64,000 nucleotides of DNA from Bradyrhizobium zhanjiangense (lineage in GTDB: Bacteria; Pseudomonadota; Alphaproteobacteria; Rhizobiales; Xanthobacteraceae), in contig NZ_CP022221.1 in NCBI RefSeq assembly GCF_004114935.1, forward strand, positions 1,447,001 through 1,511,000, given 5' to 3'. Shown one piece after another: positions 1-64,000 of the stretch. The translations under genes and the position numbers were made by a program. The notes beneath the pieces were generated by a model that saw only the letters and a list, made by a program, of their open reading frames with translations, did not search any database and was not told the origin of the DNA. Numbering within the stretch: the first letter of the stretch is position 1; the number at the start of each line of letters is the position of its first letter.

Positions 1-7
1 GTGGACA

Positions 8-40
8 CCGGTTTTCCGACAAGGGCATGCGCCAAAATAA
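8..40. repeat. 3' part of a dispersed extragenic repeat
   Basis: The stretch CGGTTTTCCGACAAG followed by a CATGC and an A-rich end recurs at 21106-21138. The copy near 21.1 kb is longer, so this one appears truncated. It lies immediately upstream of the NfeD gene and may contain part of its leader. Confidence 0.55.
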
Positions 41-52
41 AGAGGTCGTGTC

Positions 53-496
53 ATGACCAACATGTTCGCATCGCTCGGCACCTGGAATTGGCTGATCTTC
101 GGCTTCATCCTGATGGCACTGGAGGTGCTGGCGCCCGGCGTGTTTCTGTTTTGGCTTGGCCTCGCCGCGCTGCTGGTCGGCCTGATCTCATTCGCTGTCG
201 CCGTGTCCTGGCAGATCCAGCTCGTGATGTTCGCGGTCTTCGCTGTCGCCACCGTACCGTTGTGGCGCCGCCTCGCCCGGCCGAAGCCGGACGCAAGCAC
301 GAGCCCGTTCCTGAACAAGCGCACCGAGGCGCTGTTAGGGCGCGAGTTCACGCTGGAGAAGCCGATCATCGACGGCAGCGGCACCGTGCGTATCGGTGAC
401 ACGGTGTGGCGTGTTGCCGGCCCGGATACACCGGCGGGGACAAGGGTGAAGGTGGTGCAGGTGGACGGCGCGAATTTGACGGTGGCAGCGGCGTGA
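53..496 (+). CDS. NfeD-like membrane protein
   Basis: This 147-residue protein has two or three hydrophobic segments between about residues 10 and 70, starting with a WLIFGF...LEVLAPG stretch, then a soluble beta-rich C-terminal region (about 85-147) ending in VKVVQVDGANLTV. That layout is the short NfeD class: an inner-membrane anchor with an OB-fold tail. Such proteins usually pair with a stomatin/SPFH protein and are thought to help organise membrane microdomains; the partner gene, if present, lies outside the window. The ATG at 53 is preceded by GAGG at a good distance. Family assignment is firm; the exact role is unknown. Confidence 0.85.
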   Translation: MTNMFASLGTWNWLIFGFILMALEVLAPGVFLFWLGLAALLVGLISFAVAVSWQIQLVMFAVFAVATVPLWRRLARPKPDASTSPFLNKRTEALLGREFTLEKPIIDGSGTVRIGDTVWRVAGPDTPAGTRVKVVQVDGANLTVAAA

Positions 497-505
497 GATT
501 CTTTG

Positions 506-640
506 CCTCTCCCCGGGGAGAGGCCGGATTGCATCGCAGATGCAATCCGGGTGAGGGGGAGCCTCCGCGAGTCTTCACTGCTTCCGTCCGCGCGGAGGCT
601 CCCCCTCACCCCGACCCTCTCCCCGCAAGCGGGGAGAGGG
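506..640. repeat. extragenic palindromic repeat, CTCTCCC family (copy 1)
   Basis: A long imperfect inverted repeat: CCTCTCCCC..GGGGAGAGG arms with an inner GGCTCCCCCTCACC / GGTGAGGGGGAGCC pair. Related copies lie at about 14325, 22083, 40351 and 42001. This copy overlaps the 3' end of the HxlR regulator gene, so its bases encode the last residues of that protein. Confidence 0.8.
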
Positions 641-970
641 AGAAGAGCCTTTCCACCTCTCCGCAAACCGGTGCAGCGGCATGAACGTCTCGCACAATTC
701 TCGCCCCAGCGGCGTCAGCCCGTAGCCTCCGGCCTCGCCCAACTCCACGAATCCTGCCTCGCGCAGCTCCGTTAGCCGCGCCTGCAGCACCGTCGGCGAA
801 GCTTCGTCGCAGGCGGAGCGCAAGCCGCGGGAGGTGAGGGGCTCGCCGCGCAACTCCCACAGGATCCGCAGGCTCCAGCGCCGCCCCAGGAGGTCGAGCA
901 GCGCCATGATCGGCCGCCCGGTGCGCGAGCCGCGCACGCTGCGCGATCTGGTAGTGGCCTGCTTCGACAT
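575..970 (-). CDS. HxlR-family transcriptional regulator
   Basis: A small winged-helix regulator; residues around LLGRRWSLRILWELRG and SPTVLQARLTELREAGFV are the HxlR helix-turn-helix and wing. The start at 970 is preferred over the upstream ATG at 988, because AGAGG lies 5 bases before it and the 988 start would abut the operator. Length is then 131 residues. The last ~23 residues, rich in Ser, Pro, Arg and Gly, are encoded by a palindromic repeat rather than family sequence, so the natural end has probably been replaced. It is divergent from a CMD-family gene across two 17-bp palindromes, which suggests it controls itself and that gene. Confidence 0.85.
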   Translation of the reverse strand: MSKQATTRSRSVRGSRTGRPIMALLDLLGRRWSLRILWELRGEPLTSRGLRSACDEASPTVLQARLTELREAGFVELGEAGGYGLTPLGRELCETFMPLHRFAERWKGSSPSPRLRGEGRGEGEPPRGRKQ

Positions 971-988
971 CGTCGCCTCTTGCGTCAT

Positions 989-1027
989 GCTACAGATAAT
1001 GTAGCTTATCGCTACAATAATTGTAGC
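989..1027. promoter_or_regulatory. two tandem 17-bp operators between the HxlR and CMD genes
   Basis: Two palindromes share the arms GCTACA/TGTAGC: 989-1005 (five-base centre GATAA) and 1011-1027 (GCTACAA-TAA-TTGTAGC, perfect). Their centres are 22 bp apart, about two helical turns. They fill the gap between the divergent starts and overlap the likely -10 TACAAT of the rightward gene. They are the probable binding sites of the HxlR protein. Confidence 0.8.
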
Positions 1028-1041
1028 AAACGAGATGGCCC

Positions 1042-1599
1042 ATGTCCCAGCCGATGCCGCGTATCGCGCCGCTCGATCCGCCTTATCCCCAGGAGATCCA
1101 GGCGCAGTTCGATCGCATCATGCGCGGCGCGCCCCCGCTGCTGCTGTTCCGGGTGATGGCGGGCTGCGCTCGCGCCTGGGACAAGTTTCGCGCCGGCGGC
1201 CTGCTCGATCCCGGCCCGCTCTCGCTGCGCCAACGCGAGATCGTCATCGACCGCACCTGCGCGCTGAACCAATGCGAGTACGAATGGGGCGTGCATGTTG
1301 CGATCTTTGCGGGGCCCGCAAAGCTCACCGAGGATGAATTACGCGCGACCGTGTTCGGCGATGCGACGTCGCCGTGCTGGTCGGTGGCTGAGCAGGCGCT
1401 GATCGCGGCCGTCGACGCGCTGCATCACCGTGCGATGTTGAGTGACGCCGAGTTTGCCGCGCTGTCCGCGCATTACGATGAGGCGCAGATCCTGGAGATC
1501 ATGCTGTTGTGCGGCTTCTACCGCACGGTGTCGTATCTGGCGAACGGCTTGAGGCTGCCGTTGGAGGAGAGCGCGGCGCGGTTTCCGGCACCGCTCTAA
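1042..1599 (+). CDS. carboxymuconolactone decarboxylase (AhpD-like) family protein
   Basis: A 185-residue all-helical protein with the core REIVIDRTCALNQCEYEWGVH, giving Cys73, Cys78 and His85. This is the redox-type Cys/His motif of AhpD-like members of the CMD family, many of which act as alkylhydroperoxidases; true gamma-carboxymuconolactone decarboxylases are shorter and differ around this motif. The gene faces the HxlR regulator across two operators, so its expression probably responds to a reactive small molecule. The substrate cannot be told from the sequence. Confidence 0.85.
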   Translation: MSQPMPRIAPLDPPYPQEIQAQFDRIMRGAPPLLLFRVMAGCARAWDKFRAGGLLDPGPLSLRQREIVIDRTCALNQCEYEWGVHVAIFAGPAKLTEDELRATVFGDATSPCWSVAEQALIAAVDALHHRAMLSDAEFAALSAHYDEAQILEIMLLCGFYRTVSYLANGLRLPLEESAARFPAPL

Positions 1600-1602
1600 C
1601 CG

Positions 1603-1683
1603 CCGTCATTGCGAGCGCAGCGAAGCAATCCAGAGTCTTTCCGCACTGCAGTCTGGATTGCTTCGCTGCGCTCGCAATGACGG
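1603..1683. repeat. extragenic palindromic repeat, GTCATTGCGAG family (copy 1)
   Basis: Two arms of about 31 bases, beginning CGTCATTGCGAGCGCAGCG and continuing through CAATCCAGA, are near-perfect inverted copies separated by a short loop. Other copies are at 6466-6553, 14413-14531 and 56982-57062. As RNA it would form one long hairpin just after the CMD gene stop, so it may protect or end that transcript. Confidence 0.85.
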
Positions 1684-1712
1684 AGGAGAGAGAGGAGCAC
1701 TACACTCTCACT

Positions 1713-1819
1713 GTCATTCCGGGGCGCGACGTAGTCGCGAGCCCGGAATCCATTGGGCAGCGACTCGGAGTGGAATGGATTCCGGGCTCGCGCCCAAGCG
1801 GGCGCGCCCCGGAATGACG
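1713..1819. repeat. extragenic palindromic repeat, GTCATTCCGGGG family
   Basis: Outer arms GTCATTCCGGGGCGCG and CGCGCCCCGGAATGAC, with inner arms GGAATCCAT / ATGGATTCC, form a long two-tier inverted repeat. It lies between two convergent genes (the CMD gene and kdsD). I saw only this one copy in the window. Confidence 0.8.
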
Positions 1820-1836
1820 ATGTGGAGGCAGCGGCC

Positions 1837-2844
1837 CTACGCCACGCCCGCCCGCAACAGATCGTGCAGATGCACGATGCCGACCACCTTGTTTGCCTCG
1901 GTGACGACCAGCGTGGTGATCTTGCGGGTGTTCAGCACCTCGATCATCTCGGTCGCGAGCATCGAGGGCGGCACCGTCTTCGGCTCCCTCGTCATGATCT
2001 CGTCGACCGTCGCGGTCAGCAGGTCGGGGCGCATGTGGCGGCGCAGGTCGCCGTCGGTGATGATGCCTGCGATGGCGCCGGCGTCGTCGATGATGCAGAC
2101 GCAGCCCAGCCCCTTGGCCGACATCTCGACCACGGCGTCCGACATCTTGGTGCCGAGCGGCTTGACCGGAATTTCCGCGCCCGTGCGCATGTAGTCGCGG
2201 ACGAATTTCAGCATCGCCCCGAGCTTGCCGCCGGGATGGAAATGCGCGAACTCCAGCGCAGTGAAGCCGCGGCCTTCGAGCAGCGCGATCGCGATGGCGT
2301 CGCCGATCGCGGCCTGCATCAGCGTCGAGGTGGTCGGCGCCAGATTGTGCGGGCAGGCTTCGCGCGCCTTCGGCAGCTCGATCACGAGATCGGCGGCTTG
2401 TCCCAGCGAGGACGCCGCGTTCGAGGTCACCGCGATCATGGGAATCGCGAACCGCGCCGAATAATTCACGAGGTTCTTCATCTCCGGCTGCTCGCCGGAC
2501 CAGGACAGCGCCATGATGACATCGTCGGGCGTGATCATGCCGAGATCGCCATGGCCGGCTTCGGCCGTGTGCACGAAGAAGGCGGGCGTGCCGGTCGAGG
2601 CCAGCGTCGCCGCGATCTTGCGGCCCATATGGCCTGACTTGCCGAGCCCGGTGACGATGACGCGGCCCTTGGCGTTGCGGATCAGGTCGACCGCTCTCGC
2701 AAATGCCGCACCCAGCGGGCCGCGCAGGGCGGTGGCAAGCGCGTTGATGCCGCCGCTCTCCGTCTCCAGCGTGCGGAGCGCGGATTCGACGCTATCAGGG
2801 ATGGTGCCGGATGATGTGGTCATCAGCGGTTTCGAACTCGGCAT
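1837..2844 (-). CDS. kdsD: arabinose-5-phosphate isomerase (KdsD/KpsF)
   Basis: A 335-residue protein with the usual two-part layout: an N-terminal sugar isomerase (SIS) domain at about 40-180, with GRVIVTGLGKSGHMGRKIA and SWSGEQPEM, and a tandem CBS pair at about 210-330 with TDGDLRRHMRP. It converts ribulose 5-phosphate to arabinose 5-phosphate in the cytoplasm, the first step to Kdo for lipopolysaccharide. No strong ribosome-binding site separates the ATG at 2844 from the one at 2823, so the first seven residues are uncertain. It is divergent from an outer-membrane protein gene. Confidence 0.92.
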   Translation of the reverse strand: MPSSKPLMTTSSGTIPDSVESALRTLETESGGINALATALRGPLGAAFARAVDLIRNAKGRVIVTGLGKSGHMGRKIAATLASTGTPAFFVHTAEAGHGDLGMITPDDVIMALSWSGEQPEMKNLVNYSARFAIPMIAVTSNAASSLGQAADLVIELPKAREACPHNLAPTTSTLMQAAIGDAIAIALLEGRGFTALEFAHFHPGGKLGAMLKFVRDYMRTGAEIPVKPLGTKMSDAVVEMSAKGLGCVCIIDDAGAIAGIITDGDLRRHMRPDLLTATVDEIMTREPKTVPPSMLATEMIEVLNTRKITTLVVTEANKVVGIVHLHDLLRAGVA

Positions 2845-3037
2845 GTTCAGGTCCAGGGAGGAGGGGCGTTCGCCCGTTGGCGCTTGCTTAGCACGCCGCG
2901 GCCGTGGAGGCGACGCGGCCCCCGAACCCCCTCAACGGGTCATTAACCATAATTGTTTTAACTCCATTAACGATGGTTCCCGCCAACCGATGGGAGGCCG
3001 TCGTGAAAGTGTTTGATTTCGTTGGAGTTCTTCCATC

Positions 3038-4792
3038 GTGGGGTCGTCTCCAGGCATCGGCCGGAGCAAACGCGCGCATTTCCTGCGCGCCGCTTTGCCG
3101 TGCCTCATGCTGACGGCCTTCGAGGGCGCGCCGGCGGGCGCCCAGAGCCTCACGCCTGACCTGTTCAATCCCAACCGCGGCGGCTTCGCCTCGCCCGAGA
3201 CGCTGCCGACGCGCCGCACCGCCGGCGTGCCGCAGGCGCCATCGGATGCGCTGCCGACGCTGCCCGATCCCAACGATCCGCGCAGGCGCCAGCAGCCGCC
3301 GGCAGCTCCGCGCGCCGGCCAAGGCTCGACCAATCCGGTCCCGACCTACGGCCTGCCCGCCGCCAACGGCGCGAGCGGCTCCGGCTACGACTCGCTCAAC
3401 CGCAAACGGCAGCAGCCGAAGCTCTATCCCGGACAGCCGAAGCCGAAGCGCCCGGTCGGCCCCGGCTCAAAGGTAGCGCCGGCAACGCCGGAGAGGACGC
3501 TCGCCCCGCCGCGCATCGCGCCGCCGCCGTCCGAGACCGCGCACAGGACGCCGGTGCCGCCCGCGATGGCGGGCAACGTGCCCGGCCAGCCACTGCGCCG
3601 ACGCCTCAAGCTGGATGAGGATCCGTTCGGCGCGGTCGGCGACTATGCCGGCAGCTTCCTGATCAAGGGCGGGCTCGAGCTCTCGACCGGCTACGACACC
3701 AACCCCGCGCGCCTGAACAAGCCGGTCGGCTCGCCGGCCTACGTGGTCGCGCCCGATCTCCTTGTGGTGTCCGACTGGGAGCGCCACGCGCTGGTTGCCG
3801 ATCTGCGCGGCTCGTTCTCGGGCTACACCAACAACATGCCGGCGACGATCAACGGTTTCCCTTCGCCGTCGCCGGTCGAGGTTGACCGCCCCGATTTCAC
3901 CGGCCATGTCGACGGCCGCGTCGACGTCACCCGCGATTTCAAGCTGACCTCGCAACTCCGCCTGCGGCTCGCCACCGACAATCCCGGCAGCCCGAACGTG
4001 CAGGCCGGCCTGCAGAAATACCCTGTCTACGCCGCCTACGGCGCCACCGTCGGCTTCGACCAGACTTTCAATCGCTTCCAGGTCGCGGCCGGCGCCACCG
4101 TCGATCGCACCGCCTACACCGATTCAAAGCTCACCGACGGCTCGACCTCTGCCAATACCGATCGCGACTTCAATCAGTATGGCGGCGTGGGGCGATTCTC
4201 CTACGACCTGAAGCCGGGCCTCAAGCCGTTCGTGGAAATCCAGGGCGACACCCGCGTGCACGATCAGGCCGCCGACCGCAACGGCTACTTCCGCGATTCA
4301 AACGGCGGCTATGCCAAGGTCGGCTCGTCCTTCGAGTTCTCGCGCATCCTCACCGGCGAAATCTCGGTCGGCTATTCCGCGCGCAATTATGTCGACCCGC
4401 GTCTCAGCCAGCTCTCTGGCTTCCTCACCACGGGCTCGCTGATCTGGAATGCGAGCGGCCTCACCACGGTGAAGTTCTTCACCGACACGCAGATCGCCGA
4501 GACCACGATTCCCGGCTCTTCCGGCGTCCTGGTGCGCACCTATTCGGCCGAAGTCGACCACGACTTCCGCCGCTGGCTCACCGCCGTCGGCAAGTTCACT
4601 TACGGCACGCTCGACTACCAGAACCAGAATCGCAACGACAAGACCTACTCGCTCGAGAGCAATCTGATCTACAAGCTCAACCGCAACATCTGGATCAAGG
4701 GCACGCTGCGCCACGACATCCTGGATTCGAACGTCGCGGGGGCGAGCTCGTCGGGGACGGTGGTGGTGCTGGGGGTGAGGCTGCAGAATTAG
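3038..4792 (+). CDS. outer-membrane beta-barrel protein (porin-like)
   Basis: A 584-residue protein starting at GTG (GGAG upstream), with a signal peptide ending near PAGAQS (about residue 36). A proline-rich linker follows (about 45-190). The second two thirds alternate polar and aromatic residues in short strands (for example LELSTGYDTNPARLNK, FKLTSQLRLRLATDNP, LTGEISVGYSARNYVDP), typical of a beta-barrel. It resembles the putative beta-barrel porin-2 group of rhizobia and should sit in the outer membrane, with the linker probably in the periplasm. Ligand unknown. It is divergent from kdsD, which also serves the outer membrane. Confidence 0.8.
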   Translation: MGSSPGIGRSKRAHFLRAALPCLMLTAFEGAPAGAQSLTPDLFNPNRGGFASPETLPTRRTAGVPQAPSDALPTLPDPNDPRRRQQPPAAPRAGQGSTNPVPTYGLPAANGASGSGYDSLNRKRQQPKLYPGQPKPKRPVGPGSKVAPATPERTLAPPRIAPPPSETAHRTPVPPAMAGNVPGQPLRRRLKLDEDPFGAVGDYAGSFLIKGGLELSTGYDTNPARLNKPVGSPAYVVAPDLLVVSDWERHALVADLRGSFSGYTNNMPATINGFPSPSPVEVDRPDFTGHVDGRVDVTRDFKLTSQLRLRLATDNPGSPNVQAGLQKYPVYAAYGATVGFDQTFNRFQVAAGATVDRTAYTDSKLTDGSTSANTDRDFNQYGGVGRFSYDLKPGLKPFVEIQGDTRVHDQAADRNGYFRDSNGGYAKVGSSFEFSRILTGEISVGYSARNYVDPRLSQLSGFLTTGSLIWNASGLTTVKFFTDTQIAETTIPGSSGVLVRTYSAEVDHDFRRWLTAVGKFTYGTLDYQNQNRNDKTYSLESNLIYKLNRNIWIKGTLRHDILDSNVAGASSSGTVVVLGVRLQN

Positions 4793-4833
4793 CTGCGCGT
4801 GGCCCGGTGGTCATCGGCGCTGCCAAGCTCTCA

Positions 4834-4964
4834 GTCGTCGCCCTGGCGAAAGCCAGGACCCATTACCCCAAGGAGTGGTTTGGCGACGACTGGTCGTTCG
4901 GGATGAGTACCGTCTGCCCTGGATAGATTCCGCGGTATGGGTCCTGGCTTTCGCCAGGACGACA
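4834..4964. repeat. extragenic palindromic repeat, GTCGTCCTGGCG family (copy 1)
   Basis: Ends GTCGTCGCCCTGGCGAAAGC and GCTTTCGCCAGGACGAC are inverted copies, with CCAGGACCCAT / ATGGGTCCTGG forming the inner stem. Related copies: 12571-12618, 38874-39000, 59551-59677. It lies between the convergent beta-barrel gene and gltD. Confidence 0.8.
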
Positions 4965-4968
4965 GCTG

Positions 4969-6420
<1,452 letters not shown>

Positions 6421-6465
6421 TAAACCCGTAGTCCCTGCCGGCTAATTCGTCTGTTGTTTCCTCAA

Positions 6466-6553
6466 CCGTCATTGCGAGGAGCGAAGCGACGAAGCAATCC
6501 AGTCTGCATCAAGGAAGAAAGTCTGGATTGCTTCGCTTCGCTCGCAATGACGG
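6466..6553. repeat. extragenic palindromic repeat, GTCATTGCGAG family (copy 2)
   Basis: Inverted arms CCGTCATTGCGAG..GAAGCAATCCAG and CTGGATTGCTTCG..CTCGCAATGACGG. It fills the gltB-gltD gap inside the presumed operon. Confidence 0.85.
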
Positions 6554-6564
6554 GGTGTGTTGCC

Positions 6565-11298
<4,734 letters not shown>

Positions 11299-11788
11299 TG
11301 TCCTGTCCTCTCCATGCGGCAAGGTGCCTCACCGCCATCTTCGGCGCACCTTGGGCGTTCCGCGGCACCCGCCTCTGGGTCACCGCTCGTCCGCTGCGAG
11401 CCGCATTTTCTTAAATTCAGGCCTAGGCGTTCTTCGTCCCCGAGAACGGCTTTGCCTGGTACCTTCCCGGCGCTCGAGAGCACCAGTTCTCGCTGCAATC
11501 CCTGTGCCGGAACCGCAAGCAAAATTGAGACAGTCTTCCTGTCCTAACCATCACCTTGCCAAATTTTTGTCTAGCACACAAGCGCGCGGAAGTCCCGATT
11601 CCCGATCTGTCAATCAATCGCTTTCCAAAAGTTGCGCAGCCCCGGTTTTGAAGCAAACGCGCCCTGATCCGGCCCCGCGGGCGCCGAAATCCCCAATGAA
11701 GCTTCGGATCAACCCTTCGGAAGGCGCGCCATGCCGCGAGAAGCGAAAGAGGGCGGCCATCGGAGGGCCTGACAGGAGCGTCTCGACC
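11299..11788. other. divergent intergenic region upstream of gltB
   Basis: About 490 bases without a convincing gene between gltB (leftward) and a small secreted protein (rightward). It holds the strong gltB ribosome-binding site next to 11298 and a locally AT-rich patch at about 11550-11580, a plausible place for divergent promoters. I could not define -35/-10 boxes with confidence, and saw no NtrC-type sigma-54 promoter. Confidence 0.5.
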
Positions 11789-12553
11789 ATGAAGTTTTTC
11801 ACAGGATGTGTGGCCGCTGCCGCGCTGGCGCTGGCCGCAAGCGCGGCGCACGCGCAGGTTCCCGCGAACGGTATCGCGAGAGGGGCCGTTATCGCAGCGT
11901 CGGATTTCGACGGGCCCTACGCGCCGCCGGAGGCCGCGCCGCTCCCGCCGCCGCGTTACGGCTATGGCTATGGCTACGAGGAGCGCGGTGCGGCCCCGGG
12001 GCTGCTGCCGTCGACCGAAGTCTACGCGGTGCTGCGCGAAAACGGCTTCTCGCCGCTCGGCATCCCGCGCCTGCGCGGCACCGTCTACACCATCGCGGTG
12101 ATCGACCATCGTGGCGACGATGGCCGGCTGGTGATCGACGCCCGCGACGGGCGGATCATCCGCTTCATGCCCGCCGCTGACGCCTACGGCATGGCGCCCG
12201 CCTATGATGAGCGCGCGGTCGCGCCTTACGGCCCGCAAAGCGCGCTGCCGCCGCCGACCGTGATTCGCAGCGGCCCGCCGCGCCCGCCGGCTTCGATCCC
12301 GCATGTGGCAAGCCGCACCGTGCCGTTGCCCAAGGCCGCCCCGCCGCGCGGGGCTGTGCCGGTGGCAGCGGCGAAGCTGGCCGAACCCGCGCCGCAGCAG
12401 GCTCAGGCGCCGCAGGCACAGCCGCAGCCCGCGCAGCAAACCGCGGCCATCCAGGCCAAGCCCGCCGAAGCTACTGCTTCAACCGTCCAGGCCAAGCCGG
12501 CGGCAACGATCCTGCCGACGCAGGAGATGCCGGCGGCGCAGGGGCTGGACTAG
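11789..12553 (+). CDS. secreted Pro/Ala/Gln-rich protein of unknown function
   Basis: 254 residues. Signal peptide MKFFTGCVAAAALALAASAAHAQ is cleaved after AHA. Then a Tyr/Gly/Pro segment (PPRYGYGYGYEE) and a compact folded part at about 70-130 (VLRENGFSPLGIPRLRGTVY, RLVIDARDGRIIRF) that resembles a PepSY-type beta fold. The rest is low-complexity Pro, Ala and Gln with repeated QAKPA. The start has AGGAG upstream. It is probably periplasmic. I cannot assign a function; the PepSY likeness is by eye only. Confidence 0.7.
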   Translation: MKFFTGCVAAAALALAASAAHAQVPANGIARGAVIAASDFDGPYAPPEAAPLPPPRYGYGYGYEERGAAPGLLPSTEVYAVLRENGFSPLGIPRLRGTVYTIAVIDHRGDDGRLVIDARDGRIIRFMPAADAYGMAPAYDERAVAPYGPQSALPPPTVIRSGPPRPPASIPHVASRTVPLPKAAPPRGAVPVAAAKLAEPAPQQAQAPQAQPQPAQQTAAIQAKPAEATASTVQAKPAATILPTQEMPAAQGLD

Positions 12554-12570
12554 GCTCCTGAGCTCCCGGT

Positions 12571-12618
12571 GTCGTCCCGGCGAAGGCCGGGACCCATAAC
12601 GGCCTGCGCCGGGACGAC
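12571..12618. repeat. short copy of the GTCGTCCCGGCG repeat (copy 2)
   Basis: GTCGTCCCGGCGAAGGCC at the left end and GCCGGGACGAC at the right end are inverted copies; the middle of the element is missing compared with the other copies. Confidence 0.7.
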
Positions 12619-12640
12619 ATCGGAGAGTTTAGCAAAACGA

Positions 12641-12670
12641 AAAAAACGCCCCGGGGCACCGGGGCGTTTT
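12641..12670. terminator. bidirectional intrinsic terminator
   Basis: An 8-bp stem CGCCCCGG / CCGGGGCG with loop GGCA is flanked by six A's on the left and four T's on the right, so it can stop transcription from both sides. It lies between the convergent secreted-protein and Hsp20 genes. The longer T-run is on the minus strand, favouring the Hsp20 transcript. Confidence 0.9.
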
Positions 12671-12696
12671 CGCAACTCGGAAGTGGCGTGTGTGCG

Positions 12697-13161
12697 TTAG
12701 GCGGCTTGCGCCGAGTTCTCGATCACCTGCGCCTTCGGGGCGCTGGTGTTGATCGCGATCTGGCGCGGCTTCTTGGCCTCGGGAATCTCGCGTACGAGGT
12801 CGACGTGAAGCAGGCCGTTCTCGAGCGAAGCGTCCTTCACCTGCACGAAATCGGCAAGCTGGAAGGCACGCTCGAAGGCGCGCGCGGCGATGCCGCGATA
12901 GAGCACTTCGGACTTCGAGTTCTCGTTGGCGACTTTCTCGCCCTTGATCGTCAGCGTGTTTTCCTTCGCGACGATGGAGAGCTCGTCCTTGGCGAAGCCG
13001 GAGACCGCAACGGTGATGCGGTAGGCATTCTCGCCGATGCGCTCGATGTTGTAGGGGGGATAACCGGGGCTGCCGTCCGAGCCGGCCTGGTCGAGCAGGC
13101 TGAAGAGGCGGTCGAAGCCGACGGTGGAACGATAGAATGGGGTGAGATCATAGCTACGCAT
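12697..13161 (-). CDS. small heat-shock protein, Hsp20 family
   Basis: 154 residues from the ATG at 13161 (GGAGG 8 bases before; an in-frame ATG at 13176 lies before this site and would lack one). It starts MRSYDLTPFYRSTVGFDRLF, typical of rhizobial class A small Hsps, followed by the alpha-crystallin domain (about 40-130, with ENTLTIKGEK and GLLHVDL) and a C-terminal IAI motif for oligomer assembly. It is an ATP-independent holdase that binds unfolding proteins. Regulation is visible twice: an RpoH-type promoter and a ROSE-like leader that hides the ribosome-binding site. Confidence 0.93.
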   Translation of the reverse strand: MRSYDLTPFYRSTVGFDRLFSLLDQAGSDGSPGYPPYNIERIGENAYRITVAVSGFAKDELSIVAKENTLTIKGEKVANENSKSEVLYRGIAARAFERAFQLADFVQVKDASLENGLLHVDLVREIPEAKKPRQIAINTSAPKAQVIENSAQAA

Positions 13162-13275
13162 GGTCAAGTCCTCCATTGAGCGACTGTTTGGGTAACCCGC
13201 CCGCCAATCGGGCCGGGCTTTCGTCTGTGTGCAGCCTGATGTTCCGGTTCCGAAACACTGGTAGCGGCCTGCACG
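13162..13275 (-). promoter_or_regulatory. ROSE-type RNA thermometer in the Hsp20 leader
   Basis: The ~114-nt leader can fold into three hairpins. I: GGCCTGCAC at 13266-13274 with GTGCAGCC at 13229-13236 (plus-strand reading). II: 13196-13217, an eight-pair stem with one bulge. III: 13167-13185, which in the mRNA is AGUC-GCUC-AAU-GGAG-GACU; it pairs the Shine-Dalgarno GGAGGA with UCGCU through G.G and C.A mismatches. A UYGCU opposite the ribosome-binding site is the hallmark of ROSE elements of Bradyrhizobium small Hsp genes. Folding was done by hand. Confidence 0.85.
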
Positions 13276-13281
13276 AAAATG

Positions 13282-13309
13282 ATATGGGTGGAACGAGACG
13301 GCGTTCAAG
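13282..13309 (-). promoter_or_regulatory. RpoH (sigma-32) type promoter of the Hsp20 gene
   Basis: On the minus strand, CTTGAAC (13309-13303) is separated by 14 bases from CCCATAT (13288-13282). This matches the heat-shock sigma consensus CTTGAAA-N13-15-CCCCATNT. Transcription would start near 13275, exactly where the first hairpin of the leader begins. Confidence 0.8.
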
Positions 13310-13368
13310 AGGGCGGCATTTGCGCCTTTTCGGCGCTTTAGCCCCTTGATTTGCAGTACTTGCCGCCT

Positions 13369-14316
13369 ATGACGCTGGTCTCGATCCCGTCCAATCCCGT
13401 CCCCGAAAACGTCGTCAGTGGCACCATCAAGACCCCCGATGGCGCCGAGCTGCGCTTTGCGCGCTGGGCGCCGCCGGCGGGCCGCAAGGGTACGGTCTGC
13501 GTCTTCACCGGACGCAGCGAGCAGATCGAGAAATATTTCGAGACCGTGCGCGACCTGCGCGACCGCGGCTTTGCGGTGGCGATGATCGATTGGCGCGGGC
13601 AGGGCCATTCCTCGCGTCGCCTGCGCGATCCGCGCAAGGGCTATGTGCGCGACTTCGCCGATTTCGAGATCGACGTCGAGACCTTCGTGCAGCAGGTGGT
13701 GCTGCCGGATTGTCCGCCGCCGTTCTTCGCGCTCGCCCATTCCATGGGCGGCACGGTGCTATTGCGGGTCGCGCATGCGGGCAAGCGCTGGTTCGACCGC
13801 ATGGTGCTGTCGGCGCCGATGATCGACCTGCCTGGCCGCACCACGTCGTTTCCGGCCCGCGCGCTGCTCAAGACGATGCGCCTGTTCGGGCAGGGCGGCC
13901 GTTATGTCCCCGGCGGCAGCAGCCGCATCACCGGGCTCGATCCCTTCATCAACAATCCCCTCACCAGCGACCCGGTGCGCTATGCGCGCAATGCCGCGAT
14001 CCTGGAGGAGGATCCGACGCTGGGGCTGGCGTCACCGACGGTGGCCTGGGCCGACGCGGCCTTCAGCGCGATGCAAACCTTCAAGCGCCTGAAATATCCG
14101 TCAGAGATCCGCCAGCCGATCCTGATGCTGGCGGCCTCCAGCGACACCGTGGTCTCGACCGCTGCGATCGAGGAGTTCGCCTATCATTTGCGCGCCGGCT
14201 CGCATCTCGTCATCGCGGGCTCGAAGCACGAGATCCTCCAGGAGCAGGACCGTTACCGCTCCCAGTTCTGGGCCGCCTTCGACGCCTTCGTGCCGGGCAC
14301 GCCGCTGTTCAAGTGA
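13369..14316 (+). CDS. alpha/beta hydrolase, lysophospholipase/monoacylglycerol lipase type
   Basis: 315 residues from the ATG at 13369; a TTG at 13351 is possible but less likely. The hydrolase-fold triad is visible: Ser125 in ALAHSMGG, Asp in ASSDTVV, His in GSKHEIL. DWRGQGHS is the conserved strand before the cap domain. The family (serine aminopeptidase S33 / PldB-like) cleaves lysophospholipids or monoacylglycerols in the cytosol. It diverges from the heat-shock gene with under 60 bases between the RpoH promoter and its start, but I see no heat-shock box facing right. Confidence 0.85.
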   Translation: MTLVSIPSNPVPENVVSGTIKTPDGAELRFARWAPPAGRKGTVCVFTGRSEQIEKYFETVRDLRDRGFAVAMIDWRGQGHSSRRLRDPRKGYVRDFADFEIDVETFVQQVVLPDCPPPFFALAHSMGGTVLLRVAHAGKRWFDRMVLSAPMIDLPGRTTSFPARALLKTMRLFGQGGRYVPGGSSRITGLDPFINNPLTSDPVRYARNAAILEEDPTLGLASPTVAWADAAFSAMQTFKRLKYPSEIRQPILMLAASSDTVVSTAAIEEFAYHLRAGSHLVIAGSKHEILQEQDRYRSQFWAAFDAFVPGTPLFK

Positions 14317-14324
14317 GGACGGTG

Positions 14325-14369
14325 CCCCCCCTCGCCCCGCTTGCGGGGAGGGGGTGGGGGGGAGTCTCC
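14325..14369. repeat. partial CTCTCCC-family repeat (copy 2)
   Basis: CCCCCTCGCCCCGCTTGCGGGG followed by GAGGGGGTGGGGG: one half of the family element, directly after the hydrolase stop. The CCCCGC/GCGGGG hairpin could help end the transcript. Confidence 0.65.
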
Positions 14370-14412
14370 GCAAGGATGATGAGAGTTGAGTTCGCGGAGA
14401 GTTCTTCATTCT

Positions 14413-14531
14413 CCGTCATTGCGAGGAGGTCGCGACAAAATTGCGTAGCAATTTTGCGCTGATGCGACGAAGCAATCCAGGCTGCCTGCGCGGAGACAGT
14501 CTGGATTGCTTCGCTTCGCTCGCAATGACGG
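14413..14531. repeat. extragenic palindromic repeat, GTCATTGCGAG family (copy 3, with insert)
   Basis: The outer arms match the other copies, but about 35 extra bases break the left arm. The extra segment has its own hairpin, AAAATTGC / GCAATTTT at about 14437-14455, and is bounded by GTCGCGAC-like sequence. It looks like a small palindrome nested in a larger one. Confidence 0.75.
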
Positions 14532-14534
14532 TGC

Positions 14535-17345
14535 TCACAGCGTCTTCAAATACTCGATCAGGTCGTAGCGCTCTTGCTCCTTGAGCACGCGGCCGATGGT
14601 GCCGTCCTTGCCCGGCCCTGGCGTGCCGTCGAACGAGTGGCCGGCATTGCTGTTGCCAAACAACTCGGTGCCGTCAGACGCCCGCGTCGAGAAGCGCGAC
14701 TGCCCGGTCTTGCAGCTCTCGCCGTCGGCGACCGCGAAGCCGACCTGCTTCGGATCGTAGTCGCGACCACCACCCATGCAGAACGATTTCGGGCGCTCGG
14801 CCGCGGGGCTCAGCATCCAGTAGAGCGAGGGCACCGATCCGTTGTGCAGGTAAGGCGCGGTGGCCCAGACGCCGTTGAGCGGACGCGCGCGATACCAGGG
14901 CCCCCGCTCCTCTTTATCGGGCGGCTGCGGACCGGGATTGGGACAGTTCCTGCGCTTACCCCACCAGGCTTGCTGAACCTTCGGCTCGATCTTGGCATCG
15001 TCCATCGCCTTGCGGGCGACGATGTCCACGAGCACCATCAGGCCGAGCGAGTATGGCATGTCGGTCGAAGAAATATCCGGCAGATTGCAGCTCCACCAGG
15101 CATTGAGCTTCTGAGTGGGATCGAGCTGTAGGAAACCCGGCACCTGAACCGTGCGCGTCGCCAGCACGCTGGCCTGAGCCGGGTCGGTCCCCATGCCTTT
15201 GGCGCTCTTCTGAACCTCGTTCAGGAATTTGTCAGCGCCGATGGTTTCCCACCGCGACGAGGACCAGATGCTCTGGGCCGGAAATTCGGTGTCGAACACG
15301 GGATCGTTGACCGGCCCGAGATGGCATTCGACGCAGATCTCCGCGTAGAGCTTGCGGCCACGTTTGACGCGGTCGCCATCGATCCTCCAGGCATCATCGC
15401 CGAAGATGTCCGACGGCCATTTCGGCGATGTCAGTCCGGAGAGCTGCTTTTTCGGATAGGGCGCCGACCCCTTCAGCAGATCCTCGATCCAGTTCAGATT
15501 CTTGATGTCCATCGACGAGCGGAACAGCCTGTCTTTGGGCGTAGTGTCGGACAGATTCAGCAGCGCGGTCACGCCCAGCGCTTCGCCGGCGTTGCGGATC
15601 AGCGGCTGCTCGATGGACGCGTCATATTGCGCGAATTTGAGCCAGGGCACGGTCCAGATCGGCGGGAAGCTGACCGGCGCATCCTTGGCATGCAGATTCT
15701 TCTCGAAGCCGCTGAGGCCGCTGAGCGTCATGTCCTGCGCGAACACCTGATTGCCGATGCGGTTGAGCGCGTCGAGGCGGCCGTATCCTTCCTCGGTGTC
15801 CTGCTGTGGCTCTTGCCGCTTCGTCTTCTCGTTGAACCTCGTCTTGCCGTCGATGGTTTTCGCGTAGGTCTTCTCCCAGTCGATCAGGAACGTGCTGATC
15901 GCGCGCAGCTTCTGCTTTAGCGCATCGCGGTCCACATCGCTGGCGGAGGCGCCGAGCACACGGTCGGCGAAGCGCGTAAAGCGGCCCGGCACGAACAGCG
16001 TATAGGCGATCGACAGGCCGGTCGTGACCTCGAGCCTTCTCAGGTCGGTCATCGCGGGGCCGCCGTCGAAACGGATGTCGATGCCCTTGTAGCGGATCTG
16101 GCCGGTGTGGCAGGCAGCGCAGGTCAGGCCGATCCGGTCCTCGCCGATCTGCCCGGTCGCAGGATCGGGGACGCCGGTCATGCGTGCGAAGCCGACGGGC
16201 AGGCCGTCGACGTTTTCGGCCTGAGCACCCCAGTTCACCGGCGGATCCCAGAGCCGCGCCGGCACCGGCTTCGTCTTGTCGTAGACGTTGGCATAGCCGA
16301 ACCGGCGCAGCGTGGCGTCGTCGGTGTTGATCGTCTGCGGGCTCGGGATGAAGCCGAAGCGCTGCAGATGGTCGCTGTCATGCAGCATGCCGGGCTTTGC
16401 GAAGAAATGAAGCCGCGGCTGCTCGAGCGCCATGAACCAGCGGTAGGGCACCGGGAAGGTCGCGGTGCCCTGGCTGGCGTGATGAAACCAGTGCCGGTCC
16501 TCCAGCGCCCAGTTCTGCTCGAGCCAATACGCGGCCCGCGGTTCGACGTGCTCGGGCAATGGCGGCGCCACCAGATCCCCGAGAATGCCGGGCAGCATGG
16601 GCTGGAATTGATCCGGAAAACGCAGCGCCACGATGCCAAAGACGAGGAGCGCGGCGACGAGTCCGCCGGCAGCGCGCAAGATCAGTGAGGGCGGGGTGAC
16701 GGGCTGGCTGACAACTCGCTGGGTGATCCTGTCAGGGAATTTGCGCTCGTTGAACAATGTACTCACCTCGGCCACGCTGAGATAGCGGTCATCACCCTGA
16801 CCCTTGCCCATGATCTTGAGCAGGATCGGCCATTCGAACTTCATCAGGATCGGGTAGTACCAGCGCGATTGATTGCCGGCGCGCTTGAGGTTGTCCTTCA
16901 TGAAGGTCTGGATTTGCGAGGCGTTGAGCCCGGTCTCGGTGCCGCCGCCATCGGGATCGGTATAGGTGCCGCCGAAACTGGCGAGCCGCGAGATCTCTTC
17001 CTCGTTGACGCGACCGTCGACGCCGAGGATGCGCGAGCCGGCACCGAGCTTGTCGAGCGGGCCGCCGCGCAACATATTGAGCTGCGCGCCCCAAAAGATG
17101 CTTTGCAGGATGCGACAGGCGCCGTTGGCGATCAGCGCGACGCCACGGACCTGGATGCGGGCCGAAACCTTCTTCACCCCCGTCTCGCCGCTTGCATTCG
17201 CGATGGTCTGTGACAGCGTCCGGAGCGGGACGGTCCCGCCATCGACGAAGCCTTCGCCGACGAGGCCGCGCAGGAATGGACAGGGATTGTTCGGCGAGAC
17301 CTGGATCGAGGGGTCGAAGGGCGGCTTCGAAGCGCGGTCATGCAT
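14535..17345 (-). CDS. membrane-anchored diheme cytochrome c peroxidase-like protein
   Basis: 936 residues from the ATG at 17345 (AGGA upstream). Residues 1-215 form an N-terminal domain without heme motifs, including NPCPFLRGLVGEGFVDGG at 20-37 and an EF-hand-like GVDGRVNEEE near 108-117. One transmembrane helix follows (221-242), then a large domain with two covalent heme c sites: CAACH (409-413) and CVECH (671-675). The second part should lie in the periplasm and resembles the large diheme peroxidase/RoxA-like group, so a peroxide or oxygen reaction is likely. The start of the N-terminal domain recalls the PCP region of heme-thiolate peroxygenases, but only faintly. Confidence 0.8.
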   Translation of the reverse strand: MHDRASKPPFDPSIQVSPNNPCPFLRGLVGEGFVDGGTVPLRTLSQTIANASGETGVKKVSARIQVRGVALIANGACRILQSIFWGAQLNMLRGGPLDKLGAGSRILGVDGRVNEEEISRLASFGGTYTDPDGGGTETGLNASQIQTFMKDNLKRAGNQSRWYYPILMKFEWPILLKIMGKGQGDDRYLSVAEVSTLFNERKFPDRITQRVVSQPVTPPSLILRAAGGLVAALLVFGIVALRFPDQFQPMLPGILGDLVAPPLPEHVEPRAAYWLEQNWALEDRHWFHHASQGTATFPVPYRWFMALEQPRLHFFAKPGMLHDSDHLQRFGFIPSPQTINTDDATLRRFGYANVYDKTKPVPARLWDPPVNWGAQAENVDGLPVGFARMTGVPDPATGQIGEDRIGLTCAACHTGQIRYKGIDIRFDGGPAMTDLRRLEVTTGLSIAYTLFVPGRFTRFADRVLGASASDVDRDALKQKLRAISTFLIDWEKTYAKTIDGKTRFNEKTKRQEPQQDTEEGYGRLDALNRIGNQVFAQDMTLSGLSGFEKNLHAKDAPVSFPPIWTVPWLKFAQYDASIEQPLIRNAGEALGVTALLNLSDTTPKDRLFRSSMDIKNLNWIEDLLKGSAPYPKKQLSGLTSPKWPSDIFGDDAWRIDGDRVKRGRKLYAEICVECHLGPVNDPVFDTEFPAQSIWSSSRWETIGADKFLNEVQKSAKGMGTDPAQASVLATRTVQVPGFLQLDPTQKLNAWWSCNLPDISSTDMPYSLGLMVLVDIVARKAMDDAKIEPKVQQAWWGKRRNCPNPGPQPPDKEERGPWYRARPLNGVWATAPYLHNGSVPSLYWMLSPAAERPKSFCMGGGRDYDPKQVGFAVADGESCKTGQSRFSTRASDGTELFGNSNAGHSFDGTPGPGKDGTIGRVLKEQERYDLIEYLKTL

Positions 17346-17529
17346 GGCCCAAATCCTGAAAGCAGCGAATCGCAAAAAAAGACGCGCCGATCAAGCGCGG
17401 AAAGTCCTAACAAACCGACAGCAGACCATACTACTTCAGCGTGTGATGAAGTGTGGCTGATTTCACTGTCCTGTCAACAACAGCGGGCGCGAGCAGCTTT
17501 TCGCGAAGGGCGGTACCGCGGCAGGCCCG

Positions 17530-19326
17530 TCAGGACTCGGCGGCGCGTTTGACGTCGCTCTGCACCAGGGTCAGCTTGCCAAGCGGCACGCCGGCCTTCA
17601 GCAGACCCTCGCGGTAATGGGCGATGTCCTCGGGCCGCTTCCAATGGAAGTTGCGCAAGTGCCTGTCGACATTCAGAGTTGGATAGTTTCCCATCAGCAC
17701 GCTAGCGGCCTCGCTCGCCTCGCCGCTCCGTCCCATTTGGGCCAATGCCGCGGCGCGGATCGCCAGCGCCTGCATGTGGTTCGGGTTGATGTAGAGCTGC
17801 TCGCGCGCCCATGACAGGGTCGCGTCATATTGGCGCAACAGGTAGTGACTGAAGGCGTTCAGCGCCGCCCATTGGTAGCGCGGGTCGCTGTTGTCGCGCT
17901 GCGCCGCCATCGAGAACAGCTCGATCGCCTCGCGGTGCTCGCCGATAACGAAATGGCAGATGCCGAGCACGCCGCGTGCGCCGTTGTCATAGGGGTTGAG
18001 TGCGACCGCGCGCTTGGCGGCGTCCATCGCGGCCTCGTAATGCCCTTCCATCGCATGGGCCCAGGACAGGATCGAGAACGCGAAGGAGGAACGCGGGTCG
18101 AGCCTGACGCTGGTCTCGGCGAGGTTCATCGCCTCGGCCCACATCTCCCGCGTGCCCTTGACCCAGCCGAACTGGATGCTCTGGATCTGGATCGTGGCGA
18201 GATAGGCGTGCGCGATCGACAGCTTGGGATCGAGCCGGATGGCCTCGCGGAACAGGTCGACGGCGGTGGCCAAATCCTCCTTGGTCTGCCGGTAGTAGTG
18301 CGACAGCCCCTTGAGGAAGCGGTCCCAGGCGCTCACGTCGGTCGAGAGCCGCGCCGGCGCTGAGGCCTCGGCCCGTACGATCTCGGTGGCAATGGCGGCG
18401 GACAGGTTGGTGGTGATCTCGTCCTGCATCGCGAACAGGTCGCCGATGTCGCGGTCGTAGCGGCCGGTCCAGAGCTGCTCGCCGGTCTCCGGCGCGATCA
18501 GCTCGGCGGTGACGCGGATCTTGGCGCCGGCGCGCCGCACCGAGCCCTGGATCAGATAGGTGGCGTCGATCTCGCGCGCGATCAGCCGTGTGCTGATGTT
18601 CCTGCCCTTGAAGGCGAAGGTCGAGTTGCGGCTCAGCACGCGATAGAAGGATTGCAGCGACAGCGCGTGGATCAAATCCTCGGTCAGGCCGTCGGAGAAA
18701 TATTCGTCCTGGGCATCGCTGAGATTGGCGAAGGGCAGCACGCCGACGATCGCGGTGCGATACTGCTGCGAGAGGGCGGACGCCTCCCTCAGCTCGGGCG
18801 CAAGCGCCGGCGCGCCCTCGGGCGTCCAGGTCCAGACCCCGACCGCGTCCTTGATGTTCTTGAAGCGATGGTTGCCGGCGTCGGTGAGCGGCACGGTGAG
18901 ATGCTTGCTCGCCTCGCGATAGGCCTTCGCCGAGATGGCGAAGCCGCCGGGGCTCGCCACCGATTCCAGGCGGACGGCGATGTTGACATCGTCACCGAAC
19001 ACTTCGTCCTCGTCGGCGATGACGTCGCCCATGTGGATGCCGAGCCGGAACTGCATGGCGCGGTCCGCCGGCAGATGCCGGTTGCGCTCCGCCATCAGCG
19101 TCTGCATCGCCATCGCGGCTTCGGTGGCGCCGACGATCGAGGCAAACTCGAGCAGGAAGCCGTCGCCAGTGTTCTTCACGACGCGGCCGCCGTGATTGAG
19201 GATGATGGGGTGGATCGCGCTGCGATGGGCCTTGAAGGCGGCATGGGTGCCGGCCTCGTCGCTGCCCATCATGCGCGAATAGCCGGCGACATCGGCGCAG
19301 ACGATGGCAGCCAGACGTCTTTCCAT
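17530..19326 (-). CDS. class III adenylate/guanylate cyclase with TolB-like and TPR domains
   Basis: 598 residues. The N-terminal catalytic domain (1-165) has both metal-binding aspartates, Asp12 in CADVAGYSRMM and Asp56 in KNTGDGFLLEF, and GIHMGDV. Residues ~190-310 (VGVLPFANLSD, EYFSDGLTEDLIHALS, LIQGSVRRAG) match the TolB-like/FlgO-like segment common in rhizobial cyclases. The rest is tetratricopeptide repeats (for example LFREAIRLDPKLSIAHAYL). It should make cAMP in the cytosol, with the TPRs binding partners. Rhizobia carry many paralogues, so the specific signal is unknown. Confidence 0.9.
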   Translation of the reverse strand: MERRLAAIVCADVAGYSRMMGSDEAGTHAAFKAHRSAIHPIILNHGGRVVKNTGDGFLLEFASIVGATEAAMAMQTLMAERNRHLPADRAMQFRLGIHMGDVIADEDEVFGDDVNIAVRLESVASPGGFAISAKAYREASKHLTVPLTDAGNHRFKNIKDAVGVWTWTPEGAPALAPELREASALSQQYRTAIVGVLPFANLSDAQDEYFSDGLTEDLIHALSLQSFYRVLSRNSTFAFKGRNISTRLIAREIDATYLIQGSVRRAGAKIRVTAELIAPETGEQLWTGRYDRDIGDLFAMQDEITTNLSAAIATEIVRAEASAPARLSTDVSAWDRFLKGLSHYYRQTKEDLATAVDLFREAIRLDPKLSIAHAYLATIQIQSIQFGWVKGTREMWAEAMNLAETSVRLDPRSSFAFSILSWAHAMEGHYEAAMDAAKRAVALNPYDNGARGVLGICHFVIGEHREAIELFSMAAQRDNSDPRYQWAALNAFSHYLLRQYDATLSWAREQLYINPNHMQALAIRAAALAQMGRSGEASEAASVLMGNYPTLNVDRHLRNFHWKRPEDIAHYREGLLKAGVPLGKLTLVQSDVKRAAES

Positions 19327-19537
19327 ATCCCAGGAGCTCCAACGGATCTGCGACCGGCCACGGCGTGGCCGTCGCCTCGAATCCCGCATTTCAAGAACCC
19401 TGCCTTTATAGAGCAGATAAGGCGGCGCGAAAGTATGATCCGCATTGCAAATTCGAGGTAAATCCCACGCAATTGCGGCAGTGGACGGGGAAGGGCGAAC
19501 CGAATATGCCGCCTCAAGGCCGACGCGGGGACCTCAC

Positions 19538-20170
19538 ATGCTGGGCATTCACGAAATCTGGCTTTTCATCCTGTCGGGCGTGCTGCTCAACATCACGCCG
19601 GGCCCTGATACCGTCTATGTGATCGGACGCAGCATGCAGATGGGCTGGCGGGGCGGGGCCGCCGCTGCGCTCGGCATCAGTTGCGGCTGCTTTTTCCACG
19701 TCACGGCCGCTGCGATCGGCCTTTCGGCCCTGCTGATGGCCTCATCGACCGCGTTTTCGATCCTGAAGCTGGTCGGCGCGGCCTATCTCCTCGTCACAGG
19801 ACTTCAGATGCTGTGGTCGCGCCCGGCGCTGGCCTCGGCCATCGACGAACCCGTGCGGAGCTCGCTGCGGCGGGTCTTCCTCCAGGGCGTCTTCACCAAT
19901 GCGCTCAATCCCAAGGTCGCCCTGTTCTTCCTGGCCTTCCTGCCGCAATTCGTCGCAGCCGATTCAGCCCACAAGCCGCTCGCCTTCCTGACGCTCGGCC
20001 TGATCTTCATCTGCACGGGCACGCTGTGGTGCCTGGTGCTGGCCGCGTTCGCGGCGAGGGCCGCCCATCGCTTGCGGCGCTCCGAGGGCGTGATCGCCTG
20101 GGTCAACCGCGCGCTCGGCGGCCTCTTCATCTATCTCGGCATCCGCGTCGCCATGCTGGAGACGCGGTGA
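19538..20170 (+). CDS. LysE/RhtB-family amino-acid exporter
   Basis: 210 residues with about six hydrophobic segments and the family signature LLNITPGPDTVYVIGRS near the N-terminus, plus GVFTNALNPKVALFFLAFLP in the middle. RhtB-type proteins export amino acids such as homoserine, threonine or leucine by proton antiport. The ATG at 19538 gives the usual family length. It is divergent from the cyclase gene; a palindrome just after the stop may end its transcript. Confidence 0.9.
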   Translation: MLGIHEIWLFILSGVLLNITPGPDTVYVIGRSMQMGWRGGAAAALGISCGCFFHVTAAAIGLSALLMASSTAFSILKLVGAAYLLVTGLQMLWSRPALASAIDEPVRSSLRRVFLQGVFTNALNPKVALFFLAFLPQFVAADSAHKPLAFLTLGLIFICTGTLWCLVLAAFAARAAHRLRRSEGVIAWVNRALGGLFIYLGIRVAMLETR

Positions 20171-20173
20171 GCG

Positions 20174-20196
20174 CACCTCTCCCTACGGGAGAGGTG
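20174..20196. terminator. hairpin after the LysE gene
   Basis: CACCTCTCCC-TAC-GGGAGAGGTG is a perfect 10-bp stem four bases after the stop codon. There is no T-run, so it may be a weak terminator or a fragment of the CTCTCCC repeat family whose core it matches. Confidence 0.5.
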
Positions 20197-20232
20197 AACG
20201 AGCGTCACAGCCTATATCGATTTCGTTAGCTC

Positions 20233-20985
20233 TCAGGCGAATTCCTTCAGCAGCGCGCTGCCGGCGAGATAGAGGCCCAGCAAAATCATCGCGATCAGGA
20301 ACCAGCGGCGAAACGCTTCCGCCGGCATCCGCGCCCGCACCGACTGGCCGATGAACATGCCGGCAAAGGCCATGGCAAGGCCGACGGCGCCGGGCACGGC
20401 ATTGGCCGGCGTCAGCAGTCCGCCGGCGGTCAGGTTGAAGGCGAGCGCCAGCGTCGCCGTCGTGAAGAACACGCCGAGCGCCTGCACCAGCTCGTCCTTC
20501 TCCATGCCGATCGCCTGCATGAAGGGCATGGAGGGGATCACCTGCACGCCGGTCGAGGCCGAGATCACGCCGGTGACGACACCGACCACGCCGCCGACCC
20601 ATTTTTCGTTCTCAGGCGCGACGCGGAAGTGGAATTTGTTCAGGCCGATCACGGCGTAGATGACAAGCAGGGCGCCGAGCACGATCGTGCCGTAGCGCGC
20701 ATGGGGGCCGGTCAGCGCGCCGGCATTGAGCCAGCATCCGATCACGGTGCCGATCATCAGCGGCCACAGCCGCCTCAGGATGTCGCGCAAGTGAGGGCCG
20801 ACGAAGGTCTGCCAGATGTTGGTGACGATGGCGGGCACGATCACGATGGCGATCGCGCGGCTGGGCGCCATGCTCACCGCGAGCAGGCCGATGGACACGG
20901 TCGGCAGGCCGAGCCCGACCACGCCCTTGACGAACCCGGCGACCAGGAAGACGGCGGCGATGACAATGAGGAGGGGGTCGATCAT
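20233..20985 (-). CDS. TauE/SafE-family membrane transporter
   Basis: 250 residues, almost entirely hydrophobic, with the two-fold repeated layout of the sulfite exporter TauE/SafE family: GFVKGVVGLGLPTVSIGLLA near the start and GVVTGVISASTGVQVIPSMPFMQAIG in the second half. Members move sulfite, sulfoacetate or other organic anions across the inner membrane. The start at 20985 is followed directly by a helix and avoids a polar extension. It is divergent from a LysR regulator with a perfect palindrome between them, the usual arrangement for a LysR-controlled target. Confidence 0.88.
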   Translation of the reverse strand: MIDPLLIVIAAVFLVAGFVKGVVGLGLPTVSIGLLAVSMAPSRAIAIVIVPAIVTNIWQTFVGPHLRDILRRLWPLMIGTVIGCWLNAGALTGPHARYGTIVLGALLVIYAVIGLNKFHFRVAPENEKWVGGVVGVVTGVISASTGVQVIPSMPFMQAIGMEKDELVQALGVFFTTATLALAFNLTAGGLLTPANAVPGAVGLAMAFAGMFIGQSVRARMPAEAFRRWFLIAMILLGLYLAGSALLKEFA

Positions 20986-21039
20986 ATCTGCACATTGACC
21001 GAAGCCGCGAGCCGGCACAATCTGGAGGTTACGGAGACA

Positions 21040-21060
21040 GCCTTCGTTCTGAACGAAGGC
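21040..21060. promoter_or_regulatory. perfect 21-bp palindrome, probable LysR-type operator
   Basis: Arms GCCTTCGTTC and GAACGAAGGC are exact inverted copies around a single T. Inside lies a T-N11-A LysR box (TCGTTCTGAACGA). It sits 55 bases upstream of the TauE/SafE start and 97 bases before the LysR start. No T-run follows, so a terminator is unlikely. Confidence 0.7.
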
Positions 21061-21138
21061 TAGAGCGATCGGACCCGGAGGGCCGCTTTAGCGCAAAGTG
21101 CGCAGCGGTTTTCCGACAAGATCATGCTCAAACAATAA
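21061..21138. repeat. dispersed extragenic repeat ending in a GATCATGCTCAAACAA tail
   Basis: The segment TAGAGCGATCGG...GCGCAGCGGTTTTCCGACAAG and its A-rich tail resembles a repeat I remember as frequent in Bradyrhizobium and Rhodopseudomonas; its 3' part is also at 8-40. It occupies most of the leader between the palindrome and the LysR start. Confidence 0.6.
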
Positions 21139-21156
21139 GGTTGAGAGAAAACCGTC

Positions 21157-22047
21157 ATGCGCTTCGATCTCGTCGACCTCCAGCTCTTCATCGCGGTCGC
21201 CGACCAGCGCAGCATCACCCGCGGCGCGGAGCGCTCGCACTTGGCGCTGGCCTCGGCCAGTGCGCGCATCAAGGGCCTCGAGGACGCGCTCGGCGTCGCA
21301 CTGCTCAAGCGCGGCCGCCGCGGCGTCGAATTGACCGCGGCCGGCGAGAGCCTGCTCGATCACGCGCGCCTCGTCATCCACCAGATCGACGCCATGCGCG
21401 GCGATCTCGCCGGCTTCGCCAGCGGCGTGCGCGCCAGCGTACATTTCCTCGCCAACACCTCAGGGCTCTCGGAACACCTGCCGAAGGCACTGGCCGGCTT
21501 TCTGCGCGAGCATCGCGACGTCGCCATCGACATTGAGGAGCGCGAGAGCACCGACATCGCGGCGGCGATCACCGCGGGCGCTGCCGATCTCGGCTTTGCC
21601 GCCGAGCACGCGCTGCCCGAGCATATCGAGCGCTTCCGCTTCAGCGAGGATCGGTTGACGCTGGTGACGTCGCGCCGCGGCCCGTTCGCCGGCCGTCGCC
21701 AGATCGACTTCCAGGAGGCGGGGGCCTGCGACTTCGTCGGCCTGACCAGCGCCACCGCGCTTCAAATGCACATCTCGAAGCACGCGGCCCGGCTCGGCAT
21801 GCGCCCACATTTCCGCGCGCGCCTGCGCGATTTCGACGCGATCTGCCAGATGGTCGCCGCCGATGTCGGCGTGGCGCTCATGCCCGAAGCCGCCGCCCGC
21901 CGCTGCGCCAAGACCATGCCGCTCGCCATGGTCCGCCTGCGCGATGCTTTCGCCAACCGAAAGCTCGTGATCTGCGCGCGCAGCTTCAAGACGCTGCCAA
22001 GGCCGGCCAAGATGCTGGTGGAACATTTAAGGGCGGCGGCGGTGTGA
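21157..22047 (+). CDS. LysR-family transcriptional regulator
   Basis: 296 residues. The N-terminal helix-turn-helix is clear (LQLFIAVADQRSITRGAERSHLALASASARIKGLE), followed by the periplasmic-binding-like effector domain (about 90-290). It begins MRFDLVDLQLF, typical of the group. Its divergent neighbour, a TauE/SafE transporter, is the probable target. The nature of the inducer cannot be seen; an organic acid or sulfur compound would fit the transporter. Confidence 0.92.
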   Translation: MRFDLVDLQLFIAVADQRSITRGAERSHLALASASARIKGLEDALGVALLKRGRRGVELTAAGESLLDHARLVIHQIDAMRGDLAGFASGVRASVHFLANTSGLSEHLPKALAGFLREHRDVAIDIEERESTDIAAAITAGAADLGFAAEHALPEHIERFRFSEDRLTLVTSRRGPFAGRRQIDFQEAGACDFVGLTSATALQMHISKHAARLGMRPHFRARLRDFDAICQMVAADVGVALMPEAAARRCAKTMPLAMVRLRDAFANRKLVICARSFKTLPRPAKMLVEHLRAAAV

Positions 22048-22082
22048 AGGGGCACTTAAGGTGCTCCGCAGCGATGGTGCGC

Positions 22083-22200
22083 TCCCTCTCCCGCTTGCGG
22101 GAGAGGGGTGGGGAGAGGGTGTCTACGCCAGGGAGATTCCCCGAGAGGAGAGAGCCCTCACCCGGCGCTTCGCGCCGACCTCTCCCGCAAGCGGGAGAGG
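22083..22200. repeat. extragenic palindromic repeat, CTCTCCC family (copy 3)
   Basis: Left hairpin CCCTCTCCCGC/GCGGGAGAGGG and right hairpin CCTCTCCCGC/GCGGGAGAGG, with GGAGAGGGTGTC and a GGCGCTTCGCGCC mini-hairpin between. It lies between the convergent LysR and binding-protein genes. Confidence 0.85.
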
Positions 22201-22212
22201 TAGAAACCGGCG

Positions 22213-23178
22213 CTACTTCGCCGTCTCGATCCCAGCGTCTTTGATCACCTTCGCCCACTTCTTGGTCTCGTCGGCGATGAAGCTGCGAAAATGTTCGGGC
22301 TCATCGCCGATCAGCGTCGCGCCTTGGGCGGCGAGCTTCTCCTTCACCGCCGGATCTGCCATCGCCTTCGTTGCCAGGCCATGCAGCGCAGCGATGATCT
22401 CCTTCGGCGTGCCCATGCCGTACCAGTTCTCGATGCGCAGCTGCGGAAACCCCGCTTCCGCCGTGGTCGGCACCTCCGGCGCGGTCGGTGCACGCTCGGC
22501 CGAGCCGACCGCGATCGGCCGCAACGCGCCGGCCTTGACCTGCGGCAGCAGCACCGGCAGATCGAGGAACGTCATCTGGACCTGCTGGCCCAACAGATCA
22601 TTCACCGCGGGCGCAGCACCGCGATAGGGCACGTGCACGATGTCGATCTTCGCCGTCAGCTTGAACAATTCGCCGGCGAGATGCGGCAGGCTGCCGGGGC
22701 CGGAGGAGGCGAAGTTGAGCTTTCCCGGCTGCGCCTTGGCGAGCGCAATCAGCTCGCCGATGTCCTTGACGGGGACATTGGTCGCGACCACGAGCATTTC
22801 CGGCACGGTCGCAACCAGCGTCACCGGCGTGAGGTCGGTCAGTGTGTCATAGGCTACCTTCTCCATGCTCGGGCCGATCGCGAGCGCGCCGGCTGAGGAG
22901 ATCGCGATGGTGTAGCCGTCGGGCGCGACCTTGGAGACGGCATCCGTGCCGAGCACGCCGCCCTGGCCGCCGCGATTGTCGATCACCACCGGCTGTCCTG
23001 ACAACTCGGACATGCGCTGGCCGATCACCCGCGCGATGATGTCGTTGGGCCCGCCGGCCGGGAACGGCACGATCAGCTTGATCGGCTTGGCCGGGAAATT
23101 CTGCGCCGACGCCAATGACGGCAGCAGCAGGAACAATCCCAAGAACAATTCAACGAGCAGCCTGCGTGAGACGGTCAT
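22213..23178 (-). CDS. tripartite tricarboxylate transporter (Bug/TctC) binding protein
   Basis: 321 residues with a signal peptide ending near LASAQ (about 26). After it comes the family hallmark FPAKPIKLIVPFPAGGPNDIIARVIGQRMSE, and DNRGGQGGVLGTDAVSKVAPDGYT, which frames the ligand pocket. These periplasmic proteins bind carboxylates, aromatic acids or nicotinate. No TctA/TctB membrane genes are nearby, so it is an orphan, as is common for this large family. It lies 21 bases downstream of hisN on the same strand and may share its transcript. Confidence 0.9.
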   Translation of the reverse strand: MTVSRRLLVELFLGLFLLLPSLASAQNFPAKPIKLIVPFPAGGPNDIIARVIGQRMSELSGQPVVIDNRGGQGGVLGTDAVSKVAPDGYTIAISSAGALAIGPSMEKVAYDTLTDLTPVTLVATVPEMLVVATNVPVKDIGELIALAKAQPGKLNFASSGPGSLPHLAGELFKLTAKIDIVHVPYRGAAPAVNDLLGQQVQMTFLDLPVLLPQVKAGALRPIAVGSAERAPTAPEVPTTAEAGFPQLRIENWYGMGTPKEIIAALHGLATKAMADPAVKEKLAAQGATLIGDEPEHFRSFIADETKKWAKVIKDAGIETAK

Positions 23179-23199
23179 GCAAGCCCTCCGCTCGCGTTG

Positions 23200-23982
23200 T
23201 TATTGGTTCAAAAGCTTGAGTGCTTCTTCGTGGACCCTGGGGTCGCCGGCCGCGATGATGCGGCCGCCCCCCTGGGCCGGCTTGCCTTCCCAGGTGGTGA
23301 CGACGCCGCCAGCGCCGGTCACGATCGGGATCAGCGCCGCGATATCGTAGGGTTTCAGCTCGGTCTCGACCACGAGGTCGACATGGCCGGCGGCGAGCAT
23401 GCAATAGGAGTAGCAGTCGCCGCCATAGCGCGACAGCCGCGCGCCCTGCTCGATGCGACCGAAGATGGCGCGGTCGCTCTCGTTCATCAACAGCGGGCTG
23501 GTGGTGTAGGTCGTGGCTTCCGACAGCGAGGCGCAGCGCCGGACCTGGAGCCGGCGTTCGCCAGAGGGGCCCTTGTAATTGGCCGAGCCGTTGTCGCCGG
23601 AGAAGCGTTCGCCGATGAAGGGCTGGTGCATCATGCCGAACACCGGCGCGCCCTTGTGCAGCAGCGCGATCAGCGTGCCCCAGATCGGAAACCCGCCGAT
23701 GAAGGATTTGGTGCCGTCGATGGGATCGAGCACCCAGACATAGTCAGCGTCGTCGCGCTCATTGCCGAACTCCTCGCCGACGATGCCGTGCTGGGGGAAG
23801 CTGGCCTTGATCAGCCGCCGCATCACGGCCTCCGCGGCGCGGTCGGCCTCCGTCACGGGATCGAAATCCTTGGTCTTGCTCTTGTCGTCGACCGACAGCG
23901 AGGTGCGGAAGAATGGCAGGATGGTTTCGCCGGAGGCGGTGGCGAGCCGTCCGATGAAGGCGGAGAAGTCGATCACCGTCAC
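23200..23982 (-). CDS. hisN: histidinol-phosphatase, inositol-monophosphatase type (HisN)
   Basis: 260 residues with the metal-binding motifs of the inositol monophosphatase superfamily: GEE in GIVGEEFGNE, WVLDPIDGTKSFIGG, and GGDCYSYCMLAAGHVDLVVE near the end. The sequence around DPIDGTKSFIGGFPIWGTLIAL is characteristic of the HisN group, which removes phosphate from L-histidinol phosphate, the penultimate step of histidine synthesis in actinobacteria and many alphaproteobacteria. Inositol-1-phosphatase is the alternative activity. No other his genes are adjacent. Confidence 0.88.
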   Translation of the reverse strand: MTVIDFSAFIGRLATASGETILPFFRTSLSVDDKSKTKDFDPVTEADRAAEAVMRRLIKASFPQHGIVGEEFGNERDDADYVWVLDPIDGTKSFIGGFPIWGTLIALLHKGAPVFGMMHQPFIGERFSGDNGSANYKGPSGERRLQVRRCASLSEATTYTTSPLLMNESDRAIFGRIEQGARLSRYGGDCYSYCMLAAGHVDLVVETELKPYDIAALIPIVTGAGGVVTTWEGKPAQGGGRIIAAGDPRVHEEALKLLNQ

Positions 23983-24283
23983 GGCGTGTCCTCAAAAGCG
24001 AAAGTCGGATGAAGCTCGCTTCTGCCTAGCTCAAATCCGCAGAATCTTGCAGCGCTGTCTTGATTTGCTCCCTGGTATTTTGAATGCCGCAACCGGCTGC
24101 CTCATCTCAGTCATCTCCTGGCCAAATATCGATCACAGTGTTGAAAACTTAGTTCCGACCATGCCTCGTTTGTATGCAAACACTTATCAACTCATTGAAT
24201 TTCCTTATCAAAGAAACTGAATCTGGGTTTCCATGGAAGCAACTGAGCCATGTCCTATTGCATGGGAAACGACTGAAAAGCCC
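23983..24283. other. AT-rich intergenic region
   Basis: About 300 bases clearly lower in GC than the surroundings, upstream of the small RNA gene. No reading frame with a ribosome-binding site and family-like sequence is seen. It probably contains the hisN promoter at its left end and upstream control sites of the small RNA at its right. Confidence 0.5.
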
Positions 24284-24312
24284 TTGCACTTTGTGCGGCG
24301 CGGTCGCATATT
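24284..24312 (+). promoter_or_regulatory. sigma-70 type promoter of the small RNA gene
   Basis: TTGCAC (24284-24289), exactly 17 bases, then CATATT (24307-24312). Transcription should start at about 24319, two bases before the first hairpin of the RNA. Confidence 0.75.
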
Positions 24313-24318
24313 GTTGCG

Positions 24319-24407
24319 GTGCGGTAGCGCTTGGCGTTACCGCTGCCCTCCTTGGGCGTTTCCTCCCTAGACTTGGGCCGCTTCTTCATCAGAAGCGGCC
24401 CTTTTTT
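24319..24407 (+). ncRNA. trans-acting small RNA with anti-Shine-Dalgarno tracts
   Basis: An ~89-nt gene read from its own promoter. Hairpin 1 (24321-24343) has a 10-bp stem GCGGTAGCGC/GCGTTACCGC with loop TTG. The middle (24344-24374) has two pyrimidine tracts, CCCTCCTT (loop of a small GCCC/GGGC hairpin) and TTTCCTCCC (unpaired), both able to pair with ribosome-binding sites. It ends in a strong intrinsic terminator. The order hairpin, CCUCC-rich single strand, terminator resembles Hfq-dependent alphaproteobacterial small RNAs such as the alpha-r8/MmgR and CCUCC-motif groups; the family name is tentative. Confidence 0.8.
24375..24407 (+). terminator. intrinsic terminator of the small RNA
   Basis: GGGCCGCTTC (24375-24384) pairs perfectly with GAAGCGGCCC (24392-24401) across loop TTCATCA, followed by six T's. 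No protein-coding gene ends here on the plus strand, which is what first pointed to the small RNA. Confidence 0.93.
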
Positions 24408-24507
24408 CTTTGGGCCTCTGTTTTCATTTCAGAGCGCGCAAACTTGCGAAGCGAAAACGCGTTCGCGCCGTTGGCTCGCGGCACTCTCGTCCGAGAGTAA
24501 GAGGCGA

Positions 24508-25398
24508 CTATTCCGCTGCGGCCTGGAACGAGCCGAGATCGCCGAACGGGATCGTGGTCGCCAGCACGTCGGCGAGGATGCCGAAGTCGCTTGCGACTTG
24601 CGCAAAGCGCGGACTGCGCTCGCGCCGCCGTTCGTCCATATAGATCGCGCGATTGAGCTCGAGCTGCACCGCGTGCAGGCCGCTCGCGGGATTGCCGTAA
24701 TGCTCGGTGATGAAGCCGCCGGCATAGGGCTTGTTGCGGCCGATCGAATAGCCGAGGCCCGTCATGGTTTCCTCGACGCGGTCGGGAAGCAGCGGCGTGC
24801 AGCTCGTGCCGTAGCGATCGCCGATCACGATATCGGGCCGGCGCGGCTCGTCTCTGCTGACGCCGACCGAGGGCATCGAGTGGCAGTCGACCAGCACCAC
24901 GGTGCCGAACAACTGGTGCACCTTGTTGATCAGCCGACGCAGCGCGCGGTGGTAGGGCTTGTACAGCGTCTCGATCCGTCCCAGCGCGTCGTCGACCAGG
25001 ATGCGGTCGCGGTAGATTTCCTGTCCGTCACCGACCACGCGCGGAATGGTGCCGAGACCGCCGGCGACCCGCATCGAGCGGGTATTGGCAAAGCTCGGCA
25101 GGCGGCCGGTGAACATGCGGGGATCGAGCTCATAGGGCTCGCGGTTGACGTCGACATAGGAGCGGGGAAAGTTGACCCGCACGGTCGGAAAGCCGCGATC
25201 GCTCAAATGGCCGATCAGCTCGTCCATGAACGAATCTTCGGACCGCCGCAGCGTCGGCAGGTCGATCCTGGATGCGATGAGGAATTCGTCCGGATAGGTC
25301 GAGCCGGAATGGGGCGAGTTGAAGATGACCGGGGCACGCCATTGCGCGGGCTCCACGATCTCGAAGGCTGGCGACGTTTCGCCGTCAAACCGGGTCAT
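24508..25398 (-). CDS. N-formylglutamate amidohydrolase family protein
   Basis: 296 residues with the family motifs NSPHSGSTYP near the N-terminus, SEDSFMDEL, VDCHSMPS in the middle (metal-binding Asp and His) and GGFITEHYGNP. Family members remove formate from N-formyl-L-glutamate, the last step of one histidine-degradation route (HutG). No other hut genes are nearby; the neighbour is cpdR, a pairing I recall from other alphaproteobacteria, so the in vivo role may not be histidine use. Start ATG at 25398. Confidence 0.88.
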   Translation of the reverse strand: MTRFDGETSPAFEIVEPAQWRAPVIFNSPHSGSTYPDEFLIASRIDLPTLRRSEDSFMDELIGHLSDRGFPTVRVNFPRSYVDVNREPYELDPRMFTGRLPSFANTRSMRVAGGLGTIPRVVGDGQEIYRDRILVDDALGRIETLYKPYHRALRRLINKVHQLFGTVVLVDCHSMPSVGVSRDEPRRPDIVIGDRYGTSCTPLLPDRVEETMTGLGYSIGRNKPYAGGFITEHYGNPASGLHAVQLELNRAIYMDERRRERSPRFAQVASDFGILADVLATTIPFGDLGSFQAAAE

Positions 25399-25729
25399 CT
25401 TCTCAGGCTTCGTCCCTTCGCGCCGGGATCTGGCATGGTCCAGATCGCATTGATTCGGCCGATCGAGCGGCTCTTATGTGACGTCATTGTCCGGAATCGC
25501 AACCATTCTGCCAAGCGAAAAGATGTGACGGGCACTGGAACACGTCTTAACCCTGCGGGCAGCGGGGTGGGGATCTCCGCGCGCGGCTCGATTGATTCGA
25601 GCTGCGTTCAGGTTCACAAAGGGCCGGCAGCAGCAGCCGTCTCAGGGTTAAGATTTTCACCCCAAATTTACCCTCTGTCGGGCTTAGTGACCTCTGCTGA
25701 TATCCTCTGGGGATTCGACGTTTCCTGCC
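25399..25729. other. divergent control region between the amidohydrolase gene and cpdR
   Basis: 331 bases without a gene. It contains CTTAACCCTG at 25546-25555 and its exact inverted copy CAGGGTTAAG at 25643-25652. The TTAAC/GTTAA cores are half of the CtrA motif, but neither copy shows the full TTAA-N7-TTAA spacing. The cpdR start is close to an AT-rich stretch at 25650-25670. Confidence 0.55.
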
Positions 25730-26089
25730 ATGCCAAAGATCCTGCTCGCCGAAGACGACAACGACATGCGCCGCTTCCTGGTCAAGGCGCTGGAAAACGC
25801 CGGTTTTCAGGTCTCGTCCCATGACAACGGCATGGCCGCCTATCAGCGGTTGCGGGAAGAGCCGTTCGAGATGCTGCTGACCGACATCGTGATGCCGGAG
25901 ATGGACGGTATCGAGCTCGCCCGCCGCGCCTCGGAACTCGACCCCGACATCAAGATCATGTTCATCACCGGCTTCGCCGCGGTGGCCCTGAACTCGGATT
26001 CGGACGCCCCCAAGAACGCCAAGGTGCTATCCAAGCCCGTCCACTTGCGCGAATTGGTCAGCGAAGTGAACAAGATGCTGGCGGCCTGA
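25730..26089 (+). CDS. cpdR: cell-cycle response regulator CpdR
   Basis: 119 residues: a single receiver domain and nothing else. MPKILLAEDDNDMRRFLVKALE supplies the acidic pair, Asp52 in LLTDIVMPEMDG is the phosphorylation site, and the conserved Lys is in VLSKPVHL. The match to CpdR is strong over the full length. In Caulobacter and rhizobia, unphosphorylated CpdR brings the ClpXP protease and its substrates (such as CtrA or PopA-linked cargo) together at the cell pole, while phosphorelay through ChpT switches it off. It sits just before tRNA-Val. Confidence 0.95.
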   Translation: MPKILLAEDDNDMRRFLVKALENAGFQVSSHDNGMAAYQRLREEPFEMLLTDIVMPEMDGIELARRASELDPDIKIMFITGFAAVALNSDSDAPKNAKVLSKPVHLRELVSEVNKMLAA

Positions 26090-26163
26090 ATCGGCCCCCT
26101 TCCGTCCTTGCGCCGGCTCCCCTGAGCCGTTATAGGGACCCCACCCGATCTAGACGACCTCTA

Positions 26164-26238
26164 GGGCACGTAGCTCAGCGGGAGAGCACTACCTTGACAT
26201 GGTAGGGGTCACAGGTTCGATCCCTGTCGTGCCCACCA
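26164..26238 (+). tRNA. tRNA-Val (anticodon GAC)
   Basis: A complete cloverleaf: acceptor GGGCACG/CGTGCCC, D-arm GCTC..GAGC, anticodon stem CTACC/GGTAG with loop TTGACAT (anticodon GAC, valine), T-arm with GGTTCGATCC, discriminator A and encoded CCA. It follows cpdR by 74 bases. Confidence 0.96.
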
Positions 26239-26430
26239 TCCTTCGCTCGCGAAGCGAGTGAAGGATGCCGCGCCGTAGCCCAACGGGCGCAGGCGGGCTG
26301 CCGCCGCGAGCTACGGCTCGGCAAGCCACCAATCTCACTGCGAAACATGTCCGGCGTAGCTCGAAGAGCGTAGACGGACTGGCACGGCTTGCTCGGTCTT
26401 CGGGAACACCCCACCGGCTCCGGCATTGTT
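26239..26430. repeat. repeat-rich spacer after tRNA-Val
   Basis: Directly after the tRNA is a hairpin, CCTTCGCTCG / CGAGTGAAGG (26242-26266). Then two degenerate copies of a GTAG-CC/CTC...GGGCG/GAGCG...GGCGG/GACGG motif at about 26274-26300 and 26351-26378. These are small dispersed elements of a kind I associate with tRNA-adjacent insertion spots; there is no integrase and no repeat of the tRNA end, so an attachment site is not shown. Confidence 0.5.
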
Positions 26431-26435
26431 CCGCC

Positions 26436-26651
26436 ATGCCAAAAATCTTCAAGCGCGGCGACCACGTCAGCTGGAATTCCGAGGCCGGCCGGGTGCGCGG
26501 CCATATCCTGCGCGTGCACACCGAGGACGTCGACTACAAGGGCTACGTCCACCACGCCACGCCGGACGACCCGCAATACGAGATCAAGAGCGACAAGACC
26601 GACCACGTCGCCCTGCACAAGGGAAAGGCGTTGCGATTGTTGCGGAGTTGA
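26436..26651 (+). CDS. DUF2945 (hypervirulence-associated, Tudor-like) small protein
   Basis: 71 residues beginning MPKIFKRGDHVSWNSEAG and continuing RVRGHILRVHTEDVDYKGY. This is the compact beta fold of the DUF2945/HVA family, often annotated as hypervirulence-associated. The YEIKSDKTDHVALHKGKALRLL end matches family length, so the protein is full size. The function is not known; the family occurs in soil bacteria and fungi. The downstream DUF488 gene is 23 bases away on the same strand, so they may be cotranscribed. Confidence 0.85.
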   Translation: MPKIFKRGDHVSWNSEAGRVRGHILRVHTEDVDYKGYVHHATPDDPQYEIKSDKTDHVALHKGKALRLLRS

Positions 26652-26674
26652 ACGTGAGGTGAGCAAGGCATCCC

Positions 26675-27211
26675 ATGGCTCATCCCTTCTTCACCATCGG
26701 CCATGCCACGCATTCGATCGAGGGATTCATCGAGTTGTTGCAGGGCAGCTCGATCACATATCTGGCCGACGTTCGCACCGTGCCCCGCTCGCGCACCAAC
26801 CCGCAGTACAATCGCGACACGCTGCCGCAGTCGCTCGCGGCCGTTTCGATCGGCTACGAACATATCGCCTCGCTCGGCGGCCTGCGCAGCCGCAAGCGCG
26901 AGGTGCCGCGCGAGACCAATGCTTTCTGGCAGAACGGCAGCTTCCACAATTATGCCGACTACGCCATGAGCGCGGCCTTTCACGAAGGTCTCGCTCATTT
27001 GCGCGATCTCGGGCAGACGCAGCGCTGCGCCATCATGTGCGCGGAAACATTGTGGTGGCGATGTCACCGCCGCATCATCACCGATTATCTGCTCGCCGCC
27101 GGCGAGACCGTGTTTCACATTCTGGGACCAGGGCAGGTCAAACAGGCCGAGATGAATCCGGCGGCGCGCGTCATGGCTGACGGCCGCTTGGTTTATCCTG
27201 CGCAAAGTTAG
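26675..27211 (+). CDS. DUF488-family protein
   Basis: 178 residues with the family opening FFTIGHATHSIEGFIELL, the LADVRTVPRSR motif and the signature CAIMCAETLWWRCHRRIITDYL near residue 120, which is present in nearly all members. The family is widespread and uncharacterised; the conserved Cys, Glu and His suggest a catalytic or metal role. It lies between the DUF2945 gene and an amidase-like gene in a run of small plus-strand genes. Confidence 0.85.
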   Translation: MAHPFFTIGHATHSIEGFIELLQGSSITYLADVRTVPRSRTNPQYNRDTLPQSLAAVSIGYEHIASLGGLRSRKREVPRETNAFWQNGSFHNYADYAMSAAFHEGLAHLRDLGQTQRCAIMCAETLWWRCHRRIITDYLLAAGETVFHILGPGQVKQAEMNPAARVMADGRLVYPAQS

Positions 27212-27339
27212 CCAATCGTCGCTGTTGCGGCTATGCTTGCCGCAGTCCATAGATCCTCTGGGTGAGTTGGTGGTCGCCGCCCGTCACCCATAGGATCTAC
27301 GCTCCCCTTGATCCGCGTGATCCGCGACGTGAGTTTGCC

Positions 27340-27825
27340 ATGAGCATATCCGTCATCGAACAAGCAAAAATTCAGGCGCAGGTGCTGGTGCCGCTGGTTA
27401 AGGCGCTGCAGGCCGAGCTCGGCGAGGCGCGCGCCAACGCGCTGGTGCGCAAGGCGCTCGGAGATCTCTATCGCGGCTTCGGCGAGGAATTCTGGAAAGC
27501 CAAGAGCCTAAACGAGAACGAGGCAGACCTCGGCCAGGCGGTCGCGTCCGCCTTCAAGACCTATGCCCGCGACGACGCGCTCGCCTATGACGTCATCGAG
27601 CAGTCGAAGGACGTCTTCGCATTCGACGTGAAGCGATGCGCTTATGCCGAGTTCTACAAGGCGCTGGGCGAGCCCGAGCTCGGCTTCCTCCTGGTCTGCA
27701 CCGCCGACTTTGCCACCGCGGAAGGGTTCGGCCGCGACATCAGGCTCACGCGCACGCAAACCATCATGCAAGGCGCACCTCATTGCGATTTCCGCTACCG
27801 GCGCGATCCGGGCGGATCATCGTGA
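27340..27825 (+). CDS. L-2-amino-thiazoline-4-carboxylic acid hydrolase family protein
   Basis: 161 residues from the ATG at 27340. The middle, FAFDVKRCAYAEFYKALGEPELGFLLVCTADF, and the end TQTIMQGAPHCDFRYR carry the conserved Cys-His features of the ATC hydrolase family, known from the 2-amino-thiazoline-4-carboxylate to cysteine pathway of Pseudomonas. Many distant members have unknown substrates, and no other atc gene is near. A GTG/ATG further upstream would add 26 polar residues and is unlikely. Confidence 0.75.
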   Translation: MSISVIEQAKIQAQVLVPLVKALQAELGEARANALVRKALGDLYRGFGEEFWKAKSLNENEADLGQAVASAFKTYARDDALAYDVIEQSKDVFAFDVKRCAYAEFYKALGEPELGFLLVCTADFATAEGFGRDIRLTRTQTIMQGAPHCDFRYRRDPGGSS

Positions 27826-27873
27826 GAGCGTTTGCCGCTTCAGGCCTCGGTCGCGTCGGGATCAGCAGCTGAC

Positions 27874-28665
27874 TTACCGTCCAAGCCGCCAGAACGCCGT
27901 CTGCAGCGGGAGCTGATGCTTGATCATCGTGACGCCGTCGACGACCTTCAGGCCGCGGCTCGCACAGGCTTCCATGAATTCGGTGCGGCGGGCGGCGATG
28001 ATGTCGAATACCGCGCAATCCCCCGGCAGATTGGACGGATCCATCGGCAGCGCGTCGCTCGCGTGCAGGCCGAGCGATGTGGCGTTGACGCAGAGGCCGA
28101 CGTCGTCGAAGCGCTCCTCGAGGCTGATATCGAGATCGGGGAATTGCCCGCGCAGCTTTGCTGCGAGCAACTCGACCGGAGCGGGCACCTCGTTGAGGAT
28201 GCGCAGGCGCTTCAAGCCCGCTGCGGCGAGTGCGTGGCAGATCGCGCGGCCGGCGCCGCCCGCGCCGATCACGACAGTGCGGCGCTCGGGATCGAACATG
28301 TTGGCCTCGCGTGCGGCGTTCAGAAAACCGCCGCCATCAAAGGACTCCCCGACCAGCTTTCCGTCCGCTTCGATCCGGATCGTGTTGACCACACCCTCGA
28401 ATGTCGCGGCAGGTCCCACATGGTCGCAGAGTTCGAACGCCGCCGGCTTGTGCGGCATGGTCAGGTTGAAGCCGGCGGTGCTCGGCGATTTCGCCAGCGT
28501 GCGGATTGTCCTGGCGAGATCGTCCGGGTGCACATCCATCGGCACCATGTGCCAGTCGAGGCCCCGCTCCTCGAAATAAGGCGTGTAGTATCTGGGCGCA
28601 CCGACATGGCCGGCGGGATGGGCGAAGATGAAGACGACGCGCGAGGCGCCGGTCGGAAGCTTCAT
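27874..28665 (-). CDS. shikimate dehydrogenase-like (AroE paralogue)
   Basis: 263 residues with the two-domain AroE layout. The catalytic pair is kept: Lys73 in NLTMPHK and Asp110 in GESFDGGG; the dinucleotide site is VVIGAGGAGRAIC at 131-143. However, the N-terminal loop that in AroE reads HSLSPxxHN and binds the shikimate carboxylate here reads HVGAPRYYTP, so both serines are missing. It is the last gene of an ABC importer operon (4 bases after the permease stop). This points to a catabolic dehydrogenase for a cyclic polyol acid imported by the transporter, rather than aromatic amino-acid synthesis. Confidence 0.85.
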   Translation of the reverse strand: MKLPTGASRVVFIFAHPAGHVGAPRYYTPYFEERGLDWHMVPMDVHPDDLARTIRTLAKSPSTAGFNLTMPHKPAAFELCDHVGPAATFEGVVNTIRIEADGKLVGESFDGGGFLNAAREANMFDPERRTVVIGAGGAGRAICHALAAAGLKRLRILNEVPAPVELLAAKLRGQFPDLDISLEERFDDVGLCVNATSLGLHASDALPMDPSNLPGDCAVFDIIAARRTEFMEACASRGLKVVDGVTMIKHQLPLQTAFWRLGR

Positions 28666-28669
28666 GGCA

Positions 28670-29497
28670 TCATCCCTTGACCGCGCCGGCGGTCAGCCCG
28701 GAGACGAGATAACGGCGCACCGCGAGCGAGAAGATCAGCACCGGCGCCATCACCAGCGAGCCGCCGGCGGCGATCTTGCCCCATTCCCAGCCCTCGTAGT
28801 TCATGAAGTTGACGACGGCGACCGGCGCGGTGCGTGCATTGGTCCGGGTGAGGATCAGGGCGAAGAAGAAATCGTTCCAGGCGTAGAGGAAGCAGAGGAT
28901 CGCGGTCGCGGCGATGCCGGGCGTCACCATCGGCAGCACGATTTTTGTGAACACCGTGCGCGTCCGCGCGCCGTCGACGAGGGCGGCTTCCTCCAGCGAA
29001 ACCGGTATGGTGTCGAAGAACGGCTGCATCATCCAGATCACCAGGGGCAGGTTGAAGCTGGTGTAGACCAGCACCAGGCCGGTGACGGTGTCGAGCAGCC
29101 CGATCCAGCGATAGAACAGGAAGAAGGGAATGGTGAAGGCGATCGGCGGCGCCATGCGCGTCACCAGGATCGCAAAGGAGAGCGCATGCTTGCCGCGCCC
29201 GGCCCAGCGCGACAGCGCGTAGGCCGCAGGCACGCCGGACAGCAGTGCGAGCGCGGTCGAGAGCGAGGCGCTCAAGAGGCTGTTGACGAAGGAGGCCGAG
29301 AACGCGCTGTGCCAGAGCGAGACGTAGTTTTCCAGCGTCGGCGTGAAGATCAGCGGTGGCGGGAATTGCAGGATCTGGTCGTTGGACTTGAAGCTCATCT
29401 GCAGCAGCCACAGAAACGGCGAGAGCACGACGAGCAGCGTCATGGTGATCGCGACCAGCCGCCCAGGCGTCGCGCGGCGTCCGGAATGGTGGCTCAT
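28670..29497 (-). CDS. carbohydrate-type ABC transporter permease (MalG-like)
   Basis: 275 residues with six predicted membrane helices and the coupling motif EEAALVDGARTRTVFTKIVLPMVTPG (EAA loop) that contacts the ATPase. MalG/UgpE-type sequence. Its ATG overlaps the stop of the upstream permease by four bases (ATGA), so the two are translationally coupled. No ATP-binding subunit is encoded in the operon; a shared MsmK/UgpC-type ATPase from elsewhere would be needed. Confidence 0.92.
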   Translation of the reverse strand: MSHHSGRRATPGRLVAITMTLLVVLSPFLWLLQMSFKSNDQILQFPPPLIFTPTLENYVSLWHSAFSASFVNSLLSASLSTALALLSGVPAAYALSRWAGRGKHALSFAILVTRMAPPIAFTIPFFLFYRWIGLLDTVTGLVLVYTSFNLPLVIWMMQPFFDTIPVSLEEAALVDGARTRTVFTKIVLPMVTPGIAATAILCFLYAWNDFFFALILTRTNARTAPVAVVNFMNYEGWEWGKIAAGGSLVMAPVLIFSLAVRRYLVSGLTAGAVKG

Positions 29498-30390
29498 GCC
29501 ATCGCCTCCCGCCGGCGCCCCATCCAGACCAGGGCAAGGCTGATGCCGGCGACGAGCAGCAGCATCACGACCGTGACCGCGCTGGAATAGCCGATCTCGT
29601 TGGTGTCGAAGGCAAGGAGATACGCATAGTAGTTCGTGACTTCCGTGACCGTGCCCGGACCGCCGCTGGTCAGCAGGAAGATCAACGGAAACGCCTTCAC
29701 GCTGTCGATCAGGCGGAACATGCCGGAGATGACGAGGATCGGCGTGATGAAGGGCAGGGTGACGTACCAGAAGATCTGAAGCTTGCTGGCGCCGTCGACC
29801 AGGGCGGCCTCCGAATATTCGTCGGGGATGGTCTGGAGCGCCGCCAGCACCATCAGGAAGGTGAAGGGCAACCATTCCCAGGTGTCGGCGATGATGATGG
29901 CGGTCAGCGCGAAATCGACGCTGGAGGTCAGCGCAGGCATGGTGAAATTGAGGAGCTGCGCGGCGTAATAAAGCGGGCTGATGTCGGGCGTGTAGATCAG
30001 CTTCCAGATCACCGCGACGACGATCGGCGGCAGCACCATCGGGATCAGGAAGAAGGTGCGGGCGAACTCGACGAAGCGCGACGGCACGTTGAGGAGCAGC
30101 GCGAGCAGCATGCCGAGCAGGACCTGGAACAGCACACCCCAGCACGACAGTTTTGCCTGCACCCAGAGTGAATTGACGAAGCGGGGATCGCCGGGCAGCA
30201 GGCCGTAATTGCGCAGCGGCACGCTGAAATCGGTCGCCGAGCCCGGCGCCGTCAACTGGAACGGCGTCAGGCTGGTCACGACGAGATAGATCGCCGGAAG
30301 CACGGCGACCGCAAACAGCACGATCAGGCTCGGCGTGAGCGCGCAGGCGATGAAGCTGCGGCGCTCCGCGTCAATTCCACTCTCGCTCAA
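29494..30390 (-). CDS. carbohydrate-type ABC transporter permease (MalF-like)
   Basis: 298 residues when started at the TTG at 30390, which overlaps the stop of the binding-protein gene as TTGA. The frame stays open far upstream, but that part is polar and is a shadow of the binding-protein gene. It begins MSESGIDAERRSFIACALTP, followed by the first helix, with the EAA loop YSEAALVDGASKLQIFWYVTLP. It forms the transport channel with the MalG-like partner. Confidence 0.9.
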   Translation of the reverse strand: MSESGIDAERRSFIACALTPSLIVLFAVAVLPAIYLVVTSLTPFQLTAPGSATDFSVPLRNYGLLPGDPRFVNSLWVQAKLSCWGVLFQVLLGMLLALLLNVPSRFVEFARTFFLIPMVLPPIVVAVIWKLIYTPDISPLYYAAQLLNFTMPALTSSVDFALTAIIIADTWEWLPFTFLMVLAALQTIPDEYSEAALVDGASKLQIFWYVTLPFITPILVISGMFRLIDSVKAFPLIFLLTSGGPGTVTEVTNYYAYLLAFDTNEIGYSSAVTVVMLLLVAGISLALVWMGRRREAMA

Positions 30391-31739
30391 AGCTGCGTCC
30401 CGGCACGGCGGAGCGCGGCGATCGCCTGGTCCTGCGCGGCGTTCATCGCGTCCTTCGCGGGCAGCTGGCCGGTTGCGACCTGCTCGAACGCCTTGTTGAG
30501 CACGTCGCCGACGATCGGGAACTCCTTCACGGTACGATAGGCCATGTAGTTCTCGCCCTTGGCCGGCAGCTCCAGCACTTCCAGATAGAGCGCGCCGAGA
30601 TCCTGGCCGTTGACGGTGTTGAGCTTGCGATAAGCTTCGCTGGTGATGATGGAGCGCCGGCAGACCGAGGAATGGCCGTGCTCCTTGACAAGCCGCATCG
30701 AGATGTCGGGGGAGAGCGCCCATTTGATGAATTCCCACGCCGCCTTCTTGTTCTTGGCGTTCTTGGGAATGCCGAGCCCCTGGCTGTTGGAGGCGGGGTG
30801 GTCATGCACGGGTCCCGCGGGCATCCGCACCACGCGCGCTGTCTCCTTCACCTTGCTCTCCTCGGACAGCAGGATCGGCGTCACCCAGGCGCTGGAATGG
30901 ATGAAGATGTTGGCGCGTCCCGTGAGCACCGACTGCCGCGCCTGGTCTTCGGTGTAGGTCAGCACGCCCTTCGGCGCGCTCTTCAGGAGGTTCGCATAGA
31001 ATTCGATGCCCTGGATGGTCTCGGGCGTGTTCAACGCCGGCATGATGTCGGAGGGCGGCTTGCGGAAGATGTTGCCGCCGAAGCCCTGGATGTAGGGCGG
31101 CAGATTCCAGTGATGCAGCTGGAACGAGGTGATGCCGCTGACGCCGTCGGTGCCGTTGATTTCGGCGCAGACCTGCTGGAGCTCGGCGAACGTCTTCGGG
31201 ACCTTCAGCCCCTTCTTCTCCATCAGATCCATGCGCGACAGCCCCATCAGCATCGCGCCGCCTTCCCAGGAATAACCGTAAGTCGCGCCCTTGGCGTCGC
31301 GGTAGGGCACCTGCGCGCCTTCGACGAAGTCCTTGGGATTCCATTCGGCCGGGGTCAGATTGGCATCGCCGGTGAACTCGTCGAGATTGGCCAGCAATCC
31401 CGCCGCGACCCAGCGCGCGGCCAGGATGAAGGTGACGTTGACGAAATCATAGGCCGAGCCGCCGGAGGACAGTTCGAGATTGGCCTGTTGATTGTAGACC
31501 GGGAAGGCCGAGAGCTGGAGATCGACCTTCATCCCGGTTCTCTCCTCGAACTCGGGGATGTATTTCTGCAGCAGCGTGAAGAAGCGGTGCTGGAACGAGG
31601 CGCCGTGCAGCGTGACGCCGGCAAACGGTTTCGTCTGCGCGATCAGCGGCGCGGGAAATGCCGTAAGCGCCGCGGTCGCGGCGCTGGCCTGCAAGAGTTT
31701 ACGGCGGGTGAGCGAACTTCCGCGCGATGCGTTCTTCAT
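30387..31739 (-). CDS. extracellular solute-binding protein, sugar ABC type
   Basis: 450 residues. The start at 31739 is chosen because GGAGG lies five bases before it; 31742 is the alternative. The N-terminus carries a twin-arginine signal (LTRRKLLQASAATAAL...AQ), so it is likely exported folded by Tat. The mature part is a family 1 solute-binding protein (UgpB/MalE size) with GWx and PSDIMPALNTPE regions. It should deliver the substrate to the two permeases downstream. The ligand cannot be read from the sequence; the neighbours suggest a sugar, polyol or cyclitol acid, perhaps released from a sulfate ester. Confidence 0.9.
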   Translation of the reverse strand: MKNASRGSSLTRRKLLQASAATAALTAFPAPLIAQTKPFAGVTLHGASFQHRFFTLLQKYIPEFEERTGMKVDLQLSAFPVYNQQANLELSSGGSAYDFVNVTFILAARWVAAGLLANLDEFTGDANLTPAEWNPKDFVEGAQVPYRDAKGATYGYSWEGGAMLMGLSRMDLMEKKGLKVPKTFAELQQVCAEINGTDGVSGITSFQLHHWNLPPYIQGFGGNIFRKPPSDIMPALNTPETIQGIEFYANLLKSAPKGVLTYTEDQARQSVLTGRANIFIHSSAWVTPILLSEESKVKETARVVRMPAGPVHDHPASNSQGLGIPKNAKNKKAAWEFIKWALSPDISMRLVKEHGHSSVCRRSIITSEAYRKLNTVNGQDLGALYLEVLELPAKGENYMAYRTVKEFPIVGDVLNKAFEQVATGQLPAKDAMNAAQDQAIAALRRAGTQL

Positions 31740-31768
31740 CATGTCCTCCCAATTATTGTTTGCCGGTT

Positions 31769-32533
31769 TCAACGCGCCCGTCTGGTGCGGGCGTTCTCGT
31801 CCTCGGCATCCTTCTTTCGCTGGCGCGACAGGGCCGAGACGATGTTCTGTTCGGTGAGATCCATGAGCTTGTGCATGGCCTGGCGCGCGCCGTCCGGATT
31901 GCGCGCCCAGATCTCGTCAAGCACCGCGCGATGATAGGGCAGGCTTTTCCGCGGTGCGCCCGGATTCGTCGTCGACAGGTTGAACGACATCCGCAAGGCT
32001 GCCGCGACCGTCGCGCCGAAGGCGATCAGAAAGTCGTTGCCCGTGGCGATCAGGATGCCGCGGTGAAACTGCAAGTCGGGCTCGGCATAGGCGAGCCGGT
32101 CCATGCCGGCAGCGTCCATGCCGCGATAAGCGCGTTCGATCCGGGCAAAATCCTCATCCGTGCCGCGCATCGCGCAGATCGCGCAGGCCTCGGGCTCGAT
32201 GATGCGGCGGACCTCCATGATCTGCTTGGCGAACTCCTGCGTCGGCAGCGCCGACAGCGTCCAGTTCAGCAGCTCCTCGTCGAGCATGTTCCAGTCGAAG
32301 CGCGCGCGGACATGCGTGCCGGCTTTCTGTTTCGAGGCGATCAATCCCTTCGCCTTCAACAGCGATAGCGATTCGCGGATCGAGGCGCGGCTGACGCGGA
32401 AGCGCGAGGCCAGCTCGACTTCGCGCGGCAAGATCGTGCCCTCGCGCCACACCCCGGTCAGGATCAGTCGCGCCACCTCGCGGGCCACCTGGGCGCTCGC
32501 CTGCGGATTATCGCTGCTGTCGGTCTTGGCCAC
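31769..32533 (-). CDS. GntR/FadR-type transcriptional regulator
   Basis: 254 residues: an N-terminal winged helix (EVARLILTGVWREGTILPREVELASRFRVSRASIRESLSLL at about 20-60) and a C-terminal all-helical FCD domain (about 90-230) with metal-binding residues typical of FadR-subfamily sensors of organic acids. It is the first gene of the ABC operon, 29 bases before the binding-protein start, and faces a sulfatase gene across a region with palindromic TGTC-N-GACA sites. It is very likely a repressor released by the transported compound or its product. Confidence 0.92.
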   Translation of the reverse strand: MAKTDSSDNPQASAQVAREVARLILTGVWREGTILPREVELASRFRVSRASIRESLSLLKAKGLIASKQKAGTHVRARFDWNMLDEELLNWTLSALPTQEFAKQIMEVRRIIEPEACAICAMRGTDEDFARIERAYRGMDAAGMDRLAYAEPDLQFHRGILIATGNDFLIAFGATVAAALRMSFNLSTTNPGAPRKSLPYHRAVLDEIWARNPDGARQAMHKLMDLTEQNIVSALSRQRKKDAEDENARTRRAR

Positions 32534-32556
32534 GGTGAACCCGGTTCCGTGAAGTC

Positions 32557-32667
32557 AAATGTCTGATTTATTGCAGATGCTGACGACGCGGCGGAAGAAT
32601 TCCGGCCGTCCATATGCAAGATAATCTCATGGCGGCAGGTTTGACAAGAATTATTATGTCAGACATA
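32557..32667. promoter_or_regulatory. GntR-type operator sites between the regulator and the sulfatase
   Basis: A perfect 13-bp palindrome TATGTC-A-GACATA lies at 32655-32667, 39 bases before the sulfatase start. A second site sharing ATGTCTGA lies at 32559-32566 (AAATGTCTGATTT), 24 bases before the regulator start. One site near each divergent start fits joint repression by the GntR protein. Confidence 0.7.
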
Positions 32668-32705
32668 TCTCCTCCCGGATCAATGCCGCGCAGGACAAAA
32701 CCATC

Positions 32706-34133
32706 GTGACAAAGCCCCACATCGTCCTGGTCATGACCGATCAGCAACGCTTCGACACGATCGCGGCGACAGGCCATCCCTACATGAAGACGCCGAATCT
32801 CGATCGGCTGGTGCGTGAGGGCGTCTATTTCGACAATTGCTTCATCAACGCGCCGAGCTGCGTTCCCTCGCGCGCGGCGCTGTTCTCCGGCCTCTATCCG
32901 CACGCCTCTGGCGTGCTGAAGAACGGGCAGCACTGGCAGAAGACGTGGGTCACCAATCTGGCGGAGGCTGGCTATCACTGCGTCAATGTCGGCAAGATGC
33001 ACACGATCCCCTACGATGCGAAGGCCGGCTTCCACGAGCGTTTCGTCGTCGAGAACAAGGATCGCTTCTTCGAGGGCCGTTGGTTCGCCGACGAACTCGA
33101 CAAGGCCTTTGCCGCCCACAAGCTGACAAAGCCGTCGCGCGCCGGCTACCGCAGCCTGCCGGACTATGGCGACCGCATGGGCGCTTTCACCTGGGAGATG
33201 CCGAAATCGCTGCATCCGGATATCTTCGTCGCGGAGACCGCGATGTGGTGGCTCGAGACCCGACCCAAGCCCGAGGCGCTGTTCATGCAGATCGGCCTGC
33301 CCGGACCGCACCCGCCCTATGATCCGCTGCCGGACTATCTGGAACATTACCTCGCGCGCAACGACCTTCCGGTGCCGCAGCCGACCGAGGCCGAGATCGA
33401 GGGGCTGCCGGCCTATCTGAAGGAGAAGCGCCGCCACGATACCGAAGTCGATCATGACGCGGTGTCATGGAAGCTCGCGCCGACGCACGACCAGATGCGG
33501 CGCCTGCGCGCGCATTATTATGCCAACGTCACCATGATCGACGAGCAGATCGGCCGTCTCCTGCAAACGCTGGAAGACAGGGGCTATCTCGACAATTGCG
33601 TCGTCATCTTCATGTCGGACCACGGCGACAATCTCGGCGAGCACGGCCTCAGTCAGAAATGGTCGATGTACGAGCCCGTCACCCGCATCCCGCTGCTGGT
33701 CTGGTCACCGGGACGGTTCACCGGCGGGCGCCGCATTGCCGGGAAGTGCCAGCTGTTCGATCTCGCCCCGACCATTCTGGATCTCGCCGGCGCACAGCAT
33801 CCGAAGCCGTTCCAGGCCCGCAGCCTGCTTCCAGCCCTGAAGGGCGAAAAATGGGCCGGCCGTGGCTTCGTGTTCAGCGAGCAGGCCGGCGACGTCGCCA
33901 TGACCGGCGCAAGGCTGATCACCATGGTGCGTGACGACAGGTGGAAGGTCGTGTTCATTCACGGCGCCGAGGACGGGCAGCTGTTCGATCTCGCGACCGA
34001 TCCGCTCGAACGGCACAATCTCTTCGGCATGCCGGAGCACGCCGGAATCATCAGCCGTCTGAAGGACGCCTTCATCGACTGGCGGCAGAACAGCCTGCTG
34101 GAGACGATGGATCTGAACGCGGCCGCGCGCTGA
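32706..34133 (+). CDS. type I sulfatase (alkaline-phosphatase superfamily)
   Basis: 475 residues from a GTG start. Asp12 in VMTDQQRFDT begins the metal site, and Cys52 in SCVPSRAALFSG lies in the C-x-P-S-R signature, where Cys becomes formylglycine. FMSDHGDNLGEHGLSQKW supplies later metal ligands. The enzyme hydrolyses a sulfate ester. There is no signal peptide, so it acts in the cytosol on an imported substrate; choline sulfatase-like or aryl/sugar sulfatase are both possible. It faces the GntR/ABC/AroE-like operon across shared operators. No formylglycine-generating enzyme gene is in the window. Confidence 0.92.
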   Translation: MTKPHIVLVMTDQQRFDTIAATGHPYMKTPNLDRLVREGVYFDNCFINAPSCVPSRAALFSGLYPHASGVLKNGQHWQKTWVTNLAEAGYHCVNVGKMHTIPYDAKAGFHERFVVENKDRFFEGRWFADELDKAFAAHKLTKPSRAGYRSLPDYGDRMGAFTWEMPKSLHPDIFVAETAMWWLETRPKPEALFMQIGLPGPHPPYDPLPDYLEHYLARNDLPVPQPTEAEIEGLPAYLKEKRRHDTEVDHDAVSWKLAPTHDQMRRLRAHYYANVTMIDEQIGRLLQTLEDRGYLDNCVVIFMSDHGDNLGEHGLSQKWSMYEPVTRIPLLVWSPGRFTGGRRIAGKCQLFDLAPTILDLAGAQHPKPFQARSLLPALKGEKWAGRGFVFSEQAGDVAMTGARLITMVRDDRWKVVFIHGAEDGQLFDLATDPLERHNLFGMPEHAGIISRLKDAFIDWRQNSLLETMDLNAAAR

Positions 34134-34136
34134 TGC

Positions 34137-34733
34137 CTATGAATCGTCGGCGTCACGGCCGTGCCATCTCAACGCCGGCGCCGAGACGTCGGGCAGGCCC
34201 AGCAGGTTGATCGCGCGGCAGGCGATCTGGTCGACGATGTCGGCCACCGACTGCGGCTTCAGGTAGAAGGCGGGCAGCGGTGGCGCAATGATTGCGCCGA
34301 TCTCGGTCGCTTGGAGCATCGCGCGGAGATGTCCGAGATGCAGCGGGCTTTCTCGGACCAGGAGCACCAGACGCCGCCGCTCCTTGAGCTGCACGTCGGC
34401 CGCACGCACGAGGAGATTGTCTAGATGTCCCCAGGCGATGGCCGACAGCGTGCGGATCGAGCACGGCGCCACGATCATGCCGCTGACCGGAAACGAGCCG
34501 CTGGCGATGCTGGCGCCGATGTCGGCAGGATCATGGTCGCGGAAGGCGAGGGCGCGCAGCCGGGGCAGCGCGCCGGCACCGGCTTCCTCGGTGAGCGTGC
34601 GCTCGGCCGCCGGTAAGATTACGAGATGCACCGCGCAAAGCGGATTCTCCGCCAGCCGCTCGACGATGCGCATGCCGATGGCCGCGCCCGAGGCGCCGCT
34701 GACGCCGACGACCACGCCATGCCGCGCGCTCAT
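34137..34733 (-). CDS. ubiX: flavin prenyltransferase UbiX
   Basis: 198 residues with the FMN-binding start VVVGVSGASGAAIGMRIVE, the SGSFPVSGMIVAPCSIRTLSAIA motif and KERRRLVLLVRESPLHLGHL, all diagnostic of UbiX. It joins dimethylallyl phosphate to FMN, making the prenylated cofactor that UbiD needs. Its ATG overlaps the ubiD stop by four bases (ATGA), so cofactor enzyme and decarboxylase are coupled. The neighbours ubiD, ubiT, ubiU and ubiV place it in ubiquinone synthesis. Confidence 0.95.
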   Translation of the reverse strand: MSARHGVVVGVSGASGAAIGMRIVERLAENPLCAVHLVILPAAERTLTEEAGAGALPRLRALAFRDHDPADIGASIASGSFPVSGMIVAPCSIRTLSAIAWGHLDNLLVRAADVQLKERRRLVLLVRESPLHLGHLRAMLQATEIGAIIAPPLPAFYLKPQSVADIVDQIACRAINLLGLPDVSAPALRWHGRDADDS

Positions 34734-36262
34734 GCGGTCTCGCGCTGTTGAGGTCCAGCCATTGCGCCGAGGCCGAGCGCCGGCCACATCCTGTCGACCC
34801 TGGCGATCACGGCTGGATCCATCATCAGGGGCTCGCCCCAGGCCCGCTCCGTCTCGGGCGGAATCTTGGTGGTGGCATCGATTCCGAGCTTGCCGCCGAG
34901 GCCGGATTTCGGCGAGGCGAAGTCGAGATAGTCGATCGGCGTATCCGAGAGCGTGACGAGGTCGCGCGAGCTGTCGCTGCGGGTCGCGACCGCCCACATC
35001 ACGGCGCGCCAGTCGCGGATGTCGATATCGTCGTCGACCACGATCAACAGCTTGGTGTAGCTGAACTGCGGCAGCATCGACCACAAGCCGAGCATCAGCC
35101 GTCGCGCTTGGCCGGGATAGCGCTTCCTGATGGAAGCGATCGCGACCCGGTAGGAGCAGGCCTCGGGCGGCAGCCAGCAGTCGGTCACCTCGGGGAATTG
35201 CTGCCGGATCAGCGGCACGAACAGCCGGTTCAATGCTTCGCCGATCCGGGACGGCTCGTCCGGCGGGCGGCCGGTGAAGGTCGAGAGATAGATCGGCTGT
35301 CGGCGCGACGTGATGGCGGTGACCCGAAGCACGGGAAAGGCCTCGACCGAATTGTAGTAGCCGGTGTGATCGCCATAGGGGCCCTCGGCGGCCGTCTCGG
35401 TTGCCGAGACGAGGCCCTCGATGACGATCTCGGCCGCGGAGGGGACCGCGAGAGGAATCGTCAGGCACGGCGTCAGCTCGGGCCGCTCGCCGCGCAGGAG
35501 ACCTGCGAAGCGCAGCTCGGACATCGTCTCCGGCAGCGGCAGCACGGCGGCGAGGATCGTCGCGGGGTCGGCTCCAATGACGATCGCGACCGGCATGTCG
35601 CGCCCGCGTGCCTTCCATTGCTGGTGATGCCGGGCGCCGCCGCGATGAGCGAGCCAGCGGATGATCGAGCGGTCGCGACCGAGGATCTGCATGCGGTAGA
35701 CGCCGACATTCTCTTCCTGGTCCGCGACGGGCGACTCCGGCGGAGCGGTGATGACCAGCGGCCAGGTGATCAAGGGTGCGGGCTCGCCCGGCCAGCAGAT
35801 CTGCGCCGGCAGTTTTGTTAGATCGATGTCCTCGCCCATCGCCACGCGATCCTGCACCGCCGCCGCAGGGCGCGATCGTGGCCGCGTGGCAAGCGCGGCG
35901 CGCGCCAGCGGCAGCTTGCGCCAGGCATCCCGGACGCCGTGCGGAGGACGCGGTGCGCGCAACTCGGCCAGCAAGACGCCGAGCTCTTCCAGCCGGTCCG
36001 GCGTGATGCCCATGCCCCACGCGGTTCGCTCCACCGTGCCGAACAGATTGGTCAGCAGCGGCATCTCGGAGGGAAGGCCGTCGGCCCTGACTGGGCGTTC
36101 GAACAATAGTGCAGGACCGTGTTCGCCGATCACGCGCCGGTGGATCTCGGTGATCTCATGGACCACGGAAACCGGTTCGCGAATGCGTCGCAGCTGCCCC
36201 TTGCCTTCGAGGAAGTGCAGGAAGTCGGATAATTCGCCGAAGCGCGGAACGTCACGTTGCAA
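34730..36262 (-). CDS. ubiD: 4-hydroxy-3-polyprenylbenzoate decarboxylase UbiD
   Basis: 510 residues from a TTG start with AGGAG nine bases upstream. It follows the E. coli UbiD sequence end to end, for example GPALLFE, CWPGEPAPLITW, RWLAHRGGA, EGPYGDHTGYYN, TPIDYLDFASP. The E-x-P-Y-G-D-H segment binds prenyl-FMN and metal. It removes the ring carboxylate in ubiquinone synthesis. Most alphaproteobacteria have one ubiD elsewhere, so this copy, next to ubiX and opposite ubiTUV, is likely the one used under low oxygen. Confidence 0.94.
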   Translation of the reverse strand: MQRDVPRFGELSDFLHFLEGKGQLRRIREPVSVVHEITEIHRRVIGEHGPALLFERPVRADGLPSEMPLLTNLFGTVERTAWGMGITPDRLEELGVLLAELRAPRPPHGVRDAWRKLPLARAALATRPRSRPAAAVQDRVAMGEDIDLTKLPAQICWPGEPAPLITWPLVITAPPESPVADQEENVGVYRMQILGRDRSIIRWLAHRGGARHHQQWKARGRDMPVAIVIGADPATILAAVLPLPETMSELRFAGLLRGERPELTPCLTIPLAVPSAAEIVIEGLVSATETAAEGPYGDHTGYYNSVEAFPVLRVTAITSRRQPIYLSTFTGRPPDEPSRIGEALNRLFVPLIRQQFPEVTDCWLPPEACSYRVAIASIRKRYPGQARRLMLGLWSMLPQFSYTKLLIVVDDDIDIRDWRAVMWAVATRSDSSRDLVTLSDTPIDYLDFASPKSGLGGKLGIDATTKIPPETERAWGEPLMMDPAVIARVDRMWPALGLGAMAGPQQRETA

Positions 36263-36314
36263 GCGAACGGTCTCCTGAAAAAGCAGAAGCTAGCCGGCGA
36301 GATTTCGATCTTCA

Positions 36315-36328
36315 TTGTTCCCGCTCAA
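36315..36328. promoter_or_regulatory. FixK/FNR-like box between ubiD and ubiT
   Basis: TTGT-TCCCGC-TCAA matches the 14-bp FixK2 pattern TTG(A/C)-N6-(T/G)CAA at all but one position. It is centred 59 bases upstream of the ubiD start and 40 before the ubiT start. A second short palindrome, TTGCGCGCAA, follows at 36335-36344. Activation at low oxygen of both arms would fit their role. Confidence 0.6.
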
Positions 36329-36361
36329 ATACATTTGCGCGCAATCGGCTCAGATGACGGA

Positions 36362-36895
36362 ATGAGTCATTCGTCCGTCGCGTCCGGTTCGTTGCCGACA
36401 ATCCCGCCGCTGCTCGCTCTGGCAATACGTCCCTTGCCGCTGCTGCCGCTGCAATTCGCGTTTCGTGGCTTCCTGTCGCGGATATTGAGGCGCAATCCCG
36501 GCCTGCTCGACCGGCTCGGACCACATCGCCGCGCACGGTTCGGGATCAAGCCGGTCGACCTGCCGTTCGCCTTCATCGTCGAGGCCGCGCCGCCGCTTCT
36601 GTCGGTGGTGCGCGAGCTGCCGCAAGGCCTGGAAGCCTATGTCTCCGCTTCGCTCGCAAACCTGCTGGCCCTGGTCGAGGGCAGGGTCGATGGCGACGCG
36701 CTGATGTTTTCGCGTCAGCTCGGAATCGAAGGCGACATGGAGGCTGTGCTGGCCTTGCGCAATGCGATCGACGATGCGCGGCTCGATCTCGCCGCGGAGC
36801 TGGCTTCCCTGTTCGGTCCGTTGGGCGAGCCGGTGAGGCGTTCCTTCGAGGCCGCGCGGGACAGGCTGACCGGCCCGCCGCAGGAGCAGAGGTGA
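36362..36895 (+). CDS. ubiT: ubiquinone biosynthesis accessory factor UbiT (SCP2 domain)
   Basis: 177 residues from the ATG at 36362. The body is an SCP2-like lipid-binding domain (LPFAFIVEAAPPLLSVVRELPQGLEAYVSASLANLLALVEGRVDGDALMFSR in sequence order, about 65-120). This is the anaerobic counterpart of UbiJ, which holds quinone precursors for the hydroxylation and methylation enzymes. Its TGA overlaps the ubiU ATG (TGATG). With ubiU and ubiV directly behind it, the identification is safe. Confidence 0.92.
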   Translation: MSHSSVASGSLPTIPPLLALAIRPLPLLPLQFAFRGFLSRILRRNPGLLDRLGPHRRARFGIKPVDLPFAFIVEAAPPLLSVVRELPQGLEAYVSASLANLLALVEGRVDGDALMFSRQLGIEGDMEAVLALRNAIDDARLDLAAELASLFGPLGEPVRRSFEAARDRLTGPPQEQR

Positions 36896-37872
36896 TGGAG
36901 CTGATCTGTCCCGCCGGCACGCCGGCCGCGCTGCGCAGCGCCATCGATGCCGGGGCTGACGCCGTCTATTGTGGCTTCAACGACGAGACCAATGCGCGCA
37001 ATTTTCCGGGGCTGAACTTCAGCCGCGACGAGCTGCGTAAGGGAATCGCGTTCGCCCATGGACGCGGCGCGCGCATCCTGGTCGCCATCAATACCTTTCC
37101 GCGGGCGTCGTCCGTGACGCTCTGGCAGCGCGCCGTGGACGATGCCGTCGATGCCAGAGCCGACGCGCTGATCGTCGCCGATATCGGGCTCATGGATTAC
37201 GTCGCCAAACGTCATCCGGGCCAGCGCCTTCATGTTTCGGTGCAGGCTGCCGCCGCAAATCCCGATGCCATCGCGTTCTACGTCGAGATGTTCGGGGCGC
37301 GCCGCGTCGTGTTGCCACGCGTGCTCAGCGTTGCGGAGATCGCCGAAATCACCCGCGAGACGGCGTGCGAGACCGAAGTGTTCGTGTTCGGCGGCCTTTG
37401 CGTGATGGCCGAGGGGCGCTGCTCGCTGTCGTCCTATGCGACCGGCAAATCGCCGAACATGCAGGGCGTCTGCTCGCCGGCGAGCCATGTGGCCTATGAG
37501 GAGACCGCGCAGGGAACGACGTCCCGGCTTGGTGGCTTCACCATCAACCGCTTCGCCCCGCAGGAGGCCGCGGGCTATCCGACCCTCTGCAAGGGGCGGT
37601 TTTCCACCGCGCATGGCGACGGCTACGTCGTCGAGGACCCTGTCAGCCTCGATGCCACGACGCTGCTCGGGGGATTGCGAAGCGCCGGCGTTGCCGCCCT
37701 GAAGATCGAGGGGCGTCAGCGCGGACGGGCCTATATCGAGAGCGTGGTCCGTCATTTCCGTCGCGCACTCGATACAATCGAGCAGGGGCGCGAAGCGGAC
37801 ATCGTGAGCCTGCGGCCCTTCACTGAAGGCCAGGCCTCTACGCTCGGCGCCTATCGCAAGACATGGCGATGA
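36895..37872 (+). CDS. ubiU: oxygen-independent ubiquinone hydroxylase component UbiU
   Basis: 325 residues, peptidase U32 family. From the ATG at 36895 (overlapping the ubiT stop) the four iron-sulfur cysteines fall at 169, 176, 193 and 232 (FGGLC, EGRCSLS, GVCSPAS, LCKGRF), the positions I recall for E. coli UbiU. UbiU and UbiV form a heterodimer with one [4Fe-4S] cluster each, and hydroxylate ubiquinone precursors without O2, taking oxygen from prephenate. There is no sign of true peptidase function. Confidence 0.95.
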   Translation: MELICPAGTPAALRSAIDAGADAVYCGFNDETNARNFPGLNFSRDELRKGIAFAHGRGARILVAINTFPRASSVTLWQRAVDDAVDARADALIVADIGLMDYVAKRHPGQRLHVSVQAAAANPDAIAFYVEMFGARRVVLPRVLSVAEIAEITRETACETEVFVFGGLCVMAEGRCSLSSYATGKSPNMQGVCSPASHVAYEETAQGTTSRLGGFTINRFAPQEAAGYPTLCKGRFSTAHGDGYVVEDPVSLDATTLLGGLRSAGVAALKIEGRQRGRAYIESVVRHFRRALDTIEQGREADIVSLRPFTEGQASTLGAYRKTWR

Positions 37873-37901
37873 TTAATGGCGATGATTGATGGCGATGATT
37901 G
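37863..37901. repeat. three 13-bp tandem repeats at the ubiU-ubiV junction
   Basis: ATGGCGATGATT followed by A or G occurs three times in a row (37863-37875, 37876-37888, 37889-37901). The first copy contains the ubiU stop codon. The copies offer several in-frame and out-of-frame ATGs ahead of ubiV. Confidence 0.9.
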
Positions 37902-37939
37902 CAACCGATGGCGGCCGGCCATCAATGAGAGAAGCCCCG

Positions 37940-38836
37940 ATGCAGCTGAGGCTCGGCCCCGTCCTCTACAATTGGGCGCCGGAGCGCTGGCGCGATTTCT
38001 ACTTTCGGATTGCCGACGAGGCGCCGGTCGATGTCGTGTCCGTAGGCGAGGTCGTCTGCTCGAAACGCTCGCCGTTCTTCGCGGAGCACCTGCCTGACGT
38101 GATCGAACGGCTCCAGCGTGCCGGCAAGCAGGTCCTGCTGGGTTCGCTGATCCTGGTGTCGCTGCGGCGCGAACGGCGTCAGACCGAGGAGCTCTGTGCG
38201 GCTGACAGCGCATTGGTCGAGGTGAACGACCTGACCTGCCTCCGCCCGATCAAGGGCCGGCCGCATGCGATCGGTCCCTACGTCAACATCTACAACGAGA
38301 CCAGCGCGGCCTTTCACGTCCGGCAAGGCGCAGCGCGCATCTGCCTGCCGCCGGAATTGCCGATCTCGTCAGCGGCGGTGATTGCCGCAGCGGTGCCCCA
38401 GGCCGTGATCGAGATTTTTGCCTTCGGCCGGGTGCCGCTGGCGATTTCCGCCCGTTGTTACCATGCGCGGCTTCACAAGCTGTCCAAGGACAATTGCCGC
38501 TTCGTCTGCGAAAAGGACCCGGACGGGCTCGCGTTGAAGACGCTGGACCAGCAGGAGTTCCTCACGATCAACGGCGTCCAGACCCTGTCGCATGCCTGCA
38601 CCAATCTCGTTGGAGACGTTGCTGCATTGCGCGAGGCTGGGATCGGCTCGCTGCGCCTATCGCCGCAGGATTGCGACATGGTGGGTGTTGCCAGAACCTT
38701 TCGCGATGTGCTCGACGGACGCAACTCAGCCGAAAGCGCAAGCCGCCGCTTGTCCGATCTTTACCCGGGCGTCGCCTTTGCCAACGGCTTTTTTCGCGGC
38801 AAGCCCGGCTTTTCCTTCGCGTGCTCCTCGCAATGA
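37940..38836 (+). CDS. ubiV: oxygen-independent ubiquinone hydroxylase component UbiV
   Basis: 298 residues starting MQLRLGPVLYNWAPE, which aligns with the E. coli start MKYSLGPVLYYW; upstream ATGs at 37925 and in the tandem repeat are therefore not preferred. The [4Fe-4S] ligands are Cys40, Cys173, Cys186 and Cys190 (GEVVCSKR, SARCYHAR, DNCRFVC); their 13- and 4-residue spacing equals that of E. coli UbiV. It pairs with UbiU, 67 bases upstream. The end, GFFRGKPGF, is also family-like. Confidence 0.95.
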   Translation: MQLRLGPVLYNWAPERWRDFYFRIADEAPVDVVSVGEVVCSKRSPFFAEHLPDVIERLQRAGKQVLLGSLILVSLRRERRQTEELCAADSALVEVNDLTCLRPIKGRPHAIGPYVNIYNETSAAFHVRQGAARICLPPELPISSAAVIAAAVPQAVIEIFAFGRVPLAISARCYHARLHKLSKDNCRFVCEKDPDGLALKTLDQQEFLTINGVQTLSHACTNLVGDVAALREAGIGSLRLSPQDCDMVGVARTFRDVLDGRNSAESASRRLSDLYPGVAFANGFFRGKPGFSFACSSQ

Positions 38837-38873
38837 CGACGATGAGTAGTTGCGCGCACATCATCTCCCCCGG

Positions 38874-39000
38874 GTCGTCCTGGCGAAGGCCAGGACCCAT
38901 ACCGCGTGATCCCTCGATTGTGAGCGCTCGCAGTACCGAGCAGCCGGTCTTCGGCAAACTACTTCCCGGGGTAATGGGTCCTGGCCTTCGCCAGGACGAC
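38874..39000. repeat. extragenic palindromic repeat, GTCGTCCTGGCG family (copy 3)
   Basis: Ends GTCGTCCTGGCGAAGGCCAG and CTGGCCTTCGCCAGGACGAC are exact inverted copies; the middle has CCCATACCGCGTGATCCC. It separates ubiV from the convergent racemase-like gene. Confidence 0.85.
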
Positions 39001-39023
39001 GGCGGCGCTGGCGGTCGGCGCCA

Positions 39024-40115
39024 TTAGCTGACCAGATATTTGGCGACCGCCGCCTCGTCCCACGCAATCCCGTTGCCGGGCTCCTCGCTCGGCAGCGCAA
39101 AGCCATCCTTGATCTTTAGCCGCGTCGACAGCACCGCGTCGGCCCAGTCGACATATTCCAGCCAATGCGCGGTCGGCGTCACGCACAACAGATGCGCGCT
39201 GACCTCGGAAAACAGGTGCGTCGACATCTCGATGCCGGCGGCGTGCGCCAGCGCCGCGGCGCGCAGCCAGCCGGTGACGCCGCCGATGCGCTGGACATCA
39301 GGCATCACGTAGTCGCAGGCTTCCGCGGAGAGTGCCGCCTGCATCGAGAATGCGCTGTCGAAATTCTCGCCGATCTGCACCGGCGTGTGCAGCGCGTCCG
39401 CAATACGGGCGCTGCCCTCATAATCGTCGTGGCGGATCGGCTCCTCGATCCAGGTGAGGCCCTCGTCGTCGAGCATCTCGCCGCGGCGGATGGCTTCGGT
39501 GACCGTCAGCGCCTGATTGTAGTCGCACATCAGCGTCACCTGATCGCCGACGGCCTTGCGCACAGCGCGCACGACGGCGAGATCCTCCCGCGCATCGGGT
39601 CGGCCGACGCGGATCTTTGCCGCCCGAAAACCCTCGGCCAGCAGCTTGTGCGCCTCCTCGACTGCGGCGCTCGCGGGCATGATGCCGAGCCCCTTCGAAT
39701 TGTAGGCCCTGACCGGCTTTGGCGCGCCGCCGAGCAGGCGCGCCAGCGGTAGGCCGCGTGCACGAGCGAGTGCGTCCCATGCCGCCATGTCGATGCCGGA
39801 TTGCGCCAGCCGTTGCAGCCCGGCGAGGCCCAGCAGCGTGAAGCGCTGGGCGAGCTTGCGCTCGATCTCGAACGGCAGCAGCTCGTCGCCGACGACGAAC
39901 TCCGACATTTCCGTGACCATGGCCGTCAGCGGCTTCAAGGCAGACGGCGTGATCGAGAACAGATAGGCGTGCCCGCGTACGCCCTGGTCGGTCTCGCAGT
40001 CGATCAGCACCAGCGGCGCTTTGGCGACCGCCCCGGTCGAGGTCTGGAGCGGCAGGTTCATCGGCACGATCACGGGCCGCGCCTGGAAGCGCTTGATGCG
40101 GATGGTCTCGGTCAT
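39024..40115 (-). CDS. mandelate racemase homologue (enolase superfamily)
   Basis: 363 residues, similar over the whole length to Pseudomonas mandelate racemase (PLVLIDCETDQGVRGHAYLF; TPTAHWLEYVD). Relative to that enzyme every catalytic residue is shifted by exactly three: metal ligands Asp198, Glu224 and Glu250, the Asp273-His300 dyad, and general acid Glu320. The exception is the S-face base: Lys167 is kept, but the second Lys of the KxK motif (Lys166 there) is Arg169 here. The protein may therefore act on one enantiomer or as a dehydratase. No regulator or transporter is directly attached; an orphan binding protein follows upstream after a repeat. Confidence 0.88.
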   Translation of the reverse strand: MTETIRIKRFQARPVIVPMNLPLQTSTGAVAKAPLVLIDCETDQGVRGHAYLFSITPSALKPLTAMVTEMSEFVVGDELLPFEIERKLAQRFTLLGLAGLQRLAQSGIDMAAWDALARARGLPLARLLGGAPKPVRAYNSKGLGIMPASAAVEEAHKLLAEGFRAAKIRVGRPDAREDLAVVRAVRKAVGDQVTLMCDYNQALTVTEAIRRGEMLDDEGLTWIEEPIRHDDYEGSARIADALHTPVQIGENFDSAFSMQAALSAEACDYVMPDVQRIGGVTGWLRAAALAHAAGIEMSTHLFSEVSAHLLCVTPTAHWLEYVDWADAVLSTRLKIKDGFALPSEEPGNGIAWDEAAVAKYLVS

Positions 40116-40244
40116 GGGTCTCTCCCAGCGGAGCGGATGCAGGTCGGCGCCGATCTTAAACATCCGTGATGAAACGAAAAGGCGCCTGCTGCGACCACCA
40201 TGAAATGGGGTTGCGCCACCGCGGTGGTGAAGTCCGGTAATCCA

Positions 40245-40478
40245 GCGCGAGTCCGCTCGCTGCCGGAAGCGCGCTGGCATCGCTCAAGCCGGTGTGAGGT
40301 CGATCAGCGTTGCCTGATTGAGCCTTCGTTGTGGCCGCGAGAAAGGTCTGCTCCCTCTCCTGCTTGCGGGAGAGGGCTGAGGAGAGGGTGTCTCCTCCTC
40401 AACGGGACGATCCCCAAGCGGAAAGAGCCCTCACCCGGCGCTTCGCGCCGACCTCTCCCGCAAGCAAGCGGGAGAGGT
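40245..40478. repeat. composite repeat, left of the 40.5-41.7 kb binding-protein gene
   Basis: About 105 bases of unique-looking sequence (GCGCGAGTCC...GCGCGCTGGCATCG...GCCGCGAGAAAGGTCTG) followed by a full CTCTCCC-family palindrome. The same composite, about 85% alike by eye and in the same orientation, occurs at 41886-42115. The stretch 40116-40244 before it shows only a CCACCGCGGTGG palindrome at 40217-40228. Confidence 0.8.
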
Positions 40479-40514
40479 GATCCCGCGCGGCGCTCACACG
40501 CGCCCTGAGGCGTC

Positions 40515-41738
40515 TCACCGCGCCGCGCCTTCGGTGAAGGCGGTCTCGATCACCTCGCCAAAAGGCTGCCAGGAACGGCCGTCGAACTGGACGAGCCGCA
40601 TCTGCTTGATCGGCAGATAGTTGCTGGGCGAGGTATTCATCCTGATGTTGGGCAGCGCGACGGAGGGGTGATAGCCCTTAAGCGAAGCCGCCTGACGCAT
40701 GATGTTGTCACGCGAGAAGTCGTCGCCGCATTGCTTCAGCACCTGCGCCAGCGCTTCGGCCGCGGCGTAACCGTAGAGCGCGGCGCTGCTGTTGGTGCTT
40801 TCGGCCTGATGGTATTTGTCCATGAAGGCGAACCAGTCCTTCATGGCGGCATCGTCCTTCCATGCGGGATCGCTCGGATCCTTCAGAAAGGCCGCGGAGA
40901 TCACGCCGGCGGAGTTCTCGAGGCCCGCGGGCGCCATCGCATTGGCGATCGAGGCGGAGGCATCGTTCACGATGAAGACCGGATGCCAATTGAGTGAGGC
41001 CGCCAGCTTGATCACCTTGGATGCCGTCGACGGCACGCCGAGAAAGACGAAGATGTCGGCGCCCGCGCGCTTGAGGATCGAGACGTGTCCGTCGAGATGT
41101 TCGTCGGCGATGTCGAAGGCGATGTCGACGAGGACATGACGGTTGAGGTCGCCAAGGCCTTCCTCGATGCCCTTGTAGAGCATGCGGCCGAACTGGTCGT
41201 TCTGCCAGAGCACCACGATCTTCTTCCGGGGATAATAGGCCTGGATGTAGTTGGCGTAGATGCGCCCCTCCGACCGGAACGACGGCTGCCAGCCCATGGT
41301 CCAGGGAAACGCGCTTGGCTGGCTCAGCTCCTCGTCGCCGGAGGCGACGAACAGCTGCGGGATCTTCTTCTCGTTCAGATACCAGCGCGTGGCGAGATTG
41401 CCGGGCGTGCCGAATGACCCGAACATCAGGTGCACGTCCTCGGTCTCGACCAGATTGCGCGTCAGCTCCAGCGCAGTCGCCGGATCGGAATTGTCGTCGC
41501 GCGTGATGAAGCGGACCTTGCGGCCGTTGATGCCGCCACGCGCGTTGATCATGTCGAAATAGGCGGCCTCCGCTTGGCCGATGGCGCCGAACTCCGAGAG
41601 CGGTCCCGAATACGGCATGACATTGCCGATGCGGATTTCCTTGTCGGTCGTGGCTTGCTCCGCGTGTTGCAGGGACATCGCCCCAAGCGAAGCCAAAGCG
41701 ACGATCAAAACGAACAGCAGCCTGCCGGTGACGCGCAT
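40515..41738 (-). CDS. ABC transporter substrate-binding protein, branched-chain amino-acid type
   Basis: 407 residues starting at 41738 with a signal peptide (MRVTGRLLFVLIVALASLGAMS). The mature part is a type I periplasmic binding protein (Peripla_BP_6, LivJ-like) with IRIGNVMPYSGPLSEFGAIGQAEAAYFDMINARGGINGRKV (in sequence order) and HVSILKRAGADIFVFLG. Such proteins bind hydrophobic amino acids, aromatic acids or other ligands. It is an orphan: no LivH/M/G/F genes are near. The gene lies between two direct copies of a ~230-bp repeat, as if carried as a cassette. Confidence 0.9.
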   Translation of the reverse strand: MRVTGRLLFVLIVALASLGAMSLQHAEQATTDKEIRIGNVMPYSGPLSEFGAIGQAEAAYFDMINARGGINGRKVRFITRDDNSDPATALELTRNLVETEDVHLMFGSFGTPGNLATRWYLNEKKIPQLFVASGDEELSQPSAFPWTMGWQPSFRSEGRIYANYIQAYYPRKKIVVLWQNDQFGRMLYKGIEEGLGDLNRHVLVDIAFDIADEHLDGHVSILKRAGADIFVFLGVPSTASKVIKLAASLNWHPVFIVNDASASIANAMAPAGLENSAGVISAAFLKDPSDPAWKDDAAMKDWFAFMDKYHQAESTNSSAALYGYAAAEALAQVLKQCGDDFSRDNIMRQAASLKGYHPSVALPNIRMNTSPSNYLPIKQMRLVQFDGRSWQPFGEVIETAFTEGAAR

Positions 41739-41885
41739 GCTCGACACCTTGATGTTGGCCCCCGAAAAGGTCGGCTCAATCCCCACCAAGGCTGGTTGAT
41801 GTAGGTCAAGCGTTTGGCGATCGTATGGCTTGATCGCCGGGTTTGATGTTGCAGAGCATTGAGCCAAAACGGCAGGTGTGTTGAC

Positions 41886-42115
41886 GCGCCGCGAATCCTT
41901 TCGCTGCTGGAAAGCGCGCTGGCATCGTTCAAGCCGGCGTGAGGCCGATCAGGCTTGCCGGATTGAGCCCCCGTTGTGACCGCGAGGAAGGTCTGCCCCC
42001 CTCTCCCGCTTGCGGGAGAGGGCTGGGGAGAGGGTGTCTCCACAGAGAGACTCCCAACGAGGAGGAAGCCCTCACCCGCGCCTTCGGCGCGACCTCTCCC
42101 GCAAGCGGGAGAGGT
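41886..42115. repeat. composite repeat, right of the 40.5-41.7 kb binding-protein gene
   Basis: GCGCCGCGAATCC...GCGCGCTGGCATCGTTCAAG...GCGAGGAAGGTCTG, then CTCTCCC-family hairpins ending at about 42115. It is a direct copy of 40245-40478. The first 147 bases of this gap (41739-41885) hold the binding-protein promoter but no recognisable site. Confidence 0.8.
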
Positions 42116-42141
42116 GAGGAGATCCCGGCTCTATAGCCCCC

Positions 42142-43071
42142 CTACGGCAGCCCCCGCGCCTCGAGCTGATGCACCAGCAGCAGTGTCGGCTCGGCGAGGC
42201 TGTCGCCGGAGCCGTCCAGGCCAAAGGCGCTCGCAATGCCGTCGCGGCTGCGCAGCAGCGTGCTGCGCGGACAATGGCCGGCGCCGCAGAGCGTCTTCTT
42301 CAGGGTCTCGCCTTGCGCGACGACGCCGGCGGAATCGTCCGCGGCCCAGGCCAGCAGGATCGGCACGTCGACATTGAGGATGCCGGGGAAGACCGATCGC
42401 TTGTTATATTGGCTGGCGTCGCTGCCGAGATAGGCCTTCTCGCTGTCGCTCGCGTCCTTGCCCGCGCGGTAGATGCCGGACACCAGGACGACGGCGGCGA
42501 CATCGGCGCGGTCGGCCTGAAGCTCGGGATGCGCCAGCAGGGACGCGACATGGAAGGCGCCGGCGCCGTAGCCGACCGCGACGATCTCGCGGGCATCGCC
42601 GTTGAACAGGTCGATATTGCCGTTAACCCAGGACAGGGCCGCCGCCACGTCGCTCGCGCCGGCGGGCCAGGGCGCCAAAGGTGCCAGGCGATAGTTGACG
42701 CGCACCCCGATCATGTCGTTGCGCGCGGCAAAGCACATCGCCTGGTCCTGGATCTGCCGGGCCAGCTCGGGCGCCGCGCGGTCGCCGGTGAAGGTGTCGC
42801 CGGCCACGAACAGCAGCACCGGCCGCGGCGTATCCGCCTTGGTCGCGCTGGTCGCGACGTCGAGCACATTGGCCTCGCTCTCGCCGTAGCGCAGGCCACG
42901 CGAGAAGGTGACCTGCTCGCACAGCCGCGCGGTGCCGCCGGCAGTCGTGTCGGAATCGGTGAGGCCCACTCGCACGAGATTGGCTGGTGGCGACAGCCTG
43001 GCCGGCAAAGGTCCGTGCGCGGAGGCCGTGGTCATGGTCAGAGTTAAGAAAAAAGCCAGATAATTCTTCAT
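42142..43071 (-). CDS. secreted alpha/beta-hydrolase-fold protein lacking the catalytic serine
   Basis: 309 residues with a signal peptide (MKNYLAFFLTLTMTTASAHG). The fold matches esterase/lipase proteins of the HSL/BD-FAE type (VNYRLAPLAPWPAGASDVAAALSWV). However, the nucleophile elbow that should read G-x-S-x-G is GYGAG, with Gly169 at the serine position; the usual HGG oxyanion motif is VAGD; and no clear catalytic His is near the end (RDGIASAFG). It is probably not a hydrolase, but a binding protein built on that fold. I cannot name a partner. Confidence 0.75.
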   Translation of the reverse strand: MKNYLAFFLTLTMTTASAHGPLPARLSPPANLVRVGLTDSDTTAGGTARLCEQVTFSRGLRYGESEANVLDVATSATKADTPRPVLLFVAGDTFTGDRAAPELARQIQDQAMCFAARNDMIGVRVNYRLAPLAPWPAGASDVAAALSWVNGNIDLFNGDAREIVAVGYGAGAFHVASLLAHPELQADRADVAAVVLVSGIYRAGKDASDSEKAYLGSDASQYNKRSVFPGILNVDVPILLAWAADDSAGVVAQGETLKKTLCGAGHCPRSTLLRSRDGIASAFGLDGSGDSLAEPTLLLVHQLEARGLP

Positions 43072-43561
43072 GGTGATGCCGGCCTTGCGGGACTCATATT
43101 GGCTCGCCGGTTTGGCCTGTCTTTTCAATTCGCCTCATTAGTCAGCTGGCCTTGAGGCGAATTCACGGCACCTTTGGTCGGCACGTGGCCGCTTTTGCAA
43201 TGCAAGTTCGCAGCCGGCCGGACGATTGCGCAGCGCGGCTTTTTTATCTCGATCCGTCAAGGCGTTGCCCGGCGCCATCCAGCCTCGCGCCGGAAACGGC
43301 TTTCTACTGTGCATGGGGTTGTTTTCGCAGTTTTTGTTTTGGACGGCCGGCACAGCACGTGCCGGACGCCGCCCGTTGGCAGCTCGGCGATTGCCCTCAA
43401 AGGCGCCGAACTGGAAGCGCTGAAGCGGCAATGCTGCGATGCGGCCGATCAAGTCCTGCTCGACCGCGGCATCGATAAGATTTCCTCGCACGTCCGTGAT
43501 GGAACCTAATGGCGACTGGTGCGACTTACATATGACGCGGGAAGTAACGTGCGAGGCTGTC
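43072..43561. other. 490-bp region with no confident gene
   Basis: Overlapping open frames exist on both strands, but none shows a family motif plus a ribosome-binding site. A plus-strand frame ending at 43509 has a plausible C-terminus (ALKGAELEALKRQCCDAADQ) and could be a small or decayed gene. The left end should hold the promoter of the hydrolase-fold gene. Confidence 0.4.
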
Positions 43562-43702
43562 ATGGCAGAGAAGCATACCGCCGATCCGGCAGAGATCATG
43601 CGGGCGACCGGTCATCCTGAGCTGGAATATGCCGCCGGCTGGACCATAGCCGGTCTCGTCACCATCGCCGCCATCGTCGCCGCCTGGGTGTTCGCCATCT
43701 AG
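43562..43702 (+). CDS. small single-pass membrane protein
   Basis: 46 residues from the ATG at 43562, which has GAGG six bases upstream. A polar N-terminus (MAEKHTADPAEIMRATGHPELEYA) is followed by one helix (AGWTIAGLVTIAAIVAAWVFAI) running to the end. The stop overlaps the stop of the convergent sensor kinase gene as CTAG. The helix and ribosome-binding site favour a real gene; function unknown. Longer starts upstream would add sequence without family features. Confidence 0.6.
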   Translation: MAEKHTADPAEIMRATGHPELEYAAGWTIAGLVTIAAIVAAWVFAI

Positions 43703-45285
43703 GCAGCTGGAAACTGGAGCTCGAAGGCCGCGCCCTCGTCGGTCGGCTTGAGCCTGATTGAGCCGCCATGGCTCGCCATCACCGCGCGTGCGATCGCCAG
43801 CCCCATCCCGGTGCCGCCCTGGTCGCGGCGGGTGGTGAAGAAGGCGTCAAAAATCCTGTCGCGGTTGGGCGCCGAGATCGGCTCGCCGTCATTGCTCACC
43901 GTCAGCAGCAGGGTCGTGCGCTCGAAGGTCGCCTCCAGCCTGATCGTCCTCGCCCTGTGCCGCACCGCGTTGTCGGCGAGATGCGACAGCACGATCAGCG
44001 CCTTCTCGCCGGACATGCCGATCGCGCGGTCGAGGCTGCCGCTGGCCGAGATCGCGCTTTCCGGAAACCGGCTTTTGAGATCGGCAATCACGGGGGCAAG
44101 CTCGGTGCGTTCGTTCTGCGGCAGGCTTTCGGCGCGGGCGAGCTCACGCAGCCGCTGCGCCATTGCCTCCAGCCGCTGGGTGTCGGACAGGATGTTGGTG
44201 ATGAACGTCGTCTGCTCGGCCGGCGTCAGACTGCCTGATTTGCCCTGAAGTGAATCCTGCAAGAGCTCGGCCGCACCCTTGATGGAAGTGAGGGGCGATT
44301 TCAGCTCATGGGTGAGGTGGGCCGAGAACGTTGCGATATAGTCCGAGCGACGCGCCAGCTGCTCGGCCATGCCGAGGAAGCTGTGCGAGAGCTGGGCGAA
44401 CTCGCGCGTGCCGTAGTGCCGCAGCGGCCGGAACGCCTCGCGGTCGCCGCGGCCAATTCTGGCGGCGCGGTCGATCAGCTCGCGCATCGGCAACGTGATG
44501 GTGCGCGAGAAAACGAGGCCGATCGCGATCGTGCCGAGGACCACGGCGAGCCCCGCCAGCACGAACTTCGCCCGCTCCTGGTAGAGATGGTCAAAAATGT
44601 TGCTCGGCGTCCGCGTGGTGTAGATCACCCCGGCGACGCGGTTGTTGACGATGACCGGCATCGCCGAGAACACGTGCACGCCGAGACCTCGGCTGAAGGA
44701 ATAGATCGGCGGCGGCGGCTTGTCCGGCACGCGGTTACGCAAGGTGGCGCGGTATTGCCCGTGCAGCGCGTCCGCGACCTCCTCGATATGGGCGAGCGAC
44801 TGCCCGACCTCCTGTCGGCCGGCGATCACCACGCCCTGCGGATCGAGGATGCGAAAGCCCGCCAGCGTCACCTTCTGGGTCTCGCGGATGATCGGCGTCA
44901 GTTTTGCGCCGATCTCGACATAGGCCTGCTCTGCCGGCCGGGCTGCGGCCTGCGCATCCGGCCTGCGCCGCAACAAATCATTGGCGGTGAGGTCGAGCGC
45001 GGGGCGGATCGGCGTGAACTGGTCGCCGGGATCGGGCAGCACGCCTGGCGGCACCTCGGCGCCGAGCGTCAGGCCGCTGTCGAGCCTTGCAATGACTTCC
45101 TGAGCATAGATCGTCGCGAGCACGCGGCTCTGCGCGATCAGCTCGGCCTGGGTCTGGCGGATGAGCTGGTTGTCATAGAGGCGGAAGAAGAACAGGCCAA
45201 CCAGCGGCAGCACGGCGACGGTCGTCAGCACCGTAAAGATGACGAGCCCAAGCGACGGCCGCCATTTGTCGGGCGCCGCGCTCAT
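43699..45285 (-). CDS. two-component sensor histidine kinase
   Basis: 528 residues. A first helix (about 12-35), a periplasmic sensing region (about 36-240, containing ILDPQGVVIAGRQEVGQSL) and a second helix (242-262) are followed by a HAMP linker, then the dimerisation domain with phospho-His326 in HLTHELKSPLTSIKGAAELL, and an ATPase domain ending GGTGMGLAIARAVMASHGGSI. It should phosphorylate the response regulator whose gene overlaps its start by four bases. The layout recalls CreC. The signal is unknown. Confidence 0.93.
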   Translation of the reverse strand: MSAAPDKWRPSLGLVIFTVLTTVAVLPLVGLFFFRLYDNQLIRQTQAELIAQSRVLATIYAQEVIARLDSGLTLGAEVPPGVLPDPGDQFTPIRPALDLTANDLLRRRPDAQAAARPAEQAYVEIGAKLTPIIRETQKVTLAGFRILDPQGVVIAGRQEVGQSLAHIEEVADALHGQYRATLRNRVPDKPPPPIYSFSRGLGVHVFSAMPVIVNNRVAGVIYTTRTPSNIFDHLYQERAKFVLAGLAVVLGTIAIGLVFSRTITLPMRELIDRAARIGRGDREAFRPLRHYGTREFAQLSHSFLGMAEQLARRSDYIATFSAHLTHELKSPLTSIKGAAELLQDSLQGKSGSLTPAEQTTFITNILSDTQRLEAMAQRLRELARAESLPQNERTELAPVIADLKSRFPESAISASGSLDRAIGMSGEKALIVLSHLADNAVRHRARTIRLEATFERTTLLLTVSNDGEPISAPNRDRIFDAFFTTRRDQGGTGMGLAIARAVMASHGGSIRLKPTDEGAAFELQFPAA

Positions 45286-45986
45286 GCCTCTTTCTCGCAG
45301 CGGCCGAGCTTAAAGCCGACGCCGTGGATGGTCTCGATGACGTTCTCGCAATTCAGCGCCGCCAGCTTGGCGCGGATGTTGCGGATGTGGCTGTCGATGG
45401 TGCGGTCGGAGACCTGGATGTTGAGCTGATAAGCGGCCCGCATCAGCTGCTCGCGGTTGAAGACGGAGGTCGGGCGGGTCAGGAAGGCGCGCAAAATGCC
45501 GAACTCGATTGCCGTCAGTTTCAGCGGCGTGCCGGCGAAGGACGCCCGGTGCTGCTCGGGATCGATCAGAAGATTGCCTTGCGCCAGCGCGGTGGGACCG
45601 GCCTTGATCTCGCCGTTGCGCGGGCCGAGACGGCGCAGGATGACGTTGACCCGCGCCACCAGCTCGCGCGGGCTGAACGGCTTCGTCACGTAGTCGTCGC
45701 CGCCGATCTCGAGACCAAGGATGCGGTCGATCTCCTCGTCACGCGCCGACAGGAACAGAATCGGCACGTCGGAGCTTTTGCGCACCTCGCGGCAGACGTC
45801 GAGGCCGTCGAATTCCGGCATGCCGATGTCGAGCACGATCAGATCGGGCCTGTCGGCGGCGAAGCGGGCGAGCGCCTCCTTGCCGTCGCGCGCTTCGATC
45901 ACGTCCATGCCGGCCTTCCTGAGGGCGACACGGATGACCTCGCGGATATGACCCTCGTCGTCGACGATGAGAATGCGATGCGCCAA
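45282..45986 (-). CDS. OmpR/PhoB-family response regulator
   Basis: 234 residues: receiver domain with Asp10, the phosphorylation site Asp53 (VLDIGMPEFDG) and Lys in VTKPFSPREL, then a C-terminal winged helix ending VSDRTIDSHIRNIRAKLAAL...VGFKLG. It is translationally coupled to the kinase (ATGA overlap) and lies 19 bases after a DUF4173 membrane protein gene, so the three form an operon; the membrane protein may take part in sensing or be part of the output. CreB-like, but orthology is not proven. Confidence 0.94.
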   Translation of the reverse strand: MAHRILIVDDEGHIREVIRVALRKAGMDVIEARDGKEALARFAADRPDLIVLDIGMPEFDGLDVCREVRKSSDVPILFLSARDEEIDRILGLEIGGDDYVTKPFSPRELVARVNVILRRLGPRNGEIKAGPTALAQGNLLIDPEQHRASFAGTPLKLTAIEFGILRAFLTRPTSVFNREQLMRAAYQLNIQVSDRTIDSHIRNIRAKLAALNCENVIETIHGVGFKLGRCEKEA

Positions 45987-46005
45987 GAACTTCTCCGCTA
46001 GCTCG

Positions 46006-47514
46006 TCAGCCTGCCGGTTGGCTGCCGGACTGAGCTTTCGCCTGGGCGTCCAGCCTGCGCTGGAGCCTCCAGTTGCGAAAGCCCCAGCTTCGCCAGGCCA
46101 GATCCGGGCGCTGCTGTTCTACAAGGCGGTCGCGGCGCGACACAAGGCAGCTCTCGGGGGTGCCAGACCGCAGCAAGATGGCCTTGTCGATGGCGGGCAG
46201 CGCCTGCGGCCCGAGCGTCAGGAGATAGTTGATGTCGATCTGCACGCCCTTGCCCGATGCTTCCCGGCTGTGGGTGACATTGTAGTCGGCAATGAAGGCA
46301 TCGAAGTTCACGAGCGAGCAACCATAGAGCACGATCGCGAGCGCGATCAGATTGACGCCGACGAGCCATTGGTTGGACCGGTTGAGGGCGATGCGGCTCA
46401 CGATCAGGACCAGTCCCAGCGCGACCAGCCCCATCCAGATGAAGGCCGCGATGCGCCAGTAAGTCAGCGTGTAGATGTCCACGTAGAGCTCGAGGCGCAG
46501 GATGGAGGAGGCGACGAGCAGCACGTTCTGGCCCACCCAGAGATAGACCAGCGGCCGGATCACCTTCGATTTCTCGGCCGGCCCGCCCGGGCGCATCGCC
46601 ACCAGCACGAAGGCGGCGGCGAGCAGCGCGGTTACGATCAGCGGATAGGCGCCGCGATGGGCGTACCACGCATAGGTCAAATTGTCGGGCAGCGCCACAT
46701 GGCCCCAGAGATAGATGCCGTCGAGAATGGACTGTGCCGCGAACAGCAGGTTGAACAGGATCAGCGAGCGCAGGATGGTGGAGGGACCGAGAAATTCCGC
46801 CGAGACTTGGGACGGGAGCGGCGGCGGCACGGGACCATCGGCAACGGTCGTGGTGACAATCGTCTTGCGCCGCCAGCGCACATGAATGAACGGCCAGACC
46901 AGCGCCAGCATCAAGGCCCAGAACAGCACGCGCGGGATGCTGACATATTCGAGGATGAGCTTTGGATTGAGCAGGGACACCCACCGCTCGATGAACGGAT
47001 TGGCTGCTGCGAACAGCGCGACGAAGACGGTGCCGAGCGCTGCCGGCAGCAGCCACAGCGCGACGCCGCGGGTGAACGCCGACATGTTGAACACCTGGGG
47101 CGCATCGAGGAAGAACCTGAAGGGACCGAGCAGGACGAAGTTGCGTAGCGCGCGGGTCCGCTCGGCGAACTCGGTCGTTTCCGGATTGGTCGCGAGCAGC
47201 ATGGCCATGAGCAGCGCCGCAATGAGGATCAGGAACGACAGCGTGTTGAGCTCCTCGATGGCCGGCACGAGGCCGGCGACGAGAATGGCGGCGCCGATCG
47301 TCGCGCGCCGCGAATCAAGCGAGTCATGATTGAAGGGCACCGACACGCAGACCGTCGCAATTGCAAACAGTGTCAGCGACAGCCCGATCCGTTCGTCGTA
47401 GAACAGCCAGTCCGCCAACGCAGCTAGTGCCAGCGTGCAGCCAAGCTTGGCCGCAATCGAGGAATGCCTGATCGGTTGGATATCCGCTGCGATCGTCGAA
47501 GCCAGGCTCGTCAT
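46006..47514 (-). CDS. DUF4173-family polytopic membrane protein
   Basis: 502 residues from the ATG at 47514 (AAAGG upstream); an ATG pair at 47541-47547 lacks a ribosome-binding site. Ten or more hydrophobic helices span residues ~20-430, with GVALWLLPAALGTVFVALFAAANPFIERW and YAHRGAYPLIVTALLAAAFVLVAM. The last ~80 residues are polar and cytoplasmic (SREASGKGVQIDINYLLTLGPQALPAIDKA). The family is uncharacterised. It is the first gene of an operon with a two-component system, so it probably serves the same envelope signal. Confidence 0.85.
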   Translation of the reverse strand: MTSLASTIAADIQPIRHSSIAAKLGCTLALAALADWLFYDERIGLSLTLFAIATVCVSVPFNHDSLDSRRATIGAAILVAGLVPAIEELNTLSFLILIAALLMAMLLATNPETTEFAERTRALRNFVLLGPFRFFLDAPQVFNMSAFTRGVALWLLPAALGTVFVALFAAANPFIERWVSLLNPKLILEYVSIPRVLFWALMLALVWPFIHVRWRRKTIVTTTVADGPVPPPLPSQVSAEFLGPSTILRSLILFNLLFAAQSILDGIYLWGHVALPDNLTYAWYAHRGAYPLIVTALLAAAFVLVAMRPGGPAEKSKVIRPLVYLWVGQNVLLVASSILRLELYVDIYTLTYWRIAAFIWMGLVALGLVLIVSRIALNRSNQWLVGVNLIALAIVLYGCSLVNFDAFIADYNVTHSREASGKGVQIDINYLLTLGPQALPAIDKAILLRSGTPESCLVSRRDRLVEQQRPDLAWRSWGFRNWRLQRRLDAQAKAQSGSQPAG

Positions 47515-47703
47515 GTCTAAGAGACCTTTCGTGATATGTGGCATCACGAAGTCTGAACGGTACTTGTGCAGAAGCCGCGATCATCGTCTGCACGGTTTCA
47601 GGAGTCTTTTGCAGTTTTCGTGCAGGCGCGCTTTTGCCGCTCGCGTAGCGCAAATCGCCTTGATAGGTGCGGAGCATTCGCCACTCCTCGCACGTGATGC
47701 ATC

Positions 47704-49074
47704 ATGCAATTGCTCCGCCGCATCGGTCTCGTCCTGCTCTGGCTTGCCGCGCCTGTCGTCGCGTTCGCGGCAGCGAACAAGAACGATCCTTATCTGCTGC
47801 CACTGCGCGGCGCCGGAAACATCGCGCTTGTCGTCGCAAGCATCATGATCGTCATCGTCCTGCTGCGCAGAAAGCATTGGCGCAGCACGGCGGGCAAGCT
47901 GCTCGTCATGCTCTGGTGCCTGCTGCCGGTTCTTATGTCTGCAGCGCATCTGAAGTTCGAGCTGCGCAAGCATGATGTCCTCGCCGCGAGCCCCGCTGAG
48001 GCGCGACAACTCGGGCCTCACTTCGTGGTCGGCTATTCCTCCTTTCCTGAGGTTGCGCGCTTGGCCGAGGAGGGCCTGATCGGCGGCGTCTATGTCACCC
48101 GGCACAACATCCGGGGACGGACGGTCGAGGCGCTGCGTGCCGAGATCGCAGCGCTCCAGGATATCAGGCGCGCCGCCGGCCTGCCGCCGCTGGTCGTCGC
48201 CGCGGACCAGGAGGGCGGCATCGTCGGGCGCCTCGCGCCGCCGCTGACGAAGGTGCCTGCGCTGGCGACGCTCAGCGGGCTCGCGCCCGACGACCAGCAG
48301 GCCAAAGCCGAAGAGTTCGGCCGCATCCATGGCCGCGAGCTCGCGGGCCTCGGCGTCAATCTCAATCTCGCGCCGGTGCTCGACCTGAAGCCGCCGGCGA
48401 GGCGCAACCGCCTCGATTTCCATACGCTGATCGGGCAACGGGCGATCGCGACCGATCCCGCTGTCGTCAGCACGATCGCGAGCGCCTATGTGCGCGGGCT
48501 GGAAGAGTCAGGCGTCGGCGCCACGCTCAAGCATTTTCCCGGCATTGGCCGCGTGCGCACCGACACCCATCACTTCAGCGCCAGCCTCGATGCGCCGGTG
48601 AAGGAGCTGGAAGCAACGGACTGGCTCCCATTTCGCGAGGTGCTGTCGCATTCGCGCAGCGCGCTCATGGTCGGTCATGTCACGCTCACCGCCGTCGATC
48701 CCGATCGCGCCGCCTCGCATTCGAAACGCGTCGTCGAAGGGATCATCCGCGACACCTGGAACCACCAGGGCGTGGTGATGACCGACGATCTCGTCATGGG
48801 CGCGATCTACCAGCACGACGTCTGCAAGGCCGTGGTCGAGGCGATCAATGCCGGCGTCGATCTGCTGCTGGTTGCCTATGACGGTGCGCAGTTCTACCGC
48901 GTCTTCGCCTGCGCGCTGAACGGATCGCGTCAGGGCAAGCTCGACGCGGCGATGCTGCGCGCGAGCGCGGCGCGGCTCGAAAGAGGCTTCCCGACCGAGC
49001 AGGCGCGAGCCGCCTTACTCACCAGAAGTACACTTGAGATAGCGCGTGCCGCCTCGCGCGCGAGGGGCGATTGA
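47704..49074 (+). CDS. glycoside hydrolase family 3, NagZ-like, membrane-anchored
   Basis: 456 residues. Two or three N-terminal hydrophobic segments (1-25, 38-55, 62-80) anchor it. The GH3 catalytic domain follows: ADQEGGIVGRL, the KHFPGIG...RTDTHH loop (NagZ-type Asp/His acid-base dyad), and nucleophile Asp in GVVMTDDLVMGA. NagZ removes N-acetylglucosamine from muropeptides in the cytosol; the membrane anchor here is not typical, so action at the membrane on a cell-wall or exopolysaccharide glycan is possible. It is divergent from the DUF4173 operon. Confidence 0.88.
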   Translation: MQLLRRIGLVLLWLAAPVVAFAAANKNDPYLLPLRGAGNIALVVASIMIVIVLLRRKHWRSTAGKLLVMLWCLLPVLMSAAHLKFELRKHDVLAASPAEARQLGPHFVVGYSSFPEVARLAEEGLIGGVYVTRHNIRGRTVEALRAEIAALQDIRRAAGLPPLVVAADQEGGIVGRLAPPLTKVPALATLSGLAPDDQQAKAEEFGRIHGRELAGLGVNLNLAPVLDLKPPARRNRLDFHTLIGQRAIATDPAVVSTIASAYVRGLEESGVGATLKHFPGIGRVRTDTHHFSASLDAPVKELEATDWLPFREVLSHSRSALMVGHVTLTAVDPDRAASHSKRVVEGIIRDTWNHQGVVMTDDLVMGAIYQHDVCKAVVEAINAGVDLLLVAYDGAQFYRVFACALNGSRQGKLDAAMLRASAARLERGFPTEQARAALLTRSTLEIARAASRARGD

Positions 49075-49135
49075 ACGCGACGTGCATCCGCGCCAGGCAA
49101 CCGAGATGGCTGAGCTCTTCGCGCGGCGAGAAGTG

Positions 49136-50590
49136 TTACGGCGTCACCGCGCCGCGTTCGACCGCGTGCGGGGCCGTCAGCTTTTTCCAGGTCGAATTGG
49201 CCAGATGTACCGGCGAAAATGGCGGCCGCTCGACAAAACGGCCGTCGCCAGCCTCGGCGCGCAACCTCCCATCCTTCCACGCGATGCGGCCGCGCGATAG
49301 CGTCACCGCCGGCCCGCCGATGCAGGAAAAGCCCTCGAACACGTTGTAATCGATCCGGCTCATCTGCCGCTTGGCGCTGATGGTCCTGGTCGCCTTGGGA
49401 TCCCACACCACGATGTCGGCATCCGAACCGACGGCGACAGCACCTTTCCGCGGGTAGATGTTGAGGATGCGGGCGATGTTCGCCGAGGTCACCGCGACGA
49501 ATTCTTCCGTGGTCAGCCGCCCGGTGGCGACGCCTGCGGTCCATAGCAGCGCGAGGCGGTCTTCGAGGCCGCCGGTGCCGTTCGGGATCTTTCTGAAGTC
49601 GCCGAGGCCGAACCGTTTCTGCGCGGTGGTGAAGGCGCAATGGTCGGTCGCGACCACCTGGAGCGAGCCGGCTTGCAGGCCGGCCCACAGGCTGTCCTGA
49701 TGCGATCTGTCGCGGAACGGCGGTGACATCACGCGCTGCGCGGAATGATCCCAGTCCTTGTTCTGATATTCATCCGCCTCGAGCAATAGGTGCTGGATCA
49801 GTGGTTCGCCATAGACGCGCTTTCCAGCCGCGCGTGCCCGCGCGATCGCCTCATGCGCCTCGCGGCAGCTGGTGTGCACGATGTAGACCGGCGTGCCCGT
49901 CATGTCCGCGATCATGATGGCGCGGTTGGTGGCTTCGCCCTCGACCTCCGGCGGCCGTGAGTAAGCGTGGCCTTCGGGGCCGGTGACGCCGCGCGCGATC
50001 AGGGCCTCCTGCATCAGGGCGACGACGTCACCATTCTCGGCATGGACCACGGGCATGGCGCCCAAATGAGCGCAGCGGGCGAACGAGTTGTAGAGTTCGT
50101 CGTCGTTCACCATCAGCGCGCCCTTGTAGGCCATGAAATGCTTGAATGTGTTGATGCCGTAGGTTTTGACCACGGTCTCCATCTCGTCATGGATCTGCTT
50201 CGACCACGACGTCACGACCATGTGGAAGCCGTAGTCGGAGGCCGCCTTCTCGGATTTGCGGCGCCAATTCTGATAGGCGGCGAGCATCGACTGACCGGGA
50301 TCGGGCAGGCAGAAATCCACCACCATGGTGGTGCCGCCGGCGAGCGCCGCCTTGGTTCCTGATTCGAAATCATCGGCGGTGACGGTGCCCATGAACGGCA
50401 TTTCGAGATGGGTATGCGGGTCGATGCCACCAGGGATGACATAGGCGCCGCCGGCGTCGATCACTTCAGTGCCGGTGGGCGCATCGAGCGAGGCCCCGAT
50501 CGCGACGATGATCTCGCCGTCGATCAGCACGTCCGCGCGGCGCGAATGATCGTGATTGACGACGGTGCCGCCGCGGATGAGGAGGGGCAT
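49136..50590 (-). CDS. hydA: dihydropyrimidinase / D-hydantoinase
   Basis: 484 residues. The two-metal site is complete and in the standard positions: His59 and His61 (DPHTHLEM), carboxylated Lys150 (NTFKHFMAYK), His183 (PVVHAENG), His239 (YIVHTSC) and Asp316 (ATDHCAF). It opens the ring of dihydrouracil, dihydrothymine or hydantoins, the second step of reductive pyrimidine breakdown. No dihydropyrimidine dehydrogenase or beta-ureidopropionase gene is adjacent, so the other pathway steps must be elsewhere. Confidence 0.94.
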   Translation of the reverse strand: MPLLIRGGTVVNHDHSRRADVLIDGEIIVAIGASLDAPTGTEVIDAGGAYVIPGGIDPHTHLEMPFMGTVTADDFESGTKAALAGGTTMVVDFCLPDPGQSMLAAYQNWRRKSEKAASDYGFHMVVTSWSKQIHDEMETVVKTYGINTFKHFMAYKGALMVNDDELYNSFARCAHLGAMPVVHAENGDVVALMQEALIARGVTGPEGHAYSRPPEVEGEATNRAIMIADMTGTPVYIVHTSCREAHEAIARARAAGKRVYGEPLIQHLLLEADEYQNKDWDHSAQRVMSPPFRDRSHQDSLWAGLQAGSLQVVATDHCAFTTAQKRFGLGDFRKIPNGTGGLEDRLALLWTAGVATGRLTTEEFVAVTSANIARILNIYPRKGAVAVGSDADIVVWDPKATRTISAKRQMSRIDYNVFEGFSCIGGPAVTLSRGRIAWKDGRLRAEAGDGRFVERPPFSPVHLANSTWKKLTAPHAVERGAVTP

Positions 50591-50704
50591 GGAGGGCTCC
50601 GGGAGAGGTGAGGGGACGTCTCGCTGCGAAGGCTAGGCGCGGCGACAGCGATGCGACAGGCGAAATTTTAGTCAGCCTCCGCCGATGGTTTCACCGCGCT
50701 GTGT

Positions 50705-51313
50705 CTACTTTGCGTGGGCGACCAGCCCATCCAGCATTGCGCGCACGAGGCCTGCGATCTCCTTGCGCAGCGCCGGCAGCGGCACGGCGACCAACTTCTG
50801 TTCCAACCCCAGCGCCACCATGCCATGAACCGCCGAGAACAGGCTGCGCGCGGTGATGCTCAACTCCTCCGGACCGCGCTTGGGAAGTAGCGCGGCCAGC
50901 GGCTGGTAGATGTGGCGGAACAGCTGCATCTGGTCGTGGATCGACCAGTCGGGGACAATCTTGTCGGCCTCCATACGATGCTCGAACAACGCGCGCCAGA
51001 GCTGGAGATTTTCGGCGGCGAAATCGCAATAGGCGATGGCGATGCGAACCAAGGCTTCTTGTGGCGAGGGCTCGCCAGCGCTCTCCGCCGCGCTGAGCGC
51101 CTCGTCGAGCCGAAGCAGCGTGCGCGAGCCGACGCGCAGGATCAATTCGTCGACATCGGCCACAAGATTATAGACCGCGCCATTGGCGCAGCCGATCTCG
51201 CGGGCAAGATCGCGTGTCTTCAGGCCCGCCAATCCTCGTTCAGCGATCATCCGCTCCGCTGCCAGGATCAGGTCGGCTCGAAGTTTCTCTCGACGTTCCA
51301 TGGTCTTAGACAT
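50705..51313 (-). CDS. TetR-family transcriptional regulator
   Basis: 202 residues (198 if the ATG at 51301 is used; neither has a strong ribosome-binding site). The helix-turn-helix is LKTRDLAREIGCANGAVYNLVADVDELI at about 28-55; the C-terminal ligand domain resembles the WHG group (LWRALFEHRMEADKIVPDW). It is divergent from the PspA-like gene, and three copies of TGA(G/A)CA-N-TG/CG-(C/T)TCA lie between them, so it almost certainly represses itself and that operon. Confidence 0.92.
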   Translation of the reverse strand: MSKTMERREKLRADLILAAERMIAERGLAGLKTRDLAREIGCANGAVYNLVADVDELILRVGSRTLLRLDEALSAAESAGEPSPQEALVRIAIAYCDFAAENLQLWRALFEHRMEADKIVPDWSIHDQMQLFRHIYQPLAALLPKRGPEELSITARSLFSAVHGMVALGLEQKLVAVPLPALRKEIAGLVRAMLDGLVAHAK

Positions 51314-51329
51314 CTATTTACCAGATTTG

Positions 51330-51398
51330 TGAACATCGTTCAAAAACATCTTGAGCATTGCTCAAGATGTGCTACAAAGCATCCGTGAGCAATGCTCA
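51330..51398. promoter_or_regulatory. three operator palindromes between the TetR and PspA-like genes
   Basis: Core 13-mers: TGAACATCGTTCA (51330-51342), TGAGCATTGCTCA (51352-51364) and TGAGCAATGCTCA (51386-51398). The middle one extends to a perfect 23-bp palindrome, 51347-51369, with arms CATCTTGAGCA/TGCTCAAGATG. They cover a possible TTGAGC / CTACAA promoter for the rightward operon and the space next to the regulator start. Confidence 0.85.
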
Positions 51399-51414
51399 TA
51401 ACAGGGAGCAACAA

Positions 51415-52110
51415 ATGTTCAAGACCGTAGTGACGCTTTTCCGCGGCAGCGTGGCCGCTGCGGGCGAGGAGCTGGAAGACCGGACCGCTCTTCTGATCCT
51501 CGATCAGCAGATGCGTGATGCGGCCGCGGCCGTCGAGCGCAGCAAGCGCACGCTGGCGCTGGCGATCGCGCAGGACCAGCAGGAGGGCCGCAAGCTCGAA
51601 GCGACGAATGCCCGCATCGCCGACCTCGAGACCCGTGCCGTTGCGGCGCTCGACGGCGGCCGCGAAGACCTCGCCAAGGATGCCGCCGAAGCCATCGCGG
51701 GCTTAGAGGCCGATCGCGATGCGGCGATGACGGCGCGCGCGCTGTTCGCGACCGAGATCGCGCGGCTGAAGCGCCACGTCACCAGCGCGCAGGCCCGCAT
51801 CACCGAGCTCGACCGCGGCCGCCGTATTGCCCGTGCCTCGGAAGCGGTGCGCTCGCTTCGTCGCGGCGGCATCGAGGCTGCACGTCCCTACGAATCCACA
51901 CTGCCGGAGGCGGAGGGCACGTTGAGGCGTCTGCGCGAGCGGCAGATGGAAGCCCAGGCCGCTGACGATGCCCTGGTCGAACTCGATGCGGCCACCGGTC
52001 CGCTCGCCACTGCCGAGAGGCTAGCCGAACAGGGCTTTGGTCCCCGGCTCAAGACGACCGCGGACGACGTGCTGGCGCGGTTGAAATCCAAGCGCATGCC
52101 GTCAGCCTGA
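51415..52110 (+). CDS. PspA/IM30-family envelope-stress protein
   Basis: 231 residues from the ATG at 51415 (GGGAG upstream). An amphipathic start (MFKTVVTLFRGSVAAAGEELED) is followed by long coiled-coil helices (about 30-190) rich in Ala, Arg and Glu, the ESCRT-III-like layout of PspA/Vipp1. Such proteins line and stabilise the damaged inner membrane. Here control is by a TetR repressor rather than the sigma-54/PspF system of enterobacteria. The YiaA-like gene 55 bases downstream is likely in the same operon. Confidence 0.87.
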   Translation: MFKTVVTLFRGSVAAAGEELEDRTALLILDQQMRDAAAAVERSKRTLALAIAQDQQEGRKLEATNARIADLETRAVAALDGGREDLAKDAAEAIAGLEADRDAAMTARALFATEIARLKRHVTSAQARITELDRGRRIARASEAVRSLRRGGIEAARPYESTLPEAEGTLRRLRERQMEAQAADDALVELDAATGPLATAERLAEQGFGPRLKTTADDVLARLKSKRMPSA

Positions 52111-52165
52111 TCTCACATCCAATCCCTCGAACCCAATCATCATTCGAACCAACAGGAGACCCATC

Positions 52166-52441
52166 ATGAACCAGAACGGCCAGCCCCACAGCAGCGCCTG
52201 GGTGAGCTTCACTTACGCGTCCTTCGCAGCCTCCGCCTTCCTCGTCGCCATCGGCATCTTCTTCCTGCCGATCGACCTCTGGATGAAGGGCTATCTCACC
52301 ATGGGCATCGTCATGCTGATCCAGACCTGCATCACGCTGACCAAGACTGTGCGCGACAATCACGAGAGCAGCCGCCTCGTGAACCGCATCGAGGACGCCA
52401 AGGCCGAGCGTCTGCTGATGGAGGTGTCGAAGGCGGCTTGA
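52166..52441 (+). CDS. YiaA/YiaB two-helix inner-membrane protein
   Basis: 91 residues with AGGAG upstream. The YiaAB domain is clear: WVSFTYASFAASAFLVAIGIFFLPIDLWMKGYLTMGIVMLIQTCITLTKTVRDNHE read in order, two helices with a short loop, then a polar C-terminus (about 65-91). YiaA proteins are small inner-membrane proteins of unclear role, often next to PspA-like genes, which supports an envelope-stress function for this operon. Confidence 0.9.
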   Translation: MNQNGQPHSSAWVSFTYASFAASAFLVAIGIFFLPIDLWMKGYLTMGIVMLIQTCITLTKTVRDNHESSRLVNRIEDAKAERLLMEVSKAA

Positions 52442-52717
52442 GGAGACCAGCGCGGGAAAGGAGCGCTCTGCGCAGGGCGGCTGATGCCGAGCATCCGCCG
52501 CCCGCTGTATTTCCGGTCATTTGCCACAATCGCGGCATCGTCTGCGAAATGCAGTCGAGCCATCATGGCAGGGCGTTGCGCCCATATGTTGCCGAGAGCC
52601 TTCTCGTGCATGCCGAGGACTGGCACGTGATTGTCGAGGTCAGAGCAGGCTTTGCCGATTGTGATTTGAACGCAGGTGCGATATGGCTCTCGCGCTTTCC
52701 AGAGGCGGAGACGAGCT

Positions 52718-52924
52718 TTGTCGAAACAATCCCTGCGTGAGGAGGCCGAGCGCCTGATCCGCGAATCGATGGAAAAGAAGACCATCGTCGTCAAGCAGGG
52801 CACCACCCGCATCGAGGCCGTCTGCGGCAAGTGCGGCGCGCCGAACCGGGTGCAGGCGGAAAAGGGTCAGACCCGCGTCAAGTTCGCCTGCAAGAATTGC
52901 GGGCATAAGCAAGAGACGCTGTAG
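52718..52924 (+). CDS. small zinc-ribbon protein
   Basis: 68 residues. The TTG at 52718 is chosen: GGAG lies eight bases upstream, and the encoded start, SKQSLREEAERLIRESMEKK, is what I remember for rhizobial homologues. A basic helix (1-25) precedes a four-cysteine zinc ribbon, CGKCGAPN...CKNCGHK. The C-terminal KQETL is typical. It may bind nucleic acid; the function is unknown. The 276 bases before it hold no convincing gene. Confidence 0.75.
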   Translation: MSKQSLREEAERLIRESMEKKTIVVKQGTTRIEAVCGKCGAPNRVQAEKGQTRVKFACKNCGHKQETL

Positions 52925-52961
52925 GGTCGTTCGCCCGAACTTACCGTGCGCGAAGACTCTA

Positions 52962-53071
52962 ACCCTCATCCTGAGGAGCCCGCTGAGCGGGCGTCTCGAA
53001 GGATAGAGGCCGAGCTGCTGCAGCGAGGCCTGCATGGTTCGAGACGCGCGCAAGGGCGCGCTCATGAGGGT
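52962..53071. repeat. extragenic palindromic repeat, CCCTCATCCTGAGGAGC family
   Basis: ACCCTCATCCTGAGGAGCCCGC at the left and GCGCGCTCATGAGGGT at the right form the outer inverted arms (the 22-base left end is partly matched), with TCTCGAAGGA and GGTTCGAGA as inner arms. It lies between the convergent zinc-ribbon and SDR genes. Only one copy was seen here. Confidence 0.75.
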
Positions 53072-53078
53072 CTGCTAG

Positions 53079-53923
53079 TTACTCTCCCTTCACGAATTTC
53101 GCGAATGCATCCGCGTAATCCGGGTGCCAGCGCGAGAGCGGCGGGCGGTTCTCGATGATATCGCCGGCGGCCCACAGCATGCGCTTCTCGTCGAGTGAGC
53201 GGGGCACGTCATTGTCCGGGCACAGGATGTAGAAGTCGCCGACCTCGAGCCGCCTCAGCATGAAATCCACGGTCTGCTCCGGCGTCCAGGCGCCTGCGGG
53301 CTTCTCGGTGCGGCCCTTGGCGGTGAGGCCGGTGAAGACGAAGCCTGGAATGAGCAGATGCGCAGTGACGCGGCAGTCCCTGGTATTGCGCAGCTCGTGC
53401 TGGAGGGCTTCCGTAAAAGCCTTCACGCCGGCCTTGGAGACATTGTAGGCGGGATCGCCGGGCGGAGTGGTGATGCCTTGCTTCGAGCCGGTGTTGATGA
53501 TGAGGCCGGGTTTGCCGCGCGCGATCATGCCGGGCGCGAAGATGCGCGAGCCGTTGATGATGCCCCACATGTTGACGCCGATGATGCGCTGCCAATTGTC
53601 AGGCCCGGTGAACAATGTGCTGCCGGGCTGGATGCCGGCATGTTCATCAGGATATCGGTGCCGCCGAAGCGGGCGCACACGGCGCGTTCCAGTTCCATCA
53701 CGCTCTCGACCTTGCTGACATCTACGGCAGACGTCATTACATTCCCGGCACCTGCGACGGATGACAGTTTTGTTGCGGCCTCAGCCAGCCGCGGCTGATC
53801 GACATCGGCGATGCACAGCTTCATGCCGGTGCGCGCAAACGCCGCGGCGGCGGCAAATCCGATGCCGGACGCGCCTCCCGTGATCACGGCAACGTTGTCT
53901 TTGACGATGGCGGGATGTGACAT
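53079..53923 (-). pseudogene. short-chain dehydrogenase/reductase, interrupted by a frameshift
   Basis: The N-terminal part (start 53923) reads SHPAIVKDNVAVITGGASGIGFAAAAAFARTG, with the cofactor-binding TGGASGIG, down to FGGTDILMN. There the frame changes: the expected ILMNNAGIQPGS is encoded as ATGAACATGCC, one base short, near 53641. The rest, including YNVSK with the catalytic Tyr and Lys and the end to 53079, continues in another frame. Repairing one base restores a normal ~281-residue SDR. It is either a recent pseudogene or a sequencing error. Confidence 0.85.
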
Positions 53924-54114
53924 GGCGGGGTCTCCGGCGAAGCTACATTGCGCTCCATCGCGTTATAGCACGTGCCTCTTGCGACCCTGCACAAGTCGGC
54001 ATGGGAGGTCTTCGCTCCGCGCCGCCTTTACGCCTCTCCGGCGCGGCTATATTTTATGCGACGAACGATCCCGCGCAGATCGAACCAATCAATCACCTGA
54101 CAGGGAGTGCAGCC

Positions 54115-55611
54115 ATGGCTGTGTCGCAGGCTATTCCGATCACGCGCCATCCATTCGCGAACGGGTCCTACAAGCAGATGCTGATCGACGGGAAGTGGGT
54201 CGACGCTGCCTCAGGCAAGCGCTTCGAGACCCGCAATCCCGCCACCGGCGAACTGCTCGCAACCGTTGCCGAAGGCGACAAGGAAGACATCGACCGCGCG
54301 GTCGCCGCCGCACGTCGTGCGTTCGAGGGTCCGTGGAGCAAGGTCAAGCCGTTCGAGCGGCAAAACCTCCTCTTGAAGCTCGCCGATCTCGTCGAGAAGA
54401 ATTTCGATGAATTGTCGCAGCTCGACACGCTCGACATGGGGGCTCCCGTCAGCCGCACCCGCGCCTATCGCCTGCGCGCGATCGGCATGCTGCGTTACTA
54501 CGCCGGTCAGACCACCGCGATCCATGGAGAGACCATCGAGAACTCGCTGCCCGGCGAGATCTTCTCGTACACGCTGAAGGAGCCGGTCGGTGTCGTCGGC
54601 GCCATCATCCCCTGGAACGGGCCGCTGACGGCGACGATCTGGAAGATCGGCCCGGCGCTCGCGACTGGTTGCACCGTGGTGCTCAAGCCCGCCGAAGAGG
54701 CGCCGCTGACCTCGCTGCGCATCGCCGAGCTCGCGATGGAAGCGGGTGTGCCGCCCGGCGTCATCAACGTCGTTCCCGGCTATGGCGAGACCGCAGGCGC
54801 GGCGCTCGCCTCGCATCACGACGTCGACAAGGTCGCCTTCACCGGCTCGCACGTCACGGGCCAGTCGATCATCCGTGCGTCGGCCGGCAACCTTAAGCGC
54901 GTCTCGCTCGAGCTCGGCGGCAAGTCGCCGGACATCGTGTTCGCGGACGCCGATCTCGATGCCGCGGTGCCGGGTGCTGCGATGGCGGTGTTCGCCAATT
55001 CGGGGCAGATCTGCAGCGCGGGCACGCGTCTGTTCGTCGAGCAGTCGATCTACGAAGAATTCGTCGGCCGCGTCGCCGAGTTCGGCAAGAACCTGCAAGT
55101 CGGCAACGGTCTCGATCCCAACGTGCAGATCGGCCCGCTGGTGTCTGAGCAGCAGCTCGAGCGCGTCACCGGCTATCTCGATATCGGCCAGAAGGAAGGC
55201 GCCAAGGCGCTTGCCGGCGGCGCCCGTGTCACCGAGGGCGCGCTGTCGAAGGGCTTCTTCGTCTCGCCGACGGTGTTTGCGGGCGTCCAGGACAATATGC
55301 GCATTGCGCAAGAAGAGATTTTCGGGCCCGTCATCTCCGCGATCGCCTTCAAGGACATGGACGAGCTGGTCAAGCGCGCCAACGCCACCACGTTCGGCCT
55401 CGGCTCCGGCCTGTGGACTCGCGATGTCAGCAAGGCGCATGCGGTGGCGAGGAGCCTGCGCGCCGGCTCGGTGTGGGTGAATTGCTACCAGACGATGGAC
55501 CCGGCCGTGCCGTTCGGCGGCTACAAGATGAGCGGCTACGGCCGCGAGTCCGGCAAGCAGCACGTCGAGGAATATCTCAACGTGAAGGCCGTCTGGGTCA
55601 AGACGGCGTAA
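54115..55611 (+). CDS. aldehyde dehydrogenase (NAD(P)-dependent)
   Basis: 498 residues from the ATG at 54115 (CAGGGAG upstream; the frame is open further 5' but without family sequence). The nucleophile is Cys300 (SGQICSAGTR) and the general base Glu266 (LELGGKSP). FTGSHVTGQ binds the cofactor, and PWNGPL is the conserved loop. It oxidises aldehydes to acids; the substrate is not clear, with aromatic or medium-chain aldehydes likely. It is divergent from the broken SDR, which may once have made the aldehyde from an alcohol. Confidence 0.93.
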   Translation: MAVSQAIPITRHPFANGSYKQMLIDGKWVDAASGKRFETRNPATGELLATVAEGDKEDIDRAVAAARRAFEGPWSKVKPFERQNLLLKLADLVEKNFDELSQLDTLDMGAPVSRTRAYRLRAIGMLRYYAGQTTAIHGETIENSLPGEIFSYTLKEPVGVVGAIIPWNGPLTATIWKIGPALATGCTVVLKPAEEAPLTSLRIAELAMEAGVPPGVINVVPGYGETAGAALASHHDVDKVAFTGSHVTGQSIIRASAGNLKRVSLELGGKSPDIVFADADLDAAVPGAAMAVFANSGQICSAGTRLFVEQSIYEEFVGRVAEFGKNLQVGNGLDPNVQIGPLVSEQQLERVTGYLDIGQKEGAKALAGGARVTEGALSKGFFVSPTVFAGVQDNMRIAQEEIFGPVISAIAFKDMDELVKRANATTFGLGSGLWTRDVSKAHAVARSLRAGSVWVNCYQTMDPAVPFGGYKMSGYGRESGKQHVEEYLNVKAVWVKTA

Positions 55612-55728
55612 GACCTGCTCTCTTCTGCGTTCCGTAAGAGGGAATATTTGATTTCGTGGGGCGGCGCTTTTCCGGTGGCCGCCCCTCGCTGTATGATCCG
55701 CATCCTTCCATAAACATTCGGGGCCAGC

Positions 55729-56856
55729 ATGAAATTTCCGGCGTTGTTCAAACCGTTGCAGGTCGGTCCATACAGGCTTGCGCATCGCGTCGCGATGGCG
55801 CCGCTGACGCGGATGCGCGCCGAACGCGAGAGCTTTTCGCCGCGGCCGCTCAACGCGGAATATTACGGCCAGCGCGCGACGCAAGGCGGCCTGATCATCG
55901 CCGAAGCGTCCCCGGTGCTCTCGCACGGCCGTGGCAATCCGGCGACCCCCGGCATCTATTCGGAGACGCAGATCGCGGGCTGGCGCAAGGTGGTCGATGC
56001 CGTGCACGCCAAGGGCGGCATCATCTTCCTCCAGCTCTGGCATGTCGGCCGCGTCTCGCATTCTTCTTTCCACGGCGGCGCGCTGCCGGTGTCGGCCTCG
56101 GCGATCCCGATCAAGGCCGAGGGCATGAAGGCGATGACCGCCGACGGCAAGATTGCCGATTACGAGACGCCGCGCGCGCTCGAGACCGAGGAGGTCAAGG
56201 ACATCGTCGAGGCGTTCCGCCAAGGTGCCAAGAACGCGCTCGCCGCCGGCTTCGACGGCGTCGAGATCCACGGCGCCAATGGCTATCTGCTCGAGCAGTT
56301 CCTGCAATCGCGCAGCAACCAGCGCACCGATCAGTATGGCGGCGGAATCGAGAACCGCGCGCGGCTGCTGCTCGAAGTGACCCAAGCCGCGATCGAGGTC
56401 TGGGGTGCGAATCGCGTCGCCGTGCGGCTGTCGCCACACGGTATCGCCAATGATTCCGGCGAGGGCGATCCGATGCCGCTCTATACCCATGTCGTGAAGG
56501 CGCTCGACGAGCTCGGTCTTGCCTATCTACACTTCATCGAGCCGCGCTCCAGTGGCGCGGGGCGTGCCGACGTCAACTGGCAGAACGTGCCGTCCGCGAT
56601 GGTGCTGTTCCGCCCGCTCTACAGTGGCGTGCTGATGACCGCCGGCGGCTTTACCGGCGAGACCGCGAATGCGGCGATCGCCGAGGGACACGCCGACATC
56701 ATCGCCTTCGGTCGCATCTTCATCTCCAACCCCGATCTGCCGCGCCGGCTGGCGCGCGATTACCCGATCACGCCGTACAACCGCGCGACGTTCTATGGCG
56801 GCGAAGAAAAGGGCTATACGGATTATCCGGTGTATGACGAGCTGACGCCGGCGTAG
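55729..56856 (+). CDS. NADH:flavin oxidoreductase, old yellow enzyme family
   Basis: 375 residues. FMN/TIM-barrel enzyme with MAPLTRMRAE near the start, HVGRVSH, the substrate-binding HGANGYLLEQFLQSRSNQRTDQYGG (His and Asn at about 184 and 187), and the phosphate site AFGRIFISNPDLPRRL. It belongs to the NemA/xenobiotic reductase class, which reduces activated C=C bonds, nitro esters or maleimides. It lies 117 bases downstream of the aldehyde dehydrogenase on the same strand and may share its transcript. Confidence 0.93.
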   Translation: MKFPALFKPLQVGPYRLAHRVAMAPLTRMRAERESFSPRPLNAEYYGQRATQGGLIIAEASPVLSHGRGNPATPGIYSETQIAGWRKVVDAVHAKGGIIFLQLWHVGRVSHSSFHGGALPVSASAIPIKAEGMKAMTADGKIADYETPRALETEEVKDIVEAFRQGAKNALAAGFDGVEIHGANGYLLEQFLQSRSNQRTDQYGGGIENRARLLLEVTQAAIEVWGANRVAVRLSPHGIANDSGEGDPMPLYTHVVKALDELGLAYLHFIEPRSSGAGRADVNWQNVPSAMVLFRPLYSGVLMTAGGFTGETANAAIAEGHADIIAFGRIFISNPDLPRRLARDYPITPYNRATFYGGEEKGYTDYPVYDELTPA

Positions 56857-56860
56857 GGAC

Positions 56861-56950
56861 CTCCGTAGCCCGGATGGAGCGCAGCGAAATCCGGGATTCG
56901 TGCCAGCGTCGAGATTCCCGGATTGCGCTGCGCTCCATCCGGGCTACGGA
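56861..56950. repeat. extragenic palindromic repeat, GTAGCCCGGATGGAGC family
   Basis: CTCCGTAGCCCGGATGGAGC and GCTCCATCCGGGCTACGGAG are exact inverted arms; GAAATCCGGGATTC lies in the inner part. It directly follows the oxidoreductase stop. Confidence 0.88.
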
Positions 56951-56981
56951 GTTGTTGCGTGGCTCCGACCGACCACATATT

Positions 56982-57062
56982 CCGTCATTGCGAGCGCAGC
57001 GAAGCAATCCAGAATCTTTCCGCGGATGCAGTCTGGATTGCTTCGCCGCGCTCGCAATGACG
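56982..57062. repeat. extragenic palindromic repeat, GTCATTGCGAG family (copy 4)
   Basis: Arms as in the other copies (CCGTCATTGCGAGCGCAGCG / CGCCGCGCTCGCAATGACG). It ends 16 bases before the next start codon, so it could also influence translation of the GFA-like gene. Confidence 0.85.
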
Positions 57063-57078
57063 ACGGAGAGAAATCCCC

Positions 57079-57582
57079 ATGGCCAAAGCCGCAGCCGCCG
57101 CAGGAATCGCCACCGGCCAATGCCTGTGCGGCAAGGTCAGCTTCGAGATTGACGTGCCCGCGCGCTGGGCCTGGCACGATCATTCCGCCGCCAGCCGCCG
57201 CGCCCATGGCGCGGCCTACGCCACCTATGTCGGGAGCTGGAAGAAGCGCTTTCGCATCACCGCGGGCAAGGTCGCGCTCACGCGTTATGAAGACAAGGCC
57301 ACCAAGACCACCCGCAGCTTCTGCTCGCATTGCGGCACGCCGATCGCCTATGAGCGCCCGCGCGGCCCGCACATGGTCAACATCCCCCGCGCGCCGTTCA
57401 ACGAGCGCACCGGCCGCCAGCCACTCTATCACATCGCGATCGAAGAACTGCAGGAATGGGCCTATACCGGCGAGCCGCTGGTGCCGCTCAAAGGCTTTCC
57501 GGGCGTGGTCTGGCAACGCTCGAAAAAGAAGAAGCGGGCGAGGGGCGAGGACCCGTTCGAGCTTGGGCGCGAGGAGATGTAA
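57079..57582 (+). CDS. GFA/CENP-V-like protein with altered zinc ligands
   Basis: 167 residues of the glutathione-dependent formaldehyde-activating family. The first CxC (Cys15, Cys17, QCLCGKV) and the last CxxC (Cys82, Cys85, FCSHCGTPIAY) are present. The middle site, normally H-C-x-x-C-R, reads WHDHSAASRRAHG: two histidines (33, 35) and no cysteine. One zinc site may thus use His ligands or be lost. The C-terminus is basic (RSKKKKRARGED). Role uncertain; a thiol-adduct or small-aldehyde function is typical of the family. Confidence 0.8.
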   Translation: MAKAAAAAGIATGQCLCGKVSFEIDVPARWAWHDHSAASRRAHGAAYATYVGSWKKRFRITAGKVALTRYEDKATKTTRSFCSHCGTPIAYERPRGPHMVNIPRAPFNERTGRQPLYHIAIEELQEWAYTGEPLVPLKGFPGVVWQRSKKKKRARGEDPFELGREEM

Positions 57583-57595
57583 GCGCACCGCGCTG

Positions 57596-57740
57596 CTCTC
57601 GTGCCCCGGACGCGGCGCAGCGCCTCTTCGGCGGTGCGCTGCTGAGCCGGGGCCCATGCACCAGCCATCGTCGTGCGAATTCTGGGTCCCGGCTCTGCGT
57701 CGCAACGTTACACGTTGAGCCGCGTCCGGGACACGAGAGA
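57596..57740. repeat. extragenic palindromic repeat, CGTGCCCCGGACGCGG family
   Basis: CTCTCGTGCCCCGGACGCGG at the left and CCGCGTCCGGGACACGAGAG at the right are near-perfect inverted arms, with GGGCCCATGCA and TGGGTCCCGG forming inner pairs. It lies between the GFA-like gene and the thiamine-diphosphate enzyme gene. Confidence 0.8.
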
Positions 57741-57852
57741 AGAGATCGGGGCGCTCGCGCAACGCAGCCATGACCGCACTTCCTTGCGCGCCTCCTCCGA
57801 CTTCGGTCATCATGCTCCCGTCCTTGCGGCAACGTCCGCTCCTGGAGGAAAC

Positions 57853-59514
57853 ATGAAGAACAAGATCACCGGCCGCTCCGCCTTTCTCGCGTTGCTCAAG
57901 GACGAGGGCATCACGCATCTGTTCGGCAATCCCGGCACCACCGAGCTGCCGATCATGCACGCGCTGAAGGACCATCCTGATCTCACCTATGTGATGGCGA
58001 TGCAGGAGAGCCTGGTGGTGGCGATTGCCGATGGTTACAGCCGCGCCTCCGGAAAGCTCGTCGCCTGCAACGTCCATGTCGCGCCAGGCCTCGGCAACGC
58101 GATGGGCTCGCTCTACAACGCGCAGTTCACGGGCACGCCGATGATCCTCACCGCCGGCCAGCAGGAGCAGGGCCACGGCCTGATGGAGCCGGTGCTGTAC
58201 GGTCCCTTGGTGCGCATGGCCGAGCCGCTGGTGAAATGGGCGGTTGAGGTGACCCGGCTCGAGGATCTGCCGCGCGTCGTGCGCCGCGCGGCCAAGGTCG
58301 CGACCACGCCGCCGACCGGCCCCGTATTCATCTCGCTGCCTGGCGACATCCTGAACAGCGAGGCCGGCATCGATCTCGGCCGTTCCACCCGCATCGACGC
58401 ACGTACCAAACCATCGGATGACGCGCTCAGGGCCTTTGCTGCGCGGCTGCTGAAAGCCGGGCGTCCTGTGATCGTCACCATGGACGAAGTGGTCAAGAGT
58501 GATGCTTTGAAGGAGGCGGCTGAATTGGCCGAGCTGCTCGGCGCCGCCGCGTATCAGTCCTCGACGCCCTATGGTTCGCACTTCCTCTCGGAGAGCCCGA
58601 GCTTCGTCGGCACGCTGGCGCGGGTTCAGAAGGCGGCGCGCGATACGCTCGCGCCTTACGATCTCCTGATCGCGCTTGGCGGCGATCCCCTGCGCATGTC
58701 GGTCCATAGCGAGGTCGATGCGCTGCCGGATGGTCTCGGCATCGTGCAGGTTGGTCTCGCGGATTGGGAGATCGCCAAGAACTACGGCGCCGAGATCGCG
58801 CTGAAGGCGGAATTAAAGGAAACGTTGCGCGCGCTGATCCCGGTGCTGAAGGAGCTGGGCGGCACGACACTCGCAAGCCGCGCCAGGCAACGTCTTGCCG
58901 AGCTTGCGCCGAAGAATTGGACTGCGCGCCGCGCCGCGCTGATCGAGCAGATCAGCAAGAGCGCCGGCCGCACGCCGATCGATCCGGACTTTCTGGTGCT
59001 GCAAATGGTCGAAGCCATGCCCGACCATGCCATTCTCGTCGACGAAGGGCTCACCTCCAGCCGCCAGATCACGGCGCTGCGTCCGCATCGCGATCGCTAC
59101 GGCTATCACGGCCTCGCCTCCGGCGGCATCGGCTGGGGCCTGCCGGCCTCGGTCGGCGTCAGCATCGCCAATCCGGATCGTCCCGTCGTGTGTTTCTCCG
59201 GCGATGGCAGCGCGATGTATTCGATCCAGGCGCTGTGGACGGCGGCGCATCACAAGCTGCCGCTCAACGTCGTTATCGCCAACAATGGCGGTTACCGCAT
59301 CATCAAGCAGCGCCTGCTTGCCTTCCATGGCGATGACAATTACGTCGGCATGGATTTCGTCGATCCGCCGGTGGATTTCGCCGGCATCGCCAAGGCGCTG
59401 GGCTGCGAGGCGATCAGGGTGAGCGATCCGCGGGAGCTGAAGGCAACGCTGGCGTCAGCGTTCGGCCGACCGGGGACGAAGCTGATCGAGGTGATGGTGG
59501 ATGGGAAAGTGTAG
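57853..59514 (+). CDS. thiamine-diphosphate enzyme, benzoylformate-decarboxylase-like
   Basis: 553 residues from the ATG at 57853 with GGAGG upstream. The N-terminal domain resembles benzoylformate decarboxylase: FGNPGTTELP (Thr where the Pseudomonas enzyme has the substrate-binding Ser26), Glu in AMQESLVVAIADGYSRA, and a conserved His in NVHVAPGLGNAMG. The cofactor motif is SGDGSAMYSI...VIANNGGY. It probably decarboxylates or carboligates a 2-oxo acid; acetolactate synthase-like annotation is the alternative. It is isolated by repeats on both sides. Confidence 0.85.
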   Translation: MKNKITGRSAFLALLKDEGITHLFGNPGTTELPIMHALKDHPDLTYVMAMQESLVVAIADGYSRASGKLVACNVHVAPGLGNAMGSLYNAQFTGTPMILTAGQQEQGHGLMEPVLYGPLVRMAEPLVKWAVEVTRLEDLPRVVRRAAKVATTPPTGPVFISLPGDILNSEAGIDLGRSTRIDARTKPSDDALRAFAARLLKAGRPVIVTMDEVVKSDALKEAAELAELLGAAAYQSSTPYGSHFLSESPSFVGTLARVQKAARDTLAPYDLLIALGGDPLRMSVHSEVDALPDGLGIVQVGLADWEIAKNYGAEIALKAELKETLRALIPVLKELGGTTLASRARQRLAELAPKNWTARRAALIEQISKSAGRTPIDPDFLVLQMVEAMPDHAILVDEGLTSSRQITALRPHRDRYGYHGLASGGIGWGLPASVGVSIANPDRPVVCFSGDGSAMYSIQALWTAAHHKLPLNVVIANNGGYRIIKQRLLAFHGDDNYVGMDFVDPPVDFAGIAKALGCEAIRVSDPRELKATLASAFGRPGTKLIEVMVDGKV

Positions 59515-59550
59515 GCACTCTGATAATGGCGGGCGCGATCCCTCCTCATC

Positions 59551-59677
59551 GTCGTCCCGGCGAAAGCCGGGACCCATAACCATAGGGAGGGGTTTGGCGA
59601 AGACTCGTCGTCCGGGACTACGACCAATCACAATCGAGGGATCACGCGGTATGGGTCCCGGCCTTCGCCGGGACGAC
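59551..59677. repeat. extragenic palindromic repeat, GTCGTCCCGGCG family (copy 4)
   Basis: GTCGTCCCGGCGAAAGCCGG and CCGGCCTTCGCCGGGACGAC form the outer arms; GGGACCCATA / TATGGGTCCC the inner ones. It separates two convergent genes. Confidence 0.85.
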
Positions 59678-59697
59678 GCCTGAGGGTGTGGCAGCGT

Positions 59698-61077
59698 CTA
59701 CCCCCTCTTCCCTACCCGATATCCCGCCGCCGGGTGCGGCGCATCGAGCCTTGCGCGACCCTCACCGAACAGCTTCTCCCGTAGCGTACCCTTGGCATAG
59801 TCCGCCTTGTACCGTCCGCGCCGCGTCAGCTCCGGCACCAGCATATCGGCGATGTCCTCGAAATCGCCGGGCGAGATGGCAAAGGCGACGTTGAGGCCGT
59901 CGACGTCGGTCGCCTCGAACCATTGCTCGATCTTGTCGGCAACCATCTCCGGCGTGCCGACCACGACCGGGCCGGCGCCGCCGATGCCGACATGCTCGAT
60001 GACGTCGCGCACGGTCCAGACCCGGTCGGGATCGGCGCGGGTGACGTTGTCCATCGCGCTGCGGCCGGCGTCATTCTGGACGTGCCGGACCTGCTGGTCG
60101 AGGTCGTAGCCGGAGAAATCGACGCCGGTCCACCCCGACATCAGCGCCAGCGCGCCTTCCGGGCTGATGTGGCGGCGATAGTCGGCGTATTTCTCTTTCG
60201 CCTCGGCTTCCGTCCGTCCCAGGATGATCGTCATCATCGAGAACATCAGGATCTCGGCCGGGTTGCGGCCAAGCGCGGCGGCCTCTTGCCGGATTGCTGA
60301 CACGCGCGGCGCGATCACCTTGGCCGACGGTCCCGACATGAACACGCATTCGGCATGCTGTGCCGCGAACTGCCGGCCGCGCGGCGAGGTGCCGGCCTGA
60401 TAGAGCACGGGCGTGCGCTGCGGCGACGGCTCGCTGAGATGAATGGTGTTGTTGATGCGGTAGTTCGCGCCATCATGATTGACGCGATGCACTTTCGTGG
60501 GATCGGTGAAAATGCCGCGCTTGCGATCCCGCAGCACCGCATCGTCCTCCCAGCTTCCTTCCCAGAGCTTGTAGACGACCTCCATATATTCGTCCGCGAT
60601 GTCGTAGCGGTCGTCATGCCCGGTCTGCTTGTCCTTGCCGGCGCCGCGCGCGGCGCTGTCGAGATAGCCGGTGACCACGTTCCAGCCGATCCGCCCCTCG
60701 GTGAGGTGATCGAGCGTCGACATCCGCCGTGCGAACGGGTAGGGCGGCTCGAAGGACAGATTGCTGGTGACGCCGAAACCGAGATTTTGCGTCACCGCGG
60801 CCATCGCCGAAAGCAGCAGCAGCGGCTCGTTCGACGGCGTCTGCGCCGCATTGCGCAAGGCTGCGTCAGGGCTATTGCCGTAGACGTCATAGACCCCGAG
60901 CACGTCGGCCAGGAACAGCCCGTCGAAGCGGCCGCGTTCCAGCGTCTTGGCGAGATCGATCCAGTAGGGCAGGCGGTTATAGTCGGCAGTGCGGTCGCGC
61001 GGATGAGTCCACAGGCCCGGTGACTGGTGTGCGACGCAATTCATCGCAAAGGCGTTGAGCCTGATCTGCTTGGCCAT
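59698..61077 (-). CDS. FMN-dependent monooxygenase, NtaA/SnaA/DszA class
   Basis: 459 residues from the ATG at 61077; the frame continues upstream without family sequence. Bacterial-luciferase-like TIM barrel with the class signature AFAMNCVAHQSPGLW near the start, DGLFLADVLGVYD, SNLSFEPPYPFARRMSTLDHLTEGRIGWNVVTGYLDSAARG (in order) and YQAGTSPRGRQFAAQHAE. Such enzymes use reduced FMN from a partner reductase to oxidise nitrilotriacetate, EDTA, dibenzothiophene sulfone or alkanesulfonates. No reductase gene is adjacent. It is divergent from an M20 peptidase gene. Confidence 0.92.
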   Translation of the reverse strand: MAKQIRLNAFAMNCVAHQSPGLWTHPRDRTADYNRLPYWIDLAKTLERGRFDGLFLADVLGVYDVYGNSPDAALRNAAQTPSNEPLLLLSAMAAVTQNLGFGVTSNLSFEPPYPFARRMSTLDHLTEGRIGWNVVTGYLDSAARGAGKDKQTGHDDRYDIADEYMEVVYKLWEGSWEDDAVLRDRKRGIFTDPTKVHRVNHDGANYRINNTIHLSEPSPQRTPVLYQAGTSPRGRQFAAQHAECVFMSGPSAKVIAPRVSAIRQEAAALGRNPAEILMFSMMTIILGRTEAEAKEKYADYRRHISPEGALALMSGWTGVDFSGYDLDQQVRHVQNDAGRSAMDNVTRADPDRVWTVRDVIEHVGIGGAGPVVVGTPEMVADKIEQWFEATDVDGLNVAFAISPGDFEDIADMLVPELTRRGRYKADYAKGTLREKLFGEGRARLDAPHPAAGYRVGKRG

Positions 61078-61341
61078 GATGTCCCTCGGCACTCTGTACT
61101 GAGCGCTCTTCGAATGGTAGACGTGCGCCCGAATTGGCGAAGTTCTTGCATATCCTAGACTTGGATGTCTCGGCCTTGGCAAGGCCAAAATCCGTAGCGC
61201 TGCCGCGCTTGGCAAGCCGATCTCAAGAGAGCAAGAACGAAATCCCAAGAGAACTCCAAGAACTATCGACGTCCCCGCCACTTTCGAAGTCCCGCCCGTC
61301 TCGGGTAATGTCCTTCGTCTCAAAACCTCGAAAAGCAAGTC

Positions 61342-62727
61342 ATGACCAGAGCCGACGCCATCGCCCGCGCCCGTGAGGATTTCAAATCCGGTGCGTTTCT
61401 CACCGAGCTCGACCGCCGCGTCGCTTATCGGACCGAGAGCCAGAATCCGTCGCGCGGCACTGAGCTGCGCGCCTATCTGGAACAGGAAATGCAGCCGGCC
61501 TTTGCTGCGCTTGATTTCACCAGCCGCATCGTCGAATCCCCAAGCGGCAAGGCGCCGTTCCTGTTCGCCGAGCACCACGAGAACGATTCAGTGCCGACCG
61601 TGCTGATCTATGGCCATGGCGACGTCGTCGATGGCATGGAGGGCGAGTGGCGCGACGGCCGCGATCCCTGGCGCACGACGGTTGCGGGCACGCGCCTCTA
61701 TGGCCGCGGCACCGCCGACAACAAGGGCCAGCACAGCATCAACATGGCGGCGCTCCGCGCGGTGCGCGAGGCGCGAGGCGGCAAGCTCGGTTTCAACGCC
61801 AAATTCATCGTCGAGATGGGCGAGGAAATCGGCTCGCCCGATCTCGGCAAGGTCTGCGATCTCAATCGCGACGCGCTCAAGGCCGATTTGTTCATGGCCT
61901 CCGACGGGCCGCGCCTGTCCGCCGACCGTCCGACGTTGTTTCTGGGCTGCCGAGGTGGCATCCGCATCCATCTCGACGTGAACCTGCGTGATGGCGGCCA
62001 CCATTCCGGCAATTGGGGCGGCGTGCTCGCCAACCCAGCGACCATCCTGGTCAACGCGATTTCCACGCTGGTCGACGGCCACGGCCGCCTCCAGCTCGAC
62101 GCGCTGAAGCCGCCGCGGCTCACCAACCAGATCCGCAGCTATCTCGCCGACGTGCAAGTGGTGCCGACCGCGGACGAGCCGGCGCTGGCCGAGAATTGGG
62201 GCGAGGACGGACTATCGGCGGCCGAACGGCTCTACGCCTGGAACACGCTGGAAGTGCTGGCGATGTCCTCGGGCAATATCGAGAAGCCGGCGAACGCCAT
62301 TCCCGGCCATGCCAATGCCGTGCTGCAACTGCGTTTCGTGGTCGGGACCAAGATCGAGGGCCTGATCGATGCCATCCGCGCGCATCTGGTCGCGAGGGGT
62401 TTTCCGATGGTCGAGGTGCGGGCGGCCCAGAGTTTTGCTGCATCGCGCACAGACTTCGACAGCCCCTGGATCAAATGGGCGGCGGATTCGGTACAGGAGA
62501 CCACCGGCAAGGCGCCGGCCGTGCTGCCGAATTTCGGCGGCTCGCTGCCCAATGACGTGTTCTCCGAGATCCTGGGCCTGCCGACGATCTGGGTGCCGCA
62601 CTCCTATCCCGGCTGCTCCCAGCATGCGCCCAATGAGCACATCCTGCTGCCATTGACCGAAGAGGCCTTGACGGTGATGGCCGGGCTGTTCTGGGATCTC
62701 GGCGAGTTGCCGGCGCCGTTAACCTGA
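61342..62727 (+). CDS. M20-family metallopeptidase/deacylase
   Basis: 461 residues. The di-zinc site is visible in order: IYGHGDVVDGM, LYGRGTADNKGQ, the catalytic Glu pair in VEMGEEIGSPD, and a late His in VPHSYPGCSQHAPNEH. The dimerisation domain lies at about 200-320. Relatives cleave dipeptides, N-acyl amino acids or carbamoyl amino acids. There is no signal peptide. It lies 86 bases before the glutamate-type binding-protein gene, so it may supply or use the same amino acids. Confidence 0.9.
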   Translation: MTRADAIARAREDFKSGAFLTELDRRVAYRTESQNPSRGTELRAYLEQEMQPAFAALDFTSRIVESPSGKAPFLFAEHHENDSVPTVLIYGHGDVVDGMEGEWRDGRDPWRTTVAGTRLYGRGTADNKGQHSINMAALRAVREARGGKLGFNAKFIVEMGEEIGSPDLGKVCDLNRDALKADLFMASDGPRLSADRPTLFLGCRGGIRIHLDVNLRDGGHHSGNWGGVLANPATILVNAISTLVDGHGRLQLDALKPPRLTNQIRSYLADVQVVPTADEPALAENWGEDGLSAAERLYAWNTLEVLAMSSGNIEKPANAIPGHANAVLQLRFVVGTKIEGLIDAIRAHLVARGFPMVEVRAAQSFAASRTDFDSPWIKWAADSVQETTGKAPAVLPNFGGSLPNDVFSEILGLPTIWVPHSYPGCSQHAPNEHILLPLTEEALTVMAGLFWDLGELPAPLT

Positions 62728-62813
62728 GCCCTTGATCCAGCCGAAAGTTACATTCTAATCCGGCTCGATTTGTGCTTGCATCCGGGCCGCATCATCCGAA
62801 AGGGGAAGAAAAA

Positions 62814-63725
62814 GTGAAACATTTCCGTCACATCGGGCTCGCGCTGGCCGCGACCTTCGTCGTCAGCCAGGCCGGGGCCCAGGGGCTGACCGGCACGCTG
62901 AAGAACATCAAGGACACCGGCGCGATCACGCTGGGCTTCCGCGACTCCTCGATCCCGTTCTCCTATCTCGACGACAACCAGAAGCCGGTCGGGTTCGCGA
63001 TGGACATCTGCTACAAGATCGTCGACGCCGTGAAGAAGGAGCTCAAGCTCGACAAGCTCGAGGTCAAGCTCAACCCGGTGACCTCGGCAACCCGCATCCC
63101 CTTGATGGCGAACGGCACGATCGATCTCGAATGCGGCTCGACGACCAACAACGCCGAGCGCCAGAAGCAGGTCGCCTTCACCAACACCCACTTCCTGACG
63201 GCAAGCCGCTACGTGTTCAAGAAGTCGAGCGGCCTGAAGTCGATCGACGATCTCAAGGGCAAGGCGGTGGTCTCGACCGCCGGCACCACCAACATCAAGC
63301 AGCTCACCGAAGCCAACGTCGCGAGGGGCCTCGGCGCCAACATCATTCCGGCCAAGGACCACGCCGAAGCCTTCCTGATGGTCGAGACCGACCGCGCCGT
63401 CGCCTTCGTGATGGACGACATCCTGCTGGCGAGCCTCGTTGCCGGCTCGAAGTCGCCGAACGACTATGCCATCTCCAAGGACGCGTTCTCCAAGCCCGAG
63501 CCCTATGGCATCATGCTGCGCAAGGACGATGCCCCCTTCAAGAAGGTGGTCGATGCGGCGACGGCGGCCCTCTACACGTCCGGCGAAGCCCAGAAGATCT
63601 ACGACAAATGGTTCACCCAGAAAATCCCGCCGAAGGGACTGAACCTCAACACGCCGATCTCGGCCGAGTTGAAGAACGAGTTCGCCAAGCCGACAGACTC
63701 GCCGAACCCGGACGACTATAAGTAA
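62814..63725 (+). CDS. amino-acid ABC transporter binding protein, glutamate/aspartate type
   Basis: 303 residues from a GTG start with AGGGGA upstream. The signal peptide ends near SQAGAQ (about 23). The type II periplasmic fold has TLGFRDSSIPFSYLDDNQKPVGFAMDIC, the ligand-contacting ECGSTTNNAERQKQVAFTNTHF, and FVMDDILLASLVAGS. It is close to GltI/BztA proteins, which bind L-glutamate and L-aspartate, sometimes also Gln and Asn. The GltJ-like permease gene begins 115 bases downstream after a hairpin. Confidence 0.93.
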   Translation: MKHFRHIGLALAATFVVSQAGAQGLTGTLKNIKDTGAITLGFRDSSIPFSYLDDNQKPVGFAMDICYKIVDAVKKELKLDKLEVKLNPVTSATRIPLMANGTIDLECGSTTNNAERQKQVAFTNTHFLTASRYVFKKSSGLKSIDDLKGKAVVSTAGTTNIKQLTEANVARGLGANIIPAKDHAEAFLMVETDRAVAFVMDDILLASLVAGSKSPNDYAISKDAFSKPEPYGIMLRKDDAPFKKVVDAATAALYTSGEAQKIYDKWFTQKIPPKGLNLNTPISAELKNEFAKPTDSPNPDDYK

Positions 63726-63753
63726 TATAGACCTCGATCTTTCGATCGGAATC

Positions 63754-63790
63754 ATGTCCGGCCACTCTTGACACCAGGGTGGCCGGACAT
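63754..63790 (+). terminator. hairpin between the binding-protein and permease genes
   Basis: ATGTCCGGCCAC and GTGGCCGGACAT form a perfect 12-bp stem with a 13-base loop and a short T-run (TTT). It fits a partial terminator or mRNA stabiliser that keeps the binding protein more abundant than the membrane parts, a common arrangement in ABC operons. Confidence 0.8.
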
Positions 63791-63840
63791 TTGCATAGGC
63801 GCCGGGACATCCATAACTGGCGCGTTCGCGCGGGGGACAC

Positions 63841-64000
63841 GTGAACTATAACTGGAACTGGGGAATCTTTTTCCAGCCGAACCCGATGGGGACCGGCACC
63901 TATCTCGATATGCTGCTGGCGGGCCTGGTGCTAACCCTCAAGACGGCGGCGCTGGCCTGGGTCATCGCGCTGATCACCGGCTCGATCGTCGGCGTGATGC
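63841..64000 (+). CDS. amino-acid ABC transporter permease, GltJ-like (start only)
   Basis: The first 53 residues from a GTG start: VNYNWNWGIFFQPNPMGTGTYLDMLLAGLVLTLKTAALAWVIALITGSIVGV in order; the gene runs off the window end. WNWGIFFQ and the LxGLxxTL start of the first helix are typical of glutamate/aspartate permeases. It should form the channel with a second permease and an ATPase encoded beyond the window. Confidence 0.88.
   Translation, partial: MNYNWNWGIFFQPNPMGTGTYLDMLLAGLVLTLKTAALAWVIALITGSIVGVM

Follow-up and report, generated by a model that had tools for sequence, protein, structure and literature searches.

A ubiX-ubiD and ubiTUV gene island that very probably supports ubiquinone synthesis without oxygen in Bradyrhizobium zhanjiangense

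Gene sets of the kind described here are already known from Hyphomicrobium ubiXDTUV, from Rhodobacter ubiD-X and ubiU-V mutants, and from FnrL binding at ubiD. In E. coli, ubiD and ubiX lie outside the ubiTUV locus. The single-copy ubiXDTUV set of H. denitrificans (Hden_0564-0568) is co-regulated with denitrification, and its authors already suspect another aerobic decarboxylase (PMC12423496). In R. sphaeroides, an FnrL/CrpK-bound site, TTGATgtagGTCAA, is assigned to both ubiD (RSP_0467-0468) and RSP_0466-0464, each marked as activated (PMC2908626, PMC4263372); numbering and layout suggest that RSP_0466-0464 are a divergent ubiTUV. Deletions of ubiD-X or ubiU-V in R. capsulatus permit growth in air and abolish it anaerobically, whereas aerobic cells require ubiN; expression and function of ubiD are reported under aerobic conditions as well (PMC10626278). 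FnrL sites are reported at ubiD in both Rhodobacter species, yet R. capsulatus ubiD, though FnrL-bound, is listed as lacking differential expression (PMC2908626, PMC4263372, PMC4634722).

The window, a 64,000-nucleotide stretch of the B. zhanjiangense contig NZ_CP022221.1, contains five neighbouring genes (34137-38836) that very probably let this organism make ubiquinone without oxygen. A minus-strand ubiX-ubiD arm diverges from a plus-strand ubiT-ubiU-ubiV arm. The former comprises ubiX (34137-34733, 198 aa, flavin prenyltransferase) and ubiD (34730-36262, 510 aa, TTG start, 3-polyprenyl-4-hydroxybenzoate decarboxylase), which is preceded on its strand by a ribosome-binding-like AGGAG 9 nt ahead of the start (36272-36276) and a putative -10-like TAGCTT (36287-36292), both read from the sequence. 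The latter comprises ubiT (36362-36895, 177 aa, an SCP2-domain accessory factor with an uncertain start codon), ubiU (36895-37872, 325 aa) and ubiV (37940-38836, 298 aa), the last two encoding [4Fe-4S] hydroxylase subunits; an in-frame TTG for ubiV lies at 37886. The tight overlaps given in a preliminary description of this locus are borne out, with ATGA joining ubiD to ubiX (start at 34733) and TGATG joining ubiT to ubiU (36893-36897). An Rfam scan of 30000-42000 returned nothing at the gathering threshold. As in H. denitrificans, the same five genes form one set with a single ubiD and ubiX and a denitrification link; there, the regulators studied are sHdrR and SoxR, and the cluster also includes nitric oxide reductase genes (PMC12423496), whereas the window island is flanked by genes for a sulfatase, a GntR-type regulator, an enolase-superfamily protein and a substrate-binding protein.

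All five genes proposed earlier are recovered by family models. UbiT (71.6 bits against a cut-off of 46.9, NF047962), UbiU (508 against 440, NF047963) and UbiV (370 against 275, NF047965) each exceed the NCBIfam equivalog threshold, as expected of members of the UbiTUV oxygen-independent pathway. The expected iron-sulfur cysteines with family spacing are complete, four of four in each hydroxylase subunit: Cys169, 176, 193 and 232 of UbiU are numbered identically to the E. coli ligands (motif CX6CX16CX38C; PMC6747719), and Cys40, 173, 186 and 190 of UbiV follow CXnCX12CX3C. The E. coli system has the same proteins, the same cysteine ligands and the FNR-type activation of ubiTUV that is predicted for the window (PMC6747719, PMC10470549). 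UbiX reaches 219 bits against 188 for NF004685, also passes the TIGR00421 cut-off and resembles flavin prenyltransferases in the PDB; these searches ran from 34736, with a query one residue longer than the 198-aa call. UbiD carries three UbiD domains (PF01977, PF20695, PF20696) and scores 455 bits against the 245 of the subfamily model TIGR00148, but 594 against the 788 of the E. coli-type equivalog NF008175. Its best solved match is E. coli UbiD (5m1c; 578 bits over residues 4-497 of 510, near full length), other solved UbiD proteins scoring at most 177 bits. We therefore file it as UbiD, and not as an NF008175 equivalog, on the basis of TIGR00148, the near full-length match and its context.

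Between the arms, the TTGT-N6-TCAA element noted earlier is present at 36315-36328 as TTGTTCCCGCTCAA, an FNR/FixK-type box assigned to neither strand. It is the single TTGTTCCN4CAA match in the window, against 0.06 expected. The looser TTG-N8-CAA pattern occurs four times against 7.9 expected, so a bare match is not evidence and conservation is what counts. The box is kept at this place between the arms in all 31 genus loci read (four genus genomes, G172, G265, G235 and G241, were not read). Outside the genus, 8 of 10 distinct regions have it, with one of three near-identical regions (L016-L018) counted, as do 60 of 63 measurable named loci, a distribution expected of an FNR/FixK regulon member. 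Its centre (36321.5) falls at -41.5 of a ubiD transcription start predicted near 36280 from the TAGCTT element, which would be class-II spacing. Toward ubiT, the centre lies just 40.5 bases ahead of the start codon, so that an almost leaderless ubiT transcript would be needed.

Searches of the B. zhanjiangense genome found no second ubiD or ubiX; each is the genome's only match to its family. UbiD orthologs are confined to UbiU-carrying genomes in both the order sample (22/22, with none in 113 genomes without UbiU) and the genus sample (35/35, with none in 154). The two samples overlap and add up to 345 genome entries, of which 267 have no UbiU. In the UbiU-less genomes of both, ubiquinone is still the quinone to be expected. 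For these counts, UbiU matches of 30-35% identity were set aside as other U32 proteins (G011, G059 and G128 in the order; G272 in the genus), and UbiD-family matches at about 40% identity or less were treated as paralogs. A UbiX match lies distant from the island in four order genomes (G028, G107, G138, G102). The laboratory strain B. nitroreducens TSA1 (locus L141) likewise has the island. Because UbiD is common across the class, where many UbiD genomes are without a second match (two candidates scored per genome, among the matches listed), the strict tie applies to the order and genus samples. Within that scope the pair is dedicated in a stronger sense than first suggested, with no second copy found in the B. 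zhanjiangense genome and no UbiD ortholog found in any sampled UbiU-less genome. The suggested link to denitrification holds in part: NirK is carried by 34 of the 35 genomes with the island and by 84 of the other 160 in the genus, but 79 of the 118 genus genomes with NirK are without UbiU, so the module is no general requirement for denitrifying growth. An association between phototrophy, scored by the reaction centre PF00124, and the more distant type of UbiU (5/13 vs 33/137, p 0.32) was dropped.

A UbiN-like protein is present in 145 of 150 order genomes, regardless of UbiD. In the window's genome it is a salicylate-hydroxylase-type flavin monooxygenase (G000:C1:3993586-3994782) that lies under curated cut-offs (169 of 446 for TIGR03219; 324 of 459 for NF006021) and meets no NCBIfam cut-off among the best 25 matches listed; its presumed identity as UbiN follows from family membership and near-universality. 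Two UbiH-family proteins exceed their cut-off in the same genome. COQ4 was considered as the aerobic decarboxylase and rejected, the genome holding no COQ4 match, and our literature search found no paper joining COQ4, 'oxidative decarboxylation' and UbiD. Since UbiD orthologs in these samples occur only with UbiU and the UbiN-like gene is near-universal, the most likely division of labour assigns UbiD-UbiX to the anaerobic route and a UbiN-type enzyme to aerobic conditions.

We consider it highly likely that the five genes form an accessory module for oxygen-free ubiquinone synthesis under Crp/Fnr-type activation, with a UbiN-like route in air. By analogy with the relatives named above, UbiX would produce prenylated FMN, with which UbiD would non-oxidatively strip the carboxyl group from polyprenyl-4-hydroxybenzoate, and UbiU-UbiV, aided by UbiT, would then hydroxylate the ring with no need of O2. 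As oxygen falls, both arms would be switched on by an activator of the Crp/Fnr type, be it FNR, FixK or a relative, that binds between them. In air UbiD would be dispensable: a UbiN-like flavin monooxygenase would remove the carboxyl group and hydroxylate C1 in one O2-dependent step, and two UbiH-family monooxygenases would carry out the remaining aerobic hydroxylations. This scheme resembles R. capsulatus, where UbiD-X and UbiU-V are needed anaerobically only and a decarboxylative monooxygenase acts in air (PMC10626278); R. capsulatus differs in being a phototroph.

The pair could instead be a general decarboxylase for aerobic and anaerobic ubiquinone that merely adjoins ubiTUV. E. coli differs from the proposed scheme in just this respect, its UbiD-UbiX being common to both routes (PMC6747719), and the lack of other copies in the genome and the frequency of UbiD across the class fit such a role. 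The absence of UbiD orthologs from every UbiU-less genome in both samples, the near-universal UbiN-like gene and the normal growth in air of the R. capsulatus ubiD-X deletion (PMC10626278) nevertheless make it improbable. That the pair decarboxylates some other aromatic acid in catabolism, its position being coincidental, we regard as scarcely credible: the sub-threshold NF008175 score and the remote UbiD-family proteins common in the genus (mostly 27-37% identical) are outweighed by the 578-bit alignment that covers nearly all of E. coli UbiD, by the adjoining of ubiD to ubiTUV in 64 of the 80 closest named loci, and by the strict co-occurrence with UbiU in both samples.

Activation through the box faces a comparable challenge, namely that the element arose by chance or is the target of a regulator from a different class. 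By itself, TTG-N8-CAA shows no enrichment in the window, the box is missing from 2 of 10 other-genus and 3 of 63 named regions, and the genus left half is TTGT against the TTGA of FNR palindromes such as TTGATgtagGTCAA of R. sphaeroides; the TTGTTC kept in 31/31 genus loci may point to a particular Crp/Fnr member. We hold this very unlikely given the conserved position in the genus and the presence in eight other-genus regions (each with a 1-8% chance), FnrL binding at Rhodobacter ubiD, and the candidate FNR sites described for 1362 of 1566 ubiTUV triplets (Chobert 2024; PMC11707229). Of the first interpretation, an oxygen-independent module that has a decarboxylase pair of its own and a box of the FNR/FixK type is supported. 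A setting in nodules and a choice of FixK over FNR or other Crp/Fnr proteins gained no support, nor did the novelty attached to having ubiD-ubiX within the island, this being a common layout (the 64 of 80 loci above) already printed for H. denitrificans (PMC12423496).

Some alphaproteobacteria keep ubiTUV and are without a UbiD ortholog, and in 17 of 20 such readable genomes UbiU residue 169 is Gly in place of the ligand cysteine. All 17 Gly169 genomes lack a UbiD ortholog, against 50 of 53 Cys169 genomes with a UbiD ortholog; G122, in which position 169 is not covered, was left out, and five UbiD-carrying genomes were not read (G014, G241, G172, G265, G235). All 236 aligned database relatives, picked by similarity to two of the UbiD-less cases, have Gly as well. 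The Cys169-less groups carry a new UbiU cysteine, at 130 in one and 211 in the other, as a candidate replacement for Cys169. Two changes are required on the best tree and a single change suffices on none of 200 bootstrap trees, but an AU test does not reject a single clade (p 0.24), and the residue may have been lost in one event or in two. Two structure models of UbiU, run with this replacement in mind, reach a pLDDT of only about 40 around the cluster, and a Foldseek search returned a U32 structure as top match and nothing on ligands. A shared neighbour gene as the missing decarboxylase was sought at 15 UbiD-less ubiTUV loci; once ubiTUV and the frames on the strand opposite these genes were set aside, no gene cluster occurred in more than four. 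We tentatively raise the possibility, itself unlikely, that a Cys169-less [4Fe-4S] cluster has an open iron site to which the carboxylate of the substrate binds, UbiU-UbiV then decarboxylating and hydroxylating C1 in a single step without O2 and so replacing UbiD.

The island arrangement is known and widespread, and knowledge gained from single species is borne out by it in Bradyrhizobium and the order, namely that UbiD-UbiX is on the anaerobic route there. The counts across genomes, both of UbiD with UbiU and of the UbiN-like gene, raise a suspicion voiced in two papers to an order-wide pattern. The new lead lies in the relatives, a related group without UbiD that has lost one metal-binding UbiU residue. 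Anaerobic decarboxylation in Rhodomicrobium and Rhodovulum is a question left by Nagatani et al. 2023, and UbiD-less UbiTUV with a three-cysteine UbiU offers a concrete candidate for that reaction, centred on one residue.

The island lies within 34137-38836, in a genome of 9.34 Mb resolved as one contig; ubiX and ubiD are encoded on the minus strand, ubiT, ubiU and ubiV on the plus strand, and all five were assigned from profile matches and sequence. UbiT, UbiU and UbiV pass their NCBIfam equivalog cut-offs and UbiX its subfamily cut-off; UbiD exceeds the TIGR00148 cut-off but scores 594 bits where the E. coli-type equivalog asks for 788, and its alignment with the solved E. coli UbiD covers nearly the full length. 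The ubiX start (34733) sits within an ATGA overlap, ubiT and ubiU overlap through TGATG, UbiU cysteines 169, 176, 193 and 232 share the numbering of the E. coli ligands (motif from the available portion of PMC6747719), and all four UbiV cysteines are kept. These genes, overlaps and cysteines are as the preliminary description had them, and a genome-wide search for second copies, bearing on its proposed dedicated ubiD-ubiX pair, found one UbiD-family protein and one UbiX; COQ4 had no match in this genome. Its interpretation is mostly right, and the gene arrangement is a known one. A 13-base unit, ATGGCGATGATTG, occurs in three tandem copies at 37863-37901, running from the end of ubiU into the ubiU-ubiV gap, where a change in copy number would alter the UbiU end or the intergenic spacing.

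Between ubiD and ubiT, the box TTGTTCCCGCTCAA is present at 36315-36328, as first described. With 4 loose TTG-N8-CAA motifs against an expected 7.9, the window shows no enrichment, so the case for the box can rest on conservation only. TTGTTC-N5-CAA occupies a nearly constant position in the ubiD-ubiT gap of all 31 genus loci read, out of 35 genomes with both genes. Other genera carry TTG-N8-CAA in 8 of 10 distinct intergenic regions, mostly as TTGA-N6-TCAA, with a chance expectation of 1-8% per region by shuffling. Of the 80 named UbiU loci that rank closest in the matches listed, ubiD adjoins ubiTUV in 64, some of the other 16 having contig ends near ubiT, and the box is found in 60 of 63 measurable divergent regions, which are not 63 independent cases because many are close relatives. 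A minus-strand TAGCTT (36292-36287) reads as -10-like, and AGGAG precedes the ubiD start; the box centre would sit at -41.5 of a predicted ubiD transcript start near 36280, and lies just 40.5 bases before the ubiT start codon. Chobert et al. (PMC11707229, in the part available) have published candidate FNR sites for 1362 of 1566 ubiTUV triplets, and the accessible text of PMC2908626, PMC4263372 and PMC4634722 reports FnrL binding at ubiD in two Rhodobacter species. A second FNR/FixK-like palindrome, TTGATGTAGGTCAA at 41796-41809, stands directly ahead of where a substrate-binding protein gene, called at 40515-41786 on the minus strand, may start.

In the order and genus samples UbiD comes only with UbiU. 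UbiD orthologs (at least 56% identity; one copy, in G062, cut by a contig end) occur in 22 of 150 order genomes, every one with UbiU, and in none of the 113 lacking UbiU. Within the genus (at least 69% identity, some partial), 35 of 195 genomes carry UbiD, all with UbiU, against 0 of 154 without UbiU (Fisher p = 7e-17 for the order and 8e-33 for the genus, kinship ignored). By coordinates, ubiD and ubiU are adjacent in 35/35 genus and 16/22 order genomes; the remaining order genomes have them ~265 kb apart (three) or on separate contigs (three). UbiX accompanies UbiD in 21 of the 22, lying away from the island in G028, G107, G138 and G102, and 12 further order genomes with UbiX all hold a remote UbiD-family protein. 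The tie can be claimed for this order alone, since UbiD is common in the class at large, often without a second match (two candidates scored per genome). UbiD in G235:C20 and UbiU in G241:C25 are each split over two matches, which may reflect broken genes or errors of assembly.

NirK exceeds its cut-off in 34/35 island genomes of the genus versus 84/160 others (Fisher 8e-8). UbiU is, however, absent from 79 of the 118 genus genomes with NirK, which counts against a simple denitrification story. Flanking genes vary across the genus while the five island genes remain together: loci L081 and L082 (about 90-95% identity) have ubiV-side neighbours in common with the window, and in L083, L084 (about 85%), L085 and L086 (about 70%) none of the compared flanking genes recurs. 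Next to the island, the block at 27874-34133, which includes genes for a sulfatase and a GntR-type regulator, has the look of an insertion: the genes that it separates from ubiX lie nearer ubiX in L081 and L082.

Aerobic decarboxylation must need an enzyme other than UbiD. According to the accessible text on R. capsulatus, this species requires ubiN in air and needs ubiD-X and ubiU-V solely when O2 is absent (PMC10626278). The window's genome encodes a salicylate-hydroxylase-type FMO (G000:C1:3993586-3994782) that scores below the curated cut-offs of the models fitting it best. Relatives matching at E 1e-30 or better occur in 145/150 order genomes, three of the five exceptions being 1.3-1.4 Mb in size; this near-universal FMO fits as a candidate counterpart of R. 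capsulatus UbiN. The window's genome also encodes two UbiH-family hydroxylases.

UbiU occurs without a UbiD ortholog in 15/37 order and 6/41 genus genomes. Residue 169 is readable in 20 of these 21, and is glycine in 17 (14 with listed completeness of at least 95%); G116, G010 and G302 keep Cys169, and so does every one of the 50 genomes read among the 55 that carry UbiD. The consulted portion of Pelosi et al. (PMC6747719) calls the UbiU/UbiV cluster cysteines strictly conserved. A UbiN-like match is present in 13/13 order genomes with Gly169-type UbiU. UbiV retains its four cysteines in 16/16 aligned genomes of the Gly169 type, and TTG-N8-CAA stands upstream of ubiT in 7/18 Gly169-type loci. 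The best tree places Gly169 UbiU in two groups, a single clade not being rejected by the test; among database relatives chosen by similarity, glycine is found in 120/120 of one group and 116/116 aligned of the other. The G302 locus (L075, genus) retains ubiTUV, Cys169 and a TTGTTCC box, has no UbiD match, and carries a 563-aa gene preceding ubiT. Four database proteins (P0151, P0155, P0162 and P0198; 537-551 aa) combine U32 and SCP2 domains as apparent UbiU-UbiT fusions.

How UbiD-less Rhodomicrobium and Rhodovulum decarboxylate anaerobically is left open in the available text of Nagatani et al. (PMC10626278), and among the papers listed on UbiU in Rhodomicrobium and ubiD in Rhodovulum, judged by title or abstract opening, no other treats it. 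A replaced Cys169 ligand is possible because most Gly169 UbiU carry a new cysteine, at 130 (119/120 of one group) or 211 (105/116 of the other); structure models are too uncertain around these residues. UbiD-less genomes perhaps use another anaerobic decarboxylase, in some a remote UbiD: G030, G097 and G277, all of the Gly169 type, hold such a protein (31-34% identity), which could substitute for UbiD. Alternatively, UbiUV could be used only where O2 traces let UbiN work, or, with low probability, an open-site UbiU may also perform decarboxylation. The lead to follow lies outside the window, in the UbiD-less Gly169 relatives.
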